DNA of 52,990 nucleotides from Sphingobium quisquiliarum P25 (lineage in GTDB: Bacteria > Pseudomonadota > Alphaproteobacteria > Sphingomonadales > Sphingomonadaceae), in the NCBI RefSeq assembly GCF_000445065.1, contig NZ_ATHO01000145.1:1-52990 (forward strand), written 5' to 3'. The notes under the pieces were generated by a model that had not been told where the DNA came from, did not search any database, and worked only from the letters and a program-made list of their open reading frames with translations. The translations under genes were made by a program, and so were the position numbers. This document shows, in pieces, positions 1-52,990 of the stretch (its first letter is position 1; every line of letters starts with the position of its first letter).

Positions 1-700
1 GCCGGGCAAGGCTGGCGCTCGCCGCGCCCATGGTGGGGACCAGCCGCCCATGCTCCTCCCGGATGAAGCGGCCATCCTCCAGCAGGCGCTGCGCCACCGC
101 ATTGCGGCGCAGGATGCGGCCGTCCCGCGCCAGGATCAGCGTCGCGACCGCCAGCCCTTCCATCGCGCTGCTGAACACCTGCCGCTCCGCCTGGGTGGAT
201 GTCAGCCGTGCATGCAGGTCCAGCGCGATCCGCAGGTGCGGGATCAGGCTGGCGATCAGGCTGGTCTGCGCATCGTCAAAGTCGGGGCGGCTCTGGTCGC
301 GCGTGACCCGCAACCGCACCGAAGCGCCCGATGGAGCTTGCAGGTCGACGCCCAGAATCTGCCCGCCGCCCGACTTGTCCAGCCATTCGCGGAAACGGGG
401 CGGCACATGGCGGACGAAATCCTGGAAAGCGACCACCTGTCCTTCCGGCAGGCCGACGAAGGGATCGGCATCGGACAGGCGCTGATATTCCCCCGCCTTG
501 TCGGGATGGACATCGGGGGTCACATGCGCCTCGATCCCCGCAGGGCCTGTCGCGACCAGCAGCGTGGCGAAGGTCGCCTCCGCCGCCTCCGCCAGCGCGC
601 GCAGGAAGCCTTCCCACGGCGGCTCTTGCGTCAGCCCGCCATAGAGCGCCTCCAGCAGCGCGACGGGGGGCAGGGGAGCGGCCGGATCATGCATGTTCAT
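1..700 (-). CDS. LuxR-type transcriptional regulator, N-terminal part (gene runs off the window)
   Basis: The reading frame is open from a start at MNMHDPAAP to the window edge, about 233 residues, with no stop. The visible part is a PAS/GAF-like sensory region. Residues around LIPHLRIALDLHARL form the linker helix that, in many alphaproteobacterial LuxR-type regulators, precedes a second PAS-like segment (here ATLILARDGRILRRNAVAQ) and a C-terminal LuxR HTH. The HTH itself would lie outside the window, so the family is inferred from this layout. The gene sits just downstream of, and on the same strand as, the TonB receptor, behind a strong hairpin. It may regulate uptake. A second in-frame ATG lies two codons later. 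Confidence 0.72.
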   Translation of the reverse strand, partial: MNMHDPAAPLPPVALLEALYGGLTQEPPWEGFLRALAEAAEATFATLLVATGPAGIEAHVTPDVHPDKAGEYQRLSDADPFVGLPEGQVVAFQDFVRHVPPRFREWLDKSGGGQILGVDLQAPSGASVRLRVTRDQSRPDFDDAQTSLIASLIPHLRIALDLHARLTSTQAERQVFSSAMEGLAVATLILARDGRILRRNAVAQRLLEDGRFIREEHGRLVPTMGAASASLAR

Positions 701-722
701 GTCATAGAGGCTTTCAGCGGAC

Positions 723-752
723 GGCGGCAAAGGGATTTGCGTCCCTTCCGCC
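723..752 (-). terminator. hairpin terminator behind the TonB receptor gene
   Basis: The arms GGCGG..AAGGGA and TCCCTT..CCGCC pair around a 6-base loop, with a 2-base bulge on one side. The hairpin lies 34 bases past the receptor stop and before the LuxR-type gene. There is no clear T-run. Confidence 0.5.
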
Positions 753-785
753 GATCCCGGCAGCCCGCTCCCCAGGCGTCCCGCG

Positions 786-3056
786 TCAGTGGCGATAGGC
801 CAGCGTGATGCTGTACCGGCGCGGAGGATTATAATAGGCCTCGGTAAAGCCGAAGCTGGTCGAGGCGTCGTAACCCGCCGTGATGATCCGCTTGTCCGTC
901 AGATTGTCCACCCCGGCCCGGATCGAAAAGCCGCTGCCCGTCAGACGGAACTCAGCGCTGGCATTGATGATCGCATGATCGGGCTGGCGCAGAAGCGGCG
1001 TGTTTTCGGTATCCACGAACACGGCGCTCTTATAGGCGGCGTCCACGCGGAAAATGCCTTCCAGCCTATCGATCAGCGGCGTCTGATAGATGGCGCTGGC
1101 ATTGGCGGTGATGTCGGGCGCCTGCTTGAGCTTGCGGGAGCTGACATCGGTCGGCACGCCGTTGATGACCGACACATATTCCTTATACTTGGCGTCGAGC
1201 AGGCCCAGCGCGCCGGTGAAGGTGAATTGCGGCGATACCCGGAAGGTGCCTTCCAGTTCGATGCCCTGGATACGCGAGCGGCCCGCATTTTCGTTGCGGA
1301 CCACGATCAGCCCGCTTGAAGGACTGAGCGTCGAAATCAGAATCTGCTGGTCGCGATATTCATTGCGGAATATGGCGAAGTTGATGGTGGCGATGCGGCC
1401 GAATCCCATCTTGAGCCCTGCTTCATAGGACGTCAGATGTTCAGGATCGTAGGAGCCGACTTCCTCCAGCGACGTCGGGCGGCCGTTGAACCCGCCCGAC
1501 CGGAACCCGCGCGAATAGGAGGCATAGGCCAGGAAATCGGGCCTGAACTTGTAGGACAGCGACGCGCGGGGCGTGAAGGCGTCCCAGCTCTTTTCCTGGG
1601 AGTAGGACCGCGTGCCCGCCAGCAGCGGCTGGCGCGAATAGATGCGGATCGCCGCCTGGGAAAAGTTCTTGCGCTCCCATGTGTAGCGCGCGCCCAGTTC
1701 CACCGACAGCTTGTCGGTCAGCTCATAATTGCCGTTCGCGAACAAGGCGAGATTGCGGGTCTTCTGCCGGTTGCGGAAGTCGATGTTGAGGTCCAGCGCC
1801 ACCGCCGGGATCGGATCGACGCCGGGAATGCCAAGGTCCAGCGGGTCCAGCCCGGCGGCGACCAGCGCATCATAGAGGCCGTCCGCCACAACCAGCCGCG
1901 TATTGTCGCGCGCGATCTCCTGATAGGCGAAGGCGCCCAGCAACAGCGATCCGCGACCGCCAAGGTCGAGCGCAAGCTGAAACTCCTGGCTGATCTGCTG
2001 CGCATTTTCGTCGTGAATGTCGCCCGCATAATTGACCTGCGACGACGCATCGCCATCGCGCCCGAACAGCGCATCGACATAGCGATAGGCGGTGATCGAC
2101 TTGAGCGTCGCGCCGCCAAGGTCCGCCGTCAGCGTCAGCGCCGCGTTGATCGCGTCGGTATTGTCCTTGCTGAGCGAAGGGGTGGTGTCGGTGCGGTCGA
2201 TGTCGCCCGGCACTGTGCAGCAAGGCCCGATCAGGGTCGATTGCAGGGTGGACAGCAGCGTCGGCGTAAAGGCGATCATGCTGTGCGGCGCGCTGTGCTG
2301 CCGCCGGTGCAGCCCGTCCACCATCAGCAATATGTCAAGCGGCCCCGATTTGTGCAGAGACAGCTTTCCCGCCACCACGTTGCGGTTGCCGAGATTCTCG
2401 CCAGAGGGCACCTTCTGCCAGCCTTCGCCGAACTCGCCCAGCGCCGCGACGCCCAGCGACCAGTCGCCCGACAAGGGCATTTCGGCATAGACGCGCCCGC
2501 GCACGGTGTTGAAGGAGCCGTATCGCAGGTCGGCTTCGATCCGCTGCTGCTGCCCCGGAATGGCCGACACGATGTTGATCGCGCCGCCCACCGTGTTCTT
2601 GCCGAACAGCGTCCCCTGCGGCCCGCGCAGCACTTCGATCCGGTCGATGCCCAGAAGCTCGGTGGTCGCGCCGAAGGTGCGGGCGACATAGACGCCGTCC
2701 ATATAGACGCCCACGGCGGGGTCGGAGGTGATGATGAAGTCGTTCTCACCCACGCCGCGAATGAAGGGCGCGATGCCGCCGCTATTGCCGCCCTGGCCCG
2801 GCGTGAACTGGATATTGGGCGCGATCTGGCCGATCTGCGTCACATTGTCGAGGCCCCGGCTGTCGAGCGCGGCGGAGTCAACGGCCGTCACCGCGATCGG
2901 CACATCCTGCAACCGTTCCTCCCGGCGGCGGGCGGTGACGACGATGTCGCTGCCCATCTCTCCTTCGGAAAGGCCAGGATTGCTGACCTGGCCCAGGGCA
3001 GCGCCCGGCGCGGCGAGCGCGACGAGCGAAACGATGGAAAGCAGATGATGGCGCAT
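786..3056 (-). CDS. TonB-dependent outer-membrane receptor
   Basis: This is a 756-residue outer-membrane ligand-gated transporter powered by TonB-ExbBD. A signal peptide (MRHHLLSIVSLVALAAPGAALG) is followed by a plug domain containing SDIVVTARRREERLQDVPIAV, DGVYVAR and LRGPQGTLFGKNTVGG. A long beta-barrel follows with TYASYSRGFRSGGFNGR-like strands, and it closes with SITLAYRH. The length and the plug style match the large sphingomonad family that imports hydrophobic or aromatic substrates; the ligand cannot be read from sequence. A Shine-Dalgarno GGGGGAAG lies 3 bases before the ATG. Upstream genes on the same strand (NTF2-like protein, SDR, XRE-type regulator) suggest a co-regulated uptake and catabolism unit. 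Confidence 0.95.
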   Translation of the reverse strand: MRHHLLSIVSLVALAAPGAALGQVSNPGLSEGEMGSDIVVTARRREERLQDVPIAVTAVDSAALDSRGLDNVTQIGQIAPNIQFTPGQGGNSGGIAPFIRGVGENDFIITSDPAVGVYMDGVYVARTFGATTELLGIDRIEVLRGPQGTLFGKNTVGGAINIVSAIPGQQQRIEADLRYGSFNTVRGRVYAEMPLSGDWSLGVAALGEFGEGWQKVPSGENLGNRNVVAGKLSLHKSGPLDILLMVDGLHRRQHSAPHSMIAFTPTLLSTLQSTLIGPCCTVPGDIDRTDTTPSLSKDNTDAINAALTLTADLGGATLKSITAYRYVDALFGRDGDASSQVNYAGDIHDENAQQISQEFQLALDLGGRGSLLLGAFAYQEIARDNTRLVVADGLYDALVAAGLDPLDLGIPGVDPIPAVALDLNIDFRNRQKTRNLALFANGNYELTDKLSVELGARYTWERKNFSQAAIRIYSRQPLLAGTRSYSQEKSWDAFTPRASLSYKFRPDFLAYASYSRGFRSGGFNGRPTSLEEVGSYDPEHLTSYEAGLKMGFGRIATINFAIFRNEYRDQQILISTLSPSSGLIVVRNENAGRSRIQGIELEGTFRVSPQFTFTGALGLLDAKYKEYVSVINGVPTDVSSRKLKQAPDITANASAIYQTPLIDRLEGIFRVDAAYKSAVFVDTENTPLLRQPDHAIINASAEFRLTGSGFSIRAGVDNLTDKRIITAGYDASTSFGFTEAYYNPPRRYSITLAYRH

Positions 3057-3073
3057 GATCTTCCCCCAACGAC

Positions 3074-3097
3074 ATTATATTTCTGGCGGCCATTATA
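3074..3097 (-). promoter_or_regulatory. candidate promoter of the TonB receptor gene
   Basis: Two perfect TATAAT hexamers on the minus strand lie 18 bases apart, at 3092-3097 and 3074-3079. The first sits in the palindrome CATTATAATG and would give a leader of about 30 bases. No good -35 box is visible, so activator dependence is possible. Confidence 0.4.
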
Positions 3098-3122
3098 ATG
3101 CGGGTGGCCTCCCGCTTCATCA

Positions 3123-3146
3123 GGGCGCAGCGAAAATGCTGCGCCC
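3123..3146 (-). terminator. perfect 9-bp hairpin between NTF2-like and TonB receptor genes
   Basis: GGGCGCAGC and GCTGCGCCC pair perfectly around a 6-base AT-rich loop, 41 bases after the NTF2-like stop. There is no T-run, so it may be a weak terminator or an mRNA-processing or stability structure that separates receptor expression from the upstream genes. Confidence 0.45.
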
Positions 3147-3186
3147 GTTGCATCCGTGCATCAGTGATGGCCCTGTGGCGGCGCGT

Positions 3187-3717
3187 TCATGCGGTCCATT
3201 GGATCAAATGGCTGATGTCGGCGCGCTCATGCGGCTTGCGGCCCGCTGTGGCGAGGTGATGCGAAGTGACGCGCGCCTCCGGGCTGAGCGGCCTGATCAG
3301 TTCGATGACGCGGTCATATTCCGTCCGCGCGATCAGCCATTGGCCGCCCTCACGGCGATAGACGTCGCGGTAAATGGCCGAACCGATCGTGTGAGAACTA
3401 TGCTCCACGTCGATGAAGATGTCCTCCAGATACCAGATGCCCTCGGCCTCATCCTCGCCGGTCAGGGTGATTTCGGGCATATGGCCATGATGCATGGCGA
3501 CCGCGCCCGAATGGAAGCTGTTGGCGAGAAACTCCAGCATGTTCTCACGTCCAGACAGGCTGACGCGATAGGTGCCGCCGCGATAATCGACGGTCACGTC
3601 ATCGGTGAAAAGCGTGCCGAGAAGCGCCATGTCCGCCGTGTCGATGCCGCGAAAATAGCGGTGCTTGAGCGTGCGGATATCCTCGAAATCGGAAAGCTGC
3701 TGCAATGTATAGGCCAT
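3187..3717 (-). CDS. SnoaL/NTF2-like protein
   Basis: This is a 176-residue protein of the SnoaL-like (nuclear transport factor 2 fold) family. The N-terminus carries the family signature LSDFEDIRTLKHRYFRGID, followed by LFTDDVTVDYRGG and a C-terminal beta-sheet (GSAIYRDVYRREGGQWLIARTEYDR). Members include small hydratases, isomerases and ring-oxygenase-associated proteins, and some have no known activity. It is longer than the minimal 130-residue domain because of a His-rich C-terminal tail. A GAGG Shine-Dalgarno lies 4 bases before the ATG. It sits between an SDR and the TonB receptor on the same strand. Its reaction is unknown; a lyase or isomerase role on a pathway intermediate is inferred only. 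Confidence 0.85.
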   Translation of the reverse strand: MAYTLQQLSDFEDIRTLKHRYFRGIDTADMALLGTLFTDDVTVDYRGGTYRVSLSGRENMLEFLANSFHSGAVAMHHGHMPEITLTGEDEAEGIWYLEDIFIDVEHSSHTIGSAIYRDVYRREGGQWLIARTEYDRVIELIRPLSPEARVTSHHLATAGRKPHERADISHLIQWTA

Positions 3718-3819
3718 TGATCCTCATCCCTTGGTTGTACGCAAAACATTCTTATCTGCGGCATTGATAATCATGATGCGTAGAAAGTCACGCATGATTG
3801 TTGCCGGATTATGGCATCG

Positions 3820-4587
3820 TCAGACGCCGAACCCGCCCGAAACGGAAATGCGCTGGCCGGTGACATAGGCGGCTTCGTTCGACGCGAGGAAAAGGCAGGC
3901 ATGGCCGATCTCCTCCGCCGTGCCCCAGCGTTTCAGGCAGAGCAGCCGGTGCGTGTTCTGGACCCAGCGCTTATCGATCTGGCCAAGACGCGTCAGTTCA
4001 TGCAATTGCCCCGCGTCGATCACGCCGACCAGCACGGAATTGGCGCGGATGCCATAGCGCCCTTCTTCCTTGGCGATGCCCTTCACCAGTTGCTCGTTCG
4101 ATGCCTTGACCGCGACGGACATGCCGTCGCGCTGCGGCCACCAGTCATGCCCGGCCGATCCCAGCGTGACGAAACTGCCGCCGCCCTGCTCGCGCATATG
4201 GGGGATGACGGCCTGCGCGGCGGCGAAGAAGCCGTGCACTTCGACATCGAAGGCGTGCCGCCACTCCTCCATCGGGGTGGAGGCGAGATAGCGCTGGTTG
4301 ACCAGCGGCCCCGCCGCCCAGACCACCGTATGCACCCGGCCATGCGCGGCGACCGCGTCGGCCACCACCGCCTGCACCTGCCGCGCGTCGCTCACATCGG
4401 CGCGGTGGATGCTTGTCCTGCGCCCCAGGTCACGTCCGGCCTGCGCGACCTGCTCCGCGCGCGCCTGATTGCCGCGATAGACGATGGCGATGTCACTGCC
4501 GCCGCCCGCGAACACATTTGAAATGCCGCTGCCGATGCCGCCGCTGCCGCCGAACAGCAGGGCGCATCCTTCCGGGAAACTTGCCAC
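3820..4587 (-). CDS. atypical short-chain dehydrogenase with Ser in place of the catalytic Tyr
   Basis: This is a 255-residue SDR-fold protein. The cofactor loop GGSGGIGSG is intact and the C-terminus (AAYVTGQRISVSGGFGV) is classical. The active site is not: the catalytic Ser is present at S144, but the Tyr position exactly 13 residues later is S157, followed by K161 (S-x3-K instead of Y-x3-K). The structural NNAG motif is replaced by WAAG (residues 90-93). The start is GTG with GGAGAGG just upstream. It is a full-length paralogue of the rightward SDR starting at 6610, which has the same substitutions and the same GSAGHDWW segment. It follows the XRE-type regulator by 37 bases. A non-redox role, or altered chemistry, is possible. 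Confidence 0.88.
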   Translation of the reverse strand: MASFPEGCALLFGGSGGIGSGISNVFAGGGSDIAIVYRGNQARAEQVAQAGRDLGRRTSIHRADVSDARQVQAVVADAVAAHGRVHTVVWAAGPLVNQRYLASTPMEEWRHAFDVEVHGFFAAAQAVIPHMREQGGGSFVTLGSAGHDWWPQRDGMSVAVKASNEQLVKGIAKEEGRYGIRANSVLVGVIDAGQLHELTRLGQIDKRWVQNTHRLLCLKRWGTAEEIGHACLFLASNEAAYVTGQRISVSGGFGV

Positions 4588-4624
4588 AACCTCTCCTTTT
4601 CCAATCTTCTGCGCGGCGCGGGCG

Positions 4625-5368
4625 TCAGGCCCGCAACTCCGCCGTGGTTTCCTCCATGTCGAACGGGCGCACCATCATCAGCACGCCGCTCCATTCCCGA
4701 TCGTCCAGCCGGGCCGCCTTTTCCTGCTCCGCGATCATATGGATGTCGTCCCGCAGCGCTTCGAACAGGGCGTGCACACGCGCCTGCCCGGCCTTGCTCA
4801 TCACCACCATGTCGGAAACATAGAGGGCATCGGCGGACCCGAAGTCCATCGACATGAACAGCGGTTTCACCGTCCGTTCGAAGGCGGCGGACAGCGGCCC
4901 TCCGCGCCGCCAGCGCACGGACCGCTTCACCTTGGGCCGCACCCGTCCGCGCGGGGCTAGGTCGATCAGGCCCAGCCGCGCCAGCCGCTCGAAATGCGCG
5001 TGGAGGCGGCTGCGCGGCAGGCCCAGCTCCCGTTCGATCTCGGCAGGCTGCGCGCCGTGCAGGATCGCGAAGAAGACGAGCGCCAGACCCCGGTCGGCGG
5101 CGAGTATCCGTTCCTGCGCCAGCGTGAAACTCTCCTCCCCCTCTTCGCCGCTACGCGCGGCAAGATCGCGCAGGTCGACGCCCGCTATCGCGCACATCTC
5201 GTCCAGCCGGTCCAGCGTCAGCCCGTCGCCGCGCAGCCACCGCCACACCGTGGGTTCCGCCACCTTCAGCTCCTGTGCCAGTTGTCCGGCCCGCACGCCC
5301 CGCGCCTTCAATTCGCGCCTCAGTTCGGAAAGGATGGTAGCGGCCCCCGGCCGTCGCGTCGTCGCCAT
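4625..5368 (-). CDS. XRE-type/winged-helix transcriptional regulator
   Basis: The protein has 247 residues. Residues about 10-65 form a Cro/C1-type helix-turn-helix (LRRELKARGVRAGQLAQEL, then VAEPTVWRWLRGDG). Residues about 90-150 form a MarR-like winged helix (AEIERELGLPRSRLHAHFERL, then ARLGLIDLAPRGR). The rest is an effector or dimerisation domain. The start at MATTRRPG is favoured over a longer frame because AGGAGAG precedes it at a proper distance. It is divergent from the Rieske oxygenase gene, and a nested palindrome begins 12 bases upstream of its start. Autoregulation together with control of the oxygenase genes is therefore likely. The SDR, NTF2-like and receptor genes follow on the same strand. 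Confidence 0.85.
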   Translation of the reverse strand: MATTRRPGAATILSELRRELKARGVRAGQLAQELKVAEPTVWRWLRGDGLTLDRLDEMCAIAGVDLRDLAARSGEEGEESFTLAQERILAADRGLALVFFAILHGAQPAEIERELGLPRSRLHAHFERLARLGLIDLAPRGRVRPKVKRSVRWRRGGPLSAAFERTVKPLFMSMDFGSADALYVSDMVVMSKAGQARVHALFEALRDDIHMIAEQEKAARLDDREWSGVLMMVRPFDMEETTAELRA

Positions 5369-5379
5369 TTTGCACTCTC

Positions 5380-5417
5380 CTATCTTGGTGCGATAGTTAT
5401 CTATCATCACAAGATAG
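5380..5417. promoter_or_regulatory. nested palindromic operator between regulator and Rieske oxygenase
   Basis: An outer pair CTATCTTG (5380-5387) and CAAGATAG (5410-5417) and an inner pair GATAG (5392-5396) and CTATC (5401-5405) share the same dyad centre at 5398/5399. Together they form a 38-bp two-layer symmetric site. It begins 12 bases before the regulator start and ends 86 bases before the oxygenase start, which fits autoregulation plus control of the divergent operon. Confidence 0.7.
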
Positions 5418-5503
5418 CATCAATCACAATCCGGTTGCACGCGCCATGTCTCGCCGCCACCCTGCGCATATGGCGGCACGGCTGCCACGGCGGGAGAGGA
5501 TAT

Positions 5504-6577
5504 ATGGCGACGACGGCTGACTACAGGCTCGGCGAATTCACCTTTCCGCGCGGCTGGTTCATGGTCGCGCGCAGCGGCGAGGTGACGGCTGCTCCAGCGG
5601 CATTGCGGATGCTGGGGCGCGAACTGGTGATCTATCGCGGGGCGTCGGGACGCATCGTCCTGCTCGACGCTTATTGCCCGCACATGCAGGCGCATCTGGC
5701 GGCGGAACAGACATCGGGCGCGGCGGCGCAGAGGGTGGAAGGGGATTCGATCCGCTGCCCCTATCATAGCTGGCGCTTCGGGCCTGACGGGCGCTGCGAC
5801 CATATCCCCTATTTTGACGGCCCTATCCCGGCCGCCGCCCGGCTGCGTTCCTACCCGGTGCAGGAGGCGTTCGGTTGCGTCTTCGCCTGGCACGATCCCG
5901 AAGAGGGAGAGCCGGACTATGACCTGCCCGCTCTGCCCGAATGGTCGGACCCGCAATGGATAACCGGCGAATATGATGACCTTGGCACCTTGCCGGTCCA
6001 TCCGCAGGAGATACTCGACAATCTCGTGGACACGCGCCACTTCGGCCCCATCCATGGGCAGAAGCTCGCCTATTTCGACTCCGTGTTCGAAGGGGTGGTG
6101 GGACGGCAATTGTCGGGCGGCGGCCATGAAACCATGACCAGCGAGGAAGGCGTGCTGGATGTCGACGCCTTCTATACGGGCCCCGGCATATTGATCGCGC
6201 GCTATTCGGGCGAGACGGACGCGGTGCAGATCATCTGCCACACGCCCAAGGAAGATGGCGTGACGCAGGTCTGGCACGGCATATTGACGCGGGCGCGGAA
6301 CACGCCGCCATCGGCGGAGGATGTGGAACTGCGCAGCCAATATCATGCCGCCGGGTTGGGCGCTTTCTCGCAGGATTTCGCCATCTGGCGCACCAAGGGC
6401 CCGGCGATCAGCATATTGCGCCTGCCCACCGATGGCCCCTTTCACCGCAGCCGGGCCTGGTATCGCCAATTCTACAATCCGCGTGACAAGGCGCGGGAAA
6501 TCCAGTCGCGCGTCGATGGCGTGCACCACACCAGCGGCATGGCGGGCGCGCCCGGCCTCGCCGACGCTGCCGAGTGA
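5504..6577 (+). CDS. Rieske non-heme iron oxygenase, KshA-like
   Basis: This is a 357-residue terminal oxygenase. The Rieske [2Fe-2S] ligands are C58-x-H60 and C85-x-x-H88. The mononuclear iron site reads N173, D176, H179, H184 (DNLVDTRHFGPIHG), with D291 in SQDFAIW as the third ligand. The layout, and the C-terminal pattern of a Gly-Pro segment followed by a W-Y-x-Q-F-Y motif, resemble 3-ketosteroid 9alpha-hydroxylase oxygenase (KshA) and related sterol Rieske oxygenases. The start was set at MATTADYRLG, with GGGAGAGG 3 bases upstream; the frame is open further upstream but only across the regulator gene. An SDR follows closely. It would need an electron-transfer partner, and none is adjacent. 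The substrate is inferred to be polycyclic. Confidence 0.92.
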   Translation: MATTADYRLGEFTFPRGWFMVARSGEVTAAPAALRMLGRELVIYRGASGRIVLLDAYCPHMQAHLAAEQTSGAAAQRVEGDSIRCPYHSWRFGPDGRCDHIPYFDGPIPAAARLRSYPVQEAFGCVFAWHDPEEGEPDYDLPALPEWSDPQWITGEYDDLGTLPVHPQEILDNLVDTRHFGPIHGQKLAYFDSVFEGVVGRQLSGGGHETMTSEEGVLDVDAFYTGPGILIARYSGETDAVQIICHTPKEDGVTQVWHGILTRARNTPPSAEDVELRSQYHAAGLGAFSQDFAIWRTKGPAISILRLPTDGPFHRSRAWYRQFYNPRDKAREIQSRVDGVHHTSGMAGAPGLADAAE

Positions 6578-6609
6578 CGCGCAGGAAATTCGAAGAGAGA
6601 AGGATGACT

Positions 6610-7380
6610 ATGGACAGACAATTTCCAGAAGGCGCGGTCGCGGTTTTCGGCGGCAGCGGCGGGATCGGCAAGGGCGTGGCGCTGCAATTCGCCAGGGCGG
6701 GGACGGACGTCGCGATCTTCTACCGGTCCAAGGAGCATGTGGCGCAAGCGGCGGCGGAGGAAATCCGCGCCCTGGGCCGCAAGGCAAGCATCCACCAGGC
6801 CGATGCGCGCAGCTATGAGGAAATCGAAGCCGCGTTTGGCGGCGCGGTGGAAGCGCATGGCCGCGTGCACAGCATCGTGTGGGGCGCCGGCCCGATCGTG
6901 GCGCAGGTGAACATCGCCGACTGGACGCTGGAACAGTTCCGCGCCTCCATGGAGATCGAAGCATTTGGCTTCTATTATGCGGCGCGCATCGCCATTCCCC
7001 ATTTCCGCGCGAAAGGGGGCGGCTCCTTCGTGCATCTGGGTTCGGCCGGGCATGACTGGTGGCCGCATCTCGACGGCCTGTCCGTCGCGCCCAAGGCGTG
7101 CAACGAATCGCTGGTGAAGGGCATTGCCAAAGAGGAAGGCGTCCATGAAATCCGCGCCAACTCCATCCTGGTCGGCGTGATCGACGCAGGCCAGTTCAAG
7201 GTCGGCCAGGAAGAAGGCTATTTCGACGAGAATTGGGAGCGCGAGGTCAAGAAGATGCTCCCGATCAAACGCTGGGGCAAGGCGGAGGATATCGGCAAGG
7301 CCGCCGTGTTCCTGGCATCGAACGACGCCAATTACGTGACCGGCCAGACTCTGTCGGTCGCGGGCGGCTTCGGCGTCTGA
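6610..7380 (+). CDS. atypical short-chain dehydrogenase with Ser in place of the catalytic Tyr
   Basis: The protein has 256 residues with an intact Rossmann loop (GGSGGIGKG) and a C-terminal ANYVTGQTLSVAGGFGV. It has catalytic S145 and K162, but S158 where the family has Tyr, and WGAG (91-94) where it has NNAG. These are the same changes as in the leftward paralogue at 3820-4587, including GSAGHDWW. The start was chosen at the second ATG of ATGACTATG because AGAAGG is then 6 bases upstream; this also matches the paralogue's N-terminus. The gene begins 32 bases after the Rieske oxygenase stop and is probably cotranscribed with it. NAD(P) binding is likely, but the reaction is not predictable. 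Confidence 0.88.
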   Translation: MDRQFPEGAVAVFGGSGGIGKGVALQFARAGTDVAIFYRSKEHVAQAAAEEIRALGRKASIHQADARSYEEIEAAFGGAVEAHGRVHSIVWGAGPIVAQVNIADWTLEQFRASMEIEAFGFYYAARIAIPHFRAKGGGSFVHLGSAGHDWWPHLDGLSVAPKACNESLVKGIAKEEGVHEIRANSILVGVIDAGQFKVGQEEGYFDENWEREVKKMLPIKRWGKAEDIGKAAVFLASNDANYVTGQTLSVAGGFGV

Positions 7381-7387
7381 CCCGCTG

Positions 7388-7434
7388 CGGGCGGGCGGCG
7401 CGGGCGTGATATTCTTTCTGCCTCCGCCCGCCCG
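7388..7434 (+). terminator. GC-rich inverted repeat behind the SDR
   Basis: CGGGCGGGCGG and CCGCCCGCCCG are perfect 11-bp arms separated by a 25-base loop. They are followed by a T-rich stretch (TCATCTTTGCTTT). The loop is long, so termination efficiency is uncertain. Confidence 0.5.
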
Positions 7435-7499
7435 TCATCTTTGCTTTGCGTGAAGCCTGTTGCTACAAGCTACGCGTAACGCTGCGATCAAGATCAAAA

Positions 7500-7520
7500 T
7501 GCCAATGCATGGCGTTGGCA
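7500..7520. promoter_or_regulatory. operator-like palindrome upstream of the next rightward genes
   Basis: TGCCAA and TTGGCA flank a 9-base centre that itself contains symmetric GC pairs. The site lies 78-98 bases before the following ATG, in the 217-base gap after the SDR. It looks like a binding site for a dimeric regulator, which is not identified. Confidence 0.4.
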
Positions 7521-7597
7521 AAGGGAAGCAGCTATACGCGCGGTCCGGCCGCGGGCAGAGAACGCAGCATGCGGGAATGGCGAACAGGAGACGGTAA

Positions 7598-8284
7598 ATG
7601 GCGACGGCATTGAAATCGGAAGCGCTGACGGGCGCAAGGTCGATGGGTCACATGGCCCTGCACTATAAGAAGCCGGAGGAAGGCCCGCTCGCCGCGCGCC
7701 TGCTTAGCATGCTGGGCTATATCCAGACGCAGGACCTGCCGCTGCCCGACGGCACGCACTTCTACCGCTTCGTCGTGGATCAGCAGCATCATCCGCGCGG
7801 CGACGGCATCGTCTATCTGTCGTGCGTGCCCGAGGCGCAGCGCGACCTGATGAACGCGATCCACGGCGCCCTCAACGTCGGCACCGATCAGGAACATCCC
7901 GCCGTGACCGCGATGCGCGAAAGGATGGACCATGATCCCGAATATGGATTCCACTATGGCACGCTGTTCGAAAGCCTAGAGGATCTGGAAAATGTCTTCA
8001 TGGCGCTGGAGGAGGCGAACCGCAGCGACCCTGAAATGAAGGGGCGGTTGAAGCTGGTCTACAACCGCGCGCTGCCGGGCAACCCGGATGTGGATGCGCG
8101 GCTGGATGCGTCCCCCATCTACAAGGATGCGACCCGCTTCGCCTATGGCAAGAACGGCGTGCAGGCCTTTTTGGAAACCGACATCCTGTCGAGCGGCCTG
8201 CTGGGCGAAACCATGATCCTGGAATTCGATTATGTGTTCCCCGGCTATGCCAACCACGTCCTGTCCGTGGTCGAATGGGAATAG
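7598..8284 (+). CDS. unrecognised 228-residue protein, possibly VOC-like
   Basis: I do not recognise this family with confidence. The start is well supported by GGAGACGGTAA before the ATG. The protein is soluble, with no signal peptide or membrane segment. It opens with GHMALHYKKPEEGPLAARLL and LGYIQTQDLPLPDGTHFYR, which resembles the first beta-alpha unit of a vicinal-oxygen-chelate (glyoxalase/extradiol) module. A late ETMILEFDYVFPGYANHVL segment could supply a metal-binding Glu. It lies between the Rieske-SDR pair and an NTF2-like gene, all rightward, so it probably acts on the same substrate. A cofactor-free or metal-dependent lyase or isomerase is conceivable, but this is inference. Confidence 0.75.
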   Translation: MATALKSEALTGARSMGHMALHYKKPEEGPLAARLLSMLGYIQTQDLPLPDGTHFYRFVVDQQHHPRGDGIVYLSCVPEAQRDLMNAIHGALNVGTDQEHPAVTAMRERMDHDPEYGFHYGTLFESLEDLENVFMALEEANRSDPEMKGRLKLVYNRALPGNPDVDARLDASPIYKDATRFAYGKNGVQAFLETDILSSGLLGETMILEFDYVFPGYANHVLSVVEWE

Positions 8285-8347
8285 AATGAGGATTGCCGGG
8301 GCGGCTGCCGCAAGCCGCCCTGTATGACGAGAATTGAAGGAGAGGGC

Positions 8348-8851
8348 ATGGCCCATAGCATCGAAGATCTGGCGGCCCGCTTGCAGGCGCTGGAGGACAA
8401 GGAAGAGATAAGGCTGCTGAAATCGCGCTATCTGCGCGCCTGCGACCTGAAACAGCCTGAGGCCGTGCGCGACTGTTTCCTGCCGCGCGGCGTGCGGATC
8501 GCCTATCAGGGCTTTCCCGTGTTCACCGGCCGCGACGCCTTTGTCGCGACCTATGAGAGCATGGCCTGCAATGGCGGCGTCTATGATATTCACCACGCCA
8601 CCAACTGGGACATCAGCCTGACGGGGCCGGACGAAGCGCGGGGCCTGTGGTCGCTCAACTTCCGCACGATCCTGACCGGTCCGCGTCATGTCACGCGGCT
8701 GGGCGTCGAATATGACGATATCTATTGCCGCGAGGATGGCCGCTGGTGGATCGCCGAGAGCGTCAGCCGCGTCACATCCATCCTGACCGAGCAGATCAAC
8801 GAGGACGGGTCGCTCACCGTCCTGGCGTCGGGCGAACCAACGGCTGCCTGA
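8348..8851 (+). CDS. SnoaL/NTF2-like protein
   Basis: The protein has 167 residues. The N-terminal helix LAARLQALEDKEEIRLLKSRY is the family hallmark, followed by CFLPRGVRIAYQGFPVFTGRDAF and a C-terminal sheet (HVTRLGVEYDDIYCREDGRWW). The start at MAHSIED is supported by AGGAGAGGGC directly upstream. It begins 63 bases after the unrecognised protein and is probably in the same transcript. The fold is secure, but the activity is unknown; relatives include hydratases and isomerases. The Tyr and Asp spacing of true ketosteroid isomerase is not evident here, unlike in the KSI-like gene at 28.7 kb. Confidence 0.85.
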   Translation: MAHSIEDLAARLQALEDKEEIRLLKSRYLRACDLKQPEAVRDCFLPRGVRIAYQGFPVFTGRDAFVATYESMACNGGVYDIHHATNWDISLTGPDEARGLWSLNFRTILTGPRHVTRLGVEYDDIYCREDGRWWIAESVSRVTSILTEQINEDGSLTVLASGEPTAA

Positions 8852-8885
8852 AGGAGGCGAGGGGGAGCTTGGCCGCCCCTTCGCT

Positions 8886-9032
8886 GTTCGCGCAGAGGCG
8901 CAGAGGACGCAGAAAAGAGATCAAGCATCCCGCTGAAGGCGCTTTTCTCCTTTCAAGCGGAAGGAAAGCGTCAATCGCGCCGCCTCCGCCGACAAGCATC
9001 CCTCTCCGCGCCCTCTGCGCCTCTGCGCGAAC
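8886..9032. repeat. REP-like inverted repeat pair at a convergent junction
   Basis: A 21-base sequence at 8886-8906, beginning GTTCGCGCAGAGG, recurs as its exact reverse complement at 9012-9032, ending CTGCGCGAAC. The pair encloses about 105 bases, which also contain repeated CGCAG steps. It fills the gap between an NTF2-like gene (+) and the Coq4-like gene (-). Related copies lie at 18386-18416 and 18662-18693. It may also terminate transcription from both sides. Confidence 0.75.
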
Positions 9033-9043
9033 CCATCAACCCG

Positions 9044-9889
9044 TCACGCAGGCTCCAGAGCAGGCTCCAGCGGCGCACGCCCGGCCCAATAGGCCCCTTC
9101 GCGATCGGTATTGACGTCCACCGCGCCGCGCACGCCCAGCGCCGCCCGCGCTTCTTCCAGCGGCAGGTGGAAGGCCGGTTCCAGCTTCTTCATGAACAGG
9201 GCGTCGCTTTCCTGCCCCACCCGCATTCCGCGCTGGATCGCATTCACGCAGGTCGGCCACACATGCGGGTAATGCAGCATGGTCCGCACCGTGTAGCGCA
9301 GCGATCCGAATAGCTGGATCAGGTTCAGTTCCGCCGCCAGTTCAGGGTTCTTGATGAAGCGCGGCACATTGGTCAGCCGATACCAGTAGGGAACCAGCTC
9401 ACCCATGAAGTTGAACCCGCCGCCGCACAATATATGTTCGAAATCATGGGTCTGGCCTGACCGCAGATTATAGAATTGCAATTGTGTCTGCGGCTGCGTC
9501 CACGGCGTGATCTGGATCTCGTAATTGCCGGACGTCATCTGCGCGTAGAATATGCCGCCCAGCGACCCCGGCGCATAATCCTTGAAATCCTCGATCTTGT
9601 AACTGGAAATGAAGCCTTCTTCGAACCATGCGTCCAGTTGCGGATTGACCTTGCGTTCCTGCGTGAACATCTCCTCCACCGCGTCGAAGTCGCGAAGCGA
9701 ATCCAGTATCGGCAGGAATTCGTACATCTCCGCCTGGGGTGGTATGTCCGCGCCATTCTTGCGCAGGCAGATCATCGCCAGCCATTCGCGCAGGCGCGGA
9801 TTGTTCAGATATTTGGATGACGACACCAGCACGCTGCTGTCGGTGCCCACCGGCATGACGCCGCGCATCAGATAGGGAAGCTCCGTCAT
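9044..9889 (-). CDS. Coq4-like protein
   Basis: The protein has 281 residues. It has the Coq4 metal-site signature H148-D149-x-x-H152 followed, after exactly eleven residues, by E164 (GQTHDFEHIL ... MGE). It shares TDSSVLVSSS, REW, RTMLHYP, WPT and VGQxSDxLF with the second Coq4-like protein at 14 kb. Coq4 is known from ubiquinone biosynthesis, where recent work links it to oxidative decarboxylation of the ring C1. Here it lies 12 bases behind a TauD-like dioxygenase gene, in a catabolic setting, so a role on a pathway intermediate is more likely than quinone synthesis. The start at the second ATG has GGAGG 6 bases upstream. It is longer than typical Coq4. Confidence 0.85.
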   Translation of the reverse strand: MTELPYLMRGVMPVGTDSSVLVSSSKYLNNPRLREWLAMICLRKNGADIPPQAEMYEFLPILDSLRDFDAVEEMFTQERKVNPQLDAWFEEGFISSYKIEDFKDYAPGSLGGIFYAQMTSGNYEIQITPWTQPQTQLQFYNLRSGQTHDFEHILCGGGFNFMGELVPYWYRLTNVPRFIKNPELAAELNLIQLFGSLRYTVRTMLHYPHVWPTCVNAIQRGMRVGQESDALFMKKLEPAFHLPLEEARAALGVRGAVDVNTDREGAYWAGRAPLEPALEPA

Positions 9890-9901
9890 CGCCATCCTCC
9901 G

Positions 9902-10765
9902 TCAGTTGAGTTCCAGCTTCTTGCCTGCCGATCCCCATGCGGCGATGCGCGGATCGTCCAGCTTGAATTGAGGCAGCAGTTCAAAGAAGCTCTTGTTGGC
10001 GACGCACACCCGCTGGAGCCGCCGCGGCGTCATGCCGGTCAGGTCGCAACGCGAATGCTGGAGCGCGATATTGTCCCAGATCAGCAAGTCGCCATTGTTC
10101 CAATGGTGGCGATAGATGCGGTCCCCGGCATAAAGCTCGTCGAACAATGCGGCCAGCAAGGCGTCGCTGTCCTTGCGCGGCAGGCCGTCGATCCGGGCGG
10201 TCTGCATGTCGCTGATGTAGAGCGTGGGTTCGCCGGTGCGCGGATGCGCGATCACCACCGGGCGCGTCTGCTGCGGCACGAAATCGGGCACGTCATATTC
10301 GACGGTGCGGTGCGACTGGATGAGCGCCAGCGCCGTCACGGCATCGCGTCCCTCGATCGCTTCGGCCAGGTCTTGCGGCAGGCGCTTCGCTGCCTCCACG
10401 CCGTTGGCGAAGGCGGTCCAGCTTTGCCCGTCATTCACCTCCACCGCATGCAGCGACAGAATCTTGAACGGGTCCTCCGTAAAGGCAAGGTCGCTGTGCC
10501 AGGTCAGCGGCCCCGACCCCAGATTGCCGTCGCTGGAAATCTGGCGATATTCGCCGGTCGATCCCAGCACCTTGCCGAACAGCGATAGGATGCGGACTTG
10601 CTGATCCTCGCCAAGCTGCTGGTCGCGGAACAGCAGCAGCTTATGTTCGTCGAACAGCGTCAGCATGCGCTGTTCAAAGCCATCGGGCAGCGGCGCGTCC
10701 AGGCGGATGCCGATCTCCATGCCGAACGGTTCGATCGGCCGTTCTTCCCACGCGTCTCCCGGCAT
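9902..10765 (-). CDS. TauD/TfdA-family Fe(II)/2-oxoglutarate dioxygenase
   Basis: The protein has 287 residues. It has the family's iron ligands HxD in TWHSDLAF and the distal His in ALQHSRCDL, with the 2-oxoglutarate-binding Arg expected in the RRLQRV segment after it. The N-terminal FDEHKLLLFRDQQL is also typical. The family hydroxylates sulfonates, aryloxyacids, carnitine precursors and other small acids. The substrate here is unknown. The start ATG is preceded by GGAGAGG. It is the first gene of a leftward pair with the Coq4-like gene and is divergent from the double-TetR regulator, with a 23-bp palindrome in between. Confidence 0.92.
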   Translation of the reverse strand: MPGDAWEERPIEPFGMEIGIRLDAPLPDGFEQRMLTLFDEHKLLLFRDQQLGEDQQVRILSLFGKVLGSTGEYRQISSDGNLGSGPLTWHSDLAFTEDPFKILSLHAVEVNDGQSWTAFANGVEAAKRLPQDLAEAIEGRDAVTALALIQSHRTVEYDVPDFVPQQTRPVVIAHPRTGEPTLYISDMQTARIDGLPRKDSDALLAALFDELYAGDRIYRHHWNNGDLLIWDNIALQHSRCDLTGMTPRRLQRVCVANKSFFELLPQFKLDDPRIAAWGSAGKKLELN

Positions 10766-10784
10766 AGCCTCTCCTCTGTCTTTC

Positions 10785-10807
10785 CCGAACGGTATCGAAC
10801 CGTTCGG
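10785..10807. promoter_or_regulatory. palindromic operator in the TauD/TetR divergent region
   Basis: CCGAACGGT and ACCGTTCGG form perfect 9-bp arms with a 5-base centre (ATCGA). The site lies 20 bases upstream of the TauD start and 69 bases upstream of the double-TetR start. This is the arrangement of a TetR-type autoregulatory operator. Confidence 0.7.
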
Positions 10808-10875
10808 CAGGCGTCAAGGCTGGCATGAAAGGGGGAGGGGGGTGCAAGCCGCGCCCAAGCTGATATAGCGGTCCC

Positions 10876-12159
10876 ATGGGGCAGCATCAGCGCGCGATTA
10901 CCGAAGAGGCCGGGACGGAGGGAGAGCCCCCGTCCCAACGCGTGCGCCATCTGCTGGCTGTCGCGCGGGCCGAGTTCGTGGCGCGCGGCTTCGATGCGGT
11001 CAGCATCGATGCGATTGCGCGCGCGGGCGGGGTCAGCAAGGAAACCATCTACCGCCATTTCGCCGACAAGGAGGCGCTGTTCCGCGCCGCGCTGGAGGCG
11101 GCGGGCGCGGAATTCACCGCCCGCGCGCAAGCGGTGCATCAGGCGGCGGCCCACCCGCGCATAGAACTGGCGGGTCTTGCCCGCACCATCATCGACGCGA
11201 CGGTCGATCAGGGCATGTTCAGCGTACTGTGGGTCGCCACCAGCGTGGCGCAGCGCATGCCGGACTTCGCTTCCCTGCTGCACGACCAGCAATGGACGCG
11301 GATGGAGCCGGTGCGGCTGGCGCTGGAGGAATATGCGCGGCAGCAGGGCTTGGGGCGGCATGTGCCGCTGGAGCTGGCGCTGGATTTCGGGTCGCTGGCG
11401 GTGGAAGGCCCGGCGATGCTGATGGGCTTCCCGCCACCGGCGGCGGCCGAGCGGGACAGGATGGCGGGACAGGCGGCGCTGCTCTTTTCCCAGGGGATCG
11501 GCCCGTGGATCGGCGAGGCTGGGTCTGGGGCTGAAGCTGGGGCTGCGGCAAACGAGGCCGCGCGTCCTGACAGCCTCTCCGGCCCGCCCGATCATATCCG
11601 CACCTTGCTGGACGTGGCGGCGCGCCATTTTCTGGAACAGGGCTTTGAAGGCGCGAATCTGGATGTGATCGGGGCCGAGGCGCGGGTGGGCCGGGGAACG
11701 CTCTACCGGCATTTCGGCAGCAAGGCCGGGCTGTTCGCGGCCGCCCTGCGCCAGCATGCGCGGCGGATGGCGGCGATCGCGGCGCCTCCTCCTCTGCCGG
11801 AAGGGCTGATGGACAGGGGCGCGCTGGAGGCATTTCTGGACAAGGCGATCGCCGCTCTTGCGTCCCTGCCCTCGATCCGGCTGCACAGGGCAGCGATCAG
11901 CCAGTCCCGCCGCGATCCCGAAACAGGCCGGGCGGTCTTCACCCTGTTGCGCGCGCCATGGGTGGATGCGCTGCTGCGCTGGCTTGCGCCGGTGAATGCG
12001 GGCGGGGACCGGGAATGGCTCGCGCGGCAATTGCTGGTGCTCGCCACGCGCGGCAATCGCCTGCTTGGCGCGGAACGGGTCGTATCGGCCACTGACCGGC
12101 GGCGCTATGCGGAACGCGCCGCCTCCATCTTCCTCGACGGCTTCACCAGCCTGCTCTGA
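10876..12159 (+). CDS. tandem-fused double TetR-family regulator
   Basis: One uninterrupted 427-residue frame contains two complete TetR-type DNA-binding domains. The first is at residues about 22-72 (VSIDAIARAGGVSKETIYRH) and the second at about 239-292 (NLDVIGAEARVGRGTLYRH), each followed by its own helical ligand-binding region. An Ala/Gly/Glu-rich linker (about 212-230) joins them. Ordinary TetR regulators have about 200 residues and one HTH, so this is a head-to-tail fusion or an intragenic duplication with divergence. It is divergent from the TauD-Coq4 pair across a 23-bp palindrome. No strong Shine-Dalgarno is visible before the ATG. A pseudo-dimeric single chain could recognise asymmetric or paired operators. 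Confidence 0.88.
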   Translation: MGQHQRAITEEAGTEGEPPSQRVRHLLAVARAEFVARGFDAVSIDAIARAGGVSKETIYRHFADKEALFRAALEAAGAEFTARAQAVHQAAAHPRIELAGLARTIIDATVDQGMFSVLWVATSVAQRMPDFASLLHDQQWTRMEPVRLALEEYARQQGLGRHVPLELALDFGSLAVEGPAMLMGFPPPAAAERDRMAGQAALLFSQGIGPWIGEAGSGAEAGAAANEAARPDSLSGPPDHIRTLLDVAARHFLEQGFEGANLDVIGAEARVGRGTLYRHFGSKAGLFAAALRQHARRMAAIAAPPPLPEGLMDRGALEAFLDKAIAALASLPSIRLHRAAISQSRRDPETGRAVFTLLRAPWVDALLRWLAPVNAGGDREWLARQLLVLATRGNRLLGAERVVSATDRRRYAERAASIFLDGFTSLL

Positions 12160-12210
12160 CCGCATTTTTCCGGGACCGTACGCCATATGCCGCAGCAGGG
12201 GAGTGACAGG

Positions 12211-12861
12211 ATGATGCAGCCTCCCGCAGCGCTTGCGCCGGGCCGGGCCGCCTATCTGGAACGCAGGCGCATCGCGACCCGCGCCGCGATCCTGGTGGCG
12301 GCGCGGCGGATATTTGCCGACGCTTCCTATGCCGATGCGAAGATAGACGACATCATCCGGGCGGCGGGGGTCAGCCGCGCGACCTTCTACTCCTATTTCG
12401 CGTCGAAGCTGGAACTTGCCTGCGCCATCTATGATGAGATCGCGCCCGAAACCGCTGCCCTGTTCGCGCGCCTGCCCGGTCAGTTGCGGCAGGGGAAAGG
12501 CGCGGTCCGCCAATGGCTGACGGACTTTGTCGGCATGCATCTGGAACATCGCTACGTGACGCCGCTGATCGCGCAATTGCAACTGTTCGAAAGCGGGTTC
12601 CGCGCGCGCATCCTCAAGGACACCGAGGCGCTGATCGATCTGGTGGCCAAGTCCGGCGATCCCGCCTTCGCCCGCGCGGCCGGGGAGGGGGACGACGCGC
12701 GGCGGCAAAGGATGCGCGTCCGCCTGCTGTTCAACCAGGCCGCTGGCGTTTGCGCCGGGATTGCGCGGGGCGAAATGCAGGGTGCGGACGCGGACATCTG
12801 CCTGGATATCATCTCGTCCGACATGCTGGACCTCTGGAACGAAGGCCGCTCTGGACAGTAA
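12211..12861 (+). CDS. TetR-family transcriptional regulator
   Basis: The protein has about 216 residues, with an N-terminal HTH (ATRAAILVAARRIFADASY, then IDDIIRAAGVSRATFYSYF) and a C-terminal helical ligand domain containing LLFNQAAGVCAG. The start at MMQPPAAL is favoured by GGGGAG about 7 bases upstream; an ATG eight codons earlier (12187) is possible. It lies 51 bases behind the double-TetR gene and 46 bases before the Gfo/Idh/MocA gene, so it may head the oxidoreductase-Coq4 operon or be its regulator. The ligand is unknown. Confidence 0.88.
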   Translation: MMQPPAALAPGRAAYLERRRIATRAAILVAARRIFADASYADAKIDDIIRAAGVSRATFYSYFASKLELACAIYDEIAPETAALFARLPGQLRQGKGAVRQWLTDFVGMHLEHRYVTPLIAQLQLFESGFRARILKDTEALIDLVAKSGDPAFARAAGEGDDARRQRMRVRLLFNQAAGVCAGIARGEMQGADADICLDIISSDMLDLWNEGRSGQ

Positions 12862-12907
12862 ACTAGACTCGCAGTATGGTCTGGGAAACAAGGCTGGAGA
12901 GGCAAAT

Positions 12908-14026
12908 ATGATCCGCGTGGGGATGGTCGGTGCGAACCCGGACTTTGGCTGGGGATCGGGCGTCCACCGCCGGGTGATCGATCATCTGCCCGGCTTCCGC
13001 CTGCATGGCGTGTGCACCACGCGGGAGGAAAGCGCCCGCCGCGCTTCGGAACAGTTTGGCGCGCCGCTCTGGACCATCGATCATGAAGAATTATGCGGAC
13101 ATCAGGACATTGATCTCGTCGCCATCTGTGTGAAGGTGCCGCACCATTATGCCATCGCGCGTGCGGCGCTTTCCGCGGGCAAGCATGTCTATTGCGAATG
13201 GCCGCTCGCCCTCACCGTGGATCAGGCGGAGGAGCTGGCGGCGCTGGCCGCCGCGCGCGGGGTGAAGGCGATGATCGGCCTGCACCTGCATGGCTCGCCC
13301 GCGTTGCGGCAGGCCGCGCGGCTGATCGCGGACGGCTATGTGGGGCAGCTTTACAGCCTGTCGCTGCATGCGCGCATGTTCGGCCCGGTCATGCGGGCGA
13401 TGGCGACGCGGGACGGGGGAACGACGCTGCTGTCCATCTATGGCGGCCATCTGCTCGATGCGGTGGATCATTATGGCGGCGGGATCGCGGATGTCGCGAT
13501 GCGCGGCGCGATCCATCTGCCGCCGGTGGACGAAACCGGCGCGCCGGTCGCCCGCGATGCGTTCGATCATCTGCAATTCCATGGCGCCCTGTCGAACGGG
13601 GCGCTGTTCAACCTTGATCTTGCGGGCGTGTCGATGACCGGCATGGGGTGCCTGTGGCGGATCGAGGGGAGCGAGGGCATGCTGACGCTCTCCACCCGCG
13701 ACCCCGCTGTGCCCGGCATAGAAGCGCTGCTATTGCATGGCGCTAGCAGGGGCGGCCCGCTTGAACCCATCGCCATCGATCCCGCGCTCGACTGCGCCGC
13801 CATCCCTCCGGCCCCCGATCGCTATGTCGCCTATCCCGGCTCCTTCGCATCGCGCGAGGCATTGAGTTCAATCGCTAGTTTATACACCGGACTGGGCGAA
13901 GCGATCCGCACGGACGGCCCGGTCGCGCCGGATTTTGGCCGTGCCGTGCATATCCAGCGGATGCTCGCCCGCTTCGACGGCGCCACGCCCGCTTCATTCC
14001 AACCGGATACCGGAGTTGCAGCATGA
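12908..14026 (+). CDS. Gfo/Idh/MocA-family oxidoreductase
   Basis: The protein has 372 residues. The N-terminal Rossmann domain starts MIRVGMVGAN. The nicotinamide-site motif EKP is changed to EWP (YCEWPLALTVDQAEELA), and the C-terminal alpha/beta domain carries GGTTLLSIYGGHLLDAVDH, where the active-site Lys/His region is expected. Families with this fold oxidise or reduce sugars, inositols and other hydroxylated rings with NAD(P). GGAGAGG precedes the ATG by 5 bases. The stop codon overlaps the start of the Coq4-like gene (ATGA), which indicates translational coupling and suggests the two act in consecutive steps. Confidence 0.9.
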   Translation: MIRVGMVGANPDFGWGSGVHRRVIDHLPGFRLHGVCTTREESARRASEQFGAPLWTIDHEELCGHQDIDLVAICVKVPHHYAIARAALSAGKHVYCEWPLALTVDQAEELAALAAARGVKAMIGLHLHGSPALRQAARLIADGYVGQLYSLSLHARMFGPVMRAMATRDGGTTLLSIYGGHLLDAVDHYGGGIADVAMRGAIHLPPVDETGAPVARDAFDHLQFHGALSNGALFNLDLAGVSMTGMGCLWRIEGSEGMLTLSTRDPAVPGIEALLLHGASRGGPLEPIAIDPALDCAAIPPAPDRYVAYPGSFASREALSSIASLYTGLGEAIRTDGPVAPDFGRAVHIQRMLARFDGATPASFQPDTGVAA

Positions 14027-14925
14027 AACCACAGCCCGAAAGCCTGGACACCGGCGCGGCGAACGAGGACGTCACCTCAGGCAGCCCCGTCTTCTACCTC
14101 AACGGCCGCCGCAAGGTGCGGACGGACAGCAGCGTGCTGGTGAGTTCGTCGCCCTGGCTCAACGATGCGCGGGTGAGGGAATGGGTCTCCACCGAAAGCC
14201 TGCGCCGCAACGGCCATGATTATCCGCTGCTCTATGGGCTGCCCACGCTGATGCAGGCGGTGGATGAGGTCAGCGACATCGATCATATCGAACGCTTGGC
14301 GGCGGAAGAACGCCGCCGCAACCCCGCCTTCGACCAGTGGCTCAGCGAAGCCTTCGTATCGACCTATGGCAAGGAGGACCTGCGCGGCTATCCCGCAGGA
14401 TCTGTGGGACGGCAATTGTTCGAATATATGGACGAGTTCGACCTGTCGCCGGAACTTAACTCCCGGCTGCTGAGCGATCCTGACTGGAAGCCCGCCAACA
14501 CGTTCGATTATTGGAACCTGCGCATGGGGCAGACCCATGACTGCTACCATATATTGGGCGAGATCGGCTTCGGATCAGTCGCCGAATATTTCATCACCGG
14601 CGTCGTGACCGGCAATGCCTTCCGTCATCTGGGCCCCGAACTGGCGGGAGCGCTGATGACGACCAATACGCTCATCATGTTTCCGTGGATGACGCGGACC
14701 ATGCTTCATTATCCGGGAGCATGGCCTACGCTGTGGCGGAATCTGAGCTATGGATATGAAGTCGGCCAGCAGTCGGACATGCTGTTCGCCGCGAAATTCG
14801 AAACCATCCTGCACCTGCAACCGGCGGAGGCGCGCGAAGCGCTGGGTTGGCGCGGCTTCAAGGGGCCGATGGACAGCAAGGAAGCATCGCTGATCTTCGG
14901 CGAAGGGCGCGAGATCATTCCCTGA
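14023..14925 (+). CDS. Coq4-like protein
   Basis: The protein has 300 residues. The metal-site signature is complete: H172-D173-x-x-H176, then exactly eleven residues to E188 (GQTHDCYHIL ... VAE). It is a divergent paralogue of the Coq4-like protein at 9 kb and has a longer N-terminus (about 22 extra residues before FYLNGRRKVRTDSSVLVSSS). It overlaps the Gfo/Idh/MocA oxidoreductase stop by 4 bases. Known Coq4 acts in ubiquinone head-group synthesis at the inner membrane. The catabolic neighbourhood, the second copy and the translational coupling to a dehydrogenase suggest an adapted role, perhaps decarboxylation or hydroxylation of a ring acid. That assignment is inference. Confidence 0.86.
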   Translation: MKPQPESLDTGAANEDVTSGSPVFYLNGRRKVRTDSSVLVSSSPWLNDARVREWVSTESLRRNGHDYPLLYGLPTLMQAVDEVSDIDHIERLAAEERRRNPAFDQWLSEAFVSTYGKEDLRGYPAGSVGRQLFEYMDEFDLSPELNSRLLSDPDWKPANTFDYWNLRMGQTHDCYHILGEIGFGSVAEYFITGVVTGNAFRHLGPELAGALMTTNTLIMFPWMTRTMLHYPGAWPTLWRNLSYGYEVGQQSDMLFAAKFETILHLQPAEAREALGWRGFKGPMDSKEASLIFGEGREIIP

Positions 14926-14933
14926 CGCGACAG

Positions 14934-14962
14934 GCGGGCGGGGGGTCAGGTCCCCCGCCCGC
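14934..14962. terminator. bidirectional hairpin terminator
   Basis: GCGGGCGGGGG and CCCCCGCCCGC are perfect 11-bp arms with a 7-base loop. The hairpin fills the 46-base gap between the Coq4-like gene and the convergent EthD-like gene. Confidence 0.75.
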
Positions 14963-14971
14963 TGCGGCCCT

Positions 14972-15691
14972 TCAGGCCTTGTCCAGATGGGCGAAGTCGA
15001 ACTGGCTGGTCGGAATGATGTCGATCCGCGAGAAGTCGATGAACCCGGCGCAACTGTCGGCCATGTCCTTCGTGTTCTTCGCGAACTTCTCCTCATCCCC
15101 CACCGCGTCGAAAAAGGCAGGGGAATCGGTCATCGCCTCCAGCGGGAAGCATTCCTCGACGAAGGCCCCGTAAAGCGGCGCGCCGCTGGTCAGCGGGCGG
15201 ACGACGATATTCTGGACATATTCGAAGTTGGCCTGGGTATCGATCGCCACGCGCGTGTGATGGCTGTGCCAGTGCGCCACCGCCGCTTCCCGGGTCATGT
15301 CGGGGCGGAAGGAAATGAAGCTCGCCTGCGACCAGCCCCAGGTGCGTTCCCCGGCATGGGGCGGATGCTCCTTATTGGGGATGATGGTGGATTCGGCGGT
15401 CAGCCATGCTTCGAACCGGCCGCTCACCGCGGCGAGCGCGGCGTCGATCCGTTCCCGGAAGATGGCGTTGGCCGACGGCAGCCAGAATTGCACCACTGCG
15501 TCCTGCTGCGGCTGCTGCCATTGCTGGACGAGCGGCGCGGCTGGCTCGACAGTAGCGTCGCGGATGTTAAGGCGGATGCCGCTCGCGCCCGCTGCCTTGA
15601 GGGCGTCCGGCAGTTCCGCCAGCAGGTGCGCGCCGAAGTCAGCCCGGCTCTCGCCTTGCGGCGCCCACAGGGCGCAGATCAGCTTTTCCAT
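14972..15691 (-). CDS. EthD-domain protein, apparently two-module
   Basis: The protein has 239 residues. The C-terminal half holds the EthD motif (MTREAAVAHWHSHHTRVAID) typical of dimeric alpha/beta-barrel proteins. The N-terminal half (MEKLICALWAPQGESRADF ... GIRLNI) looks like a second, degenerate copy, making the chain about twice the usual 100-120 residues. EthD was named for its need in ETBE oxidation by a P450, and most family members have no defined activity. A GGAGAG Shine-Dalgarno is clear. It follows an SDR gene by 27 bases on the same strand and is probably cotranscribed with it. Confidence 0.85.
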   Translation of the reverse strand: MEKLICALWAPQGESRADFGAHLLAELPDALKAAGASGIRLNIRDATVEPAAPLVQQWQQPQQDAVVQFWLPSANAIFRERIDAALAAVSGRFEAWLTAESTIIPNKEHPPHAGERTWGWSQASFISFRPDMTREAAVAHWHSHHTRVAIDTQANFEYVQNIVVRPLTSGAPLYGAFVEECFPLEAMTDSPAFFDAVGDEEKFAKNTKDMADSCAGFIDFSRIDIIPTSQFDFAHLDKA

Positions 15692-15718
15692 AAATATTCT
15701 CTCCAGCAGATCATCATG

Positions 15719-16480
15719 TCAGTCAAAATTGGCCTGGCCGCCGTCCAGCGGAATGGTTGCGCCCGTCAGATAGCCGAGGTCCGGCCCGCAAAGCGCGACG
15801 ATCGCGCGGCCGATATCCTCTTCCAGACGGCCTACCCGCCCCAGCGGAATGGTTCGGAAAAAAGCTTCCGCTTCATCGGGATTATGTTCGATCCACGCCT
15901 TTAGCCCCGGCGATTCCGCATGGGGGGCGATGGTGAGGACACGGATATTGTCGCGGCCCCATTCAGCCGCCGCTCCCCGCGTCAATGCCCGCGTCGCCTG
16001 CTTGATCGCGCCATAACAGGCATAGTTGCTCATGTCCCAGCGGATGCCCGCCGACGAGGCGAAGTTGAAGATGGTGCCGCCGCCCCGTTTCGCCATGTGC
16101 GGATGCACCAGCTTCATCAGGCGGAAGGATGCGAGCGGGCCTGATTCGAAACCGGCGGTAAAGGCTTCGTCGGTGACCTGATCGATCGGCCCCAGCGGCA
16201 CTTCCTGCGCATTGTTGACCAATATGTCGATGCCGCCAAATTCTGCCACGGCGCTGTCCACCGCCGCGGCAAGATCAGTGGAGGATTTGACATCACATGC
16301 GGCAGGAATGGCGCGCACGCCACGGCTGGCGGCAAGCCGTGCGGTCTCCTCCACCTTTTGCAGCGTGCGCCCGGCAAGCAGCAGGTCGACCCCTTCGCTC
16401 GCCAGCGCAAGGGCTATTCCCTGCCCGATACCCTGACCCGCGCCAGTGATAAGAGCGGCCTTTCCCCTTAAACCGGGCAT
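15719..16480 (-). CDS. short-chain dehydrogenase/reductase
   Basis: The protein has 253 residues and is a classical SDR: TGAGQGIGQG cofactor loop, NNAQ in place of NNAG, catalytic Ser in NFASSAGIRW, and YGAIK as the Tyr-x3-Lys motif. The C-terminus is LTGATIPLDGGQANFD. The start at MPGLRGKAALITG has AAGGA 8 bases upstream; a longer frame starting MFYQIRH adds 12 residues without a better site. It leads a leftward pair with the EthD-like gene and is divergent from the KstD-like flavoprotein gene. The SDR probably oxidises or reduces a hydroxyl or keto group on the pathway substrate. Confidence 0.92.
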   Translation of the reverse strand: MPGLRGKAALITGAGQGIGQGIALALASEGVDLLLAGRTLQKVEETARLAASRGVRAIPAACDVKSSTDLAAAVDSAVAEFGGIDILVNNAQEVPLGPIDQVTDEAFTAGFESGPLASFRLMKLVHPHMAKRGGGTIFNFASSAGIRWDMSNYACYGAIKQATRALTRGAAAEWGRDNIRVLTIAPHAESPGLKAWIEHNPDEAEAFFRTIPLGRVGRLEEDIGRAIVALCGPDLGYLTGATIPLDGGQANFD

Positions 16481-16600
16481 ATCCTCATTCCTTGAATGTC
16501 GTATCTGATAAAACAAATTCCTACGCGTATGTTGACTTTATGGCAAGATGAGGCGACGTCTGCGTGGATTTTGCGGGAGATATAGGGGTTATTCCGGCGT

Positions 16601-16630
16601 TTGGCCGTGGGCCTGCTCCCGTACTATATA
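16601..16630 (+). promoter_or_regulatory. possible sigma70-type promoter of the KstD-like gene
   Basis: TTGGCC (16601-16606) and TATATA (16625-16630) are separated by 18 bases, and the second box ends 28 bases before the ATG. The match is partial, and no operator is obvious beside it. Confidence 0.35.
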
Positions 16631-16658
16631 AGAGCTTTTCTATGTGCGGGCGGGCAGC

Positions 16659-18347
16659 ATGAGCGATTGGGACAAGGAAGTCGATATCCTGGTGATCGGG
16701 TCCGGGGCGGGGGGCTTGATGGCGGCGCTGGTGGGCGCGGACAATCGCGCCGACGTGCTGGTCGTGGAAAAGGCGGACAAGTGGGGCGGCACCTCGGCGA
16801 CTTCGGGCGGCGGCATCTGGATACCTGGCAGCGATGTCGCCAAGCAGGCGGGTTTCGAGGACAATCTGGACGACGCCTTTACCTATCTGCGCAAATTGTC
16901 GGCGGATAATGTGCCGGACGACAATATCCGTGCTTATGTTGACAATGCCGCGCCCATGCTGCGCTGGCTGATGGCGAACACGCCGGTCCAATATATGGCC
17001 TTTCCCTATCCCGACTATCATGCGGAAAATCCGGGTGGATCGGCGAAGGGCTTCCGCACCCATCTTCCATCCCCTCTGGACGGAAAGGCTCTGGGCGCGG
17101 ACATCCGCACGCTGCGGTTCGCATCGCCCGCCGCCAGCCTGTTCGGCTATCTGAATTGGCATTTCAGCGAAACCTATGAGCTGCTGTACCGGCAAAAGGG
17201 CTGGATGAAGAATCTGGTCAGGAACATGGCCAAATACTGGTTGGACCTGCCGTTCCGCCTGACATCGCGCAAGGATCGGCGCTTAACGCTGGGCAACGCC
17301 CTGGCTGGCGGTTTGCGGATGGCGCTCAATTGCAAGGGCGTGCCGCTATGGCTGGAAACGCCGCTCAAGGAACTGGTGCGCGAAGGCGACGCAGTAACGG
17401 GCGCTGTCGTCGAAAAGGGCGGCAAGCCCTACCGCATCCGGGCGCGCAAGGGCATTGTGCTGGCGGCGGGCGGTTTCGACAAGAACCAAGCCATGCGCGC
17501 GGACAACGCGCCGCTCTATCCGGCGGCGCGCTATTCGGGCGGCGTGACCAGCAACACCGGCGACAGCATCGTCGCGGGCGAAGCCATCGGCGCTGGCACG
17601 ATGAACATGCAGTCGGCCTGGGCCGCGCCAGTCTTCTACGTGCCGGGCGAGGATCGCGGACGGCTATGCACCGTCGAACGCGCCTTGCCGGGCTGCATCA
17701 TGGTGAACCAGAGCGGGGAGCGTTTCCTCAACGAAGCCGCGTCCTACCATGTCGTCGGCCAGCAAATGGCCCGCCGTCAGGCCGAACATGGCGACGCCGA
17801 TCCGTGCTGGATGATCTTCGACCATGAATACCGGCACAAGTTCCCGATGGGTCCGCTTTATCCGCTGATGCCCACGGCGATGCATGGCAAGGGCGTGCGT
17901 TCCATCCTGAAGAAGGGCCGCTCGATCGAGGAACTGGCGGGCAGGATCGGCGTCGATCCGGCGCGGCTGTCGGCGGCGGTCAGCCGGTTCAACGCGGGGG
18001 CGGCCAAGGGCGAGGACCCGGAATTCCACCGGGGCGAGGCCGCTTATGACAAGATGTACGGCGACTTCCGGCACCAGCCCAACCCCTGCCTGCGTCCGCT
18101 GGACAAAGGCCCTTTCTACGCAATGCCGATCTATCCGGGGGACATCGGCACCAATGGCGGGCTGATGACCAACGCCAGGGGACAGGTGGTGGACGGCGAA
18201 GGAAAGGCGATCCCCGGCCTCTATGCGGTCGGCAACAATGCCGCGTCGGCTATGGGGGAAAGCTATCCGGGCGCGGGTGTCACGCTGGGACCAGCCCTGA
18301 CCTTCGGCTATGTCGCCGCGCGGCACATGACCGGGGGGAATGCCTGA
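16659..18347 (+). CDS. FAD-dependent 3-ketosteroid Delta1-dehydrogenase-like protein
   Basis: The protein has 562 residues. The N-terminal FAD motif is DILVIGSGAGGLMAAL, followed by the family's TSATSGGGIWIPG loop. The C-terminal substrate and FAD region reads GPFYAMPIYPGDIGTNGG and then SYPGAGVTLGPALTFGY, very like 3-oxosteroid 1-dehydrogenase (KstD); Y487 sits in the PFY motif where KstD has a catalytic Tyr. The family introduces a C1-C2 double bond into 3-ketosteroids, but related members act on other cyclic ketones or as fumarate reductases. The start at MSDWDKEVD lacks a strong Shine-Dalgarno. It is divergent from an SDR-EthD pair. Confidence 0.85.
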   Translation: MSDWDKEVDILVIGSGAGGLMAALVGADNRADVLVVEKADKWGGTSATSGGGIWIPGSDVAKQAGFEDNLDDAFTYLRKLSADNVPDDNIRAYVDNAAPMLRWLMANTPVQYMAFPYPDYHAENPGGSAKGFRTHLPSPLDGKALGADIRTLRFASPAASLFGYLNWHFSETYELLYRQKGWMKNLVRNMAKYWLDLPFRLTSRKDRRLTLGNALAGGLRMALNCKGVPLWLETPLKELVREGDAVTGAVVEKGGKPYRIRARKGIVLAAGGFDKNQAMRADNAPLYPAARYSGGVTSNTGDSIVAGEAIGAGTMNMQSAWAAPVFYVPGEDRGRLCTVERALPGCIMVNQSGERFLNEAASYHVVGQQMARRQAEHGDADPCWMIFDHEYRHKFPMGPLYPLMPTAMHGKGVRSILKKGRSIEELAGRIGVDPARLSAAVSRFNAGAAKGEDPEFHRGEAAYDKMYGDFRHQPNPCLRPLDKGPFYAMPIYPGDIGTNGGLMTNARGQVVDGEGKAIPGLYAVGNNAASAMGESYPGAGVTLGPALTFGYVAARHMTGGNA

Positions 18348-18385
18348 CGAGGGCGGTGCTCTTTCCAGGCGAGGCGTTGGAGTTT

Positions 18386-18693
18386 GTTCGCGCAGAGACG
18401 CAGGGGACGCAGAAAGTTTTGAAGGGGGCTTTTCCGCCTTCTCTGCGCCCCTGCTGAACATCGGCAGATGTCGGCTAACGCTTTACTTCTCTCCGTTGGA
18501 AAAAACGGTTCTCGTTTAAGTGTCGATCTGTGAAGGTGTCCCGATGAGGTGACGTTCTCCTGCAAAGGCAGGAGCAGCCTGAAAGCCAGGGGCTCACCAT
18601 TCCCTCGCCTCGTTTGGGTGGCTTCGCAGAACATGATTCAACTTGAGCAGGAAAGTTCCATCTTCTTCTGCCTCCTCTGCGCCTCTGCCCGAA
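18386..18693. repeat. REP-like inverted repeats in a 371-base convergent gap
   Basis: The gap between the KstD-like gene (+) and an SDR gene (-) holds copies of the repeat seen at 8886-9032. One is at 18386-18416 (GTTCGCGCAGAGACGCAGG and onward), with a nearby imperfect partner at 18437-18459 (CTCTGCGCCCCTG). A reverse-oriented copy is at 18662-18693 (CCTCTGCGCCTCTGCCCG). The roughly 200 bases between the copies show no gene and no further structure that I can support. Confidence 0.65.
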
Positions 18694-18718
18694 TTAAATG
18701 ATCGCTTTCACCTGACCT

Positions 18719-19522
18719 TCACCCCGGAAACCCGGTGAATGCGGTAATGCCCCCATCCACAACCAGCTCCGTGCCGGTGATGTAGCGCGCTTCGTCGGAG
18801 GCAAGGAAAAGGGCGGCGTGGGCGACATCCCAGGCATCGCCCATCCGGCCCATCGGCACCTGCGCATTGCGCTTGGCGACCATCCCCTCATAATCGCCCT
18901 GATTGTACCGTTCCGCCAGCCGCTGGACGAGCGGCGTCAGCATCAGGCCGGGCACGACGCAGTTCAGTCGCACGCCCTTTTCCGCATAGGATACCGCCGT
19001 GACCTTGGTGAACTGGACCAGCCCGGCCTTTGCCGCCGCATAGCCCACCTGGTCCTTGCCCACCCAGCGCATGCCCGCGATGGACGAAACATTGACGATC
19101 GCGCCGCCGCCCTGCCGCACCATTATGGGCAGAATGGCCTTCGAGGTCAGGAAAGCGCTGGTGAGATTGAGGTCAAGCTGCGCCTTCCACACATCCTCAT
19201 CCATCGTTTCCGGGTTGCCGGGCTCCGACCGGCCCACATTGTTGATGAGGATGTCCACCCGCCCGAAGCGCTGCTCGCAATCGGCCACCATCGCATTCAC
19301 ATCGGCGGCGCTGGTGACGTCGCATGCGGCCACATGGATGCTGTTGCCTTCTCCGGCGATGATGTCCCTGGTGGCTTCCGCCGCGTCCAGGCTCAGATCC
19401 ACGCCATAGACGGTGGCGCCCTGCCGGGCGAGCAGGGCGGCGATGGCCTTGCCATTGCCCCAGCCGGGCGCGAACGAACCGCAGCCCGTCACGATCGCGA
19501 TACGTCCGTCCAGTCTCAGCAT
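18719..19522 (-). CDS. short-chain dehydrogenase/reductase
   Basis: The protein has 267 residues. The cofactor loop is the extended form TGCGSFAPGWGNGKA, catalytic Ser lies in VNVSSIAGMRW, and the Tyr-x3-Lys motif is YAAAK. It ends YITGTELVVDGGITAFTGFPG. The start at MLRLDGRIAIVTG has GGGAG 7 bases upstream; the frame stays open another 58 codons upstream but without SDR features. It is divergent from the racemase-like gene and convergent with the KstD-like gene across the REP-like repeats. It probably acts as a hydroxysteroid- or cyclic-alcohol-type dehydrogenase; the substrate is not determined. Confidence 0.9.
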   Translation of the reverse strand: MLRLDGRIAIVTGCGSFAPGWGNGKAIAALLARQGATVYGVDLSLDAAEATRDIIAGEGNSIHVAACDVTSAADVNAMVADCEQRFGRVDILINNVGRSEPGNPETMDEDVWKAQLDLNLTSAFLTSKAILPIMVRQGGGAIVNVSSIAGMRWVGKDQVGYAAAKAGLVQFTKVTAVSYAEKGVRLNCVVPGLMLTPLVQRLAERYNQGDYEGMVAKRNAQVPMGRMGDAWDVAHAALFLASDEARYITGTELVVDGGITAFTGFPG

Positions 19523-19625
19523 AGGCCACTCCCGATGTTTTCGCATTTCCGCTTGCTGCGGGCTGATCGCACTGACAATGCGTAAAGACAAGCTATCATC
19601 GGCATCTATGGAAGAAGGGAAATGC

Positions 19626-20330
19626 ATGGCTGACGCACCGCGTATCATGCTCATCAGCGCGCTGGCCCAATCTCCGGGACCCGCCATCGCCGCCATGCAG
19701 GACGAATGGCCCGAAGCGCGCGCCTATAATCTGATCGATGATTCCCTGGCCAGCGACTTTGCGGCAATCGGGGAGATCAGCCCGGCCATTTACGACCGTT
19801 TCCTGACGCTGGGCCGCTATGCCGCTTCCGCCAGCGATGGGCGGGTGGCCGCAAGCGGCATATTGTTCACCTGTTCCGCCTTCCGCCCGGCGATCGAGCG
19901 GGTGAAGGCGGACCTTTCCATCCCCGTCATCACCCCCAATGAGGGCGCGTTCGATGAAGCGCTGGCGCTGTGCCGGGGGAAGGATGACGGCGGCCGCATC
20001 GGTCTGTTGCTGACCTTCGAAGGATCGGTCGCGCCGCTGACTGGAGAAATCCGCGCCATGGCTGACGTGATCGGGCAGGCGCATCCCACGATCGTCCCGG
20101 CTGTCGCCACGGGAGCGCTGGAAGCGCTGCAAGCGGGCGATGCGGAGCGGCATGATCTGCTGAGCGCGCGCGCGGCCGAAAGCCTGCCGCCGGTCGATGT
20201 CGTGGTCATCGGCCAGTTCTCCATGGCGCGCGCGGCCCCGCTGGTGAGGGAATGCCGTGGCGAGCCAGTGCTGACCACGCCGCACATGGCCGCGCGGAAG
20301 ATGCGGCGGCTGGTCGAACGGGCAGGGTAG
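19626..20330 (+). CDS. Asp/Glu racemase-superfamily protein
   Basis: The protein has 234 residues. It has the superfamily pattern ADAPRIMLISALAQSPGPA, an N-terminal active-site Cys (C83 in ILFTCSAFRP) and the conserved C-terminal strand VDVVVIGQFSMARAAPLV. The second catalytic Cys of true racemases is not found there: the position reads QFSMA. A one-Cys arrangement also occurs in arylmalonate decarboxylase and maleate isomerase relatives, though their Cys may be at the other site. AGAAGGGA lies 7 bases before the chosen ATG. It is divergent from an SDR gene and convergent with the sulfotransferase gene. A decarboxylase or isomerase role is possible. Confidence 0.85.
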   Translation: MADAPRIMLISALAQSPGPAIAAMQDEWPEARAYNLIDDSLASDFAAIGEISPAIYDRFLTLGRYAASASDGRVAASGILFTCSAFRPAIERVKADLSIPVITPNEGAFDEALALCRGKDDGGRIGLLLTFEGSVAPLTGEIRAMADVIGQAHPTIVPAVATGALEALQAGDAERHDLLSARAAESLPPVDVVVIGQFSMARAAPLVRECRGEPVLTTPHMAARKMRRLVERAG

Positions 20331-20349
20331 GGAGCGCCGCCGCGACCCC

Positions 20350-20389
20350 GGCCTTCGGGCTCGCCCATCCAATATGCGGCCCGAAAGGC
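20350..20389. terminator. imperfect hairpin at a convergent junction
   Basis: GGCCTTCGGGC pairs with GCCCGAAAGGC with one bulged base, separated by 18 bases. It lies in the 73-base gap between the racemase-like and sulfotransferase genes. Confidence 0.4.
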
Positions 20390-20403
20390 GGGAAACTTCT
20401 GAC

Positions 20404-21579
20404 CTAAACGATGTAACGCTGGCGGTAGGCGGCGAATGCCTGCTTGATTTCCTCTTCGTCCAGGCCGAAGCGCTCCAGCGAATAGTCGTGCATCGGCCGC
20501 TGCTCGCGCTTGTTGCCTGCCAGGAATTCCGTGAGCGCTGCTTCCAGACGATCATCGACCGGGATGCCGATGCGTGACAGGACGCGCTGCGCCTGATTCA
20601 TCGGGTCCTTGCCCACATCCTTGTAGCTTATATCGATGAAGCGATCCTCGCCGATCCGTTCGCGCGCGGCTTCGAACATGCGCATCCATTCGGCCAGGCG
20701 CGGAAACCAGAAGCCGCTGACATCCCTGTCGGAGACGGTCGCGCTCAGCTTGTAGAGCGCGGCCTGCATCGAAATGTAGGACGGCACGGTTTCCACGGGA
20801 TCGCGATGCGTCATGATCAGCAGGGCGTTGGGAAAGGCCTTCGCCGCGACCTCCACATAGGGAAGGTTGGACGGGCTTTTCAAAATCCACTTCGCTCCCC
20901 GCCGTGACGGGTCCTGCCATTGAAGATATTGGAGGATGGTCTTCAAATCCTCATGCCCGCGCGATTGATCATAACCGTTCAGCCACCGCGCGAAGCTGGG
21001 AACGAAGTTCATCCCTTCGATCATGGTGCTGACGAACATCTGGCCCAGCACCAGTATCTCTTCGTCCGGTGCGTCGGGATCGAGCGGGTGGATGGAGGCG
21101 AGTTCGGGCGACAATTGCAGCCAGCCATCGATCATCGCCTGCGCATAGGCGCGCCGCTCGACGGGATTGCCGCGGTCTTCGCCGGGGAAGGGGGCGACAT
21201 TCTGCGCCTCATACCAGCGAAGGCCGGTCATGCCCGGCGCGCTGGCCAGCAGGCGCTGGAAGATGGTGCTGCCGGTGCGCGGCAGGCCCAGGATGATGCC
21301 CGCGACCTCCACCTTCTCATCCAGTATTTCGGGATGGCGCTTGATGTCCTCCACCATGCGCAAGCGGCTGACCAGCCCCTTGACGACCACCTCCGTCATT
21401 GATGCGACCCCTGCGGGCGTCAGGCGGCCTTCCCGGTTGGACGCCTCGATATAGCGGTCCATCGGCTCGATGAACCAGAGGTCGCCGAAATCGGACAGCC
21501 CCGCACGCTCGCGCGCCTGCTGGAGGAGCTGTTCGCGGTCAAGGAGCGCGCTGTCTGCGATGGGTAGGGAAGAAGGCAT
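20404..21579 (-). CDS. sulfotransferase-family protein
   Basis: The protein has 391 residues. The 5'-phosphosulfate loop is LGLPRTGSTIFQRLL (about 98-111) and the 3'-phosphate region is LLIMTHRDPVETVPS, both matching PAPS-dependent sulfotransferases (Sulfotransfer_3 type). The N-terminal LSDFGDLWFIEPMDRYIEASNREGRL is conserved in a subfamily common in actinobacteria and sphingomonads near lipid and steroid genes. It is expected to move a sulfuryl group from PAPS to an alcohol, though activity of this subfamily is rarely shown. The start at MPSSLPIAD has GAG 8 bases upstream. It is divergent from the NTF2-VOC-MFS operon across 281 bases. Confidence 0.88.
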   Translation of the reverse strand: MPSSLPIADSALLDREQLLQQARERAGLSDFGDLWFIEPMDRYIEASNREGRLTPAGVASMTEVVVKGLVSRLRMVEDIKRHPEILDEKVEVAGIILGLPRTGSTIFQRLLASAPGMTGLRWYEAQNVAPFPGEDRGNPVERRAYAQAMIDGWLQLSPELASIHPLDPDAPDEEILVLGQMFVSTMIEGMNFVPSFARWLNGYDQSRGHEDLKTILQYLQWQDPSRRGAKWILKSPSNLPYVEVAAKAFPNALLIMTHRDPVETVPSYISMQAALYKLSATVSDRDVSGFWFPRLAEWMRMFEAARERIGEDRFIDISYKDVGKDPMNQAQRVLSRIGIPVDDRLEAALTEFLAGNKREQRPMHDYSLERFGLDEEEIKQAFAAYRQRYIV

Positions 21580-21753
21580 TAGGGTCACTCTTGTTGATGA
21601 TGGGCCGTGAAGGGAGCGCAGGCAGGCATGCGGGGGCACAAGCGCCGATGCTCCTTGTAGAATATCATATTTGCATCCTCATCCCGCAGGCTGCCCCGCC
21701 GCCTTTTTCACCGCTTCAGAATCTCTCTCCGTCACGCGTTGTCAATCAATACT

Positions 21754-21772
21754 TGCGTCGGTGCGCTACGCA
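21754..21772. promoter_or_regulatory. inverted repeat in the 281-base divergent region
   Basis: TGCGT and ACGCA flank a 9-base centre between the sulfotransferase and NTF2-like genes. The rest of the region is AT-richer than its surroundings (a run of TCAATCAATAC and TCAATAATGATAGG), which fits a promoter zone, but no clear -35/-10 pair is visible. Confidence 0.3.
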
Positions 21773-21860
21773 TATCAATAATGATAGGCGGAAAACCAAT
21801 GCAAAGCGCGGAACGAATCACGCTATTCGTCCATGCGGTCGTAAAGGAGGAGGATTTTCA

Positions 21861-22328
21861 ATGCTGTCCCTTCAGGAAATATCCGATCGCATGGAGATAT
21901 CGGATCTTCTGTCCCGCTACAGCCATGCCATCGATTTCCAGGACTGGGACGCGCTGGACGAGGTGTTCACCCCCGACGCGATCATCGACTATAGCGAAAC
22001 CGGCGGTGCAAAGGGCAGCTATGCCGAAATCAAGGCCTGGCTACCGGGTGCTCTAGGCCGCTTCCCGCGCTACCAGCACATGGTTGCCACCACAAAGCTT
22101 GACCTGGACGGCGACACCGCGCGCAGTCGCAGCATCCTGTTCAATCCGATGGTGTATCAGGGGGAAGGCAAGCCCGAACAGGTCTTCTTCATCGGCCTTT
22201 GGTATCGCGACCGGCTGGTGCGCACGGATAAGGGCTGGCGCATCGCGGAACGCTATGAGGAAATGGGCTATTCCTACAATACGCCCGACATGCCGCCGGT
22301 CGCTTCGCTGGACGGCGCCGCCGCATGA
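21861..22328 (+). CDS. SnoaL/NTF2-like protein
   Basis: The protein has 155 residues. LQEISDRMEISDLLSRYSHAID is the family's N-terminal helix, followed by DWDALDEVFTPDAIIDYSETGG and a C-terminal strand set ending GWRIAERYEEMGYSYN. A very strong Shine-Dalgarno (AAGGAGGAGG) precedes the ATG, suggesting high expression of the operon. Its stop overlaps the start of the VOC gene (ATGA). Relatives include dehydratases and isomerases such as scytalone dehydratase-like proteins; the FxPDAxxDY pattern is shared with those. Function is otherwise unknown. Confidence 0.87.
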   Translation: MLSLQEISDRMEISDLLSRYSHAIDFQDWDALDEVFTPDAIIDYSETGGAKGSYAEIKAWLPGALGRFPRYQHMVATTKLDLDGDTARSRSILFNPMVYQGEGKPEQVFFIGLWYRDRLVRTDKGWRIAERYEEMGYSYNTPDMPPVASLDGAAA

Positions 22329-22774
22329 TCCGGGCTTTTCCCCATTTCGGCATTCACGTCACCGATCTGGAACGGTCGACCCGCTTCTATGTCGAGGGGT
22401 TGGGGTTCGAGGCGCAGGAAGGCGGACGGACGGATACGCCGGGGCCGCTGCTGGAACTGCCGGGCGCGACGGTCTGCACGCAGTTCGTGCGCCATCCCGA
22501 AGGATTGCGCATGGAATTATGGTCCATCGAGGGTGGTGCGGCAGCATCGGCCGATCCCCGCCCCGCCAACCTGCCGGGGCGGCCGCATCTCTGCTTCATA
22601 GTCGATGATCTGGACGCGGTTGCCGCCCGCGTCGTGGAATATGGCGGGCAGCGGCTGGACCAGAGCCGCTGTGACCTTGGCTATGGCATACTCATGTTCT
22701 GCGCCGATCCTGACGGCACGCGGATCGAATTGGTGCAGATGACATCGCAGTGGCAGGGCTACGCGCAGGATTGA
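22325..22774 (+). CDS. VOC-family (glyoxalase/extradiol-type) protein
   Basis: The protein has 149 residues in two beta-alpha-beta3 modules: AFPHFGIHVTDLERSTRFY and HLCFIVDDLDAVAARV. The metal-ligand positions His (FGIHV), Glu (MELW), His (PHLCF) and Glu (TRIELVQ) are all filled, so it is probably an active metalloenzyme. The size suits a glyoxalase, epimerase or isomerase better than a ring-cleaving extradiol dioxygenase, which usually has four modules. It is translationally coupled to the NTF2-like gene upstream. Confidence 0.88.
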   Translation: MIRAFPHFGIHVTDLERSTRFYVEGLGFEAQEGGRTDTPGPLLELPGATVCTQFVRHPEGLRMELWSIEGGAAASADPRPANLPGRPHLCFIVDDLDAVAARVVEYGGQRLDQSRCDLGYGILMFCADPDGTRIELVQMTSQWQGYAQD

Positions 22775-22809
22775 TGGGCCGTGACCGGCGACGGGGAAGG
22801 ATTTGGCAG

Positions 22810-24069
22810 ATGCATGCAGGCCAGCAGGCGAATATGAGCGCGGCGGCGGTAGCCGGACAAGGCCGGGCGCGGTGGATGGTCTTCCGCGCCTTCCTGACCC
22901 AGAATGTCGCGGTGGGCTGCGCCTTTGGCGGCTATGGCGTCACCGTCCTGCCGTTGCAGGAGCAGTTCGGCGCGAGCAGGGGCACGGCGACGCTGGGCCT
23001 TGCGCTGTGCGTGCTGGTGATGGGGCTGGCTGGTCCTCTGATCGGCACGATGATCGCGCGTATCGGCTTGCGCTGGACGATGATGGCGGGCGCGATCCTG
23101 TCCGGGACGGGTTATGCACTGCTCGCCGCCGCGCCCGGCATGACCGCGGTGCTGCTGCTCTATGCGTTGCCGATCGGCTTCGGCATGGCGATGCTGGGCT
23201 CCTTCCCATCGAGCGTGCTGGCGAGCAACTGGTTTCCGCATAATCCCGGACCTGCGCTGGGCGTCACCAACATGCCGCTGTTCGTGGCGATATTGCCGAT
23301 GGTGGGGCTGGTGCTGATCTCTGACCATGGGCTTCCGGCATTCTACCTGACGCTGGCGGCGATCCATGTGCTGCTGCTGCCCGTCATCCACGGCGTATCA
23401 GACGGCCCGGTGTTGCGCGGTGATCCCAAGCCGGACGCGCATGGGCATATCACGCATGAAATTCCATCGGCGCGCGCGGTGCTTGCCCACCCTGCTTTCT
23501 GGGCGATGTGCCTTGGCGCGGGCTATCTCAACGCGGCGGGAATCACCGGAGTATCGCATCTGGTCGCCTTCGCCATGGAAAGGGGCGTGCCGGGCGGTGC
23601 GGCCGCGCTGCTGCTGTCGATCATGGGCGGCGCGTCCATCCTGGGGTCGCTGCTGTCGGGCGTGTTGTGCGGGCGGATCGGCCCGGCGCTGACGCTGACG
23701 CTGATCGCGTGCGGCATTTGCGTGAGCTGGGTCATCCTTTTGTCGACGATCGCCTATCCGGCGATGATCCCGGCCGCGTTGCTGGTTGGCATGAGCGGGG
23801 CGGCCGTGTTCCCTGCGGTCAACATGCTGTCCAGCCGCCTGTTCGGCCAGCATTCGCTGCCACGCGTCATCGGGCTGTTCGGCCTTGCCACCCTGCCGCT
23901 GACCTTTTGCCTGCCGCCGCTCGCAGGCGTGCTGCACGATGCGGCGGGCGGCTATGGCCCCGTGGTCTGGGTCATCATCGCGGGTTCGGGCGCCGCCGCC
24001 TTCCTCTTCCTGATGATGAGGCGTGAGGCGCTTTCCAGCAGCCGCATTGAAAACACGGCGCGGGCCTGA
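22810..24069 (+). CDS. MFS transporter
   Basis: The protein has about 419 residues with twelve predicted membrane spans in two sets of six. A charged middle loop (GDPKPDAHGHITHEIPSARAVL) separates them. The N-terminal FRAFLTQNVAVGCAFGGYGVT and PLQEQFGASRGTATLGLAL resemble the monocarboxylate/oxalate-formate branch of the family. It is likely an inner-membrane importer of the substrate acid or an exporter of an intermediate. The start could be the ATG at 22810 (AAGG about 10 bases upstream) or one 24 bases later. It lies 35 bases after the VOC gene and 19 bases before the hydrolase gene, in one operon. Confidence 0.9.
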   Translation: MHAGQQANMSAAAVAGQGRARWMVFRAFLTQNVAVGCAFGGYGVTVLPLQEQFGASRGTATLGLALCVLVMGLAGPLIGTMIARIGLRWTMMAGAILSGTGYALLAAAPGMTAVLLLYALPIGFGMAMLGSFPSSVLASNWFPHNPGPALGVTNMPLFVAILPMVGLVLISDHGLPAFYLTLAAIHVLLLPVIHGVSDGPVLRGDPKPDAHGHITHEIPSARAVLAHPAFWAMCLGAGYLNAAGITGVSHLVAFAMERGVPGGAAALLLSIMGGASILGSLLSGVLCGRIGPALTLTLIACGICVSWVILLSTIAYPAMIPAALLVGMSGAAVFPAVNMLSSRLFGQHSLPRVIGLFGLATLPLTFCLPPLAGVLHDAAGGYGPVVWVIIAGSGAAAFLFLMMRREALSSSRIENTARA

Positions 24070-24088
24070 ACCGCAAAGGAGAGAATGG

Positions 24089-25108
24089 ATGAGCTATCAG
24101 ATCGACGAGGACGGGTCCGTTCTGCTGGGGAAGAACCGCGTTCCCGTGCCCGCAACCGTCAGCGTAGAAGCGCGCACGTTCCTCGCCACCGCTCCCTGGG
24201 CGGAGCCGCCGGACCCCGACGCCGAGCGCCTGCCGATGTGGATGCTGCGTAGCTTTGTCGATGAGCAGATGAAGACGCTGAGCGACGCCGCCTTGCAGCA
24301 TTATCCGGTGGACGTGGAGGAAATCGAGATTGCCGGGGTACGATGCCATCTGGTGAAGCCTAAGGAGATCCCGCCCGAAAATCAGGGTCTGACCCTGATG
24401 AACCTGCATGGCGGCGGTTTCGTGCTGGGGTCGGGATCGCTGATTGAGGCGATTCCCGTCGCCTTCCATGCCAAGGTGCCGGTTGTGGCCGTAGATTACC
24501 GGCTCGCGCCCGAACATCCTTATCCGGCCGCTGTCGATGACGCCGCCGCCGTATACCGCACGATGCTGGAATATCACCGGCCGGACCAGATCGGCATCTA
24601 TGGCGGTTCGGCGGGCGGCTTCATTACCGGACAGACGATCATGCGGCTGGAAAAGGAAGGCATGCCCTTGCCCGCCTGCTGCGGCATCTTCACGGCGGGC
24701 GGCGATCTGGGGGATTTGGGCGACACCGCCAGTATTTTCACGTTGATGGGCTTCTGGGGCGATTTGGTGCTGCCGGTGGATCATGAGATAAGCGAAATTC
24801 GCGCCTATCTGAACGGCGCGGATCCGCGCGATCCTTGCGTCTCGCCCATATATGGCGACCTTGGCCGCTTTCCTCCGGCCCTGCTGGTCAGCGGCACGCG
24901 TGACGCGCTGTTGAGCGCGACTGCCTCCTTCCACCGGGCATTGCGCCGTGCGGGCAGGTCCGCCGACCTCTTCGTCTTCGAAGCCATGCCGCATGCCCAT
25001 TGGTACACCTTCCACCTGCCCGAAGCGCAGGAGGCGATCACGGTCATGACCGAATTTTTCCTGCGCCATCTGGGCGTGAAGACCATGAAGAAAGAAGGTG
25101 AATCGTGA
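24089..25108 (+). CDS. alpha/beta hydrolase of the HSL (hormone-sensitive lipase) family
   Basis: The protein has 339 residues. The oxyanion motif HGGG is at 107-110 and the nucleophile is S174 in YGGSAGG. The acid is D272 in SGTRDALL and the base a His in MPHAHWY (302 or 304). This is the esterase/lipase fold-3 family, which hydrolyses short to medium esters and lactones. AGGAG lies 7 bases before the ATG. The stop overlaps the GTG start of the following SDR, so the two are translationally coupled. It probably removes an ester or opens a lactone on the substrate. Confidence 0.92.
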   Translation: MSYQIDEDGSVLLGKNRVPVPATVSVEARTFLATAPWAEPPDPDAERLPMWMLRSFVDEQMKTLSDAALQHYPVDVEEIEIAGVRCHLVKPKEIPPENQGLTLMNLHGGGFVLGSGSLIEAIPVAFHAKVPVVAVDYRLAPEHPYPAAVDDAAAVYRTMLEYHRPDQIGIYGGSAGGFITGQTIMRLEKEGMPLPACCGIFTAGGDLGDLGDTASIFTLMGFWGDLVLPVDHEISEIRAYLNGADPRDPCVSPIYGDLGRFPPALLVSGTRDALLSATASFHRALRRAGRSADLFVFEAMPHAHWYTFHLPEAQEAITVMTEFFLRHLGVKTMKKEGES

Positions 25109-25887
25109 ACCGATTGCAGGGCAAGACGGCCATCATTACCGGCGGCGCGCGCGGCATGGGCGAGGCGACGAGCCGCCTGTTCGCAGCCGAGGGGGCAAAG
25201 GTCGCGATCGCCGACCTGCTGGACGATCAGGGCGCGCAATTGGCTGCCGAACTGGGCGGCGCGGCGCGCTTCTACCATCATGACGTCACGAGCGAGGCGG
25301 ACTGGGCCAGCCTGACCGCAGCGGTGGAGGCTGACTTCGGTCCGGCCGACATATTGGTCAACAATGCGGGCATCCTGCTGTTCCGTACTTTGTTCCAGAC
25401 CACGCTCGACGATTATCTGAAAGTGCTGAAGGTTAATCTGGCGGGGGCATTTCTGGGGATCAAGGCGGTCGGCCCCGGCATGGCCGCGCGCGGCAAAGGA
25501 TCGATCGTCAACATCTCCTCGGTCGATGGGATGAAGGGAGCGAACGGCCTTGGCGCTTATGCCTCCAGCAAATGGGGCCTGCGCGGGCTGACCAAGGTCG
25601 CGGCGATGGAGCTTGGCCATAAGGGCGTCCGGGTCAATTCGGTCCATCCCGGCGGCGTGGACACGATGATGGGCAATCTGGACAGCCGCAGCCGCGACGA
25701 AGTGAACAAGGATTATGGCAATGTCCCGCTGCAACGGATCGGCGGCCCGGAGGAAATCGCCAAGGCCAGCCTGTTCCTGGCGAGCGACGACGCCTCCTAC
25801 CTGACCGGGGCTGAGATCGTCGTCGACGGCGGCATGATCGTCGGCCATTATTATGAAGGTTTCCCAGGCGCGCCCGGCGTGGATTGA
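25105..25887 (+). CDS. short-chain dehydrogenase, hydroxysteroid-dehydrogenase type
   Basis: The protein has 260 residues. The cofactor loop is TGGARGMGEA with D40 (IADLLDDQG) favouring NAD over NADP. NNAG, Ser (VNISSVDGMKG) and YASSK are all present, and the end is YLTGAEIVVDGGMIVGH. The TGGARGMG, ISSVDG and YASSKWGLRGLTK segments resemble 3alpha,20beta-hydroxysteroid dehydrogenase and cyclopentanol dehydrogenase. The start is GTG, overlapping the hydrolase stop (GTGA) with AAGAAGG upstream. It probably oxidises the alcohol released by the hydrolase; that link is inferred from coupling. Confidence 0.92.
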   Translation: MNRLQGKTAIITGGARGMGEATSRLFAAEGAKVAIADLLDDQGAQLAAELGGAARFYHHDVTSEADWASLTAAVEADFGPADILVNNAGILLFRTLFQTTLDDYLKVLKVNLAGAFLGIKAVGPGMAARGKGSIVNISSVDGMKGANGLGAYASSKWGLRGLTKVAAMELGHKGVRVNSVHPGGVDTMMGNLDSRSRDEVNKDYGNVPLQRIGGPEEIAKASLFLASDDASYLTGAEIVVDGGMIVGHYYEGFPGAPGVD

Positions 25888-25928
25888 CGCGGAGGCGCTG
25901 GCATCGCGCAATATCGAAGGAGGGTTCC

Positions 25929-26489
25929 ATGATACGCATCGACATTCCGGCCGACAGCGCCGCTGATCCCTACAGCTACGCTGCGCGCACCCATGGGCGG
26001 GAGATCATGGCTGGCGCGGACGCCTTTTCAAAGGCCGTCTATCAGCACAGCATCCTGTCCCTGCGCGAATTTGAAGGTGCTCGCTCGCGGATCGCGCAGA
26101 TCAATGGCTGCGTGATCTGCCAGCAGTTCCGCGCGGCGAAGGATGCGCCGTCCATGTTCGCTGCGACCGGGGTGCGGCCGGACCATCTGATTTCGGACAA
26201 TGGCCCCGCGCCTGACGAGGCGTTTTACGACGCGGTGGAGCAATGGCGCACCTCCCCGCTGTTCAGCCCCCGTGAGCGGCTGGCGATCGAATTTGCCGAA
26301 CGTTTCGCGCAGGAGCCGAAGGTGATCGCCGCCGACGAGGATTTCTGGGCACGCGCGCATGCGCTGTTCTCCGATGCGGAGATTGTCGATCTCGCGCACA
26401 GCGTCGCCGCCTGGGTGGGGCTTGGCCGCGTCGCTCATGTGCTGGGCTTCGACAGCGTCTGCCTGCCTTTCCAGCAGGCGGCGGAGTAG
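25929..26489 (+). CDS. carboxymuconolactone decarboxylase/AhpD-family protein
   Basis: The protein has 186 residues. The redox pair C61-x-x-C64 (INGCVICQQF) lies in the AhpD-like core, and the C-terminal helix AHSVAAWVGLGRVAHVLGFD is typical. Proteins with this CxxC are usually peroxidase-like or reducing partners rather than decarboxylases. A strong GGAGG precedes the ATG by about 6 bases. It closes the rightward operon that starts at the NTF2-like gene. A short hairpin over its end and the end of the next gene may terminate both. Confidence 0.88.
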   Translation: MIRIDIPADSAADPYSYAARTHGREIMAGADAFSKAVYQHSILSLREFEGARSRIAQINGCVICQQFRAAKDAPSMFAATGVRPDHLISDNGPAPDEAFYDAVEQWRTSPLFSPRERLAIEFAERFAQEPKVIAADEDFWARAHALFSDAEIVDLAHSVAAWVGLGRVAHVLGFDSVCLPFQQAAE

Positions 26490-26493
26490 GCTG

Positions 26494-26511
26494 CGGCGGC
26501 TCAGGCCGCCG
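26494..26511. terminator. short GC hairpin between convergent genes
   Basis: CGGCGGC and GCCGCCG pair around a TCAG loop in the 11-base gap, and overlap the last codons of the EthD-like gene. Both transcripts could use it. There is no T-run. Confidence 0.45.
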
Positions 26512-26857
26512 GAGCGCTCGCCCGTTCCTCCACCACGAACATGCGCGTCGCGGCGCGGTCGAGGAAATTCGCTTCATCTTCGGCAATCTGGCGCGCAATG
26601 TCCGGCTCGGCGGCCTTTGACAGGAACAGGTCATAGGCCGCCCGGTCAGCGAAACGGATTTCGGTGACGGAATCAAAATCTATCGGCGCTTGCGGTGAGG
26701 TGAACGCGCCCTCCCGCTCCACATAGTTGCGCCGGTAATCCAGGATGCCGGGCAGAAGGCGCAGGATCAGCCTGGCATGCTGTGTCTCATAATAATCGAC
26801 AAAGGCCTCATGGCTGATGTCCGGCCGACGGCGCAGCAGGGCGATGCACTTGAACAT
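26501..26857 (-). CDS. EthD-domain protein
   Basis: The protein has 118 residues, a single ferredoxin-like alpha/beta-barrel module: MFKCIALLRRRPDISHEAF, then VDYYETQHARLILRLLPGI. The second helix FADRAAYDLFLSKAAEPDIARQI and the C-terminal strand fit the family's usual 100-120 residues. GGGAG lies about 10 bases upstream. It follows an SDR gene by 66 bases on the same strand, as in the other EthD-SDR pair at 15-16.5 kb. The function is unknown; relatives are small oxygenase-associated or isomerase-like proteins. Confidence 0.87.
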   Translation of the reverse strand: MFKCIALLRRRPDISHEAFVDYYETQHARLILRLLPGILDYRRNYVEREGAFTSPQAPIDFDSVTEIRFADRAAYDLFLSKAAEPDIARQIAEDEANFLDRAATRMFVVEERASAPAA

Positions 26858-26923
26858 GGCTGTCTTTCTCCCTTTTTTCCTAAGTGCTGGCCGGAGAAGC
26901 GCTGTCCCCTGCCAAGCCTGCGA

Positions 26924-27712
26924 TCAGGGCGCCATCCAGTGACCGCCGTTGACGTCCAGCGTCGCGCCGGTGACGACGCGGGAAAAATCGGAAATCATCA
27001 TCAGCACGGCGCGGGCGCAATCGTCTTCCGGCGGAATGATGCCGATCGGTATGTCGCGAGTGATGCCGGCGATTACATCCTCCCGCTTCAGCCCGGCATC
27101 GACCTGTGCCTGGATATGTCCTTCCACCGGCTCGCCGTGAATCCAGCCCATGCGGCAGGTGTTGACGCGAATGCCGAAGCGGCCAAGGTCGGTGGCCATA
27201 TATTTGCCCAAAGTGTTGAGCGCGCCCTTTGCGACGGCATAGCCCATTTCCATTCCATGTTCGCCGCCGAAGGGACGGACCGTCGCCATGGTCGACACGT
27301 TCACCACCGCGCCGCCGTCGCGCAGATAGGGGATGCAGGCGCGCGTCAGGCGCAATGCGCCCAGGCAATTGACGTCGAACGCCTTCGCCATGTCCGCCGC
27401 ATCGCTATTTTCGATGAAGCTCCAGTCGCCATGATAATAAGCGCTGTTGATCAGGCCGTGGACGCGCCCGCCAAATTCGGCCGCCGCCCGTTCGGCCAGA
27501 GCCTTGCACTGCGCTTCGTCGGACACGTCGCAGGGAATGGCGACGGCCTTTCCGCCCTTCGCCACGATGTCGCCGCGCACTTCCTCCAGAAAGGACTGGT
27601 TGCGGGCGGCGAGTATGACGGACGCCCCTTCGGCCGCCGCGATGCGCGCCAGCGCCTGGCCCATGCCGGGGCCCACGCCGCTGACGATGACGACCTTGTT
27701 TTGAAGCAGCAT
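26924..27712 (-). CDS. short-chain dehydrogenase/reductase
   Basis: The protein has 262 residues. The cofactor loop is SGVGPGMGQA, catalytic Ser is in VNVSTMATVRPF, and YAVAK is the Tyr-x3-Lys motif. NNAG is altered to NSAY, and the end is VVTGATLDVNGGHWMAP. R37 after the second strand (AARNQS) suggests NADP use. GAGGAG precedes the ATG. It is followed by the EthD-like gene and preceded, 164 bases upstream, by the TetR gene. It is probably a ketoreductase or dehydrogenase in the same pathway. Confidence 0.9.
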   Translation of the reverse strand: MLLQNKVVIVSGVGPGMGQALARIAAAEGASVILAARNQSFLEEVRGDIVAKGGKAVAIPCDVSDEAQCKALAERAAAEFGGRVHGLINSAYYHGDWSFIENSDAADMAKAFDVNCLGALRLTRACIPYLRDGGAVVNVSTMATVRPFGGEHGMEMGYAVAKGALNTLGKYMATDLGRFGIRVNTCRMGWIHGEPVEGHIQAQVDAGLKREDVIAGITRDIPIGIIPPEDDCARAVLMMISDFSRVVTGATLDVNGGHWMAP

Positions 27713-27842
27713 AGCCTATCTCCTCTCCATTCCATCGCGCCGCAGCCTGCGGGCCGCGCCCCGTTCCTTCGCCGCACGATTTTCATTGCTGGCGGACCCG
27801 CCTATCCACGAATCCTCGATATGCACGATAGGGCGCAGGGAA

Positions 27843-27856
27843 ATATTACGCAATAT
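27843..27856. promoter_or_regulatory. small palindrome upstream of the SDR-EthD pair
   Basis: ATATT and AATAT flank ACGC. The right half continues into CGCAATATCGAAGGA (27849-27863), a 15-base sequence that also occurs at 25907-25921, just before the AhpD-like gene. At the latter site it includes the Shine-Dalgarno, so part of the match may be chance. Confidence 0.3.
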
Positions 27857-27876
27857 CGAAGGAAAAGCGGATCATA

Positions 27877-28548
27877 TCACGCCATTTGCGCAGACATGCT
27901 TTCCAGAAATTCCCTTATCCGCTCGTCCGAAATGCCGATGCCTCGCCCGCAGAAGGAAATGGCGTCGCGGAGCAGCCGGTCATGATCCTCGTCATAAGGG
28001 ATAGCGCTTTGCTCATGGCAATGCGCCATCATGATCATGGTGCTCACATGCTCAAGGAAGGCCGATGCGTTGGTGACGGACATGGGTTCGCCGGTGATGC
28101 TTCCTTCCTCCCGTGCCGCGGCGAGGGCGCGCTCCAGGCCCGCGCGGGACAGGCGCATCGCCCGCCTGTAGACCAGCCGGGCGTAGCCCCCGTCACCCGC
28201 CAGGCTGCCGACGACCATGCGCATCCCGTCCGCATTGCCCGCCCCCTGGCCCCGCAGCGCATGTTCGAGCATGCGGCGGATGCTGTCGAGCAGCCCGAAG
28301 GTGCTCGGTTCCGGCAGGGGCGCGGTGCGGAATGCCGCATCCTGATCGGCAATGACTTCGCGCAGGACGGCGCGGTAAATTGCCGTCTTGTTACTGAAAT
28401 GGCGGAATATCAGCGCTTCGGACACGCCAGCGGCTTGCGCGATCTGCTGCGTCCGCGCGCCCTCCAGCCCATAACGGGCGAAAACGGTGCGCGCGGCTGC
28501 GATAATGGAGGCTCGGCGGTCGGAACTTGATAGACGGGGGGTGGGCAT
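27877..28548 (-). CDS. TetR-family transcriptional regulator
   Basis: The protein has 223 residues. The N-terminal HTH contains ASIIAAARTVFARYGLEGA and QQIAQAAGVSEALIFRHFSNK. The C-terminal domain is a helical effector pocket with several His and Met (STMIMMAHCHEQSAIPY). It lies between the SDR-EthD pair downstream and the KSI-like gene upstream, all leftward, and could regulate either. The Shine-Dalgarno is weak. The ligand is unknown. Confidence 0.9.
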   Translation of the reverse strand: MPTPRLSSSDRRASIIAAARTVFARYGLEGARTQQIAQAAGVSEALIFRHFSNKTAIYRAVLREVIADQDAAFRTAPLPEPSTFGLLDSIRRMLEHALRGQGAGNADGMRMVVGSLAGDGGYARLVYRRAMRLSRAGLERALAAAREEGSITGEPMSVTNASAFLEHVSTMIMMAHCHEQSAIPYDEDHDRLLRDAISFCGRGIGISDERIREFLESMSAQMA

Positions 28549-28669
28549 TGACCGATCGACACTCCTGAAGCCAGCGATGGAAGGTCTTCAAGCCGCCTGC
28601 CAAGGTCCTGACCGGCAGAGCTTTACCCATAGCTGGGGGAGGAAACAAGCGGCCGCCCCGTCCGAAGCT

Positions 28670-29107
28670 TCACTCCGGCGCGGGCTGGATGTCGCCGGGG
28701 CCCCAATAGGCCTTGAGGCTGGTGATCCGCCCTTGCGCATCGAAGGTGCAGATATCGAGCGACCGGATGAGCAGGCGCGGCCCTTCCGGCGGCTGAAAGG
28801 TGACGTCGAAGACCAGCGCGGCCGCATTGGAATGCGACCCCCGGATCGGCGCGACGGGCGTGATCCGTGTCTGAAAGGCGATCGTGTCGCTGAACCAGGC
28901 GGCGATCTCCTCGCCCTGCTTGACGGGGCTTCCCACCGGATCTTCAATGATGGCGTCCGGCGCGAAGAGGCTGAGCAGCCCTTTCAGATCGCCGTCATTG
29001 ATCCGTTGGACATAGGCCTCCAGCCCGGCGCGCATCACCGATTGCGGCGGGACGCCTTCGCCCTGCGGCTTGCCGCCGGGCAGCTCCCGATCTTGTTCGA
29101 ATGGCAA
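28670..29107 (-). CDS. steroid Delta-isomerase (ketosteroid isomerase)-like protein
   Basis: The protein has 145 residues with the KSI fold. The three catalytic residues of Comamonas KSI (Tyr14, Asp38, Asp99) align with Y32, D56 and D118. The Tyr-Asp spacing of 24 is identical, and the local sequences NDGDLKGLLSLFAPDA and IEDPVGSPVKQG are almost superimposable on the known enzyme. KSI moves a Delta5 double bond to Delta4 in 3-ketosteroids. The start is set at TTG because GGAGG lies 5 bases upstream; the in-frame ATG at 29140 has none. It is divergent from the second KshA-like oxygenase. This is the strongest single pointer to a steroid-type substrate. Confidence 0.87.
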   Translation of the reverse strand: MPFEQDRELPGGKPQGEGVPPQSVMRAGLEAYVQRINDGDLKGLLSLFAPDAIIEDPVGSPVKQGEEIAAWFSDTIAFQTRITPVAPIRGSHSNAAALVFDVTFQPPEGPRLLIRSLDICTFDAQGRITSLKAYWGPGDIQPAPE

Positions 29108-29135
29108 TTTCACCTCCCGCGCTTCGCCGCATTCG

Positions 29136-29173
29136 TGCAATCGGCTTGCATTATATACCCTTGTTTGCGTAGA
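29136..29173. promoter_or_regulatory. shared bipartite motif, copy A (KSI/Rieske divergent promoter)
   Basis: TGCAATCGGCTTGCA (29136-29150) contains inverted TGCAA/TTGCA, and is followed after 13 bases by TTTGCGTAGA (29164-29173). The same two blocks occur at 50736-50774, and a close variant at 35283-35320, with spacing equal to within one base. It lies 29 bases from the KSI start and about 100 from the oxygenase start. Confidence 0.6.
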
Positions 29174-29269
29174 TGGGCGGGATTATTTCTGCTCGATCCT
29201 GTTGGTCGAGGGGGTGGCGTCTTGCCGCCCTTCATGCTAATTTGCCGCTGATTGCGAGAGGTTTTCTTT

Positions 29270-30349
29270 ATGGCAAAATCGTCAGACTATCGTCTGGGAG
29301 AGTTCGATTTCCCCCGTGGCTGGTTCATGGTCGGCGAAAGCGCCGAGGCGACCACCACGCCCACCGCCATGCGGTATTTCGGGCAGGATCTGGTCATGTA
29401 TCGCGGTGAAAGCGGGCAGGTCTACGTGACGGAGGCCTACTGCCCCCATATGGGCGCCCACCTGGCCAAGAACACGACATCCTACATCGTCCGCGACGGC
29501 GAGCAGGTACAGGGCGATTCGATCCGCTGCCCCTTCCATGGCTGGCAGTTCGGGCCGGACGGCAACTGCAAGAACATTCCCTATTCCGATTTCGTGCCCA
29601 AGGCCGCCAAGCTCAAGACCTTCCCGGTGATCGAGCGCGCGGGCACCATCTGGATGTGGCATGATCCCGAAGGGCTGGAGCCCAACTTCGACCTGCCCGA
29701 CTTTGGCGGCCATTGGGATGCGCCGGGCTGGGTCCGCTGGAAGATCGACTTCATGGGCGACCTGGACATTCACCCGATTGAGGTGGTCGACAACATGGCC
29801 GACTATGGCCATTTCGTCCCTATCCATGGCGCGAAGGACTTCGTCTACTTCGCGAACGAGTTCAAGGATCACATCGTCCACCAATATTATGCCGCCGGGC
29901 ACCGCACGCTGGTGCAGAACCCGGAAGACGTGCTGACGCTGGACACCTGGTATACCGGGCCGTCCATCCTCCAGTCGGAAATGGAAGGGACGTTCAACAG
30001 CTTCATCCTGATCACCCATACGCCCATCGAAGATGGCAAGATCCGCGTGTGGCACGGCCTGATGGTGCAGGTGAATGACGGATCGGCCCCGATCACTGAC
30101 GAACTGCGCGCCGCCGCCCTTGAATATCAGGAGGGCAGCCGCCTCGCCTTCGCGCAGGATGTCGAGATCTGGCAGAACAAGAAGGCCTGCATCAACCCGT
30201 TGGTGATCCCGAATGACGGGCCCTATGGCAAGGTACGGACCTGGTACAAGCAGTTCTACAGTCCGCGCGACAAGACGCCCGATCTGCACAAGCGGACCAA
30301 CGGCATGCATGTGACGCTCGACAAGCGTTCGTCCAGCGCTGCGGCCTGA
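29270..30349 (+). CDS. Rieske non-heme iron oxygenase, KshA-like
   Basis: The protein has 359 residues. The Rieske ligands are C58-x-H60 and C87-x-x-H90. The iron site has N175, D178, H181, H186 (DNMADYGHFVPIHG) and D297 in AQDVEIWQNK. Segments such as GPDGNCKNIPY and the end of the catalytic domain (INPLVIPNDGPY, then TWYKQFYSPRD) follow 3-ketosteroid 9alpha-hydroxylase KshA and sterol desaturase-type Rieske oxygenases closely. It is a paralogue of the oxygenase at 5.5 kb (both start with DYRLGEF and PRGWFMV). AGAGG lies 8 bases before the ATG. An SDR follows 16 bases later. No reductase (KshB-like) gene is in the window. Confidence 0.93.
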   Translation: MAKSSDYRLGEFDFPRGWFMVGESAEATTTPTAMRYFGQDLVMYRGESGQVYVTEAYCPHMGAHLAKNTTSYIVRDGEQVQGDSIRCPFHGWQFGPDGNCKNIPYSDFVPKAAKLKTFPVIERAGTIWMWHDPEGLEPNFDLPDFGGHWDAPGWVRWKIDFMGDLDIHPIEVVDNMADYGHFVPIHGAKDFVYFANEFKDHIVHQYYAAGHRTLVQNPEDVLTLDTWYTGPSILQSEMEGTFNSFILITHTPIEDGKIRVWHGLMVQVNDGSAPITDELRAAALEYQEGSRLAFAQDVEIWQNKKACINPLVIPNDGPYGKVRTWYKQFYSPRDKTPDLHKRTNGMHVTLDKRSSSAAA

Positions 30350-30365
30350 TCAACAGGGGATGACT

Positions 30366-31229
30366 ATGGAGAGGAGTGAACGTCCGGTGGCGATCGTCAC
30401 CGGCGCCAGCCGGGGCGCGGGCCGTGGGATCGCGGCTGCGCTGGGACAACAGGGCTATCGTGTCTATGTGACGGGCCGCACCGTGCGCGAAGGCGACGCG
30501 GCGCTGCCCGGCACGATCGGCGCGACCGCTGCCCAGATCGACGCGGCGGGTGGCGAAGGCCGCGCCGTTCAGGTGGATCATGCCGACAGTGGCGCGATCG
30601 CGGCCCTGTTCGAACGGGTGGCGGATGAAAGCGGGCGGCTGGACATTCTGGTCAACAACGTCGCCGCGCTGCACGATGATCTGGTGAAGCCGGGTCCATT
30701 CTGGGAAAAATCCACGGGTCTCGTCGATATTCTGGATGTGGGATTGCGGTCCCATTATCTCGCCAGCTGGCACGCCGCGCGCATGATGGTGCCAGCGGGC
30801 AGCGGGCTGATCGCCTTCACCTCGTCCTTCGGATCGGTCTGCTACATGCACGGAGCGGCCTATGGTGCGCAGAAGGCGGGCGTGGACAAATTCGCGGCGG
30901 ACATGGGCGTCGATTTCCGGGGCACTGGCGTTACCGCCATATCGCTCTGGATGGGCCCGCTGTTGACCGAGCGTAGCACCCGCACGCTGGCCGAGCATCC
31001 CGAACAATATGAAAAGTTCATGGCGGAAGCGGAAACGCCCGAATTCAACGGGCGGGTCATCGCCGCTATCCATAACGATCCCAAGCGCGACGAACTGAAC
31101 GGGCAGACGCTGATCACTGCCGAGATCGCGCAGCGCTATGGCATCACCGAAGCGGAAGGGCGCGTGCCGCCATCCTATCGCGCGATGCTGGGCGAACCGC
31201 GCATCCCGCACCCGGCGATCGTGGCATAA
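30366..31229 (+). CDS. short-chain dehydrogenase/reductase
   Basis: The protein has 287 residues. The cofactor loop is TGASRGAGRG with R42 (VTGRTVREGD), suggesting NADP preference. NNVA replaces NNAG, Ser lies in FTSSFGSVCYMHG, and YGAQK is the Tyr-x3-Lys motif. The C-terminal third (GQTLITAEIAQRYGITEAEG) is longer than usual and lacks the common TG..xDGG ending. This resembles the DHRS1-like branch of the family. The start at the second ATG of ATGACTATG is preferred because the GGGG is then 6 bases upstream. It is probably cotranscribed with the Rieske oxygenase. Confidence 0.9.
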   Translation: MERSERPVAIVTGASRGAGRGIAAALGQQGYRVYVTGRTVREGDAALPGTIGATAAQIDAAGGEGRAVQVDHADSGAIAALFERVADESGRLDILVNNVAALHDDLVKPGPFWEKSTGLVDILDVGLRSHYLASWHAARMMVPAGSGLIAFTSSFGSVCYMHGAAYGAQKAGVDKFAADMGVDFRGTGVTAISLWMGPLLTERSTRTLAEHPEQYEKFMAEAETPEFNGRVIAAIHNDPKRDELNGQTLITAEIAQRYGITEAEGRVPPSYRAMLGEPRIPHPAIVA

Positions 31230-31346
31230 GGGATCAGGCCGCTTAGGGTCGCATGGCGATCCCTCGCGGCCGATTTACAATCGCGCAGGATGAAGCGCAT
31301 CGGACTGCCTTCGATCCGTCAGGTTCCAGGGGCATGACTCCTGCCT

Positions 31347-31382
31347 TGCGCCGCGCAGCGGAAAGGGCGATGGCGCGGCGCA
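31347..31382 (+). promoter_or_regulatory. inverted repeat before the next SDR
   Basis: TGCGCCGCG and CGCGGCGCA are perfect 9-bp arms around an 18-base spacer, in the 177-base gap between two SDR genes. It ends 24 bases before the GTG start. It could be a weak terminator, a processing hairpin or an operator. Confidence 0.4.
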
Positions 31383-31406
31383 TTACGGTCAAAGAAAGGA
31401 CAGCAG

Positions 31407-32180
31407 GTGAGCGAGACAGGTCGGGGCAAGGTCGCCATAGTCACGGGCGGAACGCGGGGCATTGGCGCTGCGATCGTGCGCCGCTTGCTGGCGGAAGGCT
31501 ATGCCGTGGCCACCTGCGGCCGGACGCCGCCCGAACAGCCGGTCGGCATTGATGGCAAGCAGGCTGAATTCGACGCCTGCGACATTCGCGATCCCGCCGC
31601 CGTCGCCGCCTGGATAGAAGCGCTGGCCGCGCGCCATGGGCGCATCGACCTTGTCGTCAACAATGCCGGCGGCTCTCCGCAGGCGGACGCGGCGACCGCC
31701 AGCCCGCGCTTTTCTGAACGCATCCTGCAACTGAACCTGCTCGCGCCGCTGCATGTGTCGCAGGCGGCCTATCCGCACCTGAAAGCGGCGGGCGGCTCCA
31801 TCGTCAACATCGCCAGCGTGTCGGCGGTGCGCCCTTCGCCCGACACCGCCATTTACGGTGCTGCCAAGGCCGGGCTCGTCAGCCTGACCACCAGCCTGGC
31901 GCAGGAATGGGGGCCCGAGGTGCGCGTCAACGCGATCATCGTCGGCCTGATCGAAACCGAGACCGCCGAAATGACCTATGGCAGCGCCGCCGCGCAGGAT
32001 CGTATCGCCGCATCGTTGCCGCTGGGCCGCATGGGGCGGGGCAGCGACATTGCGGAGGCGGTCAACTTCCTCGCCTCCCCAGCCGCCGCCTATATCAGCG
32101 GCGCTAAGCTGGAAGTGCATGGCGGCGGCGAACGCCCGCTGTTCCTGGAAATCGTGAAGCAGGAAAGCGCGAAGGGCTGA
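31407..32180 (+). CDS. short-chain dehydrogenase/reductase
   Basis: The protein has 257 residues. The cofactor loop is TGGTRGIGAA with R39 (CGRTPPE) pointing to NADP. NNAG is present, Ser lies in VNIASVSAVRPS, and YGAAK is the Tyr-x3-Lys motif. It ends YISGAKLEVHGGGERPLF. The start is GTG with AAAGGA about 8 bases upstream. It is the last rightward gene before a strong bidirectional hairpin. Because it follows the KshA-like oxygenase and another SDR it probably acts on the same ring system, but the 177-base gap allows separate control. Confidence 0.91.
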   Translation: MSETGRGKVAIVTGGTRGIGAAIVRRLLAEGYAVATCGRTPPEQPVGIDGKQAEFDACDIRDPAAVAAWIEALAARHGRIDLVVNNAGGSPQADAATASPRFSERILQLNLLAPLHVSQAAYPHLKAAGGSIVNIASVSAVRPSPDTAIYGAAKAGLVSLTTSLAQEWGPEVRVNAIIVGLIETETAEMTYGSAAAQDRIAASLPLGRMGRGSDIAEAVNFLASPAAAYISGAKLEVHGGGERPLFLEIVKQESAKG

Positions 32181-32187
32181 GCCTCAG

Positions 32188-32227
32188 GCGCCGCCACACG
32201 AGGCTGGAAAACCTCGTGCGGCGGCGC
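32188..32227. terminator. strong bidirectional hairpin terminator
   Basis: GCGCCGCC-A-CACGAGG pairs with CCTCGTG-C-GGCGGCGC, 15 paired bases with one mismatch and an 8-base loop. It fills the 51-base gap between the rightward SDR and the leftward MFS gene. Confidence 0.8.
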
Positions 32228-32231
32228 AAGT

Positions 32232-33572
32232 TCAAATCGTGTCGCGCGCTCCCAGGTCACGGGGATAGTGGACTGACGCGCGCCAGAACAGCAACCCTCC
32301 CGCGACCGTCAGCAGGCTCATGATGAGCAGGCTGACGCGCAGCGATTCCCCGCCGAGCCGGGCGGTGAGCAGGTCGCTGACGAACCCGCTGAGCGAAGGG
32401 CCGATCATGCTGCCGATGATGTTGATGATGACGACCAGCATCGCGGTCGCCTGCGCCCGTTGAGAAGGGGCCACCAGGCGGGCGGCAGCGCTGAAGGACG
32501 GACCTGCCCAGCAGGCCGCGAGGAACCCGCCCAGCACCGTCATCAAGGCTACGCCGGGGATATGGAGCCCGCCCAGCGCGATCCCCGCTCCCCCCGGCAT
32601 GGTGAACATGAAGATGTTCTGCGGGAAGGAAAGCAGGAAGGCGATGGCGGGCAGGCGCAGCTGCCAATGTTCGCCGCGCCGCCGCAGCCGGTCGACCATG
32701 GCTCCACTCGCGATGCTTCCCGTGATGCCCCCGATCGCCGAGCCAACGCCCAGCCATGCGCCAGCCTCGACCACGCTCATGCCGTGGGAGCGCATGAAAT
32801 AGGCGGGCATCCACACCGCGCCCGCATAGCCGAATATGTTGAAGGTGCCGACGCCAAGCGCAACCAGGCGCAGTGACTTGATGTTCCAGAACATGCGGAC
32901 GGAAGTCCAGAATCCGGGGCCGTCGCGCCCAGTGCCCGGCCTCAATTCATGCGGCCTTCGGCGCGGGCCGGTGAACCAGATCAGCAGGGCGAGTGGGAAT
33001 CCGGGCAGCGCCAATATCAGGAAGGCGGCGCGCCAGCCCCACTGCGCCGCGATCGCCGCGCCGCCCAGCAGGCCCAGGATCAACCCGAAATAGGTGCCCG
33101 AAGCCAGCACGCCCATGGCCGCCGACCTGCGATCCTCGCCATAGAGGCTGGCCAGCACGGACTGGGACGGCGGCAGCCCGCCCGCTTCGCCGATGCCGAC
33201 CACGAAGCGCGCGAGCGCCAGTTGCACGGCATTGCCCGCCGCGCCGCACGCAGCCGTCGCCGCGCTCCACAAGGTTGCCGCCAGCGCCAGCACGCCGCGC
33301 CGCGACCAGCGGTCTGCCAGACAGGCGAAGGGCATGGAACAGAGGACATAGCTGACGATGAAGCCCGGCCCGCCGATCAGCCCCAGCAGCGAATCGCTGA
33401 TCCCGAATTCCGCCTTGATCGCCGGGATCAGGATGGAAAACAGGTGCCGGTCGGCATAGCTCAATGAATTCAGCAGCAACAGCAGCAGCAGGACGTAGAG
33501 CCGGTATGGCGGCCGTTCCGCCGGTTTTGCACCCTGCGGCGCGGATGTTTCCGTCATCTCGCTGATACCCAT
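32232..33572 (-). CDS. MFS transporter (Spinster-like)
   Basis: The protein has 446 residues with twelve predicted spans. The N-terminal LNSLSYADRHLFSILIPAIK, then AEFGISDSLLGLIGGPGF, and the loop LADRWSRRGVLALAATLWS are typical of the spinster/hexuronate-like MFS branch, often found beside steroid and aromatic-acid genes in sphingomonads. AGAGGG precedes the start at MGISEMTE by 6 bases. It is probably cotranscribed with the GMC oxidoreductase, which ends 25 bases upstream. It likely moves the substrate or a product across the inner membrane. Confidence 0.92.
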   Translation of the reverse strand: MGISEMTETSAPQGAKPAERPPYRLYVLLLLLLLNSLSYADRHLFSILIPAIKAEFGISDSLLGLIGGPGFIVSYVLCSMPFACLADRWSRRGVLALAATLWSAATAACGAAGNAVQLALARFVVGIGEAGGLPPSQSVLASLYGEDRRSAAMGVLASGTYFGLILGLLGGAAIAAQWGWRAAFLILALPGFPLALLIWFTGPRRRPHELRPGTGRDGPGFWTSVRMFWNIKSLRLVALGVGTFNIFGYAGAVWMPAYFMRSHGMSVVEAGAWLGVGSAIGGITGSIASGAMVDRLRRRGEHWQLRLPAIAFLLSFPQNIFMFTMPGGAGIALGGLHIPGVALMTVLGGFLAACWAGPSFSAAARLVAPSQRAQATAMLVVIINIIGSMIGPSLSGFVSDLLTARLGGESLRVSLLIMSLLTVAGGLLFWRASVHYPRDLGARDTI

Positions 33573-33597
33573 GACTATCCCTCTCACGCGTGCGGGA

Positions 33598-35190
33598 TCA
33601 TGCCTGGAGGATCATGTCGGCGGCTTTTTCCGCGACCATCATCGTGGGCACGTTGGTATTGCCGCCCGGCACGCGCGGCATGACGGAGGCATCGACCACC
33701 CGCAACCCGGACAGGCCGCGCACCCGCAACTGGGGATCGACCACCGCCAGCGGATCATGCCCCATGCGGCACGTGCCCACGGCGTGGATGTCGGAAATGG
33801 CGGTGGCGCGCAGATAGGCGTCCAGCTCATCATCCGACCGGATGTTCGCTCCGGGAGCCAGTTCCTCGCCCCGGAACGGGTCGAACGGGCTTTGCGCGAA
33901 GATGTCGCGCACCGCTCGGATCGCCGCTCTGCCCATCGCCATGTCATTGGCGGTCGACAGGATGTTGGGATCGATGGACAGCGGCGCGCTGGCATCCGCC
34001 CCGGTCAGCTTCACCTCGCCAACGCTTTCCGGCCGCAGCAGGTCGATATGGGCGAAATAGCCATGCTCCATGATCAGCTTGCGGCCCATGGCTTCGTACA
34101 GCGCCATGGCGAAATGCACCTTCACATCCGGCGTTTCCGCGCCCGGCATGGTCTTCAGATAAGCACCGATCTCGGCAGGCGGCTGGGCCAGCGGCCCCCG
34201 GCGGAACAGCGCGAAATTGGCGACGGCCTTCGCCGCGACGAGCGGGTGGAAGACGTTGAACAGCGACACCGGCTGGGTGCAATATTGCTTCACCGTCACC
34301 GCGACATGATCGCGGTAATTCTGGCCGACGCCGGGCAGGTGATGGACGACCGGAACGCCCGTCTGGCGCAGATGGTCGCCGTCGCCGATGCCGGACAGCA
34401 TCAATATCCAGGGCGAATGGATCGTTCCGGCGGAAATGATGACCTCCCGCGCGGCGCGCGCCTGTTCGGCCTGATCGCCGCGCCGCCACGCAACGCCTGT
34501 GGCGCGCCCGTCCTCCACGATCACCCGCTCGACATTCGCGCCGGTGACGATGCGCAGGTTCGGCCGCTTGAGAGCGGGCTTTAGATAGGCGCGGGCCGCG
34601 CTGAACCGCCGTCCCGCCGATGCGGTGACGTCGGCCGGGAACACGCCCTCGCGCACCGATCCGCTGGGGTCGTCATTATAGGGAACGCCCGCCGCGACGG
34701 CGGCGTCGCGGAACGCCTTGGCCAGCGGGTTGGCGATGCCGGGACGAGTGACCATCACCGGCCCCTCGCGGCCATGATAGCCTTCCTCGCCGCCCGGCTG
34801 GAAATTTTCCAGCTTCTTGAAATAGGGGAGCACATCCTCATAGCTCCACCCTTCATTGCCCAGCTGCCGCCAGCCGTCATAGTCGGCGGCCGCGCCACGG
34901 TCATAGACCATGCCGTTGATGGACGACGACCCGCCCAGCACCTTGCCGCGCGGCGTATACATCTGCCGCCCGTCGGCATGGGCCTGCGGCACGCTGACAT
35001 GCATCCACTGGAACATGCCGCGATACATGATGGGCAGCAGGCCGCCGGGCGCGTGGATGAAGATGCTGCGGTCCCGCCCGCCTGCTTCGATCAGGAGGAC
35101 GCGGTTGCGCGGATCGGCCGACAGCCGTCCGGCCAGCACGCAACCGGCCGATCCCGCGCCCACGATGATGAAGTCATATTGGTCAGCCAT
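33598..35190 (-). CDS. GMC-family FAD-dependent oxidoreductase
   Basis: The protein has 530 residues. The N-terminal FAD motif is IIVGAGSAGCVLAGRLS, the GMC signature 1 is KVLGGSSSINGMVYDRG, and the C-terminal pair has the catalytic His in ISDIHAVGTCRMG and an Asn in GGNTNVPTMMVAEKAA. The family oxidises primary and secondary alcohols (choline, polyethylene glycol, cholesterol and others). The start MADQYDF has GGGAGAG upstream. It leads a leftward pair with the MFS gene. The divergent SRPBCC gene shares the 290-base upstream region, which contains a copy of the bipartite motif. Confidence 0.93.
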   Translation of the reverse strand: MADQYDFIIVGAGSAGCVLAGRLSADPRNRVLLIEAGGRDRSIFIHAPGGLLPIMYRGMFQWMHVSVPQAHADGRQMYTPRGKVLGGSSSINGMVYDRGAAADYDGWRQLGNEGWSYEDVLPYFKKLENFQPGGEEGYHGREGPVMVTRPGIANPLAKAFRDAAVAAGVPYNDDPSGSVREGVFPADVTASAGRRFSAARAYLKPALKRPNLRIVTGANVERVIVEDGRATGVAWRRGDQAEQARAAREVIISAGTIHSPWILMLSGIGDGDHLRQTGVPVVHHLPGVGQNYRDHVAVTVKQYCTQPVSLFNVFHPLVAAKAVANFALFRRGPLAQPPAEIGAYLKTMPGAETPDVKVHFAMALYEAMGRKLIMEHGYFAHIDLLRPESVGEVKLTGADASAPLSIDPNILSTANDMAMGRAAIRAVRDIFAQSPFDPFRGEELAPGANIRSDDELDAYLRATAISDIHAVGTCRMGHDPLAVVDPQLRVRGLSGLRVVDASVMPRVPGGNTNVPTMMVAEKAADMILQA

Positions 35191-35282
35191 AATCTCTCCC
35201 GCCCCGCACTGGTTTCGCGGACGACGCACGTGCGCGGTCCATCGCCGGAAGTGCCAGCGCCGATCTTTGCGGAAGGAGTCGG

Positions 35283-35320
35283 GCAATCGGCTACGCAGGT
35301 CAAGCCTTCATATGCGGTCA
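35283..35320. promoter_or_regulatory. shared bipartite motif, copy D (GMC/SRPBCC divergent promoter)
   Basis: GCAATCGGCTACGCAG (35283-35298) matches 15 of 16 bases of the copy at 50737-50752. TATGCGGTCA (35311-35320) stands where the other copies have TTTGCGTAGA. The site lies 93 bases upstream of the GMC start. Apart from this, the 290-base region shows no gene or other clear site. Confidence 0.55.
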
Positions 35321-35480
35321 GGCCGTGCCAAGGCGAAGATGAAAGCCGTTTTGATCATCTTCCCTTGTTGACCGCGGGCCATTCCGTGCTACCCTCCGCC
35401 CAACGACAATGAATGTCCGCCGCGGGCGTTTGACGGCTTTTGCCACTGCCGCGCGGGACAGAAGAAAGCAGGAGACGTCG

Positions 35481-35999
35481 ATGCTAGCCGACAGCGTTGC
35501 CGAAGCGCGGTACGATCCCTTCGCCATTTATGACCCGGATATTCTGATCGCGTCCGACCCGGTCGAAATCGATGCGCCCGCGATGGTCGTGTGGAACATC
35601 CTGACTGACATGCCGCGCTACGGGGAATGGAACCCCTTCTGCGTATGGGCGCAATCGACGTTGGAGATGGGTGCGCCGGTCTATATGCGGCTGGTGAACT
35701 ACGCCAATCCGGGGTCGCTGTCCCCCAATTGCGAGCATATCTGCGCGTTCGAGCCGGGGCGGCTGCTTTCCTGGGAATTGCTGGACAGCGAAGCCTGGCC
35801 CTATCCTGCGCGCCGCGACCAGATGATCGAGGAACTGGGCCCGGAAAAGTGCCGCTACCAGTCGACCGATGCCTTCACCGGGCCGAACGGCATCCATGTG
35901 ATGCGCTTCTGCGGTCCCTGGGTGACGCGGGCGTTCAACGACTCGGCGCGGGCGCTCAAGGCCAGGGCCGAAGCGATGCACCGGGGCGAGATTACATAA
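35481..35999 (+). CDS. SRPBCC-family (START/polyketide cyclase-like) protein
   Basis: The protein has 172 residues. The START-like fold is suggested by VEIDAPAMVVWNILTDMPRY, then GEWNPFCVWAQ, and by the C-terminal helix PWVTRAFNDSARALKARAEA. These are hydrophobic-ligand-binding proteins, sometimes with cyclase or hydratase activity. GGAG lies 6 bases before the ATG at MLADSVAE. It is divergent from the GMC gene and convergent with the AraC-type regulator. It could bind a hydrophobic intermediate; that is inference. Confidence 0.87.
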   Translation: MLADSVAEARYDPFAIYDPDILIASDPVEIDAPAMVVWNILTDMPRYGEWNPFCVWAQSTLEMGAPVYMRLVNYANPGSLSPNCEHICAFEPGRLLSWELLDSEAWPYPARRDQMIEELGPEKCRYQSTDAFTGPNGIHVMRFCGPWVTRAFNDSARALKARAEAMHRGEIT

Positions 36000-36020
36000 T
36001 CCCGCGCTGCTGATGCCTCA

Positions 36021-36902
36021 TCAGGGGGAGAGGACATCCTCCTCTTCCTCCGTCACTACGCCGCCCAGCATGCTCTGCCGGTAACGCAGCGGAGTCATGC
36101 CGGTGACTCGCCTGAATGCGCGCGCGAAACTGTTGGGATGAGCGAATCCCAGCCGCGCGGCGATTATCTTGATCGGCAAGTCGGGCTGGGAAAGCAGCGT
36201 CTGCGCACGGTTCATGCGGAAATTTTCGACATAGTCCGCGACGTTGCTGCCGGTCAGCGCGTGGAACTGGCGATGCAGATGGCGGACACTGATGCCGCAC
36301 AGTGCTGCCAGTTCGGATATGGAGGGCGACAGATCGCTTTCCATCAACCGCTCGCGGATGCGGCGATATTGCCATGACGCCAGCCTGCCGCCGGTGGAGG
36401 CATGGACCTGCCGGTCGAACAGCCGCCGCAACTCCACCGCCACCAGCATATGGAGCGCCTCCATCGCTTCGGGGGACCGCGCTTCGGACGTCGTCAGTTC
36501 GCGCGCGGCAAGCCGCATCATCGTACGCAGCGCATCGTTCCTGATGTCAAGCAGCCCTTGCAGCACCTGCACGGGCGGAACGCCGCCGCTGCCCAGGATC
36601 GATGCGGCAAGCTGGCCCGAAAAAATGGCGCGCAGCACGCGAATATGCCCGCCCTGGCCGCGTCCATGCACCATCACGCCGGGATAGCGGATGAACAGCG
36701 TCCCCATGAAGCAGCGATTGCCGCGATCGATGTCCGGGAATTCGGCTGACGCATCGGTGGCGAGCGGGGGCAGGGACATTTCCAGCATCAGGCTGGGCTC
36801 GCTGACCATGAAGTCGATCAGGTCGGGCCATTGCCATTCGACCAGTTCGAACCGCCCGCCGCGCAGGGGCGCCGAATGAATGATGGTGGGCGTGAAGTCC
36901 AT
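36021..36902 (-). CDS. AraC-family transcriptional regulator
   Basis: The protein has 293 residues. The C-terminal double HTH (about 190-275) contains ISELAALCGISVRHLHRQFH and IIAARLGFAHPNSFARAFRR followed by GMTPLRYR. The N-terminal 160 residues form a ligand and dimerisation domain of no recognised type. The acidic tail EEEEDV is unusual. AGGA precedes the ATG closely. It is divergent from the ferredoxin-P450 operon across 122 bases and is therefore the likely activator of that operon. Confidence 0.92.
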   Translation of the reverse strand: MDFTPTIIHSAPLRGGRFELVEWQWPDLIDFMVSEPSLMLEMSLPPLATDASAEFPDIDRGNRCFMGTLFIRYPGVMVHGRGQGGHIRVLRAIFSGQLAASILGSGGVPPVQVLQGLLDIRNDALRTMMRLAARELTTSEARSPEAMEALHMLVAVELRRLFDRQVHASTGGRLASWQYRRIRERLMESDLSPSISELAALCGISVRHLHRQFHALTGSNVADYVENFRMNRAQTLLSQPDLPIKIIAARLGFAHPNSFARAFRRVTGMTPLRYRQSMLGGVVTEEEEDVLSP

Positions 36903-37024
36903 GATCCTGTCCCGTCCGATAGTGGCCGAAGATGATTATTCTGTCCAGGCGGGTTCATCCGATCGGGTGGGCCGATGGCGGCCGCGCTGGTAAAGCGGTT
37001 GCAAGCGAGAGGAGAGAATGTCCG

Positions 37025-37231
37025 ATGAGAGTAGTCGCCAATCTACAGGTCTGCCAAGGCCATGCGCGATGTGAGGACTTGTGTCCTGAAATATTCTCTA
37101 CAGATGCGGTCGAAGGCAAGGTAGTCATAGAACATCCTGAATTCGGGCCGGAACTGGAAGAAAAGGTGCGCTTGGCCGTTCGCAACTGCCCGGAAGGGGC
37201 GTTGCGTATCGCGAAAGGCGGTGCAGCATGA
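37025..37231 (+). CDS. small [3Fe-4S]/[4Fe-4S] ferredoxin, P450 partner
   Basis: The protein has 68 residues. Cysteines C10, C16 and the C of NCPEGAL are the ligands of the P450-associated single-cluster ferredoxin family, with H13 (CQGHARC) where a fourth ligand would be for a [4Fe-4S] cluster. An extra cysteine, C20 (EDLCPEIF), occupies a position that is usually a small residue. AGGAGAG lies about 9 bases before the ATG. The stop overlaps the P450 start (ATGA), so the pair is translationally coupled and the ferredoxin very probably feeds electrons to that P450. A ferredoxin reductase is not in the window. Confidence 0.92.
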   Translation: MRVVANLQVCQGHARCEDLCPEIFSTDAVEGKVVIEHPEFGPELEEKVRLAVRNCPEGALRIAKGGAA

Positions 37232-38445
37232 CTTTGCAATGGTCTCCCTCTCCGCCTGATCATGTTCCGGCCGAACTGATCGTCGATTTCGACTTCTTTC
37301 AGGCGCCCGAAGGGCTGAACGATCCCGTCCAGATCTGGCATGATCTGGTCCGCCGGGGCGTGCCGCCCATCTTCTACACGCCGCGCAATGGTGGCCATTG
37401 GGTGTTCCTGAAATATAGCGACATTGTCGAAGGCTATCGCAATCACGAGATATTTTCGACCTATCAGACGCCGATTCCGCCGATCGAACCCTTTCCGGTG
37501 ATGCAGCCGCAGGGCGTCGATCCGCCGGAACATAATGTCTTCCGAAAGTTGCTGGCGCCGATGTTCACGCCGCTGGCCGTGCGCCGGATGACCGAAGGAT
37601 TGCAGCACCGCGCCCAGACGATGATCTCGTCCTTCGCGGATAAGGGCGGCTGCGACTTCATCGCGGACTATGCTTCGCGTTTCCCCACCGGCACCTTCCT
37701 TGACCTGTTCGGCCTGCCCGAAGAAAGGCTGCCTGAATTTCTGGCGCTGTCGGAAGTCTTCTTCCGCAGCACCGACCCGGATGCGCGGGCGCAGAATCTC
37801 AACGACATCTATGCCGTGCTGGAAGAACTGTTCCGCGAAAAGGATCGCAATCCGGGCAGCGACATCGCGTCGGCCATCGTCACCGCGCGCGATGAGAATG
37901 GCCAGCAGCATCCCTGGCAGGACATCCTCAATTGCGGTTTCCTGCTGTTCGTCGCCGGGCTGGACACGGTCACCAACACCATGGCCTATGTGTGGCGCTA
38001 TCTGGCGAGCACGCCGCAGGCGCGGGCGGAGTTTCGCGACCGCCTGGACGATCCAACCGCCTTCCAGCTCGCCATCGAGGAGTTGATGCGGATCAATGCT
38101 GTGTCGAACATCTACCGGCGCGTCACCCATGATTGCGAATATAAGGGCATACAGTTCCGCCGGAACGACCGCGTGATCCTGTCCAACACGCTGGCCAACC
38201 GGGACCCGTCGGTCTTTGAGGACCCGCAGACGATCAACCTTGACCGTCAGGTAAACAATCATGTGACCTTCGGCGTAGGCCCGCACCGCTGCATGGGGTC
38301 GCACCTCGCCAAGCGTGAGATCATGATCTCGCTTCAGGAATGGCTGCGGCAGATCCCCGATTTCGAACTCGCGGAGGATCAGGAGCAAGGCTCCATCTTC
38401 GGTGGCTCGGTGATGGGCTTCACCTCCCTGAAGCTGCGCTGGTAG
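37228..38445 (+). CDS. cytochrome P450
   Basis: The protein has 405 residues, a soluble bacterial class I P450. The I-helix oxygen-activation motif is A243-G-L-D-T247, the K-helix ExxR is E285-L-M-R288, and the heme ligand is C355 in FGVGPHRCMG. There is no membrane anchor. It resembles the P450s of sphingomonads and related bacteria that hydroxylate monoterpenes and steroids. It is coupled to the ferredoxin upstream and probably controlled by the divergent AraC-type gene. The regio- and substrate specificity cannot be read from sequence. Confidence 0.94.
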   Translation: MTLQWSPSPPDHVPAELIVDFDFFQAPEGLNDPVQIWHDLVRRGVPPIFYTPRNGGHWVFLKYSDIVEGYRNHEIFSTYQTPIPPIEPFPVMQPQGVDPPEHNVFRKLLAPMFTPLAVRRMTEGLQHRAQTMISSFADKGGCDFIADYASRFPTGTFLDLFGLPEERLPEFLALSEVFFRSTDPDARAQNLNDIYAVLEELFREKDRNPGSDIASAIVTARDENGQQHPWQDILNCGFLLFVAGLDTVTNTMAYVWRYLASTPQARAEFRDRLDDPTAFQLAIEELMRINAVSNIYRRVTHDCEYKGIQFRRNDRVILSNTLANRDPSVFEDPQTINLDRQVNNHVTFGVGPHRCMGSHLAKREIMISLQEWLRQIPDFELAEDQEQGSIFGGSVMGFTSLKLRW

Positions 38446-38454
38446 GCGGGCCTC

Positions 38455-38517
38455 CTGAGCCTGTCGAAGGGCCTCTATTCCCTTAAGGGGAAAAAAGGGA
38501 GGCGTCGACAGGCTCAG
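38455..38517. repeat. REP-like palindrome at a convergent junction
   Basis: CTGAGCCTGTCGA (38455-38467) and TCGACAGGCTCAG (38505-38517) are perfect 13-bp arms. Inside are a secondary pairing (GCCTC/GAGGC), CCCTTAAGGGG and an A-run. It lies between the P450 (+) and the CoA ligase (-). The CAGGCTCAGCCCGAACGG core is a repeat I recognise from many alphaproteobacterial genomes. It can act as a terminator for both genes. Confidence 0.75.
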
Positions 38518-38588
38518 CCCGAACGGCCGGATGATTTCGGTCGATGGCGAGCGGCTAACAGCGCTTCTGCCCCGCCAGTGCATCTTCA

Positions 38589-40175
38589 TTACGCCAAAGG
38601 TGGCAGCCATTGGCGGACGGCGCTTTTCAGCAGCTTGCCGTTCGCATTGCGGGGCAGCGGCCCTTCCACGACATAGATGTGGTCGGGCACCTTATAGTCG
38701 GACAGCCGCGCCGCGCAGAAGCTGCGCAGATCCTCGCCCTGAACCTCGCAGCGCGCGACCACGAAGGCTTCCACACGCTCCCCCAGAACGGGGCAGGGCC
38801 GCCGGATCACCACTGCCTCGGCCACGTCCTCATGCGCCATCAGCGTATTTTCGATCTCGACCGAATAGATTTTGAAGCCGCCCCGGTTGATCATGTCCTT
38901 CTTGCGGTCGAGCAGGCGGATATAGCCCTGCTCGTCCATCGTCGCGATATCGCCTGATTTCCAATAGCCGCCGATCAGCGCCTTCACGCTTTCCTCCGGC
39001 TTGTTCCAGTAGCGCGGCACCGTCATCGCGCCGCCGATCCAGATTTCACCCTGTTCGCCGGGTGCGACCTGCCGCCCTTCATCGTCCATGATGACGATGT
39101 CGCAATAGGGCAGGGGGCGGCCGACCTTGTCCGGGTGCGCCGCGCATTCGCCCAGCGGCATCATCACCGCCGGAGAGGTCGTCTCGGTCGCGCCATAGAT
39201 GTTGACGAGGGTCAGGCGCGGAAGCTGCTCCGCCAGCGCCGCGATCGTCGATTCCGCCATGGGCGCTCCGCCGAAAGCGCCGATCCGCCAGCTCGACAGG
39301 CCGGCATTGGCGAACCCCGGCTCCATCAGGCACAGCTTGTACATGGCCGGGACCATGATGGCGTAGCTCATCCGCTCCCTCTCGGCCAGGTCCAGGAAGG
39401 CGCATGCCTTGAACCCCCGCTGCATCACCAGCTTTCCCGCCACCCTGATGCTGAGCATCAGCAGCAGCAGGATGCCGGTGACATGCGAAGCCGGGACGGA
39501 CAGGATCATCACTTCGCCATCGCGCAGCGTCAGGTGATCCTGCGACCCGATGCAGGACGTGATGACGCCCAGATGGGTGAGCACCGCGCCCTTGGGCTGG
39601 CCGGTGGTGCCGGACGTATAGAGGATGCAGAAGGGATCGTCTTCGCCCACGGCCGAACGGACGGAGGCAGGATCGGGCGCTGCACTGGCCTCCCACAAGG
39701 GGCGTTCGGCTTCATAGGTCAGCCAGTGACGCACATGGGCCAGCGCCTCCCGCTGCGGCAGTTCGTCGGTCAGCGATTCTTCGTAGATGATCGCCGCCGC
39801 CCCGCTGTCCTCCAGCGCGTAAGCGGTTTCCGGCGGGCGCTGGCGTATGTTCATGGGAACGCCGATGATGCCCAGCCGCGCCATCGCCAGCAGCAAGGTC
39901 ATGTAATCGGCGCGATTGTCCATCAATATGGCCATCCGGTCGCCGCTGCGCAGCCCCAGCGCCGTCAGCCGCGCCGCGCAGCCGGTGACCCGCGCCGCAA
40001 GCTCCCTGTAGCTCCAGCGCTCCTCCCCATCGACCAGCGCAATCGCGTCCGGCGCGCGGGCCAGAGCCTGCGCGAACATATCGGCAATGTCCGCTGGCCT
40101 GTCAGTGTGGCAAGCGACGACCCGGCCATGATGCACCTCCCGGCGCAGCGTGCGCCCGGACATGGCTTTGTCCAT
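38589..40175 (-). CDS. AMP-dependent acyl-CoA synthetase/ligase
   Basis: The protein has 528 residues of the ANL superfamily. The phosphate loop is LYTSGTTGQPKGAV (about 186-198), followed by VNIYGATETTSP, GEIWIGG, KSGDIATMDEQGYIRLLDRK and the hinge DMINRGGFKIYSVEIEN. The catalytic Lys of the C-domain is in PRNANGKLLKS (about 514). It activates a carboxylic acid to its CoA thioester. The start may be at 40175 or four codons later. It is divergent from the nitronate monooxygenase-like and crotonase genes and probably supplies their CoA substrates. Confidence 0.94.
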   Translation of the reverse strand: MDKAMSGRTLRREVHHGRVVACHTDRPADIADMFAQALARAPDAIALVDGEERWSYRELAARVTGCAARLTALGLRSGDRMAILMDNRADYMTLLLAMARLGIIGVPMNIRQRPPETAYALEDSGAAAIIYEESLTDELPQREALAHVRHWLTYEAERPLWEASAAPDPASVRSAVGEDDPFCILYTSGTTGQPKGAVLTHLGVITSCIGSQDHLTLRDGEVMILSVPASHVTGILLLLMLSIRVAGKLVMQRGFKACAFLDLAERERMSYAIMVPAMYKLCLMEPGFANAGLSSWRIGAFGGAPMAESTIAALAEQLPRLTLVNIYGATETTSPAVMMPLGECAAHPDKVGRPLPYCDIVIMDDEGRQVAPGEQGEIWIGGAMTVPRYWNKPEESVKALIGGYWKSGDIATMDEQGYIRLLDRKKDMINRGGFKIYSVEIENTLMAHEDVAEAVVIRRPCPVLGERVEAFVVARCEVQGEDLRSFCAARLSDYKVPDHIYVVEGPLPRNANGKLLKSAVRQWLPPLA

Positions 40176-40317
40176 CCATCCTCTCCCGTATATGCCCGCA
40201 AGGGGCCCGAAACCCGCGCATTCTCCATCTGGCGCGCTTTTGATTCAGCTTGCATTGTGGGTTCGGCCTTGGCAAGCGCCATGGCTGGAGGAGGAAGTCG
40301 GTGGCCCAAATCCATGA

Positions 40318-41424
<1,107 letters not shown>

Positions 41425-41425
41425 C

Positions 41426-42310
41426 ATGAGCTACAATACGATCCGCTATGAGGTGGAGGATGATGGTCTGCTGCTGCTGACGCTGGCGCGGCCCGACAAG
41501 CTGAACGCCTTCACCGTCGAAATGTGCGAGGAACTGGTCGACGCCTATGGGCGCGCCAGCCGCGACGATGCGGTGCGCGTCATCGTCGTCACGGGAGAGG
41601 GACGCGCCTTCTGCGCAGGCATGGACCTGTCGGTCGGCGGCAATGTGTTCGGGCTGGACGAAAGCCTGACTCCGACGATGGAGGATGTGCGCGACCGGGG
41701 CGATGATCCCGCGATCCTGAACGGCGTGCGCGACACGGGCGGCCGCGTCGCCATGGCGATGTATGATTGCCTGAAACCCATCGTCGGCGCGGTCAACGGC
41801 GCGGCGGTCGGCATCGGGTCCACCATGCTGCTGCCGATGGATTTCCGCTTCGCTTCGGAAAAGGCGCGCTTCGGCTTCGTCTTCGGGCGCCTGGGCATCA
41901 CGATGGAGGCCTGTTCCTCCTTCTTCCTACCGCGCATCGTCGGCTTGGAACAGGCGCTGGAATGGGCCTATCGCGCCGACATATTCGACGCCGCCGAAGC
42001 ACATGAGAAGGGGCTGGTCCGAGCAGTCTGCCCGCCCGAAACACTGCTGGACGAGGCAAAGGCGTTCGCGCGGTCGCTGGTGAAGGACCGTTCGCCCGTA
42101 TCGATCGCCCTTATCCGCCAGATGCTGAACCGCAACAGCGCCGCGCCGACGCCCTTGGACGCGCATCTCACGGAATCCCTCGCCGTCTTCTACACCAGCC
42201 AGGCGGACGGGCGGGAAGGCGTGCGCGCGTTCAACGAGAAGCGGCCCGCGCAATTCACTGGCAAGGCGTCGGAGATGCCGCCTTTCTTCCCCTGGTGGGA
42301 TCAGCGCTGA
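41426..42310 (+). CDS. enoyl-CoA hydratase/isomerase (crotonase) family protein
   Basis: The protein has 294 residues. The CoA and oxyanion segments are GEGRAFCAGMDLS and GAVNGAAVGIGSTMLLPMD. The Glu of GRLGITMEACSS matches the second catalytic Glu of enoyl-CoA hydratase. The first catalytic Glu position falls in GSTML and is not Glu, as in many isomerase-, lyase- or ring-cleaving-type crotonases. It starts one base after the stop of the flavoprotein gene and is cotranscribed with it. It probably acts on a CoA ester made by the divergent ligase. Confidence 0.92.
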   Translation: MSYNTIRYEVEDDGLLLLTLARPDKLNAFTVEMCEELVDAYGRASRDDAVRVIVVTGEGRAFCAGMDLSVGGNVFGLDESLTPTMEDVRDRGDDPAILNGVRDTGGRVAMAMYDCLKPIVGAVNGAAVGIGSTMLLPMDFRFASEKARFGFVFGRLGITMEACSSFFLPRIVGLEQALEWAYRADIFDAAEAHEKGLVRAVCPPETLLDEAKAFARSLVKDRSPVSIALIRQMLNRNSAAPTPLDAHLTESLAVFYTSQADGREGVRAFNEKRPAQFTGKASEMPPFFPWWDQR

Positions 42311-42329
42311 CTTTCCGGGAGGGACGGGC

Positions 42330-43652
42330 ATGAGGATCGACCGCCGCACGATGATCGCCGCGTCCGGCGCTGCCATAATCTTGCCAGCGCCGCTTTTCGC
42401 GCGGGCGGGGGGCGAGCGGGCGCGGGGCGGGGCGCAGGCTCTGCCCGAAACCGAAAGCGTGATGCGCGGCTTCGTGGAGCGGGGCACCGTCCCCGGCGCA
42501 ATCATCGCGTGGCGCGACCGGGACGGCCCGATCCGCTACCGGTCCGCTGGCGCGCTGGGCTTCGCCAATCCTGCTCCCGTCGATGAACGATCGATCTTCC
42601 GCATCTTTTCCCAGACGAAGCCTGTCACCGGCATCGCGGCGATGATGCTGGTGGAGCAGGGAGTGATCAGCCTCGACCAGCCGCTCGCCGACATCCTGCC
42701 CGCCTTTGCGAATATGCGCGTGATGGAGGGGGGCGATCCTGCGAAAACGCGCCCCGCGGCCCGCCCCATCACCATACGCCATCTGCTGACGCACACGGCC
42801 GGGTTCGGCATGGCGGGCATGACGCTCAGTACGCTTTACGCCGAGCATGGCGTCACGCCCAGCCCCTTGCGGAGCGCGTCTGCGCCGGGGACTCCGCCAG
42901 CAGCCGCGACGCTTGTGGAAATGGCGGACCGGCTTGCCACCCTGCCGCTCGCAGCCGACCCCGGCACCAGGTTCGACTACAGTGTGGCGCTGGACCTGAT
43001 GGGCCTCGTCATCCAGCAGGCATCGGGCATGCCGTTCGACACCTTTCTGGAACAGCGGCTGTTCAAGCCGCTCGGCATGGTGGATACCGGCTTTTCGATC
43101 GCGCCGGACAAGGTCAGGCGCTTCGCCGATCTGCCCGAGCGTAAGGACGGCAAATGGACGCTGGCCGACGATCCTGCCCGCAGCAGCTATGCCCGCCCCC
43201 TCTATCCATTGGGTGGCGGCGGCCTGCTGTCCACGGCGCATGATTATGCCCGCTTCGCCGCCATGCTGCTGAACGAAGGCGAACTGGATGGCGTGCGCCT
43301 GCTCAAGCCGGAAACGGTGCGCCTTGCCCGGTCGAACCTGCTGCCCCCGGCCGTGAAGATGGTGCAGCTGCCGCTTGGTCAGACCTTGTCCGGCGCAGGC
43401 TTTGGCGCTGGCATGTCCGTGTCCTTGACCGGCGGGCACCGGACGGGTGGCATGTTCGATTGGCCGGGGGAGGTTCCGGCGGGCGTGTTCGGCTGGCCGG
43501 GAGCGGCTGGCACCGCCTGCTGGATGGACCCTTCGCGCGGCTTCTTCCTTCTGTATCTCACCCAATATTGGCCGTCCTCGCTGAATGGCGAGATGCGGCC
43601 AGACATTATCGCAGCGGCCTATCGCGACCTGAAAAGGAGCGATCTGGGCTAG
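42330..43652 (+). CDS. serine hydrolase of the beta-lactamase/esterase family, secreted
   Basis: The protein has 440 residues. The nucleophile motif S94-Q-T-K97 (IFSQTKPVTG) and the downstream Tyr in FDYSVALDLMG are those of class C beta-lactamase-like esterases (EstB type). The N-terminus has a twin-arginine-like signal (DRRTMIAASGAAIILPAPLFARA), so export to the periplasm is likely. GGGAGGG precedes the ATG. It lies in the rightward run between the crotonase and an SDR. An esterase or transacylase role on the substrate is more plausible than antibiotic resistance. Confidence 0.9.
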   Translation: MRIDRRTMIAASGAAIILPAPLFARAGGERARGGAQALPETESVMRGFVERGTVPGAIIAWRDRDGPIRYRSAGALGFANPAPVDERSIFRIFSQTKPVTGIAAMMLVEQGVISLDQPLADILPAFANMRVMEGGDPAKTRPAARPITIRHLLTHTAGFGMAGMTLSTLYAEHGVTPSPLRSASAPGTPPAAATLVEMADRLATLPLAADPGTRFDYSVALDLMGLVIQQASGMPFDTFLEQRLFKPLGMVDTGFSIAPDKVRRFADLPERKDGKWTLADDPARSSYARPLYPLGGGGLLSTAHDYARFAAMLLNEGELDGVRLLKPETVRLARSNLLPPAVKMVQLPLGQTLSGAGFGAGMSVSLTGGHRTGGMFDWPGEVPAGVFGWPGAAGTACWMDPSRGFFLLYLTQYWPSSLNGEMRPDIIAAAYRDLKRSDLG

Positions 43653-43678
43653 GAACTGAAAAGGGCAGAGGATCACAT

Positions 43679-44458
43679 ATGGCAGCGGATTTCACCCCCC
43701 GGCTGGGTTTGCCCGGCACTGGAGTCATCATCACCGGCGGCGCATCGGGCATCGGCCTTGCCACCGCGCATGCGCTTGCCGCTGTCGGGCGGCCGGTCGC
43801 GCTGTGGGACATCAATGCGGAAGGAGCCGCCGCCGCCGCGCGTGAAATCGCCGCACGCTATTCCGTCGCCGCGACCGGCCTTTCCGTCGATCTGCGCAAT
43901 TCGCAGGCAGTTACGCCCGCCGCCATTGCTTCCCGTGAAGCACTCGGCAGCGTGGGCGGCATCGTGCACGGCGCCGGGACGAGCGAGATTACGGGGATTG
44001 ACGGCGTGACCCCTGACAATTGGGATGCGGGCCTCGCGCTCCACGCCCGCGCGCTGGTGCTGATCACCCAGGCCTTTCGGGAGGACCTGCGCGCCAATCC
44101 CGGTAGCGCCATCGTAGCCATCGCTTCCATCAACGCCACCCTGGGCAACGCACTGATCCCGATCTACAGCGCGGCCAAGGGCGCGATCATCTCGCTGGTG
44201 CGGTCGATGGCGGACGAGCTTGCCAATGATGGCGTGCGGATCAACAGCATCAGCCCAGGCATGATCGACACCCCGATCATGGCTGAAACCAAGGCGGCGC
44301 TGCCCGGCCATTTCGAAAGGCACATCATGCTGGGCCGCTACGGCGCGCCGGAGGAACTGGGCCGCGTCATCCGCTTCCTGCTGTCGGAAGAGGCAAGCTA
44401 CATTACCGGCGCCGACATATTGGTCGACGGCGGCAACATACATTCCCAAAGGCTGTAA
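43679..44458 (+). CDS. short-chain dehydrogenase/reductase
   Basis: The protein has 259 residues. The cofactor loop is TGGASGIGLA with D45 (LWDINAEG) favouring NAD. HGAG replaces NNAG, Ser is in IASINATLGNA, YSAAK is the Tyr-x3-Lys motif, and the end is YITGADILVDGGNIHSQRL. GAGG lies 7 bases before the ATG. It closes the five-kilobase rightward run of CoA and ring-processing genes, and a hairpin follows its stop at once. Confidence 0.92.
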   Translation: MAADFTPRLGLPGTGVIITGGASGIGLATAHALAAVGRPVALWDINAEGAAAAAREIAARYSVAATGLSVDLRNSQAVTPAAIASREALGSVGGIVHGAGTSEITGIDGVTPDNWDAGLALHARALVLITQAFREDLRANPGSAIVAIASINATLGNALIPIYSAAKGAIISLVRSMADELANDGVRINSISPGMIDTPIMAETKAALPGHFERHIMLGRYGAPEELGRVIRFLLSEEASYITGADILVDGGNIHSQRL

Positions 44459-44462
44459 GCGC

Positions 44463-44478
44463 GGCGCTTTGAAGCGCC
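44463..44478 (+). terminator. short hairpin behind the SDR
   Basis: GGCGCT and AGCGCC pair around TTGA, 5 bases after the stop. There is no T-run, so it is a weak candidate. Confidence 0.4.
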
Positions 44479-44638
44479 ACCTCCAGAATATACGTGTCAT
44501 GCATTGCGCAGCAGGAACTGTCCTGATCTGCGCACTTTGCATTCCCCTACGGCAACGGCGCCTGCGACACGCAAGTAAGTTTATACCCACTTATTCGTAA
44601 TCAATTCTGCATTTCCATACGCACATCGCGCATGATTC

Positions 44639-44654
44639 TGTTCAACACAGAACA
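44639..44654. promoter_or_regulatory. inverted repeat in the 340-base region upstream of the second TonB receptor
   Basis: TGTTC and GAACA flank six bases (AACACA). The region is AT-richer than the coding sequence around it. It also contains ATCGGCTGCA (44677-44686), a weaker match to the left half of the bipartite motif. No convincing -35/-10 pair and no open frame of note is visible in 44459-44798. Confidence 0.35.
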
Positions 44655-44798
44655 TATTCGGCCCTAAATAGCCGCATCGGCTGCAAAATGGGTTCAGACA
44701 TGGCCTGAACGCATGTTTTTGCGTGAAGCGTCGGATCATGCGGCTAAAGGCCGGGCGATTGCCAGTTCAGAAGAGCAAGGATTCAAGGGAGGATGACT

Positions 44799-47198
44799 AT
44801 GAAATCCATATTATTGGCCAGTGTCGCACCGATGCTGGTGCTGCCCCTCGCCGCCACGGCGCAGGCGCAGGAAACCCCTGCCGCCGGTCAGGTGCAGGAT
44901 CAGGGAGCGCTTGGCGACATCGTCGTTACCGCGCGCCGCTCCGCCGAAACATTGCAGGACGTGCCGGTTGCCGTCACCGCGCTGAGCGGGGACTTTATCG
45001 AACGCCAGAATATCTCCGATCCTACCGACATTCCCCAGTTTGCGCCCAACCTGACGATCGAGCAGCAACCGGCAAGCCTGTCGGCCGCGACTGTCTTTAT
45101 CCGCGGCATTGGCAATAACGAACCGTCGGCCGTATCCGAACAGGGCGTCGGCATCTATCTGGACGGCGTCTATCTGGCCCGCGCCGCCGGTGCGGTGTTC
45201 AACCTCATCGATCTGGAACGGATTGAAGTTCTGCGCGGACCGCAGGGCACGCTGTTCGGCCGCAACACGATCGGCGGCGCGCTTCAACTCGTTTCCAAGA
45301 AGCCCAGCGACGACATGGCCGTCACCGCCAAGGCGGGGTACGGCCGTTTCAACGATTGGTATGTAAAAGCGCGTGTCGACACCGGCTATATCATCGGCGA
45401 CGTGATCAAGGCTTCCATTGCGGGACAGCATCGTGAAAATGACGGTTGGGTCGATAACACCCTGAACCCCAAGTCGCTCGATCCGGGTGCGGTAAAGTCG
45501 AATTCTTTCGCGCTCGGTCTTCAGGGCGACTTTGGCGACGTCACCGTCAACTATAATTTCGACTGGGATGAACGAAAGGGTCTTGCTCCCTTCTTCCAGC
45601 TTGTCGCCACGACACCGCAGGCACAGGCTTATTATTCCCAATCGCCCAGCTTCGGCGGCGCGCCCTTCCTGGTCAGCCGCGATCGGCTGGGCACTGTGCA
45701 GCAGGCTGGCTATACCGAGGCGAATGGCGAAACCCGCTATCGCAACACGACGCGGGTTCAGGGCCATGCGCTGACCATCAGCTATGAAGCCATTCCCGAA
45801 CTGACGATCAAGTCGATCACCGGCTACCGGAAATTCTACCAGGATTCGATCGTCGATCTGAGCGGCAACGGGTTCCTGCGCGGTCTTGTGCTCGACTTCA
45901 CCTCGCCCACGCTGGTCTCCAATCAGGTGACGCCGCTCTATAATGCCAACAACGCCCCGCAGAAACAGTGGCAGTTCAGCCAGGAACTGCAAGCTCTGGG
46001 TAAGGTCGGCGACATTAATTATCTGCTTGGCATGTATTATTTCTACGAAAAGTCGTCGGAAAATAATCGCCAGTCGATTAACATCCTTTCCACTGTCGGC
46101 GGCCTGCCCTTGCTCGATCCCCGTATTACGCAGTCGGTGGTCGACGGCATCCTTGCTCTCAACCCCGGCCTGACCGCCGACAGCACCATCGGCATCCCGG
46201 CCACTCCGGTCCAGGCCTTTGGCGGCACGTCGCAGTCGATGGCGATCTTCGGCCAGGCGAGCTGGAAACCGTCCTCGCTCGATGAGAAGCTGGAAATCAC
46301 CCTGGGCGGCCGCTACACGGGCGATGACAAGAGCATCTATCTCGCTGGCGATGTCAGCCCGGTTCAGCGGGGTCGCAAGAGCTTCGACAATTTCTCGTGG
46401 CTGGCGTCCGCATCCTATGACGTGACGGACGATGTGATGGTCTACGCCCGCGTGTCCACCGGTTACCGTTCAGGCGGCCTCAACCCGCGCGCTGGCGTCA
46501 TCAACAGCTTCGAACCGGAAAAGGCGACCGCCTACGAAGCTGGCATCAAGTCGCAATTCCTGAACAACCGGCTGCGCTTCAACCTGGCGGGCTATATCAC
46601 CGACTATAAGGACCTTCAGGTGCAGCAGTTCGCCGCGGGCAGCGGTGGCGCGACGTCGCTGATCGTGAACGCGGGCAAGGTGCGGCTGTCCGGTTTCGAA
46701 GCGGAACTGACGGCCATGCCGTTCCGGGGCTTCCAGATCGACGGTTCGGTCGGCTATGTGAAGTCGAACTACAAGACGTTCGAGTTCCGCGATCCCACGA
46801 GCAACATACTCTTGGACGTGTCGGATGAAGCGAAGCCGGTCTACACGCCCAAATGGACGATCCATGCGGGTGCTGAATATGCCTGGTCTCTTGGTGACGC
46901 GACGGTACGCCTGCGCGGCGATTATTCTCGCCGGACCAAGATCTACTTCAACGCGCTCAACAACACCGCGCCGTTCAACGAAGATATCGTCTCGCCGCCG
47001 CAGGACAATGTGAAGGCGCGTTTGTCGGTGGAGGAAATCAATGTCGGCGGCGGCAAGCTGGACGTCGGGGTCTGGGGCGACAATCTGCTGAACCAGCAGC
47101 GCCTGACCTATGGCATCGACTTCGGCGCGCTCGGCTTTGCCGGGGCCGTCTTCAATCGCCCGATTTCCTACGGTATCGACGCGCGCATCTCCTTCTGA
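44799..47198 (+). CDS. TonB-dependent outer-membrane receptor
   Basis: The protein has 799 residues. A signal peptide (MKSILLASVAPMLVLPLAATAQAQ) is followed by the plug with GDIVVTARRSAETLQDVPVAV, DGVYLAR and LRGPQGTLFGRNTIGGALQLV. The barrel follows and ends with the aromatic GIDARISF expected for outer-membrane insertion. The start is the second ATG of ATGACTATG, with GGGAGG 6 bases upstream. Codon use in this gene is less GC-extreme than in its neighbours. It shares its plug style with the receptor at 0.8-3 kb but is clearly distinct in the barrel. Ligand unknown; uptake of the cluster's substrate is inferred. Confidence 0.95.
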   Translation: MKSILLASVAPMLVLPLAATAQAQETPAAGQVQDQGALGDIVVTARRSAETLQDVPVAVTALSGDFIERQNISDPTDIPQFAPNLTIEQQPASLSAATVFIRGIGNNEPSAVSEQGVGIYLDGVYLARAAGAVFNLIDLERIEVLRGPQGTLFGRNTIGGALQLVSKKPSDDMAVTAKAGYGRFNDWYVKARVDTGYIIGDVIKASIAGQHRENDGWVDNTLNPKSLDPGAVKSNSFALGLQGDFGDVTVNYNFDWDERKGLAPFFQLVATTPQAQAYYSQSPSFGGAPFLVSRDRLGTVQQAGYTEANGETRYRNTTRVQGHALTISYEAIPELTIKSITGYRKFYQDSIVDLSGNGFLRGLVLDFTSPTLVSNQVTPLYNANNAPQKQWQFSQELQALGKVGDINYLLGMYYFYEKSSENNRQSINILSTVGGLPLLDPRITQSVVDGILALNPGLTADSTIGIPATPVQAFGGTSQSMAIFGQASWKPSSLDEKLEITLGGRYTGDDKSIYLAGDVSPVQRGRKSFDNFSWLASASYDVTDDVMVYARVSTGYRSGGLNPRAGVINSFEPEKATAYEAGIKSQFLNNRLRFNLAGYITDYKDLQVQQFAAGSGGATSLIVNAGKVRLSGFEAELTAMPFRGFQIDGSVGYVKSNYKTFEFRDPTSNILLDVSDEAKPVYTPKWTIHAGAEYAWSLGDATVRLRGDYSRRTKIYFNALNNTAPFNEDIVSPPQDNVKARLSVEEINVGGGKLDVGVWGDNLLNQQRLTYGIDFGALGFAGAVFNRPISYGIDARISF

Positions 47199-47245
47199 TC
47201 GTGCGGCCGCCCTCCGGGGCGGCAGTACCGGAGCTTTGACAGGGA

Positions 47246-47274
47246 GGGCGGGACCGGGCAACCGCGTCCCGCCC
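47246..47274 (+). terminator. hairpin terminator behind the second TonB receptor
   Basis: GGGCGGGAC and GTCCCGCCC are perfect 9-bp arms with an 11-base loop, followed by TTCTTG. It lies 48 bases after the receptor stop. Confidence 0.75.
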
Positions 47275-47454
47275 TTCTTGAATCTGCGGCCTTATTAAGG
47301 CGGAGAGATTAATTTACAGGCGACGTGCCCGGATTTCTGTTCTATCCCCGCTATGCAGGCAAAGGCCCCGCGCCGCGTGCGCATCTGCGCGTGATGCATG
47401 GGCTTCCTTGCTTCCGGTTCTTACGCTTTGATCACAACCGATAGGAGAAATGCG

Positions 47455-47862
47455 ATGACGGCCCCTTCCACTTTCACCAAGCTGATCTGCCGCGATGAAG
47501 AGGCGATGGCCGAATATTATGGCAATGTATATGGCCTGGGCATTGTGCAGCGGGTTCAGGGCGAAAGCGACGGGGAAGCCTTCCGCGAAATCATCCTGGC
47601 GCCCGGTGGAGACTGGACCAAGGGGACGCTGGTCATGTTCAACTATGTCGATCGCCCCGCTCCGCGCGACCAGCAGGTGATATTGGGCTTCACCGTGCCT
47701 GATCTCGACGCGCTGGTGGAAAAGATCACTGCCAATGGCGGCAAGCTGAAAGGGCCGATCCGCGAGGAGCGCGAACATGGCGTCCGCGTCGTGTTTTCGA
47801 CCGATCCCGAAGGCGCGCTGTGCGAAAATGTCCAGATGCTGGCCGGGGCGCACGCTGCTTGA
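47455..47862 (+). CDS. VOC-family (glyoxalase-like) protein
   Basis: The protein has 135 residues with the two-module VOC layout: FTKLICRDEEAMAEYYGNVYGL and ILGFTVPDLDALVEKITANGG, ending FSTDPEGALCENVQ. The first-module metal His is replaced in KLICRD, and the second-module ligands are also not the usual His/Glu pair except the final Glu (CENVQ). It may therefore be a non-catalytic or altered member. GGAG lies 7 bases before the ATG. It stands between the TonB receptor and an SDR, with its own gaps on both sides. Confidence 0.85.
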   Translation: MTAPSTFTKLICRDEEAMAEYYGNVYGLGIVQRVQGESDGEAFREIILAPGGDWTKGTLVMFNYVDRPAPRDQQVILGFTVPDLDALVEKITANGGKLKGPIREEREHGVRVVFSTDPEGALCENVQMLAGAHAA

Positions 47863-48067
47863 CAGGCTGCTCGCCTGATCATAGGCCAAGTGGGTAAATA
47901 CTGACAAAACCGGGCGTGCTGGCGCGCGTTCCGGGTGGATGAAATAAGGGGGTGGCGGGGCGTCGGCAAGCATGCTTCGCCCGGCCGCCTTCTTCTTTCA
48001 TCAGGCAGGATCAGCCGGTTTGGTCACGGGTCAGGCCGGGTTTCGACATCATATTGGGAGATCATAG

Positions 48068-48922
48068 ATGGCGCGGGATGCTGAAGTTTTTGGAGGCGGC
48101 GTAGCCGTCGTTACCGGCGCGGGTTCGGGCATCGGCGCGGGCATTGCCCGCCGCGCCGGACAGATTGGCATGACGGTGATCGTGGCCGACATCAATGAAC
48201 AGGCGGCTGCTGGCACGGTGGATGAAATCACATCGGCAGGCGGCAAGGCGGAAGCGTGGAAGCTGGACGTGTCCCGCCCGGAAGAACTGGACCGTTTCGC
48301 CGAACAGGTCTTTGCCCGCCATGGTGAAGTGCGCCTGCTCATCAATAATGCTGGCATCGAAACCGTTGGCTATACTTGGGAAGTGCCGACGGCACGCTGG
48401 GAAGCGACGCTCAACATCAATGTGCATGGCGTCATCCATGGAGTGCGTGCCTTCGTCCCGCACATCATCGCCAGCGGCAAGGAAGCCTGGATCGGCAATC
48501 TGTCGTCGGTCGGCGCGTTCGGGCACATGCCCGCGCAGACGGCTTACACCGTGACCAAGCATGCGGTGCAGGCGTTCAGCGAATGCCTCTATCTGGAAAT
48601 GGAGCTGAAAAACCTGCCCATCCATGTTTCGTCCATCGTGCCGGGCATGCTGCGCACCAACATCTTCAACGCCGAAGCCGGTGAGGGGGAGCCCGCCAAT
48701 GCCCAGGCCCATCGCCGCGCCATGTTTGAGATGATGCGCGATTATGGCATGGATCTGGACGAAGGCTGCCGCCTATTCCTGGAGCAGATGGCGGAGAATA
48801 AATTCTGGGTTCACAGCCAGCCTGAAATGAGCGAGCAGATCATCGGCGGCCGCATCCGCTTCCTCCAGGATCAGATTCCCCCGATCATGCCCGACCTGGC
48901 CCGCCAGATCGCGGCTGACTGA
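48068..48922 (+). CDS. short-chain dehydrogenase/reductase
   Basis: The protein has 284 residues. The cofactor loop is TGAGSGIGAG with D41 (IVADINEQ) favouring NAD. NNAG is present, Ser lies in NLSSVGAFGHMPA, and YTVTK is the Tyr-x3-Lys motif. The C-terminus is longer than in a classical SDR and lacks the TG..xDGG end (it closes with RFLQDQIPPIMPDLARQIAAD), as in the retinol/17beta-type branch. GGGAG lies 7 bases before the ATG. The 205-base gap before it contains AAGCATGCTT, a 10-base palindrome at 47968-47977 of unknown role. Confidence 0.91.
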   Translation: MARDAEVFGGGVAVVTGAGSGIGAGIARRAGQIGMTVIVADINEQAAAGTVDEITSAGGKAEAWKLDVSRPEELDRFAEQVFARHGEVRLLINNAGIETVGYTWEVPTARWEATLNINVHGVIHGVRAFVPHIIASGKEAWIGNLSSVGAFGHMPAQTAYTVTKHAVQAFSECLYLEMELKNLPIHVSSIVPGMLRTNIFNAEAGEGEPANAQAHRRAMFEMMRDYGMDLDEGCRLFLEQMAENKFWVHSQPEMSEQIIGGRIRFLQDQIPPIMPDLARQIAAD

Positions 48923-48945
48923 AGCTTTTATTTGGCATGAAAGAT

Positions 48946-48975
48946 GACGTGTTCCTGCCGGTGCAGGAACACGTC
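48946..48975. terminator. perfect 13-bp hairpin terminator
   Basis: GACGTGTTCCTGC and GCAGGAACACGTC pair perfectly around CGGT, 24 bases after the SDR stop. The 185 bases between it and the next hairpin show no gene. Confidence 0.75.
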
Positions 48976-49160
48976 TGAGGCCAAGCAAGACAATCTCTAA
49001 AAGTGACTACGGTTTCCAACAGGCGCATTGCCCTGCTGGAGCCTCCCGTCACTGAAATTACAATAGGGCGAGCGGTTTCAGAGCATCGTTCCGCAATTCA
49101 AGAACACCAGACCAATTTCGGCCCAGCCTGACACGGCAACTCAACCAATCCCGCAAAGCA

Positions 49161-49200
49161 GCGGGGTCATACGCCTGCTCTCACAAGCGCATGACCCCGC
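49161..49200 (-). terminator. hairpin terminator behind the aldehyde dehydrogenase
   Basis: GCGGGGTCAT and ATGACCCCGC are perfect 10-bp arms, extended inward by CGC/GCG after one mismatch. It lies 18 bases past the aldehyde dehydrogenase stop. Confidence 0.65.
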
Positions 49201-49217
49201 CCGTTACTCAAACGCCG

Positions 49218-50654
49218 TTAAAGCGCGCCGTGATTGATGTAGCTGGTCTTCGTTTCGGTGAAGAATTCGGCCGTCGATGCACCGGTTTCGCGCGGGCCGT
49301 AGCCGGACGGCGAGCGTCCACCCAATGGCACATGATATTCTAGGCCAGCGGTCGGCGCGTTGACCATGACCATGCCTGCCTGCGATGCCTTACGGAAACG
49401 TTCGGCATTTTTAAGGCTCGTCGTCGCGATGCCCGACGACAGCTTATAGTCGCAATCATTGGCGGCGTGGATCGCTTCGTCCAGATCCTCGACCTTCACG
49501 ACCGAAGCGATCGGGCCAAAGGATTCATGCTGATTGCAGCGCCATTCGGTCTTGGTGTTCACCAGCAGGGCAGGCGCCATGAACAGCCCGCGCGTCCTGC
49601 CTTCCAGAGCGACGCCGCCAGCGGCCAGCTCCGCGCCTTCGCCCTGCGCATCCTTCACGAATTGCAGATTTTCGTTGAACTGCTGGACGTTAGCGACCGG
49701 CCCGATCTGGGTATCGGCATCCAGCGCATGGCCGATCTTGTAGCTGCCCGCCACCTTCGCCATCCGCTCGACAAAGGCGTCATGGATGCCCTTGGTCACG
49801 ATCAGCCGCTCGGTGCCGGTGCAGCGCTGACCCGTCTGAATCCATGCGCCGTTGCTGGCGATTTCCACCGCCAGGTCGAGATCGGCATCGTCCAGCACGA
49901 CCAGCGCATTCTTGCCGCCCAGCTCAAGCTGGCACTTGGTCATGGTTTCCGCCGCGCGGTTGAGCACGACCCGCCCCGTCGCGGTGCCGCCGGTGAAGGT
50001 CAGCGCGTCGGCCTCATCGATCATGATGTTGCCTGCCGCGCGGCCTTCGCCCATCACCAGGTTGAAGACGCCTGCCGGAACCCCAACCTCTTCCAATATC
50101 TGCGCCAGCATCACGGCCGCGCCCGGCACGTAGGAGCTGGGCTTGAGCACAACGCTGTTGCCATAGGCCAATGCAGCGGCGACCTTCCACGAAGGCAGCG
50201 CGATGGGGAAGTTCCACGGCGTGATCGCCGCGACCACCCCAACCGGCTCGCGCGTCACCAGCACGTTGAAGCCGTCCCGCATGCTGTTGTACCATTCGCC
50301 CTGCGCGCGCACCACGTCGGCGGCGGAATAGTGGAAGCACTGGGCGGCGCGGATCGTTTCGCCGATCGCTTCGGGCAGGGTCTTGCCTTCTTCGCGGGCC
50401 AGCAGCGTGCCGATGTCGCGGCTGCGTTCGATCAGCAGGTCGCCAACCTTGCGCAGCATGTCGGCGCGCGCCTGCATGTTGAAAGCGGCCCAGCCCGGCT
50501 GCGCGCGGCGGGCGGCGGCCATCGCTTCGCGCACCTGCTCCTCGCCGACCTTGCTATAGGTGCCGACGACCTCATCAAGGTCCGATGGGTTCATCGTTTC
50601 GAACGATGCGGCGCCATCGACCCACCGGCCGTCGATATAATTCTGACCCTTCAT
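49218..50654 (-). CDS. NAD(P)-dependent aldehyde dehydrogenase
   Basis: The protein has 478 residues of the ALDH superfamily. Asn148 (TPWNFP), the general base E244 (LELGGKN) and the nucleophile C278 (TGQRCTGTE) are all present. The C-terminal GMVMVNAPTAGLEYHVPLGG, then RSPSGYGPRETG, places it in the alpha-ketoglutaric-semialdehyde-like branch. It oxidises an aldehyde to the acid. GGAG lies 8 bases before the ATG. The 219-base upstream region carries the clearest copy of the bipartite motif, 82 bases from the start, so it may share control with the KSI/Rieske and GMC promoters. Confidence 0.94.
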   Translation of the reverse strand: MKGQNYIDGRWVDGAASFETMNPSDLDEVVGTYSKVGEEQVREAMAAARRAQPGWAAFNMQARADMLRKVGDLLIERSRDIGTLLAREEGKTLPEAIGETIRAAQCFHYSAADVVRAQGEWYNSMRDGFNVLVTREPVGVVAAITPWNFPIALPSWKVAAALAYGNSVVLKPSSYVPGAAVMLAQILEEVGVPAGVFNLVMGEGRAAGNIMIDEADALTFTGGTATGRVVLNRAAETMTKCQLELGGKNALVVLDDADLDLAVEIASNGAWIQTGQRCTGTERLIVTKGIHDAFVERMAKVAGSYKIGHALDADTQIGPVANVQQFNENLQFVKDAQGEGAELAAGGVALEGRTRGLFMAPALLVNTKTEWRCNQHESFGPIASVVKVEDLDEAIHAANDCDYKLSSGIATTSLKNAERFRKASQAGMVMVNAPTAGLEYHVPLGGRSPSGYGPRETGASTAEFFTETKTSYINHGAL

Positions 50655-50735
50655 TCAAGCTTCTCCATGATCCAATCCACCCAAGGCCGGGCTATCCGCC
50701 AAACGTCATAGTGAGTCGATGCTCAACATGCAAAA

Positions 50736-50774
50736 TGCAATCGGCTATGCAGTTTCACTGGCCCTTTGCGTAGA
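50736..50774. promoter_or_regulatory. shared bipartite motif, copy C (aldehyde dehydrogenase promoter)
   Basis: TGCAATCGGCTATGCA (50736-50751) followed after 13 bases by TTTGCGTAGA (50765-50774). Both blocks are identical, apart from one inserted base, to the copy in the KSI/Rieske promoter region. Confidence 0.6.
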
Positions 50775-50814
50775 AGAACATCCTGCACGCTGCGGCCTCG
50801 CATCATCAACGGCA

Positions 50815-50847
50815 AAGGGCCGTGCTCCTTCTGGAAGCACGGCCCTT
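50815..50847 (-). terminator. strong hairpin terminator
   Basis: AAGGGCCGTGCT and AGCACGGCCCTT are perfect 12-bp arms with a 9-base loop, 27 bases after the stop of the HxD...H protein gene. On the transcript it is followed by a short T-run (TTTG). Confidence 0.7.
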
Positions 50848-50873
50848 CGTCATTATCATGCCGGTGCGTGGCG

Positions 50874-51950
50874 TCAGGCCGCCAGCAGCTGATCGACGGG
50901 CGCTTCCGCCGGATATTCGGCCGGACCGCCGAAATTATAGGCGGCATTGAGCGCGCGGATGAAGACCGGATCGTTCAGCGGGTCGGTCGGCGTTTCGATC
51001 TGGATGCCGCGCGAACGAACGTCCTTGATCAGCATGTCGATCGCCTGCTCGTGCGTCAGGTCGTCGGTGCCTTCCATATTCTTCTTCAGTTCCGCGAAGT
51101 CGCTGAACACTTCGGCCGACCAGTGGACCAGGAAACGCAGGTCGTCAGTATGATAGCGTTCGATGACCTGGTCGCCAGTCTTTACGACCCAGCCGTCAGA
51201 ATCGCCCTGTTCGCCCGTGAACACGGAATCGAAGGCAAGGCCAGCGGGACGGCGGCGTTCGACGGGGCCGTTGGCTTCGCCGCGATGGACCAGCATCTCA
51301 TTCTGGACGACGACGGCGCGATTGTAGATCGGCGCCTGGACCCGCGCGGGCTTGGCGAGAGGGCCGTTGGGCCAGTAAGTGAAGCCGCTGGCCGGGTCAT
51401 GGCTGAACCAGGTGATGACCTGCGCCATCTTGATCAGATAATCCTTGAACAGGCCCGAACGGCCCATCACCGAACACAGCCAGGTCGGCGAGTTTTCATA
51501 GCGAACGCCACGGAAGCTGGGCGTATCCAGATGGCCGGGGTCCGTGTTCGCGCAGGGGCCGTTGATGTTGAACAGCATCATCTGCGGCTTGGCATATTCC
51601 GCGTTCCAGTAGGACTTGGCGTGATTGAGAAACGCCTCATTGTAAAAGACGTCGTGCAGTTCAGGATAAAGCACCGCCGAATAGTTGGCCAGGAAGCCGC
51701 GGAAGGTCGGCGTCAGGAACATATCCAGCGTCGGCTTGAAATCGTCGGGGAAACCACCGGCAAAGGTGGCCAGCAGCGATTCGGCATTGGGGAAATGCTG
51801 CGCCAGGATCAGCTTCCACGGACCCTTGTCATGCACCACGTCCAGCAGCAGCCGCTTCTGTTCCTCGGTGAAAGGCTTGTCGATCTCGCGCGGCGGAGAG
51901 GCCGGGCGCAGAATGTCCGACAGATATTGTTTACGCGCGTCGTCAAGCAT
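50874..51950 (-). CDS. uncharacterised protein with an HxD...H metal-binding pattern
   Basis: The protein has 358 residues and I cannot name its family. H140-x-D142 (DPGHLDTPSFRG) and H222 (QNEMLVHRGEANGP) have the order and spacing of the iron ligands of Fe(II)/2-oxoglutarate-type double-stranded beta-helix oxygenases, with Arg residues shortly after the second His. The region between (NINGPCANTDPG ... TWFSHDPASGFTYWPNGP) is rich in aromatic residues. There is no signal peptide or membrane span. GGAG lies 6 bases before the chosen ATG; another ATG is directly upstream. It is divergent from a TetR gene across a palindrome, so it is probably inducible. An oxygenase is a hypothesis only. Confidence 0.8.
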   Translation of the reverse strand: MLDDARKQYLSDILRPASPPREIDKPFTEEQKRLLLDVVHDKGPWKLILAQHFPNAESLLATFAGGFPDDFKPTLDMFLTPTFRGFLANYSAVLYPELHDVFYNEAFLNHAKSYWNAEYAKPQMMLFNINGPCANTDPGHLDTPSFRGVRYENSPTWLCSVMGRSGLFKDYLIKMAQVITWFSHDPASGFTYWPNGPLAKPARVQAPIYNRAVVVQNEMLVHRGEANGPVERRRPAGLAFDSVFTGEQGDSDGWVVKTGDQVIERYHTDDLRFLVHWSAEVFSDFAELKKNMEGTDDLTHEQAIDMLIKDVRSRGIQIETPTDPLNDPVFIRALNAAYNFGGPAEYPAEAPVDQLLAA

Positions 51951-52007
51951 CATGATCTCCTCGAAAATGCGTGAAAGGGCGCACCGGGCCACCCTTCACT
52001 TGATTCG

Positions 52008-52031
52008 AAAAGTTATAGGATGATAACTTTT
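52008..52031. promoter_or_regulatory. palindromic operator between the HxD...H gene and a TetR gene
   Basis: AAAAGTTAT and ATAACTTTT are perfect 9-bp arms around six bases (AGGATG). It lies 57 bases upstream of the leftward gene and 67 upstream of the TetR start, and is the expected layout for TetR autoregulation with a divergent target. Confidence 0.7.
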
Positions 52032-52098
52032 TTCGCAAGTCCTTTTGCATGGCGGCAAGATCGTCCATGCTGGGCGGGAATTCGGGCAAGTCAGGGCA

Positions 52099-52704
52099 AT
52101 GATGAACAAGGGGCAGCGCACGGCGCACCGCATATTGGATGCAGCGGAACTGCTGTTCGCTCAAAAGGGATATAGCGCTGCGTCCCTGCGCGAGATCGCG
52201 GCGATGACCGGCATTCAGCAGCCGGGCCTTTACAAGCATTTTTCCGGCAAGGAAGACCTGTACCGCCAGGTCTATGAACGCGCGCTGCGGCCGCTTACCG
52301 AATTGATGGACCAGATTGTCGCGGGGACCGCCGACATGCCGGTCTTCTACGATTTGACCGATCAATTGACCGATCTGCTGGCGATCCACCCGAACATCGC
52401 CAAATTGCTGATCCGCGCCGTCATCTCGCGCGATTTCGACCGGGATGAGATCGCGCTGGACTGGCTGAGCCGGCTGGTCGACTATGGGCGGCTGCTGAAT
52501 GAAAAGCTGGGCGCGCCAAGCGATGACAACAGCGTCGCGTTGCAGACCGTGGCGATTTTCAACACGCTGTTCGGCTTTTTCTGGTCGTCGCCGCTCATCG
52601 AAACGCTGGCGGGCAAGCCATCCACCGATCCCGGATTGATGGACATGCAGAAACAGCTTCTGCGCCAGTTCGTCATCAGTTTCGGCGAGCAGATCAAGGC
52701 CTGA
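52099..52704 (+). CDS. TetR-family transcriptional regulator
   Basis: The protein has 201 residues. The HTH is AHRILDAAELLFAQKGYSAA, then LREIAAMTGIQQPGLYKHFSGK, and the C-terminal domain is the helical effector pocket (TVAIFNTLFGFFWSSPLIETL). The frame extends upstream to a TTG (52045), but the ATG at 52099 gives the usual N-terminus; a second ATG follows directly. It is divergent from the HxD...H gene, with a 24-bp palindrome between them, and is the likely repressor of that gene. A hairpin follows its stop. Confidence 0.9.
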   Translation: MMNKGQRTAHRILDAAELLFAQKGYSAASLREIAAMTGIQQPGLYKHFSGKEDLYRQVYERALRPLTELMDQIVAGTADMPVFYDLTDQLTDLLAIHPNIAKLLIRAVISRDFDRDEIALDWLSRLVDYGRLLNEKLGAPSDDNSVALQTVAIFNTLFGFFWSSPLIETLAGKPSTDPGLMDMQKQLLRQFVISFGEQIKA

Positions 52705-52706
52705 CG

Positions 52707-52724
52707 GAGCCCATGCACGGGCTC
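52707..52724. terminator. short hairpin at a convergent junction
   Basis: GAGCCC and GGGCTC pair around ATGCAC in the 21-base gap between the TetR gene and the AraC-type gene. Confidence 0.5.
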
Positions 52725-52725
52725 A

Positions 52726-52990
52726 TTAGCCGCTGATAGCCCGGCCCTTGCCCGCGCGCCAGCCACGGGGCGACTGGCCGGTGTGGCGGGCGAAGAAGCG
52801 GGAGAAATAGGCCGGGTCCTCAAAGCCGATGGCATAGCCCACCTCCGCGACCGAAAGATTGGAATAGAGCAGCAGGCGGCGCGCTTCGAGCAGGGCGCGC
52901 TCGTCCAGCATGGCGGCGGGGGAAAGGCCCGCGACACGGGCGCAGGCTTGGCGCAGCGCGGTTTCGCTGACGCCCAGCGCGCGGGCATGG
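52726..52990 (-). CDS. AraC-family transcriptional regulator, C-terminal part (gene runs off the window)
   Basis: The frame is open from the window edge to the stop, 87 residues. It holds most of the AraC double HTH: the end of the first helix pair (ARALGVSETALRQACARVAG) and the second HTH LSVAEVGYAIGFEDPAYFSR, then FFARHTGQSPRGWRAG. The N-terminal effector domain lies beyond the window. An internal ATG would give only 61 residues and is not a real start. Its target is unknown. Confidence 0.85.
   Translation of the reverse strand, partial: HARALGVSETALRQACARVAGLSPAAMLDERALLEARRLLLYSNLSVAEVGYAIGFEDPAYFSRFFARHTGQSPRGWRAGKGRAISG

Follow-up and report, generated by a model that had tools for sequence, protein, structure and literature searches.

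Two Coq4-like genes and their neighbours

The window, a stretch of 52,990 nucleotides from Sphingobium quisquiliarum P25, contains two Coq4-like genes: type A (9044..9895, reverse strand), encoding 283 aa, and type B (14023..14925, forward strand), encoding 300 aa. Coq4 normally functions in making ubiquinone, the respiratory carrier. Both proteins carry the metal motif HDxxH-x11-E in exact form, beginning at residue 150 in type A (HDFEHILCGGGFNFMGE) and at residue 172 in type B (HDCYHILGEIGFGSVAE), at the open reading frames where the initial annotation had placed it. That annotation also mentioned further shared motifs; the proteins are 39% identical over 256 columns and have in common an N-terminal TDSSVLVSSS block that it had not named.

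Each gene has a close partner. A TauD/TfdA-type dioxygenase gene (9902..10765, reverse strand; PF02668, 148.7 bits) lies upstream of type A and ends 6 bases from its start, and a Gfo/Idh/MocA oxidoreductase gene (12908..14026, forward strand, with an inferred start; PF01408, 83.2 bits) overlaps type B in an ATGA at 14023-14026. Between these pairs are two forward-strand TetR regulator genes, one encoding 427 aa with two TetR_N stretches in a single chain (10876..12159), and one (12187..12861) whose protein cluster also adjoins type B at loci L005, L052, L053, and L057. The pairing, the translational coupling, and the intervening regulators had all been claimed beforehand and are confirmed here. 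The dioxygenase is not a true taurine dioxygenase, scoring 79.1 bits in NCBIfam against an equivalog cut-off of 313.

Genes of steroid-degradation type surround the two pairs. An EthD-domain protein of 239 aa (14972..15691, reverse strand) shares 79% identity with its orthologue Hsh3 from strain Chol11, the hallmark of an Hsh3-type locus, and is adjoined by a short-chain dehydrogenase gene (15719..16516, reverse strand; assigned by protein clustering) that sits beside the Hsh3-like gene in Chol11 and S. herbicidovorans as well. Further out are an FAD enzyme resembling 3-ketosteroid delta-1-dehydrogenase (16644..18347, forward strand; 498.7 bits against a curated cut-off of 788) and a Rieske oxygenase with a KshA_C domain (5465..6577, forward strand, start approximate; PF19298, 184.2 bits). 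A search for HsaA found no matching gene in the window and two on other contigs of the same genome.

A separate branch of Coq4-like proteins

Both proteins had been called Coq4-like, a description that holds for the metal site and superfamily homology but not in the sense of plain Coq4. The Coq4 family model PF05019 gives them 17.7 and 18.2 bits, below its curated cut-off of 22.9, and we therefore regard types A and B as divergent relatives; a third Coq4-like copy in the genome, on contig C71, scores 28.7 bits. A profile built from branch sequences only (A3) matches the solved Coq4-type structures 3msq (E 4.8e-24) and 6e12 (E 1.1e-12), establishing sequence homology to the superfamily, and the predicted structures show the all-helical Coq4 fold, the model of P0002 having been compared by Foldseek only.

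In a tree of related sequences types A and B do not group with the usual single-copy sphingomonad Coq4, from which their branch is split at 100/100; the score gap between two profiles separates the same groups. The tree holds 99 of 108 candidate rows (104 open reading frames and four fusion halves), the nine dropped rows, with a matched part below 200 aa, being six from the branch and L089, L092, and L093. The latter three form a further Coq4 group with weak scores, outside the tree. The fusion halves come from tandem fusions P0006 and P0112, in each of which one half lacks the motif and the other is intact; on their long branches their placement is unsure. All Coq4 counts are from six-frame open reading frames, as our own codon-usage gene caller missed some genes, for example type A of L005. 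Profile A2, for the usual Coq4, draws on 11 of 20 non-branch open reading frames; left out were five missed by the caller, the three different-looking sequences of L089, L092, and L093, and one gene of the L097 pair.

As a control for chance, we counted HDxxH-x11-E across the loci used: of 2510 six-frame open reading frames with 200 aa or more, 101 contain it. The Coq4-type frames that contain it number 99, one of them below 200 aa (81 of the 84 divergent-branch frames and 18 of the 20 other Coq4), so about three unrelated frames carry it. The 81 are every branch member long enough to reach the motif.

Branch genomes carry up to eight copies. For 63 of the 84 branch genes a partner of assigned type lies no more than 200 bases away, an amidohydrolase or AtuA being the most frequent; these counts cover only the partner types looked for, with distances measured to matched protein parts. 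TauD is not the standard partner: it lies this close to only 2 of 84 branch genes, Amidohydro_3, AtuA, and Gfo/Idh/MocA all being commoner, and accompanies type A in two of the four plasmid places examined. On pMSHV of S. herbicidovorans and on pTomTYG65a, a TauD-type gene precedes type A and a long TetR gene diverges from the two, as in the window, but there the run continues into an amidohydrolase that is not adjacent here; its best match in this genome is 81% identical, at the edge of contig C61.

Association with steroid degradation

The catabolic setting proposed in the initial annotation is supported, and the Hsh3 neighbour together with genome co-occurrence points to steroids. Hsh3 of Chol11 is a characterised 7beta-hydroxysteroid dehydratase, described in PMC12175502, and eight published primers place its gene next to an orthologous Coq4-like copy. 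The Chol11 locus has TetR, Gfo/Idh/MocA, and type B in the same order as the window, followed likewise by EthD and short-chain dehydrogenase genes on the other strand; the text of PMC12175502 does not mention Coq4. A survey of 149 genomes from the family found the branch in 14, Hsh3-like genes in 13, and both together in 12 (Fisher 7e-15, a value that ignores kinship). Within branch genomes 9 of 17 Hsh3-like genes lie at most 20 kb from a copy, where about 1.0 is expected, counting 69 of 70 copy rows since a gene split over two rows (G135) was entered once.

The branch also co-occurs with HsaA-like genes in these genomes, at a threshold of 1e-100 picked after the list was seen; at 1e-60 the Fisher value is 1e-7, again ignoring kinship. 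Physical proximity to HsaA is weak support: 3 of the 23 HsaA-like genes lie within 20 kb of copies, against 1.3 expected, and 8 lie within 50 kb, against 3.1. The relatives L018 and L007, and pNL2 of N. aromaticivorans, which carries branch copies, have adjacent genes of the HsaA and HsaC types that characterise a 9,10-seco steroid cluster, but their scores fall below the equivalog cut-offs. One genome (G033) has Hsh3-like and HsaA-like genes and no branch member, and the Hsh3 homologue of C. tardaugens is not induced by cholate.

The copies could instead serve another hydrophobic ring compound, such as a terpenoid or polycyclic aromatic, with steroid genes nearby because sphingomonad megaplasmids collect catabolic clusters. 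We consider this the most serious alternative, if a distinctly less probable one: AtuA partners take their name from terpene use, several of the steroid-type neighbours do not reach curated cut-offs, the several branch types each have a different partner, and neither Hsh3-like nor HsaA-like genes were matched in two branch genomes (G012 and G016). Against it stand the presence of Hsh3-like genes in the other 12 branch genomes, their proximity to the copies, and the inclusion among branch carriers of strains reported as bile-salt degraders in PMC12175502: Chol11, S. herbicidovorans MH, and N. aromaticivorans. Simple ring acids, which the initial annotation suggested for assay, are not favoured over steroids by anything in the neighbourhood.

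Proposed function and known systems

We suggest, with a probability of roughly 0.55, that this separate, metal-motif branch of Coq4 consists of metal-dependent enzymes of steroid catabolism, predicted to replace a carboxyl by a hydroxyl group. The substrate would be an intermediate of steroid breakdown, an acid from side-chain removal being the most plausible; for that process Sphingomonadaceae lack most of the known enzymes. By analogy with human COQ4, the metal may be iron and the step may consume O2, in an oxidative decarboxylation or hydroxylation of the steroid acid. The partner to which a copy is coupled, be it an amidohydrolase, AtuA, Gfo/Idh/MocA, or an FMN dehydrogenase, would then catalyse the step immediately preceding or following this one.

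A non-catalytic role, as binders or scaffolds for hydrophobic intermediates, was proposed for Coq4 itself and is improbable here. The Alr8543 structure contains oleic acid and magnesium, PMC8969065 presents a scaffold view of Coq4, and each fusion has a motif-free half; but the other half is intact in both, all 81 members that extend to the motif retain it, and human COQ4 is reported to be an oxidative decarboxylase (PMC11495197).

Ubiquinone synthesis is an unlikely role for these copies. The initial annotation was to fall if the genome had no other Coq4 and loss of the copies lowered ubiquinone, and half of this is what we found: neither the Pfam model nor profile A2 detected a usual Coq4 elsewhere in the genome. 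UbiD was not found either, but the genome does have COQ7 and a UbiH-type hydroxylase, so some decarboxylase for ring carbon 1 is missing from view. Substitution of the copies for UbiD and the usual Coq4 at this carbon might also fit the absence of the usual Coq4 (criterion for presence, best E below 1e-50 with A2; 69 genomes) from 10 of 14 branch genomes against 70 of the other 135, but is very improbable: the 99-100% complete congeners G076 and G144 have no Coq4 match with three profiles and no UbiD, so ubiquinone synthesis in the genus seems independent of the copies; 64 of 149 genomes likewise have neither a Coq4 match (E 0.01) nor UbiD; four branch genomes hold the usual Coq4 as well; and the branch is present in as many as eight copies and co-occurs with Hsh3-like genes.

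If the branch does act in steroid catabolism, a broader, speculative extension is that steroid breakdown took over the Coq4 fold for decarboxylating hydroxylases that depend on O2, a family of several branches, each with its own hydrolase or dehydrogenase, which would supply the side-chain removal steps missing from sphingomonad degradation of bile acids and sapogenins. According to the review PMC8399759, side-chain removal in Sphingomonadaceae uses yet unknown enzymes, and the branch is a candidate for such unassigned steps of bacterial steroid breakdown. Its genes are probably dispensable in culturable strains and, if catabolic, would offer a second, non-essential system for the study of Coq4, whose chemistry was assigned only recently (PMC11495197). 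We found no earlier description of a catabolic steroid use of the Coq4 fold in the open-licence literature: among the matches listed there, preprints excluded, none gave a Coq4-like protein a role in bacterial catabolism, Coq4, steroid, and Novosphingobium were not mentioned together, and the bacterial steroid-degradation papers examined did not mention Coq4. The genome paper of an oil degrader lists a Coq4 COG twice, with no role given in the passages concerned (PMC10710014).

The branch resembles COQ4/Coq4 (PF05019) in its predicted fold, its HDxxH-x11-E site, and its profile homology to solved structures, and differs in its sub-threshold Pfam scores, separate position in the tree, own N-terminal TDSSVLVSSS block, catabolic neighbours, and copy number. 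A parallel is the COQ4-like paralogue of shikonin-making Boraginales, which PMC8969065 proposes to be a Coq4 relative moved from ubiquinone to another pathway; that paralogue belongs to a plant and to a biosynthetic pathway, and its role was inferred from coexpression and a tree.

Coq4-like copies and their partner genes

Both Coq4-like frames of the window, type A (9044-9895, minus strand) and type B (14023-14925, plus strand), carry the exact HDxxH-x11-E site reported in the initial annotation; they are 39% identical in a protein alignment. The gene pairings described there also hold: a TauD-type dioxygenase gene precedes type A with a gap of 6 bases, a Gfo/Idh/MocA gene and type B overlap by ATGA, and the regulator genes between the two pairs are two TetR genes, one encoding two TetR_N stretches in a single chain. 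The genome has a third Coq4-like copy, on contig C71, with a 4-base overlap with an amidohydrolase-type frame. Both window copies belong to a divergent branch, distinct from the usual single-copy sphingomonad Coq4, within which our tree resolved several well-supported sets: the first window copy represents type A, the second type B and the C71 copy type C, while two more sets are mostly AtuA-linked and another consists of tandem pairs. Separately, loci L089, L092 and L093 hold an extra Coq4 group, with HDxxH present and weak scores on both profiles.

We examined 84 branch genes at 68 loci for typed partners on the same strand, at distances of up to 200 bases: 63 have one, and 21 have none of these types. 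Amidohydro_3 lies downstream of 18 (one also with TauD upstream) and upstream of 15, AtuA upstream of 12, and Gfo/Idh/MocA upstream of 6; for 11 the partner is an FMN dehydrogenase or a second Coq4-like gene. TauD is the sole typed partner of one gene, the window's type A. The order TauD, type A, amidohydrolase recurs on two plasmids, pMSHV of S. herbicidovorans and pTomTYG65a, and no TauD gene adjoins type A in the other two of the four plasmid places inspected, from 19 records found. In the window's genome, the best match to the amidohydrolase of that run, with 81% identity, is found at a contig edge (C61), so the run looks split there. Long TetR regulators, of about 417-433 aa, stand beside type A and C copies (window 10876-12159; locus L001, 2182-3483; N. 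aromaticivorans SARO_RS20420; S. herbicidovorans B6S01_RS18840), and the two scanned each have two TetR_N stretches.

Steroid-type genes around the copies

The window's EthD gene (14972-15691) shares 79% identity with the corresponding gene of Sphingobium sp. Chol11. We located hsh3 of Chol11 by the gene-specific parts of eight primers printed in PMC12175502; all eight match exactly in and around the Chol11 EthD gene, convergent to type B, so that by sequence this neighbour encodes Hsh3, the characterised 7beta-hydroxysteroid dehydratase. The same paper names two Hsh3 homologues: the gene for WP_234810817.1 (S. herbicidovorans) is likewise a convergent neighbour of type B, and that for WP_011906908.1 (N. 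aromaticivorans) lies on pNL2, inside a 49 kb stretch with two Coq4-like genes and HsaA-like, HsaC-like (9,10-seco pathway markers) and Rieske genes.

In Novosphingobium sp. ES2-1 a FadD3 ligase gene, scoring 665.6 bits against a cut-off of 657, stands three genes from type A, and a gene with the annotation steroid delta-isomerase is also near. At loci L018 and L007, HsaA-like and HsaC-like genes lie within three genes of type A; those of L018 score 376.6 and 255.1 bits, short of the 450-bit cut-off in each case.

Across 149 genomes of the window's family (Sphingomonadaceae, judging by named relatives), a profile search at E 1e-20 placed the branch in 14, from 12 genera. Hsh3-like genes occur in 13, sharing 12 with the branch (Fisher 7e-15), and HsaA-like genes in 17 at 1e-100 and 32 at 1e-60, again sharing 12 at either threshold (Fisher 3e-12 and 1e-7), all with kinship ignored. 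Within this survey, G012 and G016 carry the branch with neither an Hsh3-like nor an HsaA-like match, and G033 carries both markers without the branch. In branch genomes, 9 of 17 Hsh3-like genes have a copy within 20 kb, against about 1.0 expected, and 12 have one within 50 kb, against 2.4; the corresponding figures for 23 HsaA-like genes are 3 against 1.3 and 8 against 3.1.

Two further genes recur in these settings. A sulfotransferase-family gene is repeatedly found near the Hsh3-like gene (window 20404-21639; L052, 15261-16445; pNL2 and pMSHV clusters). An esterase in steroid-type clusters is labelled chloramphenicol hydrolase (pNL2 284248-285171, locus L106; L012, 9039-9968); given that setting, its natural substrate may be a steroid ester.

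Ubiquinone synthesis

A separate, usual Coq4, raised in the initial annotation as a comparison, was looked for in the window's genome and not found, nor was UbiD; COQ7 and a UbiH-type hydroxylase are present. UbiD occurs in 7 of the 149 family genomes, and 78, the window's own included, have neither UbiD nor the usual Coq4, which is absent from 10/14 branch genomes versus 70/135 others. No UbiD and no Coq4 match at E 0.01 were found in 64/149. Among these are the congeners G076 and G144, without UbiD and without a Coq4 match by three different profiles; on this gene content, the Coq4-like proteins do not seem to be needed for ubiquinone synthesis in the genus, although the 10/14 figure for branch genomes points the other way. 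The 64 and 78 absences further suggest that another enzyme may be used in the family for ring C1 decarboxylation of ubiquinone.

Proposed chemistry and known systems

Human COQ4 is reported in PMC11495197 to exchange a carboxyl for a hydroxyl in a single step. We predict that the branch would run a COQ4-like carboxyl-to-hydroxyl step on a steroid acid, using the same metal site. The most plausible place for this step is side-chain removal, because most known side-chain enzymes are absent from Sphingomonadaceae according to PMC8399759. It is possible instead that branch proteins act in binding or as a scaffold. In each of two database proteins, P0006 and P0112, a pair of Coq4-like halves is fused and HDxxH has been lost from one of them, an architecture that fits a working half with a helper half.

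None of the papers listed in our literature search assigns a Coq4-like protein a role in catabolism by bacteria. The nearest case found there is a plant Coq4 paralogue in shikonin synthesis (PMC8969065).
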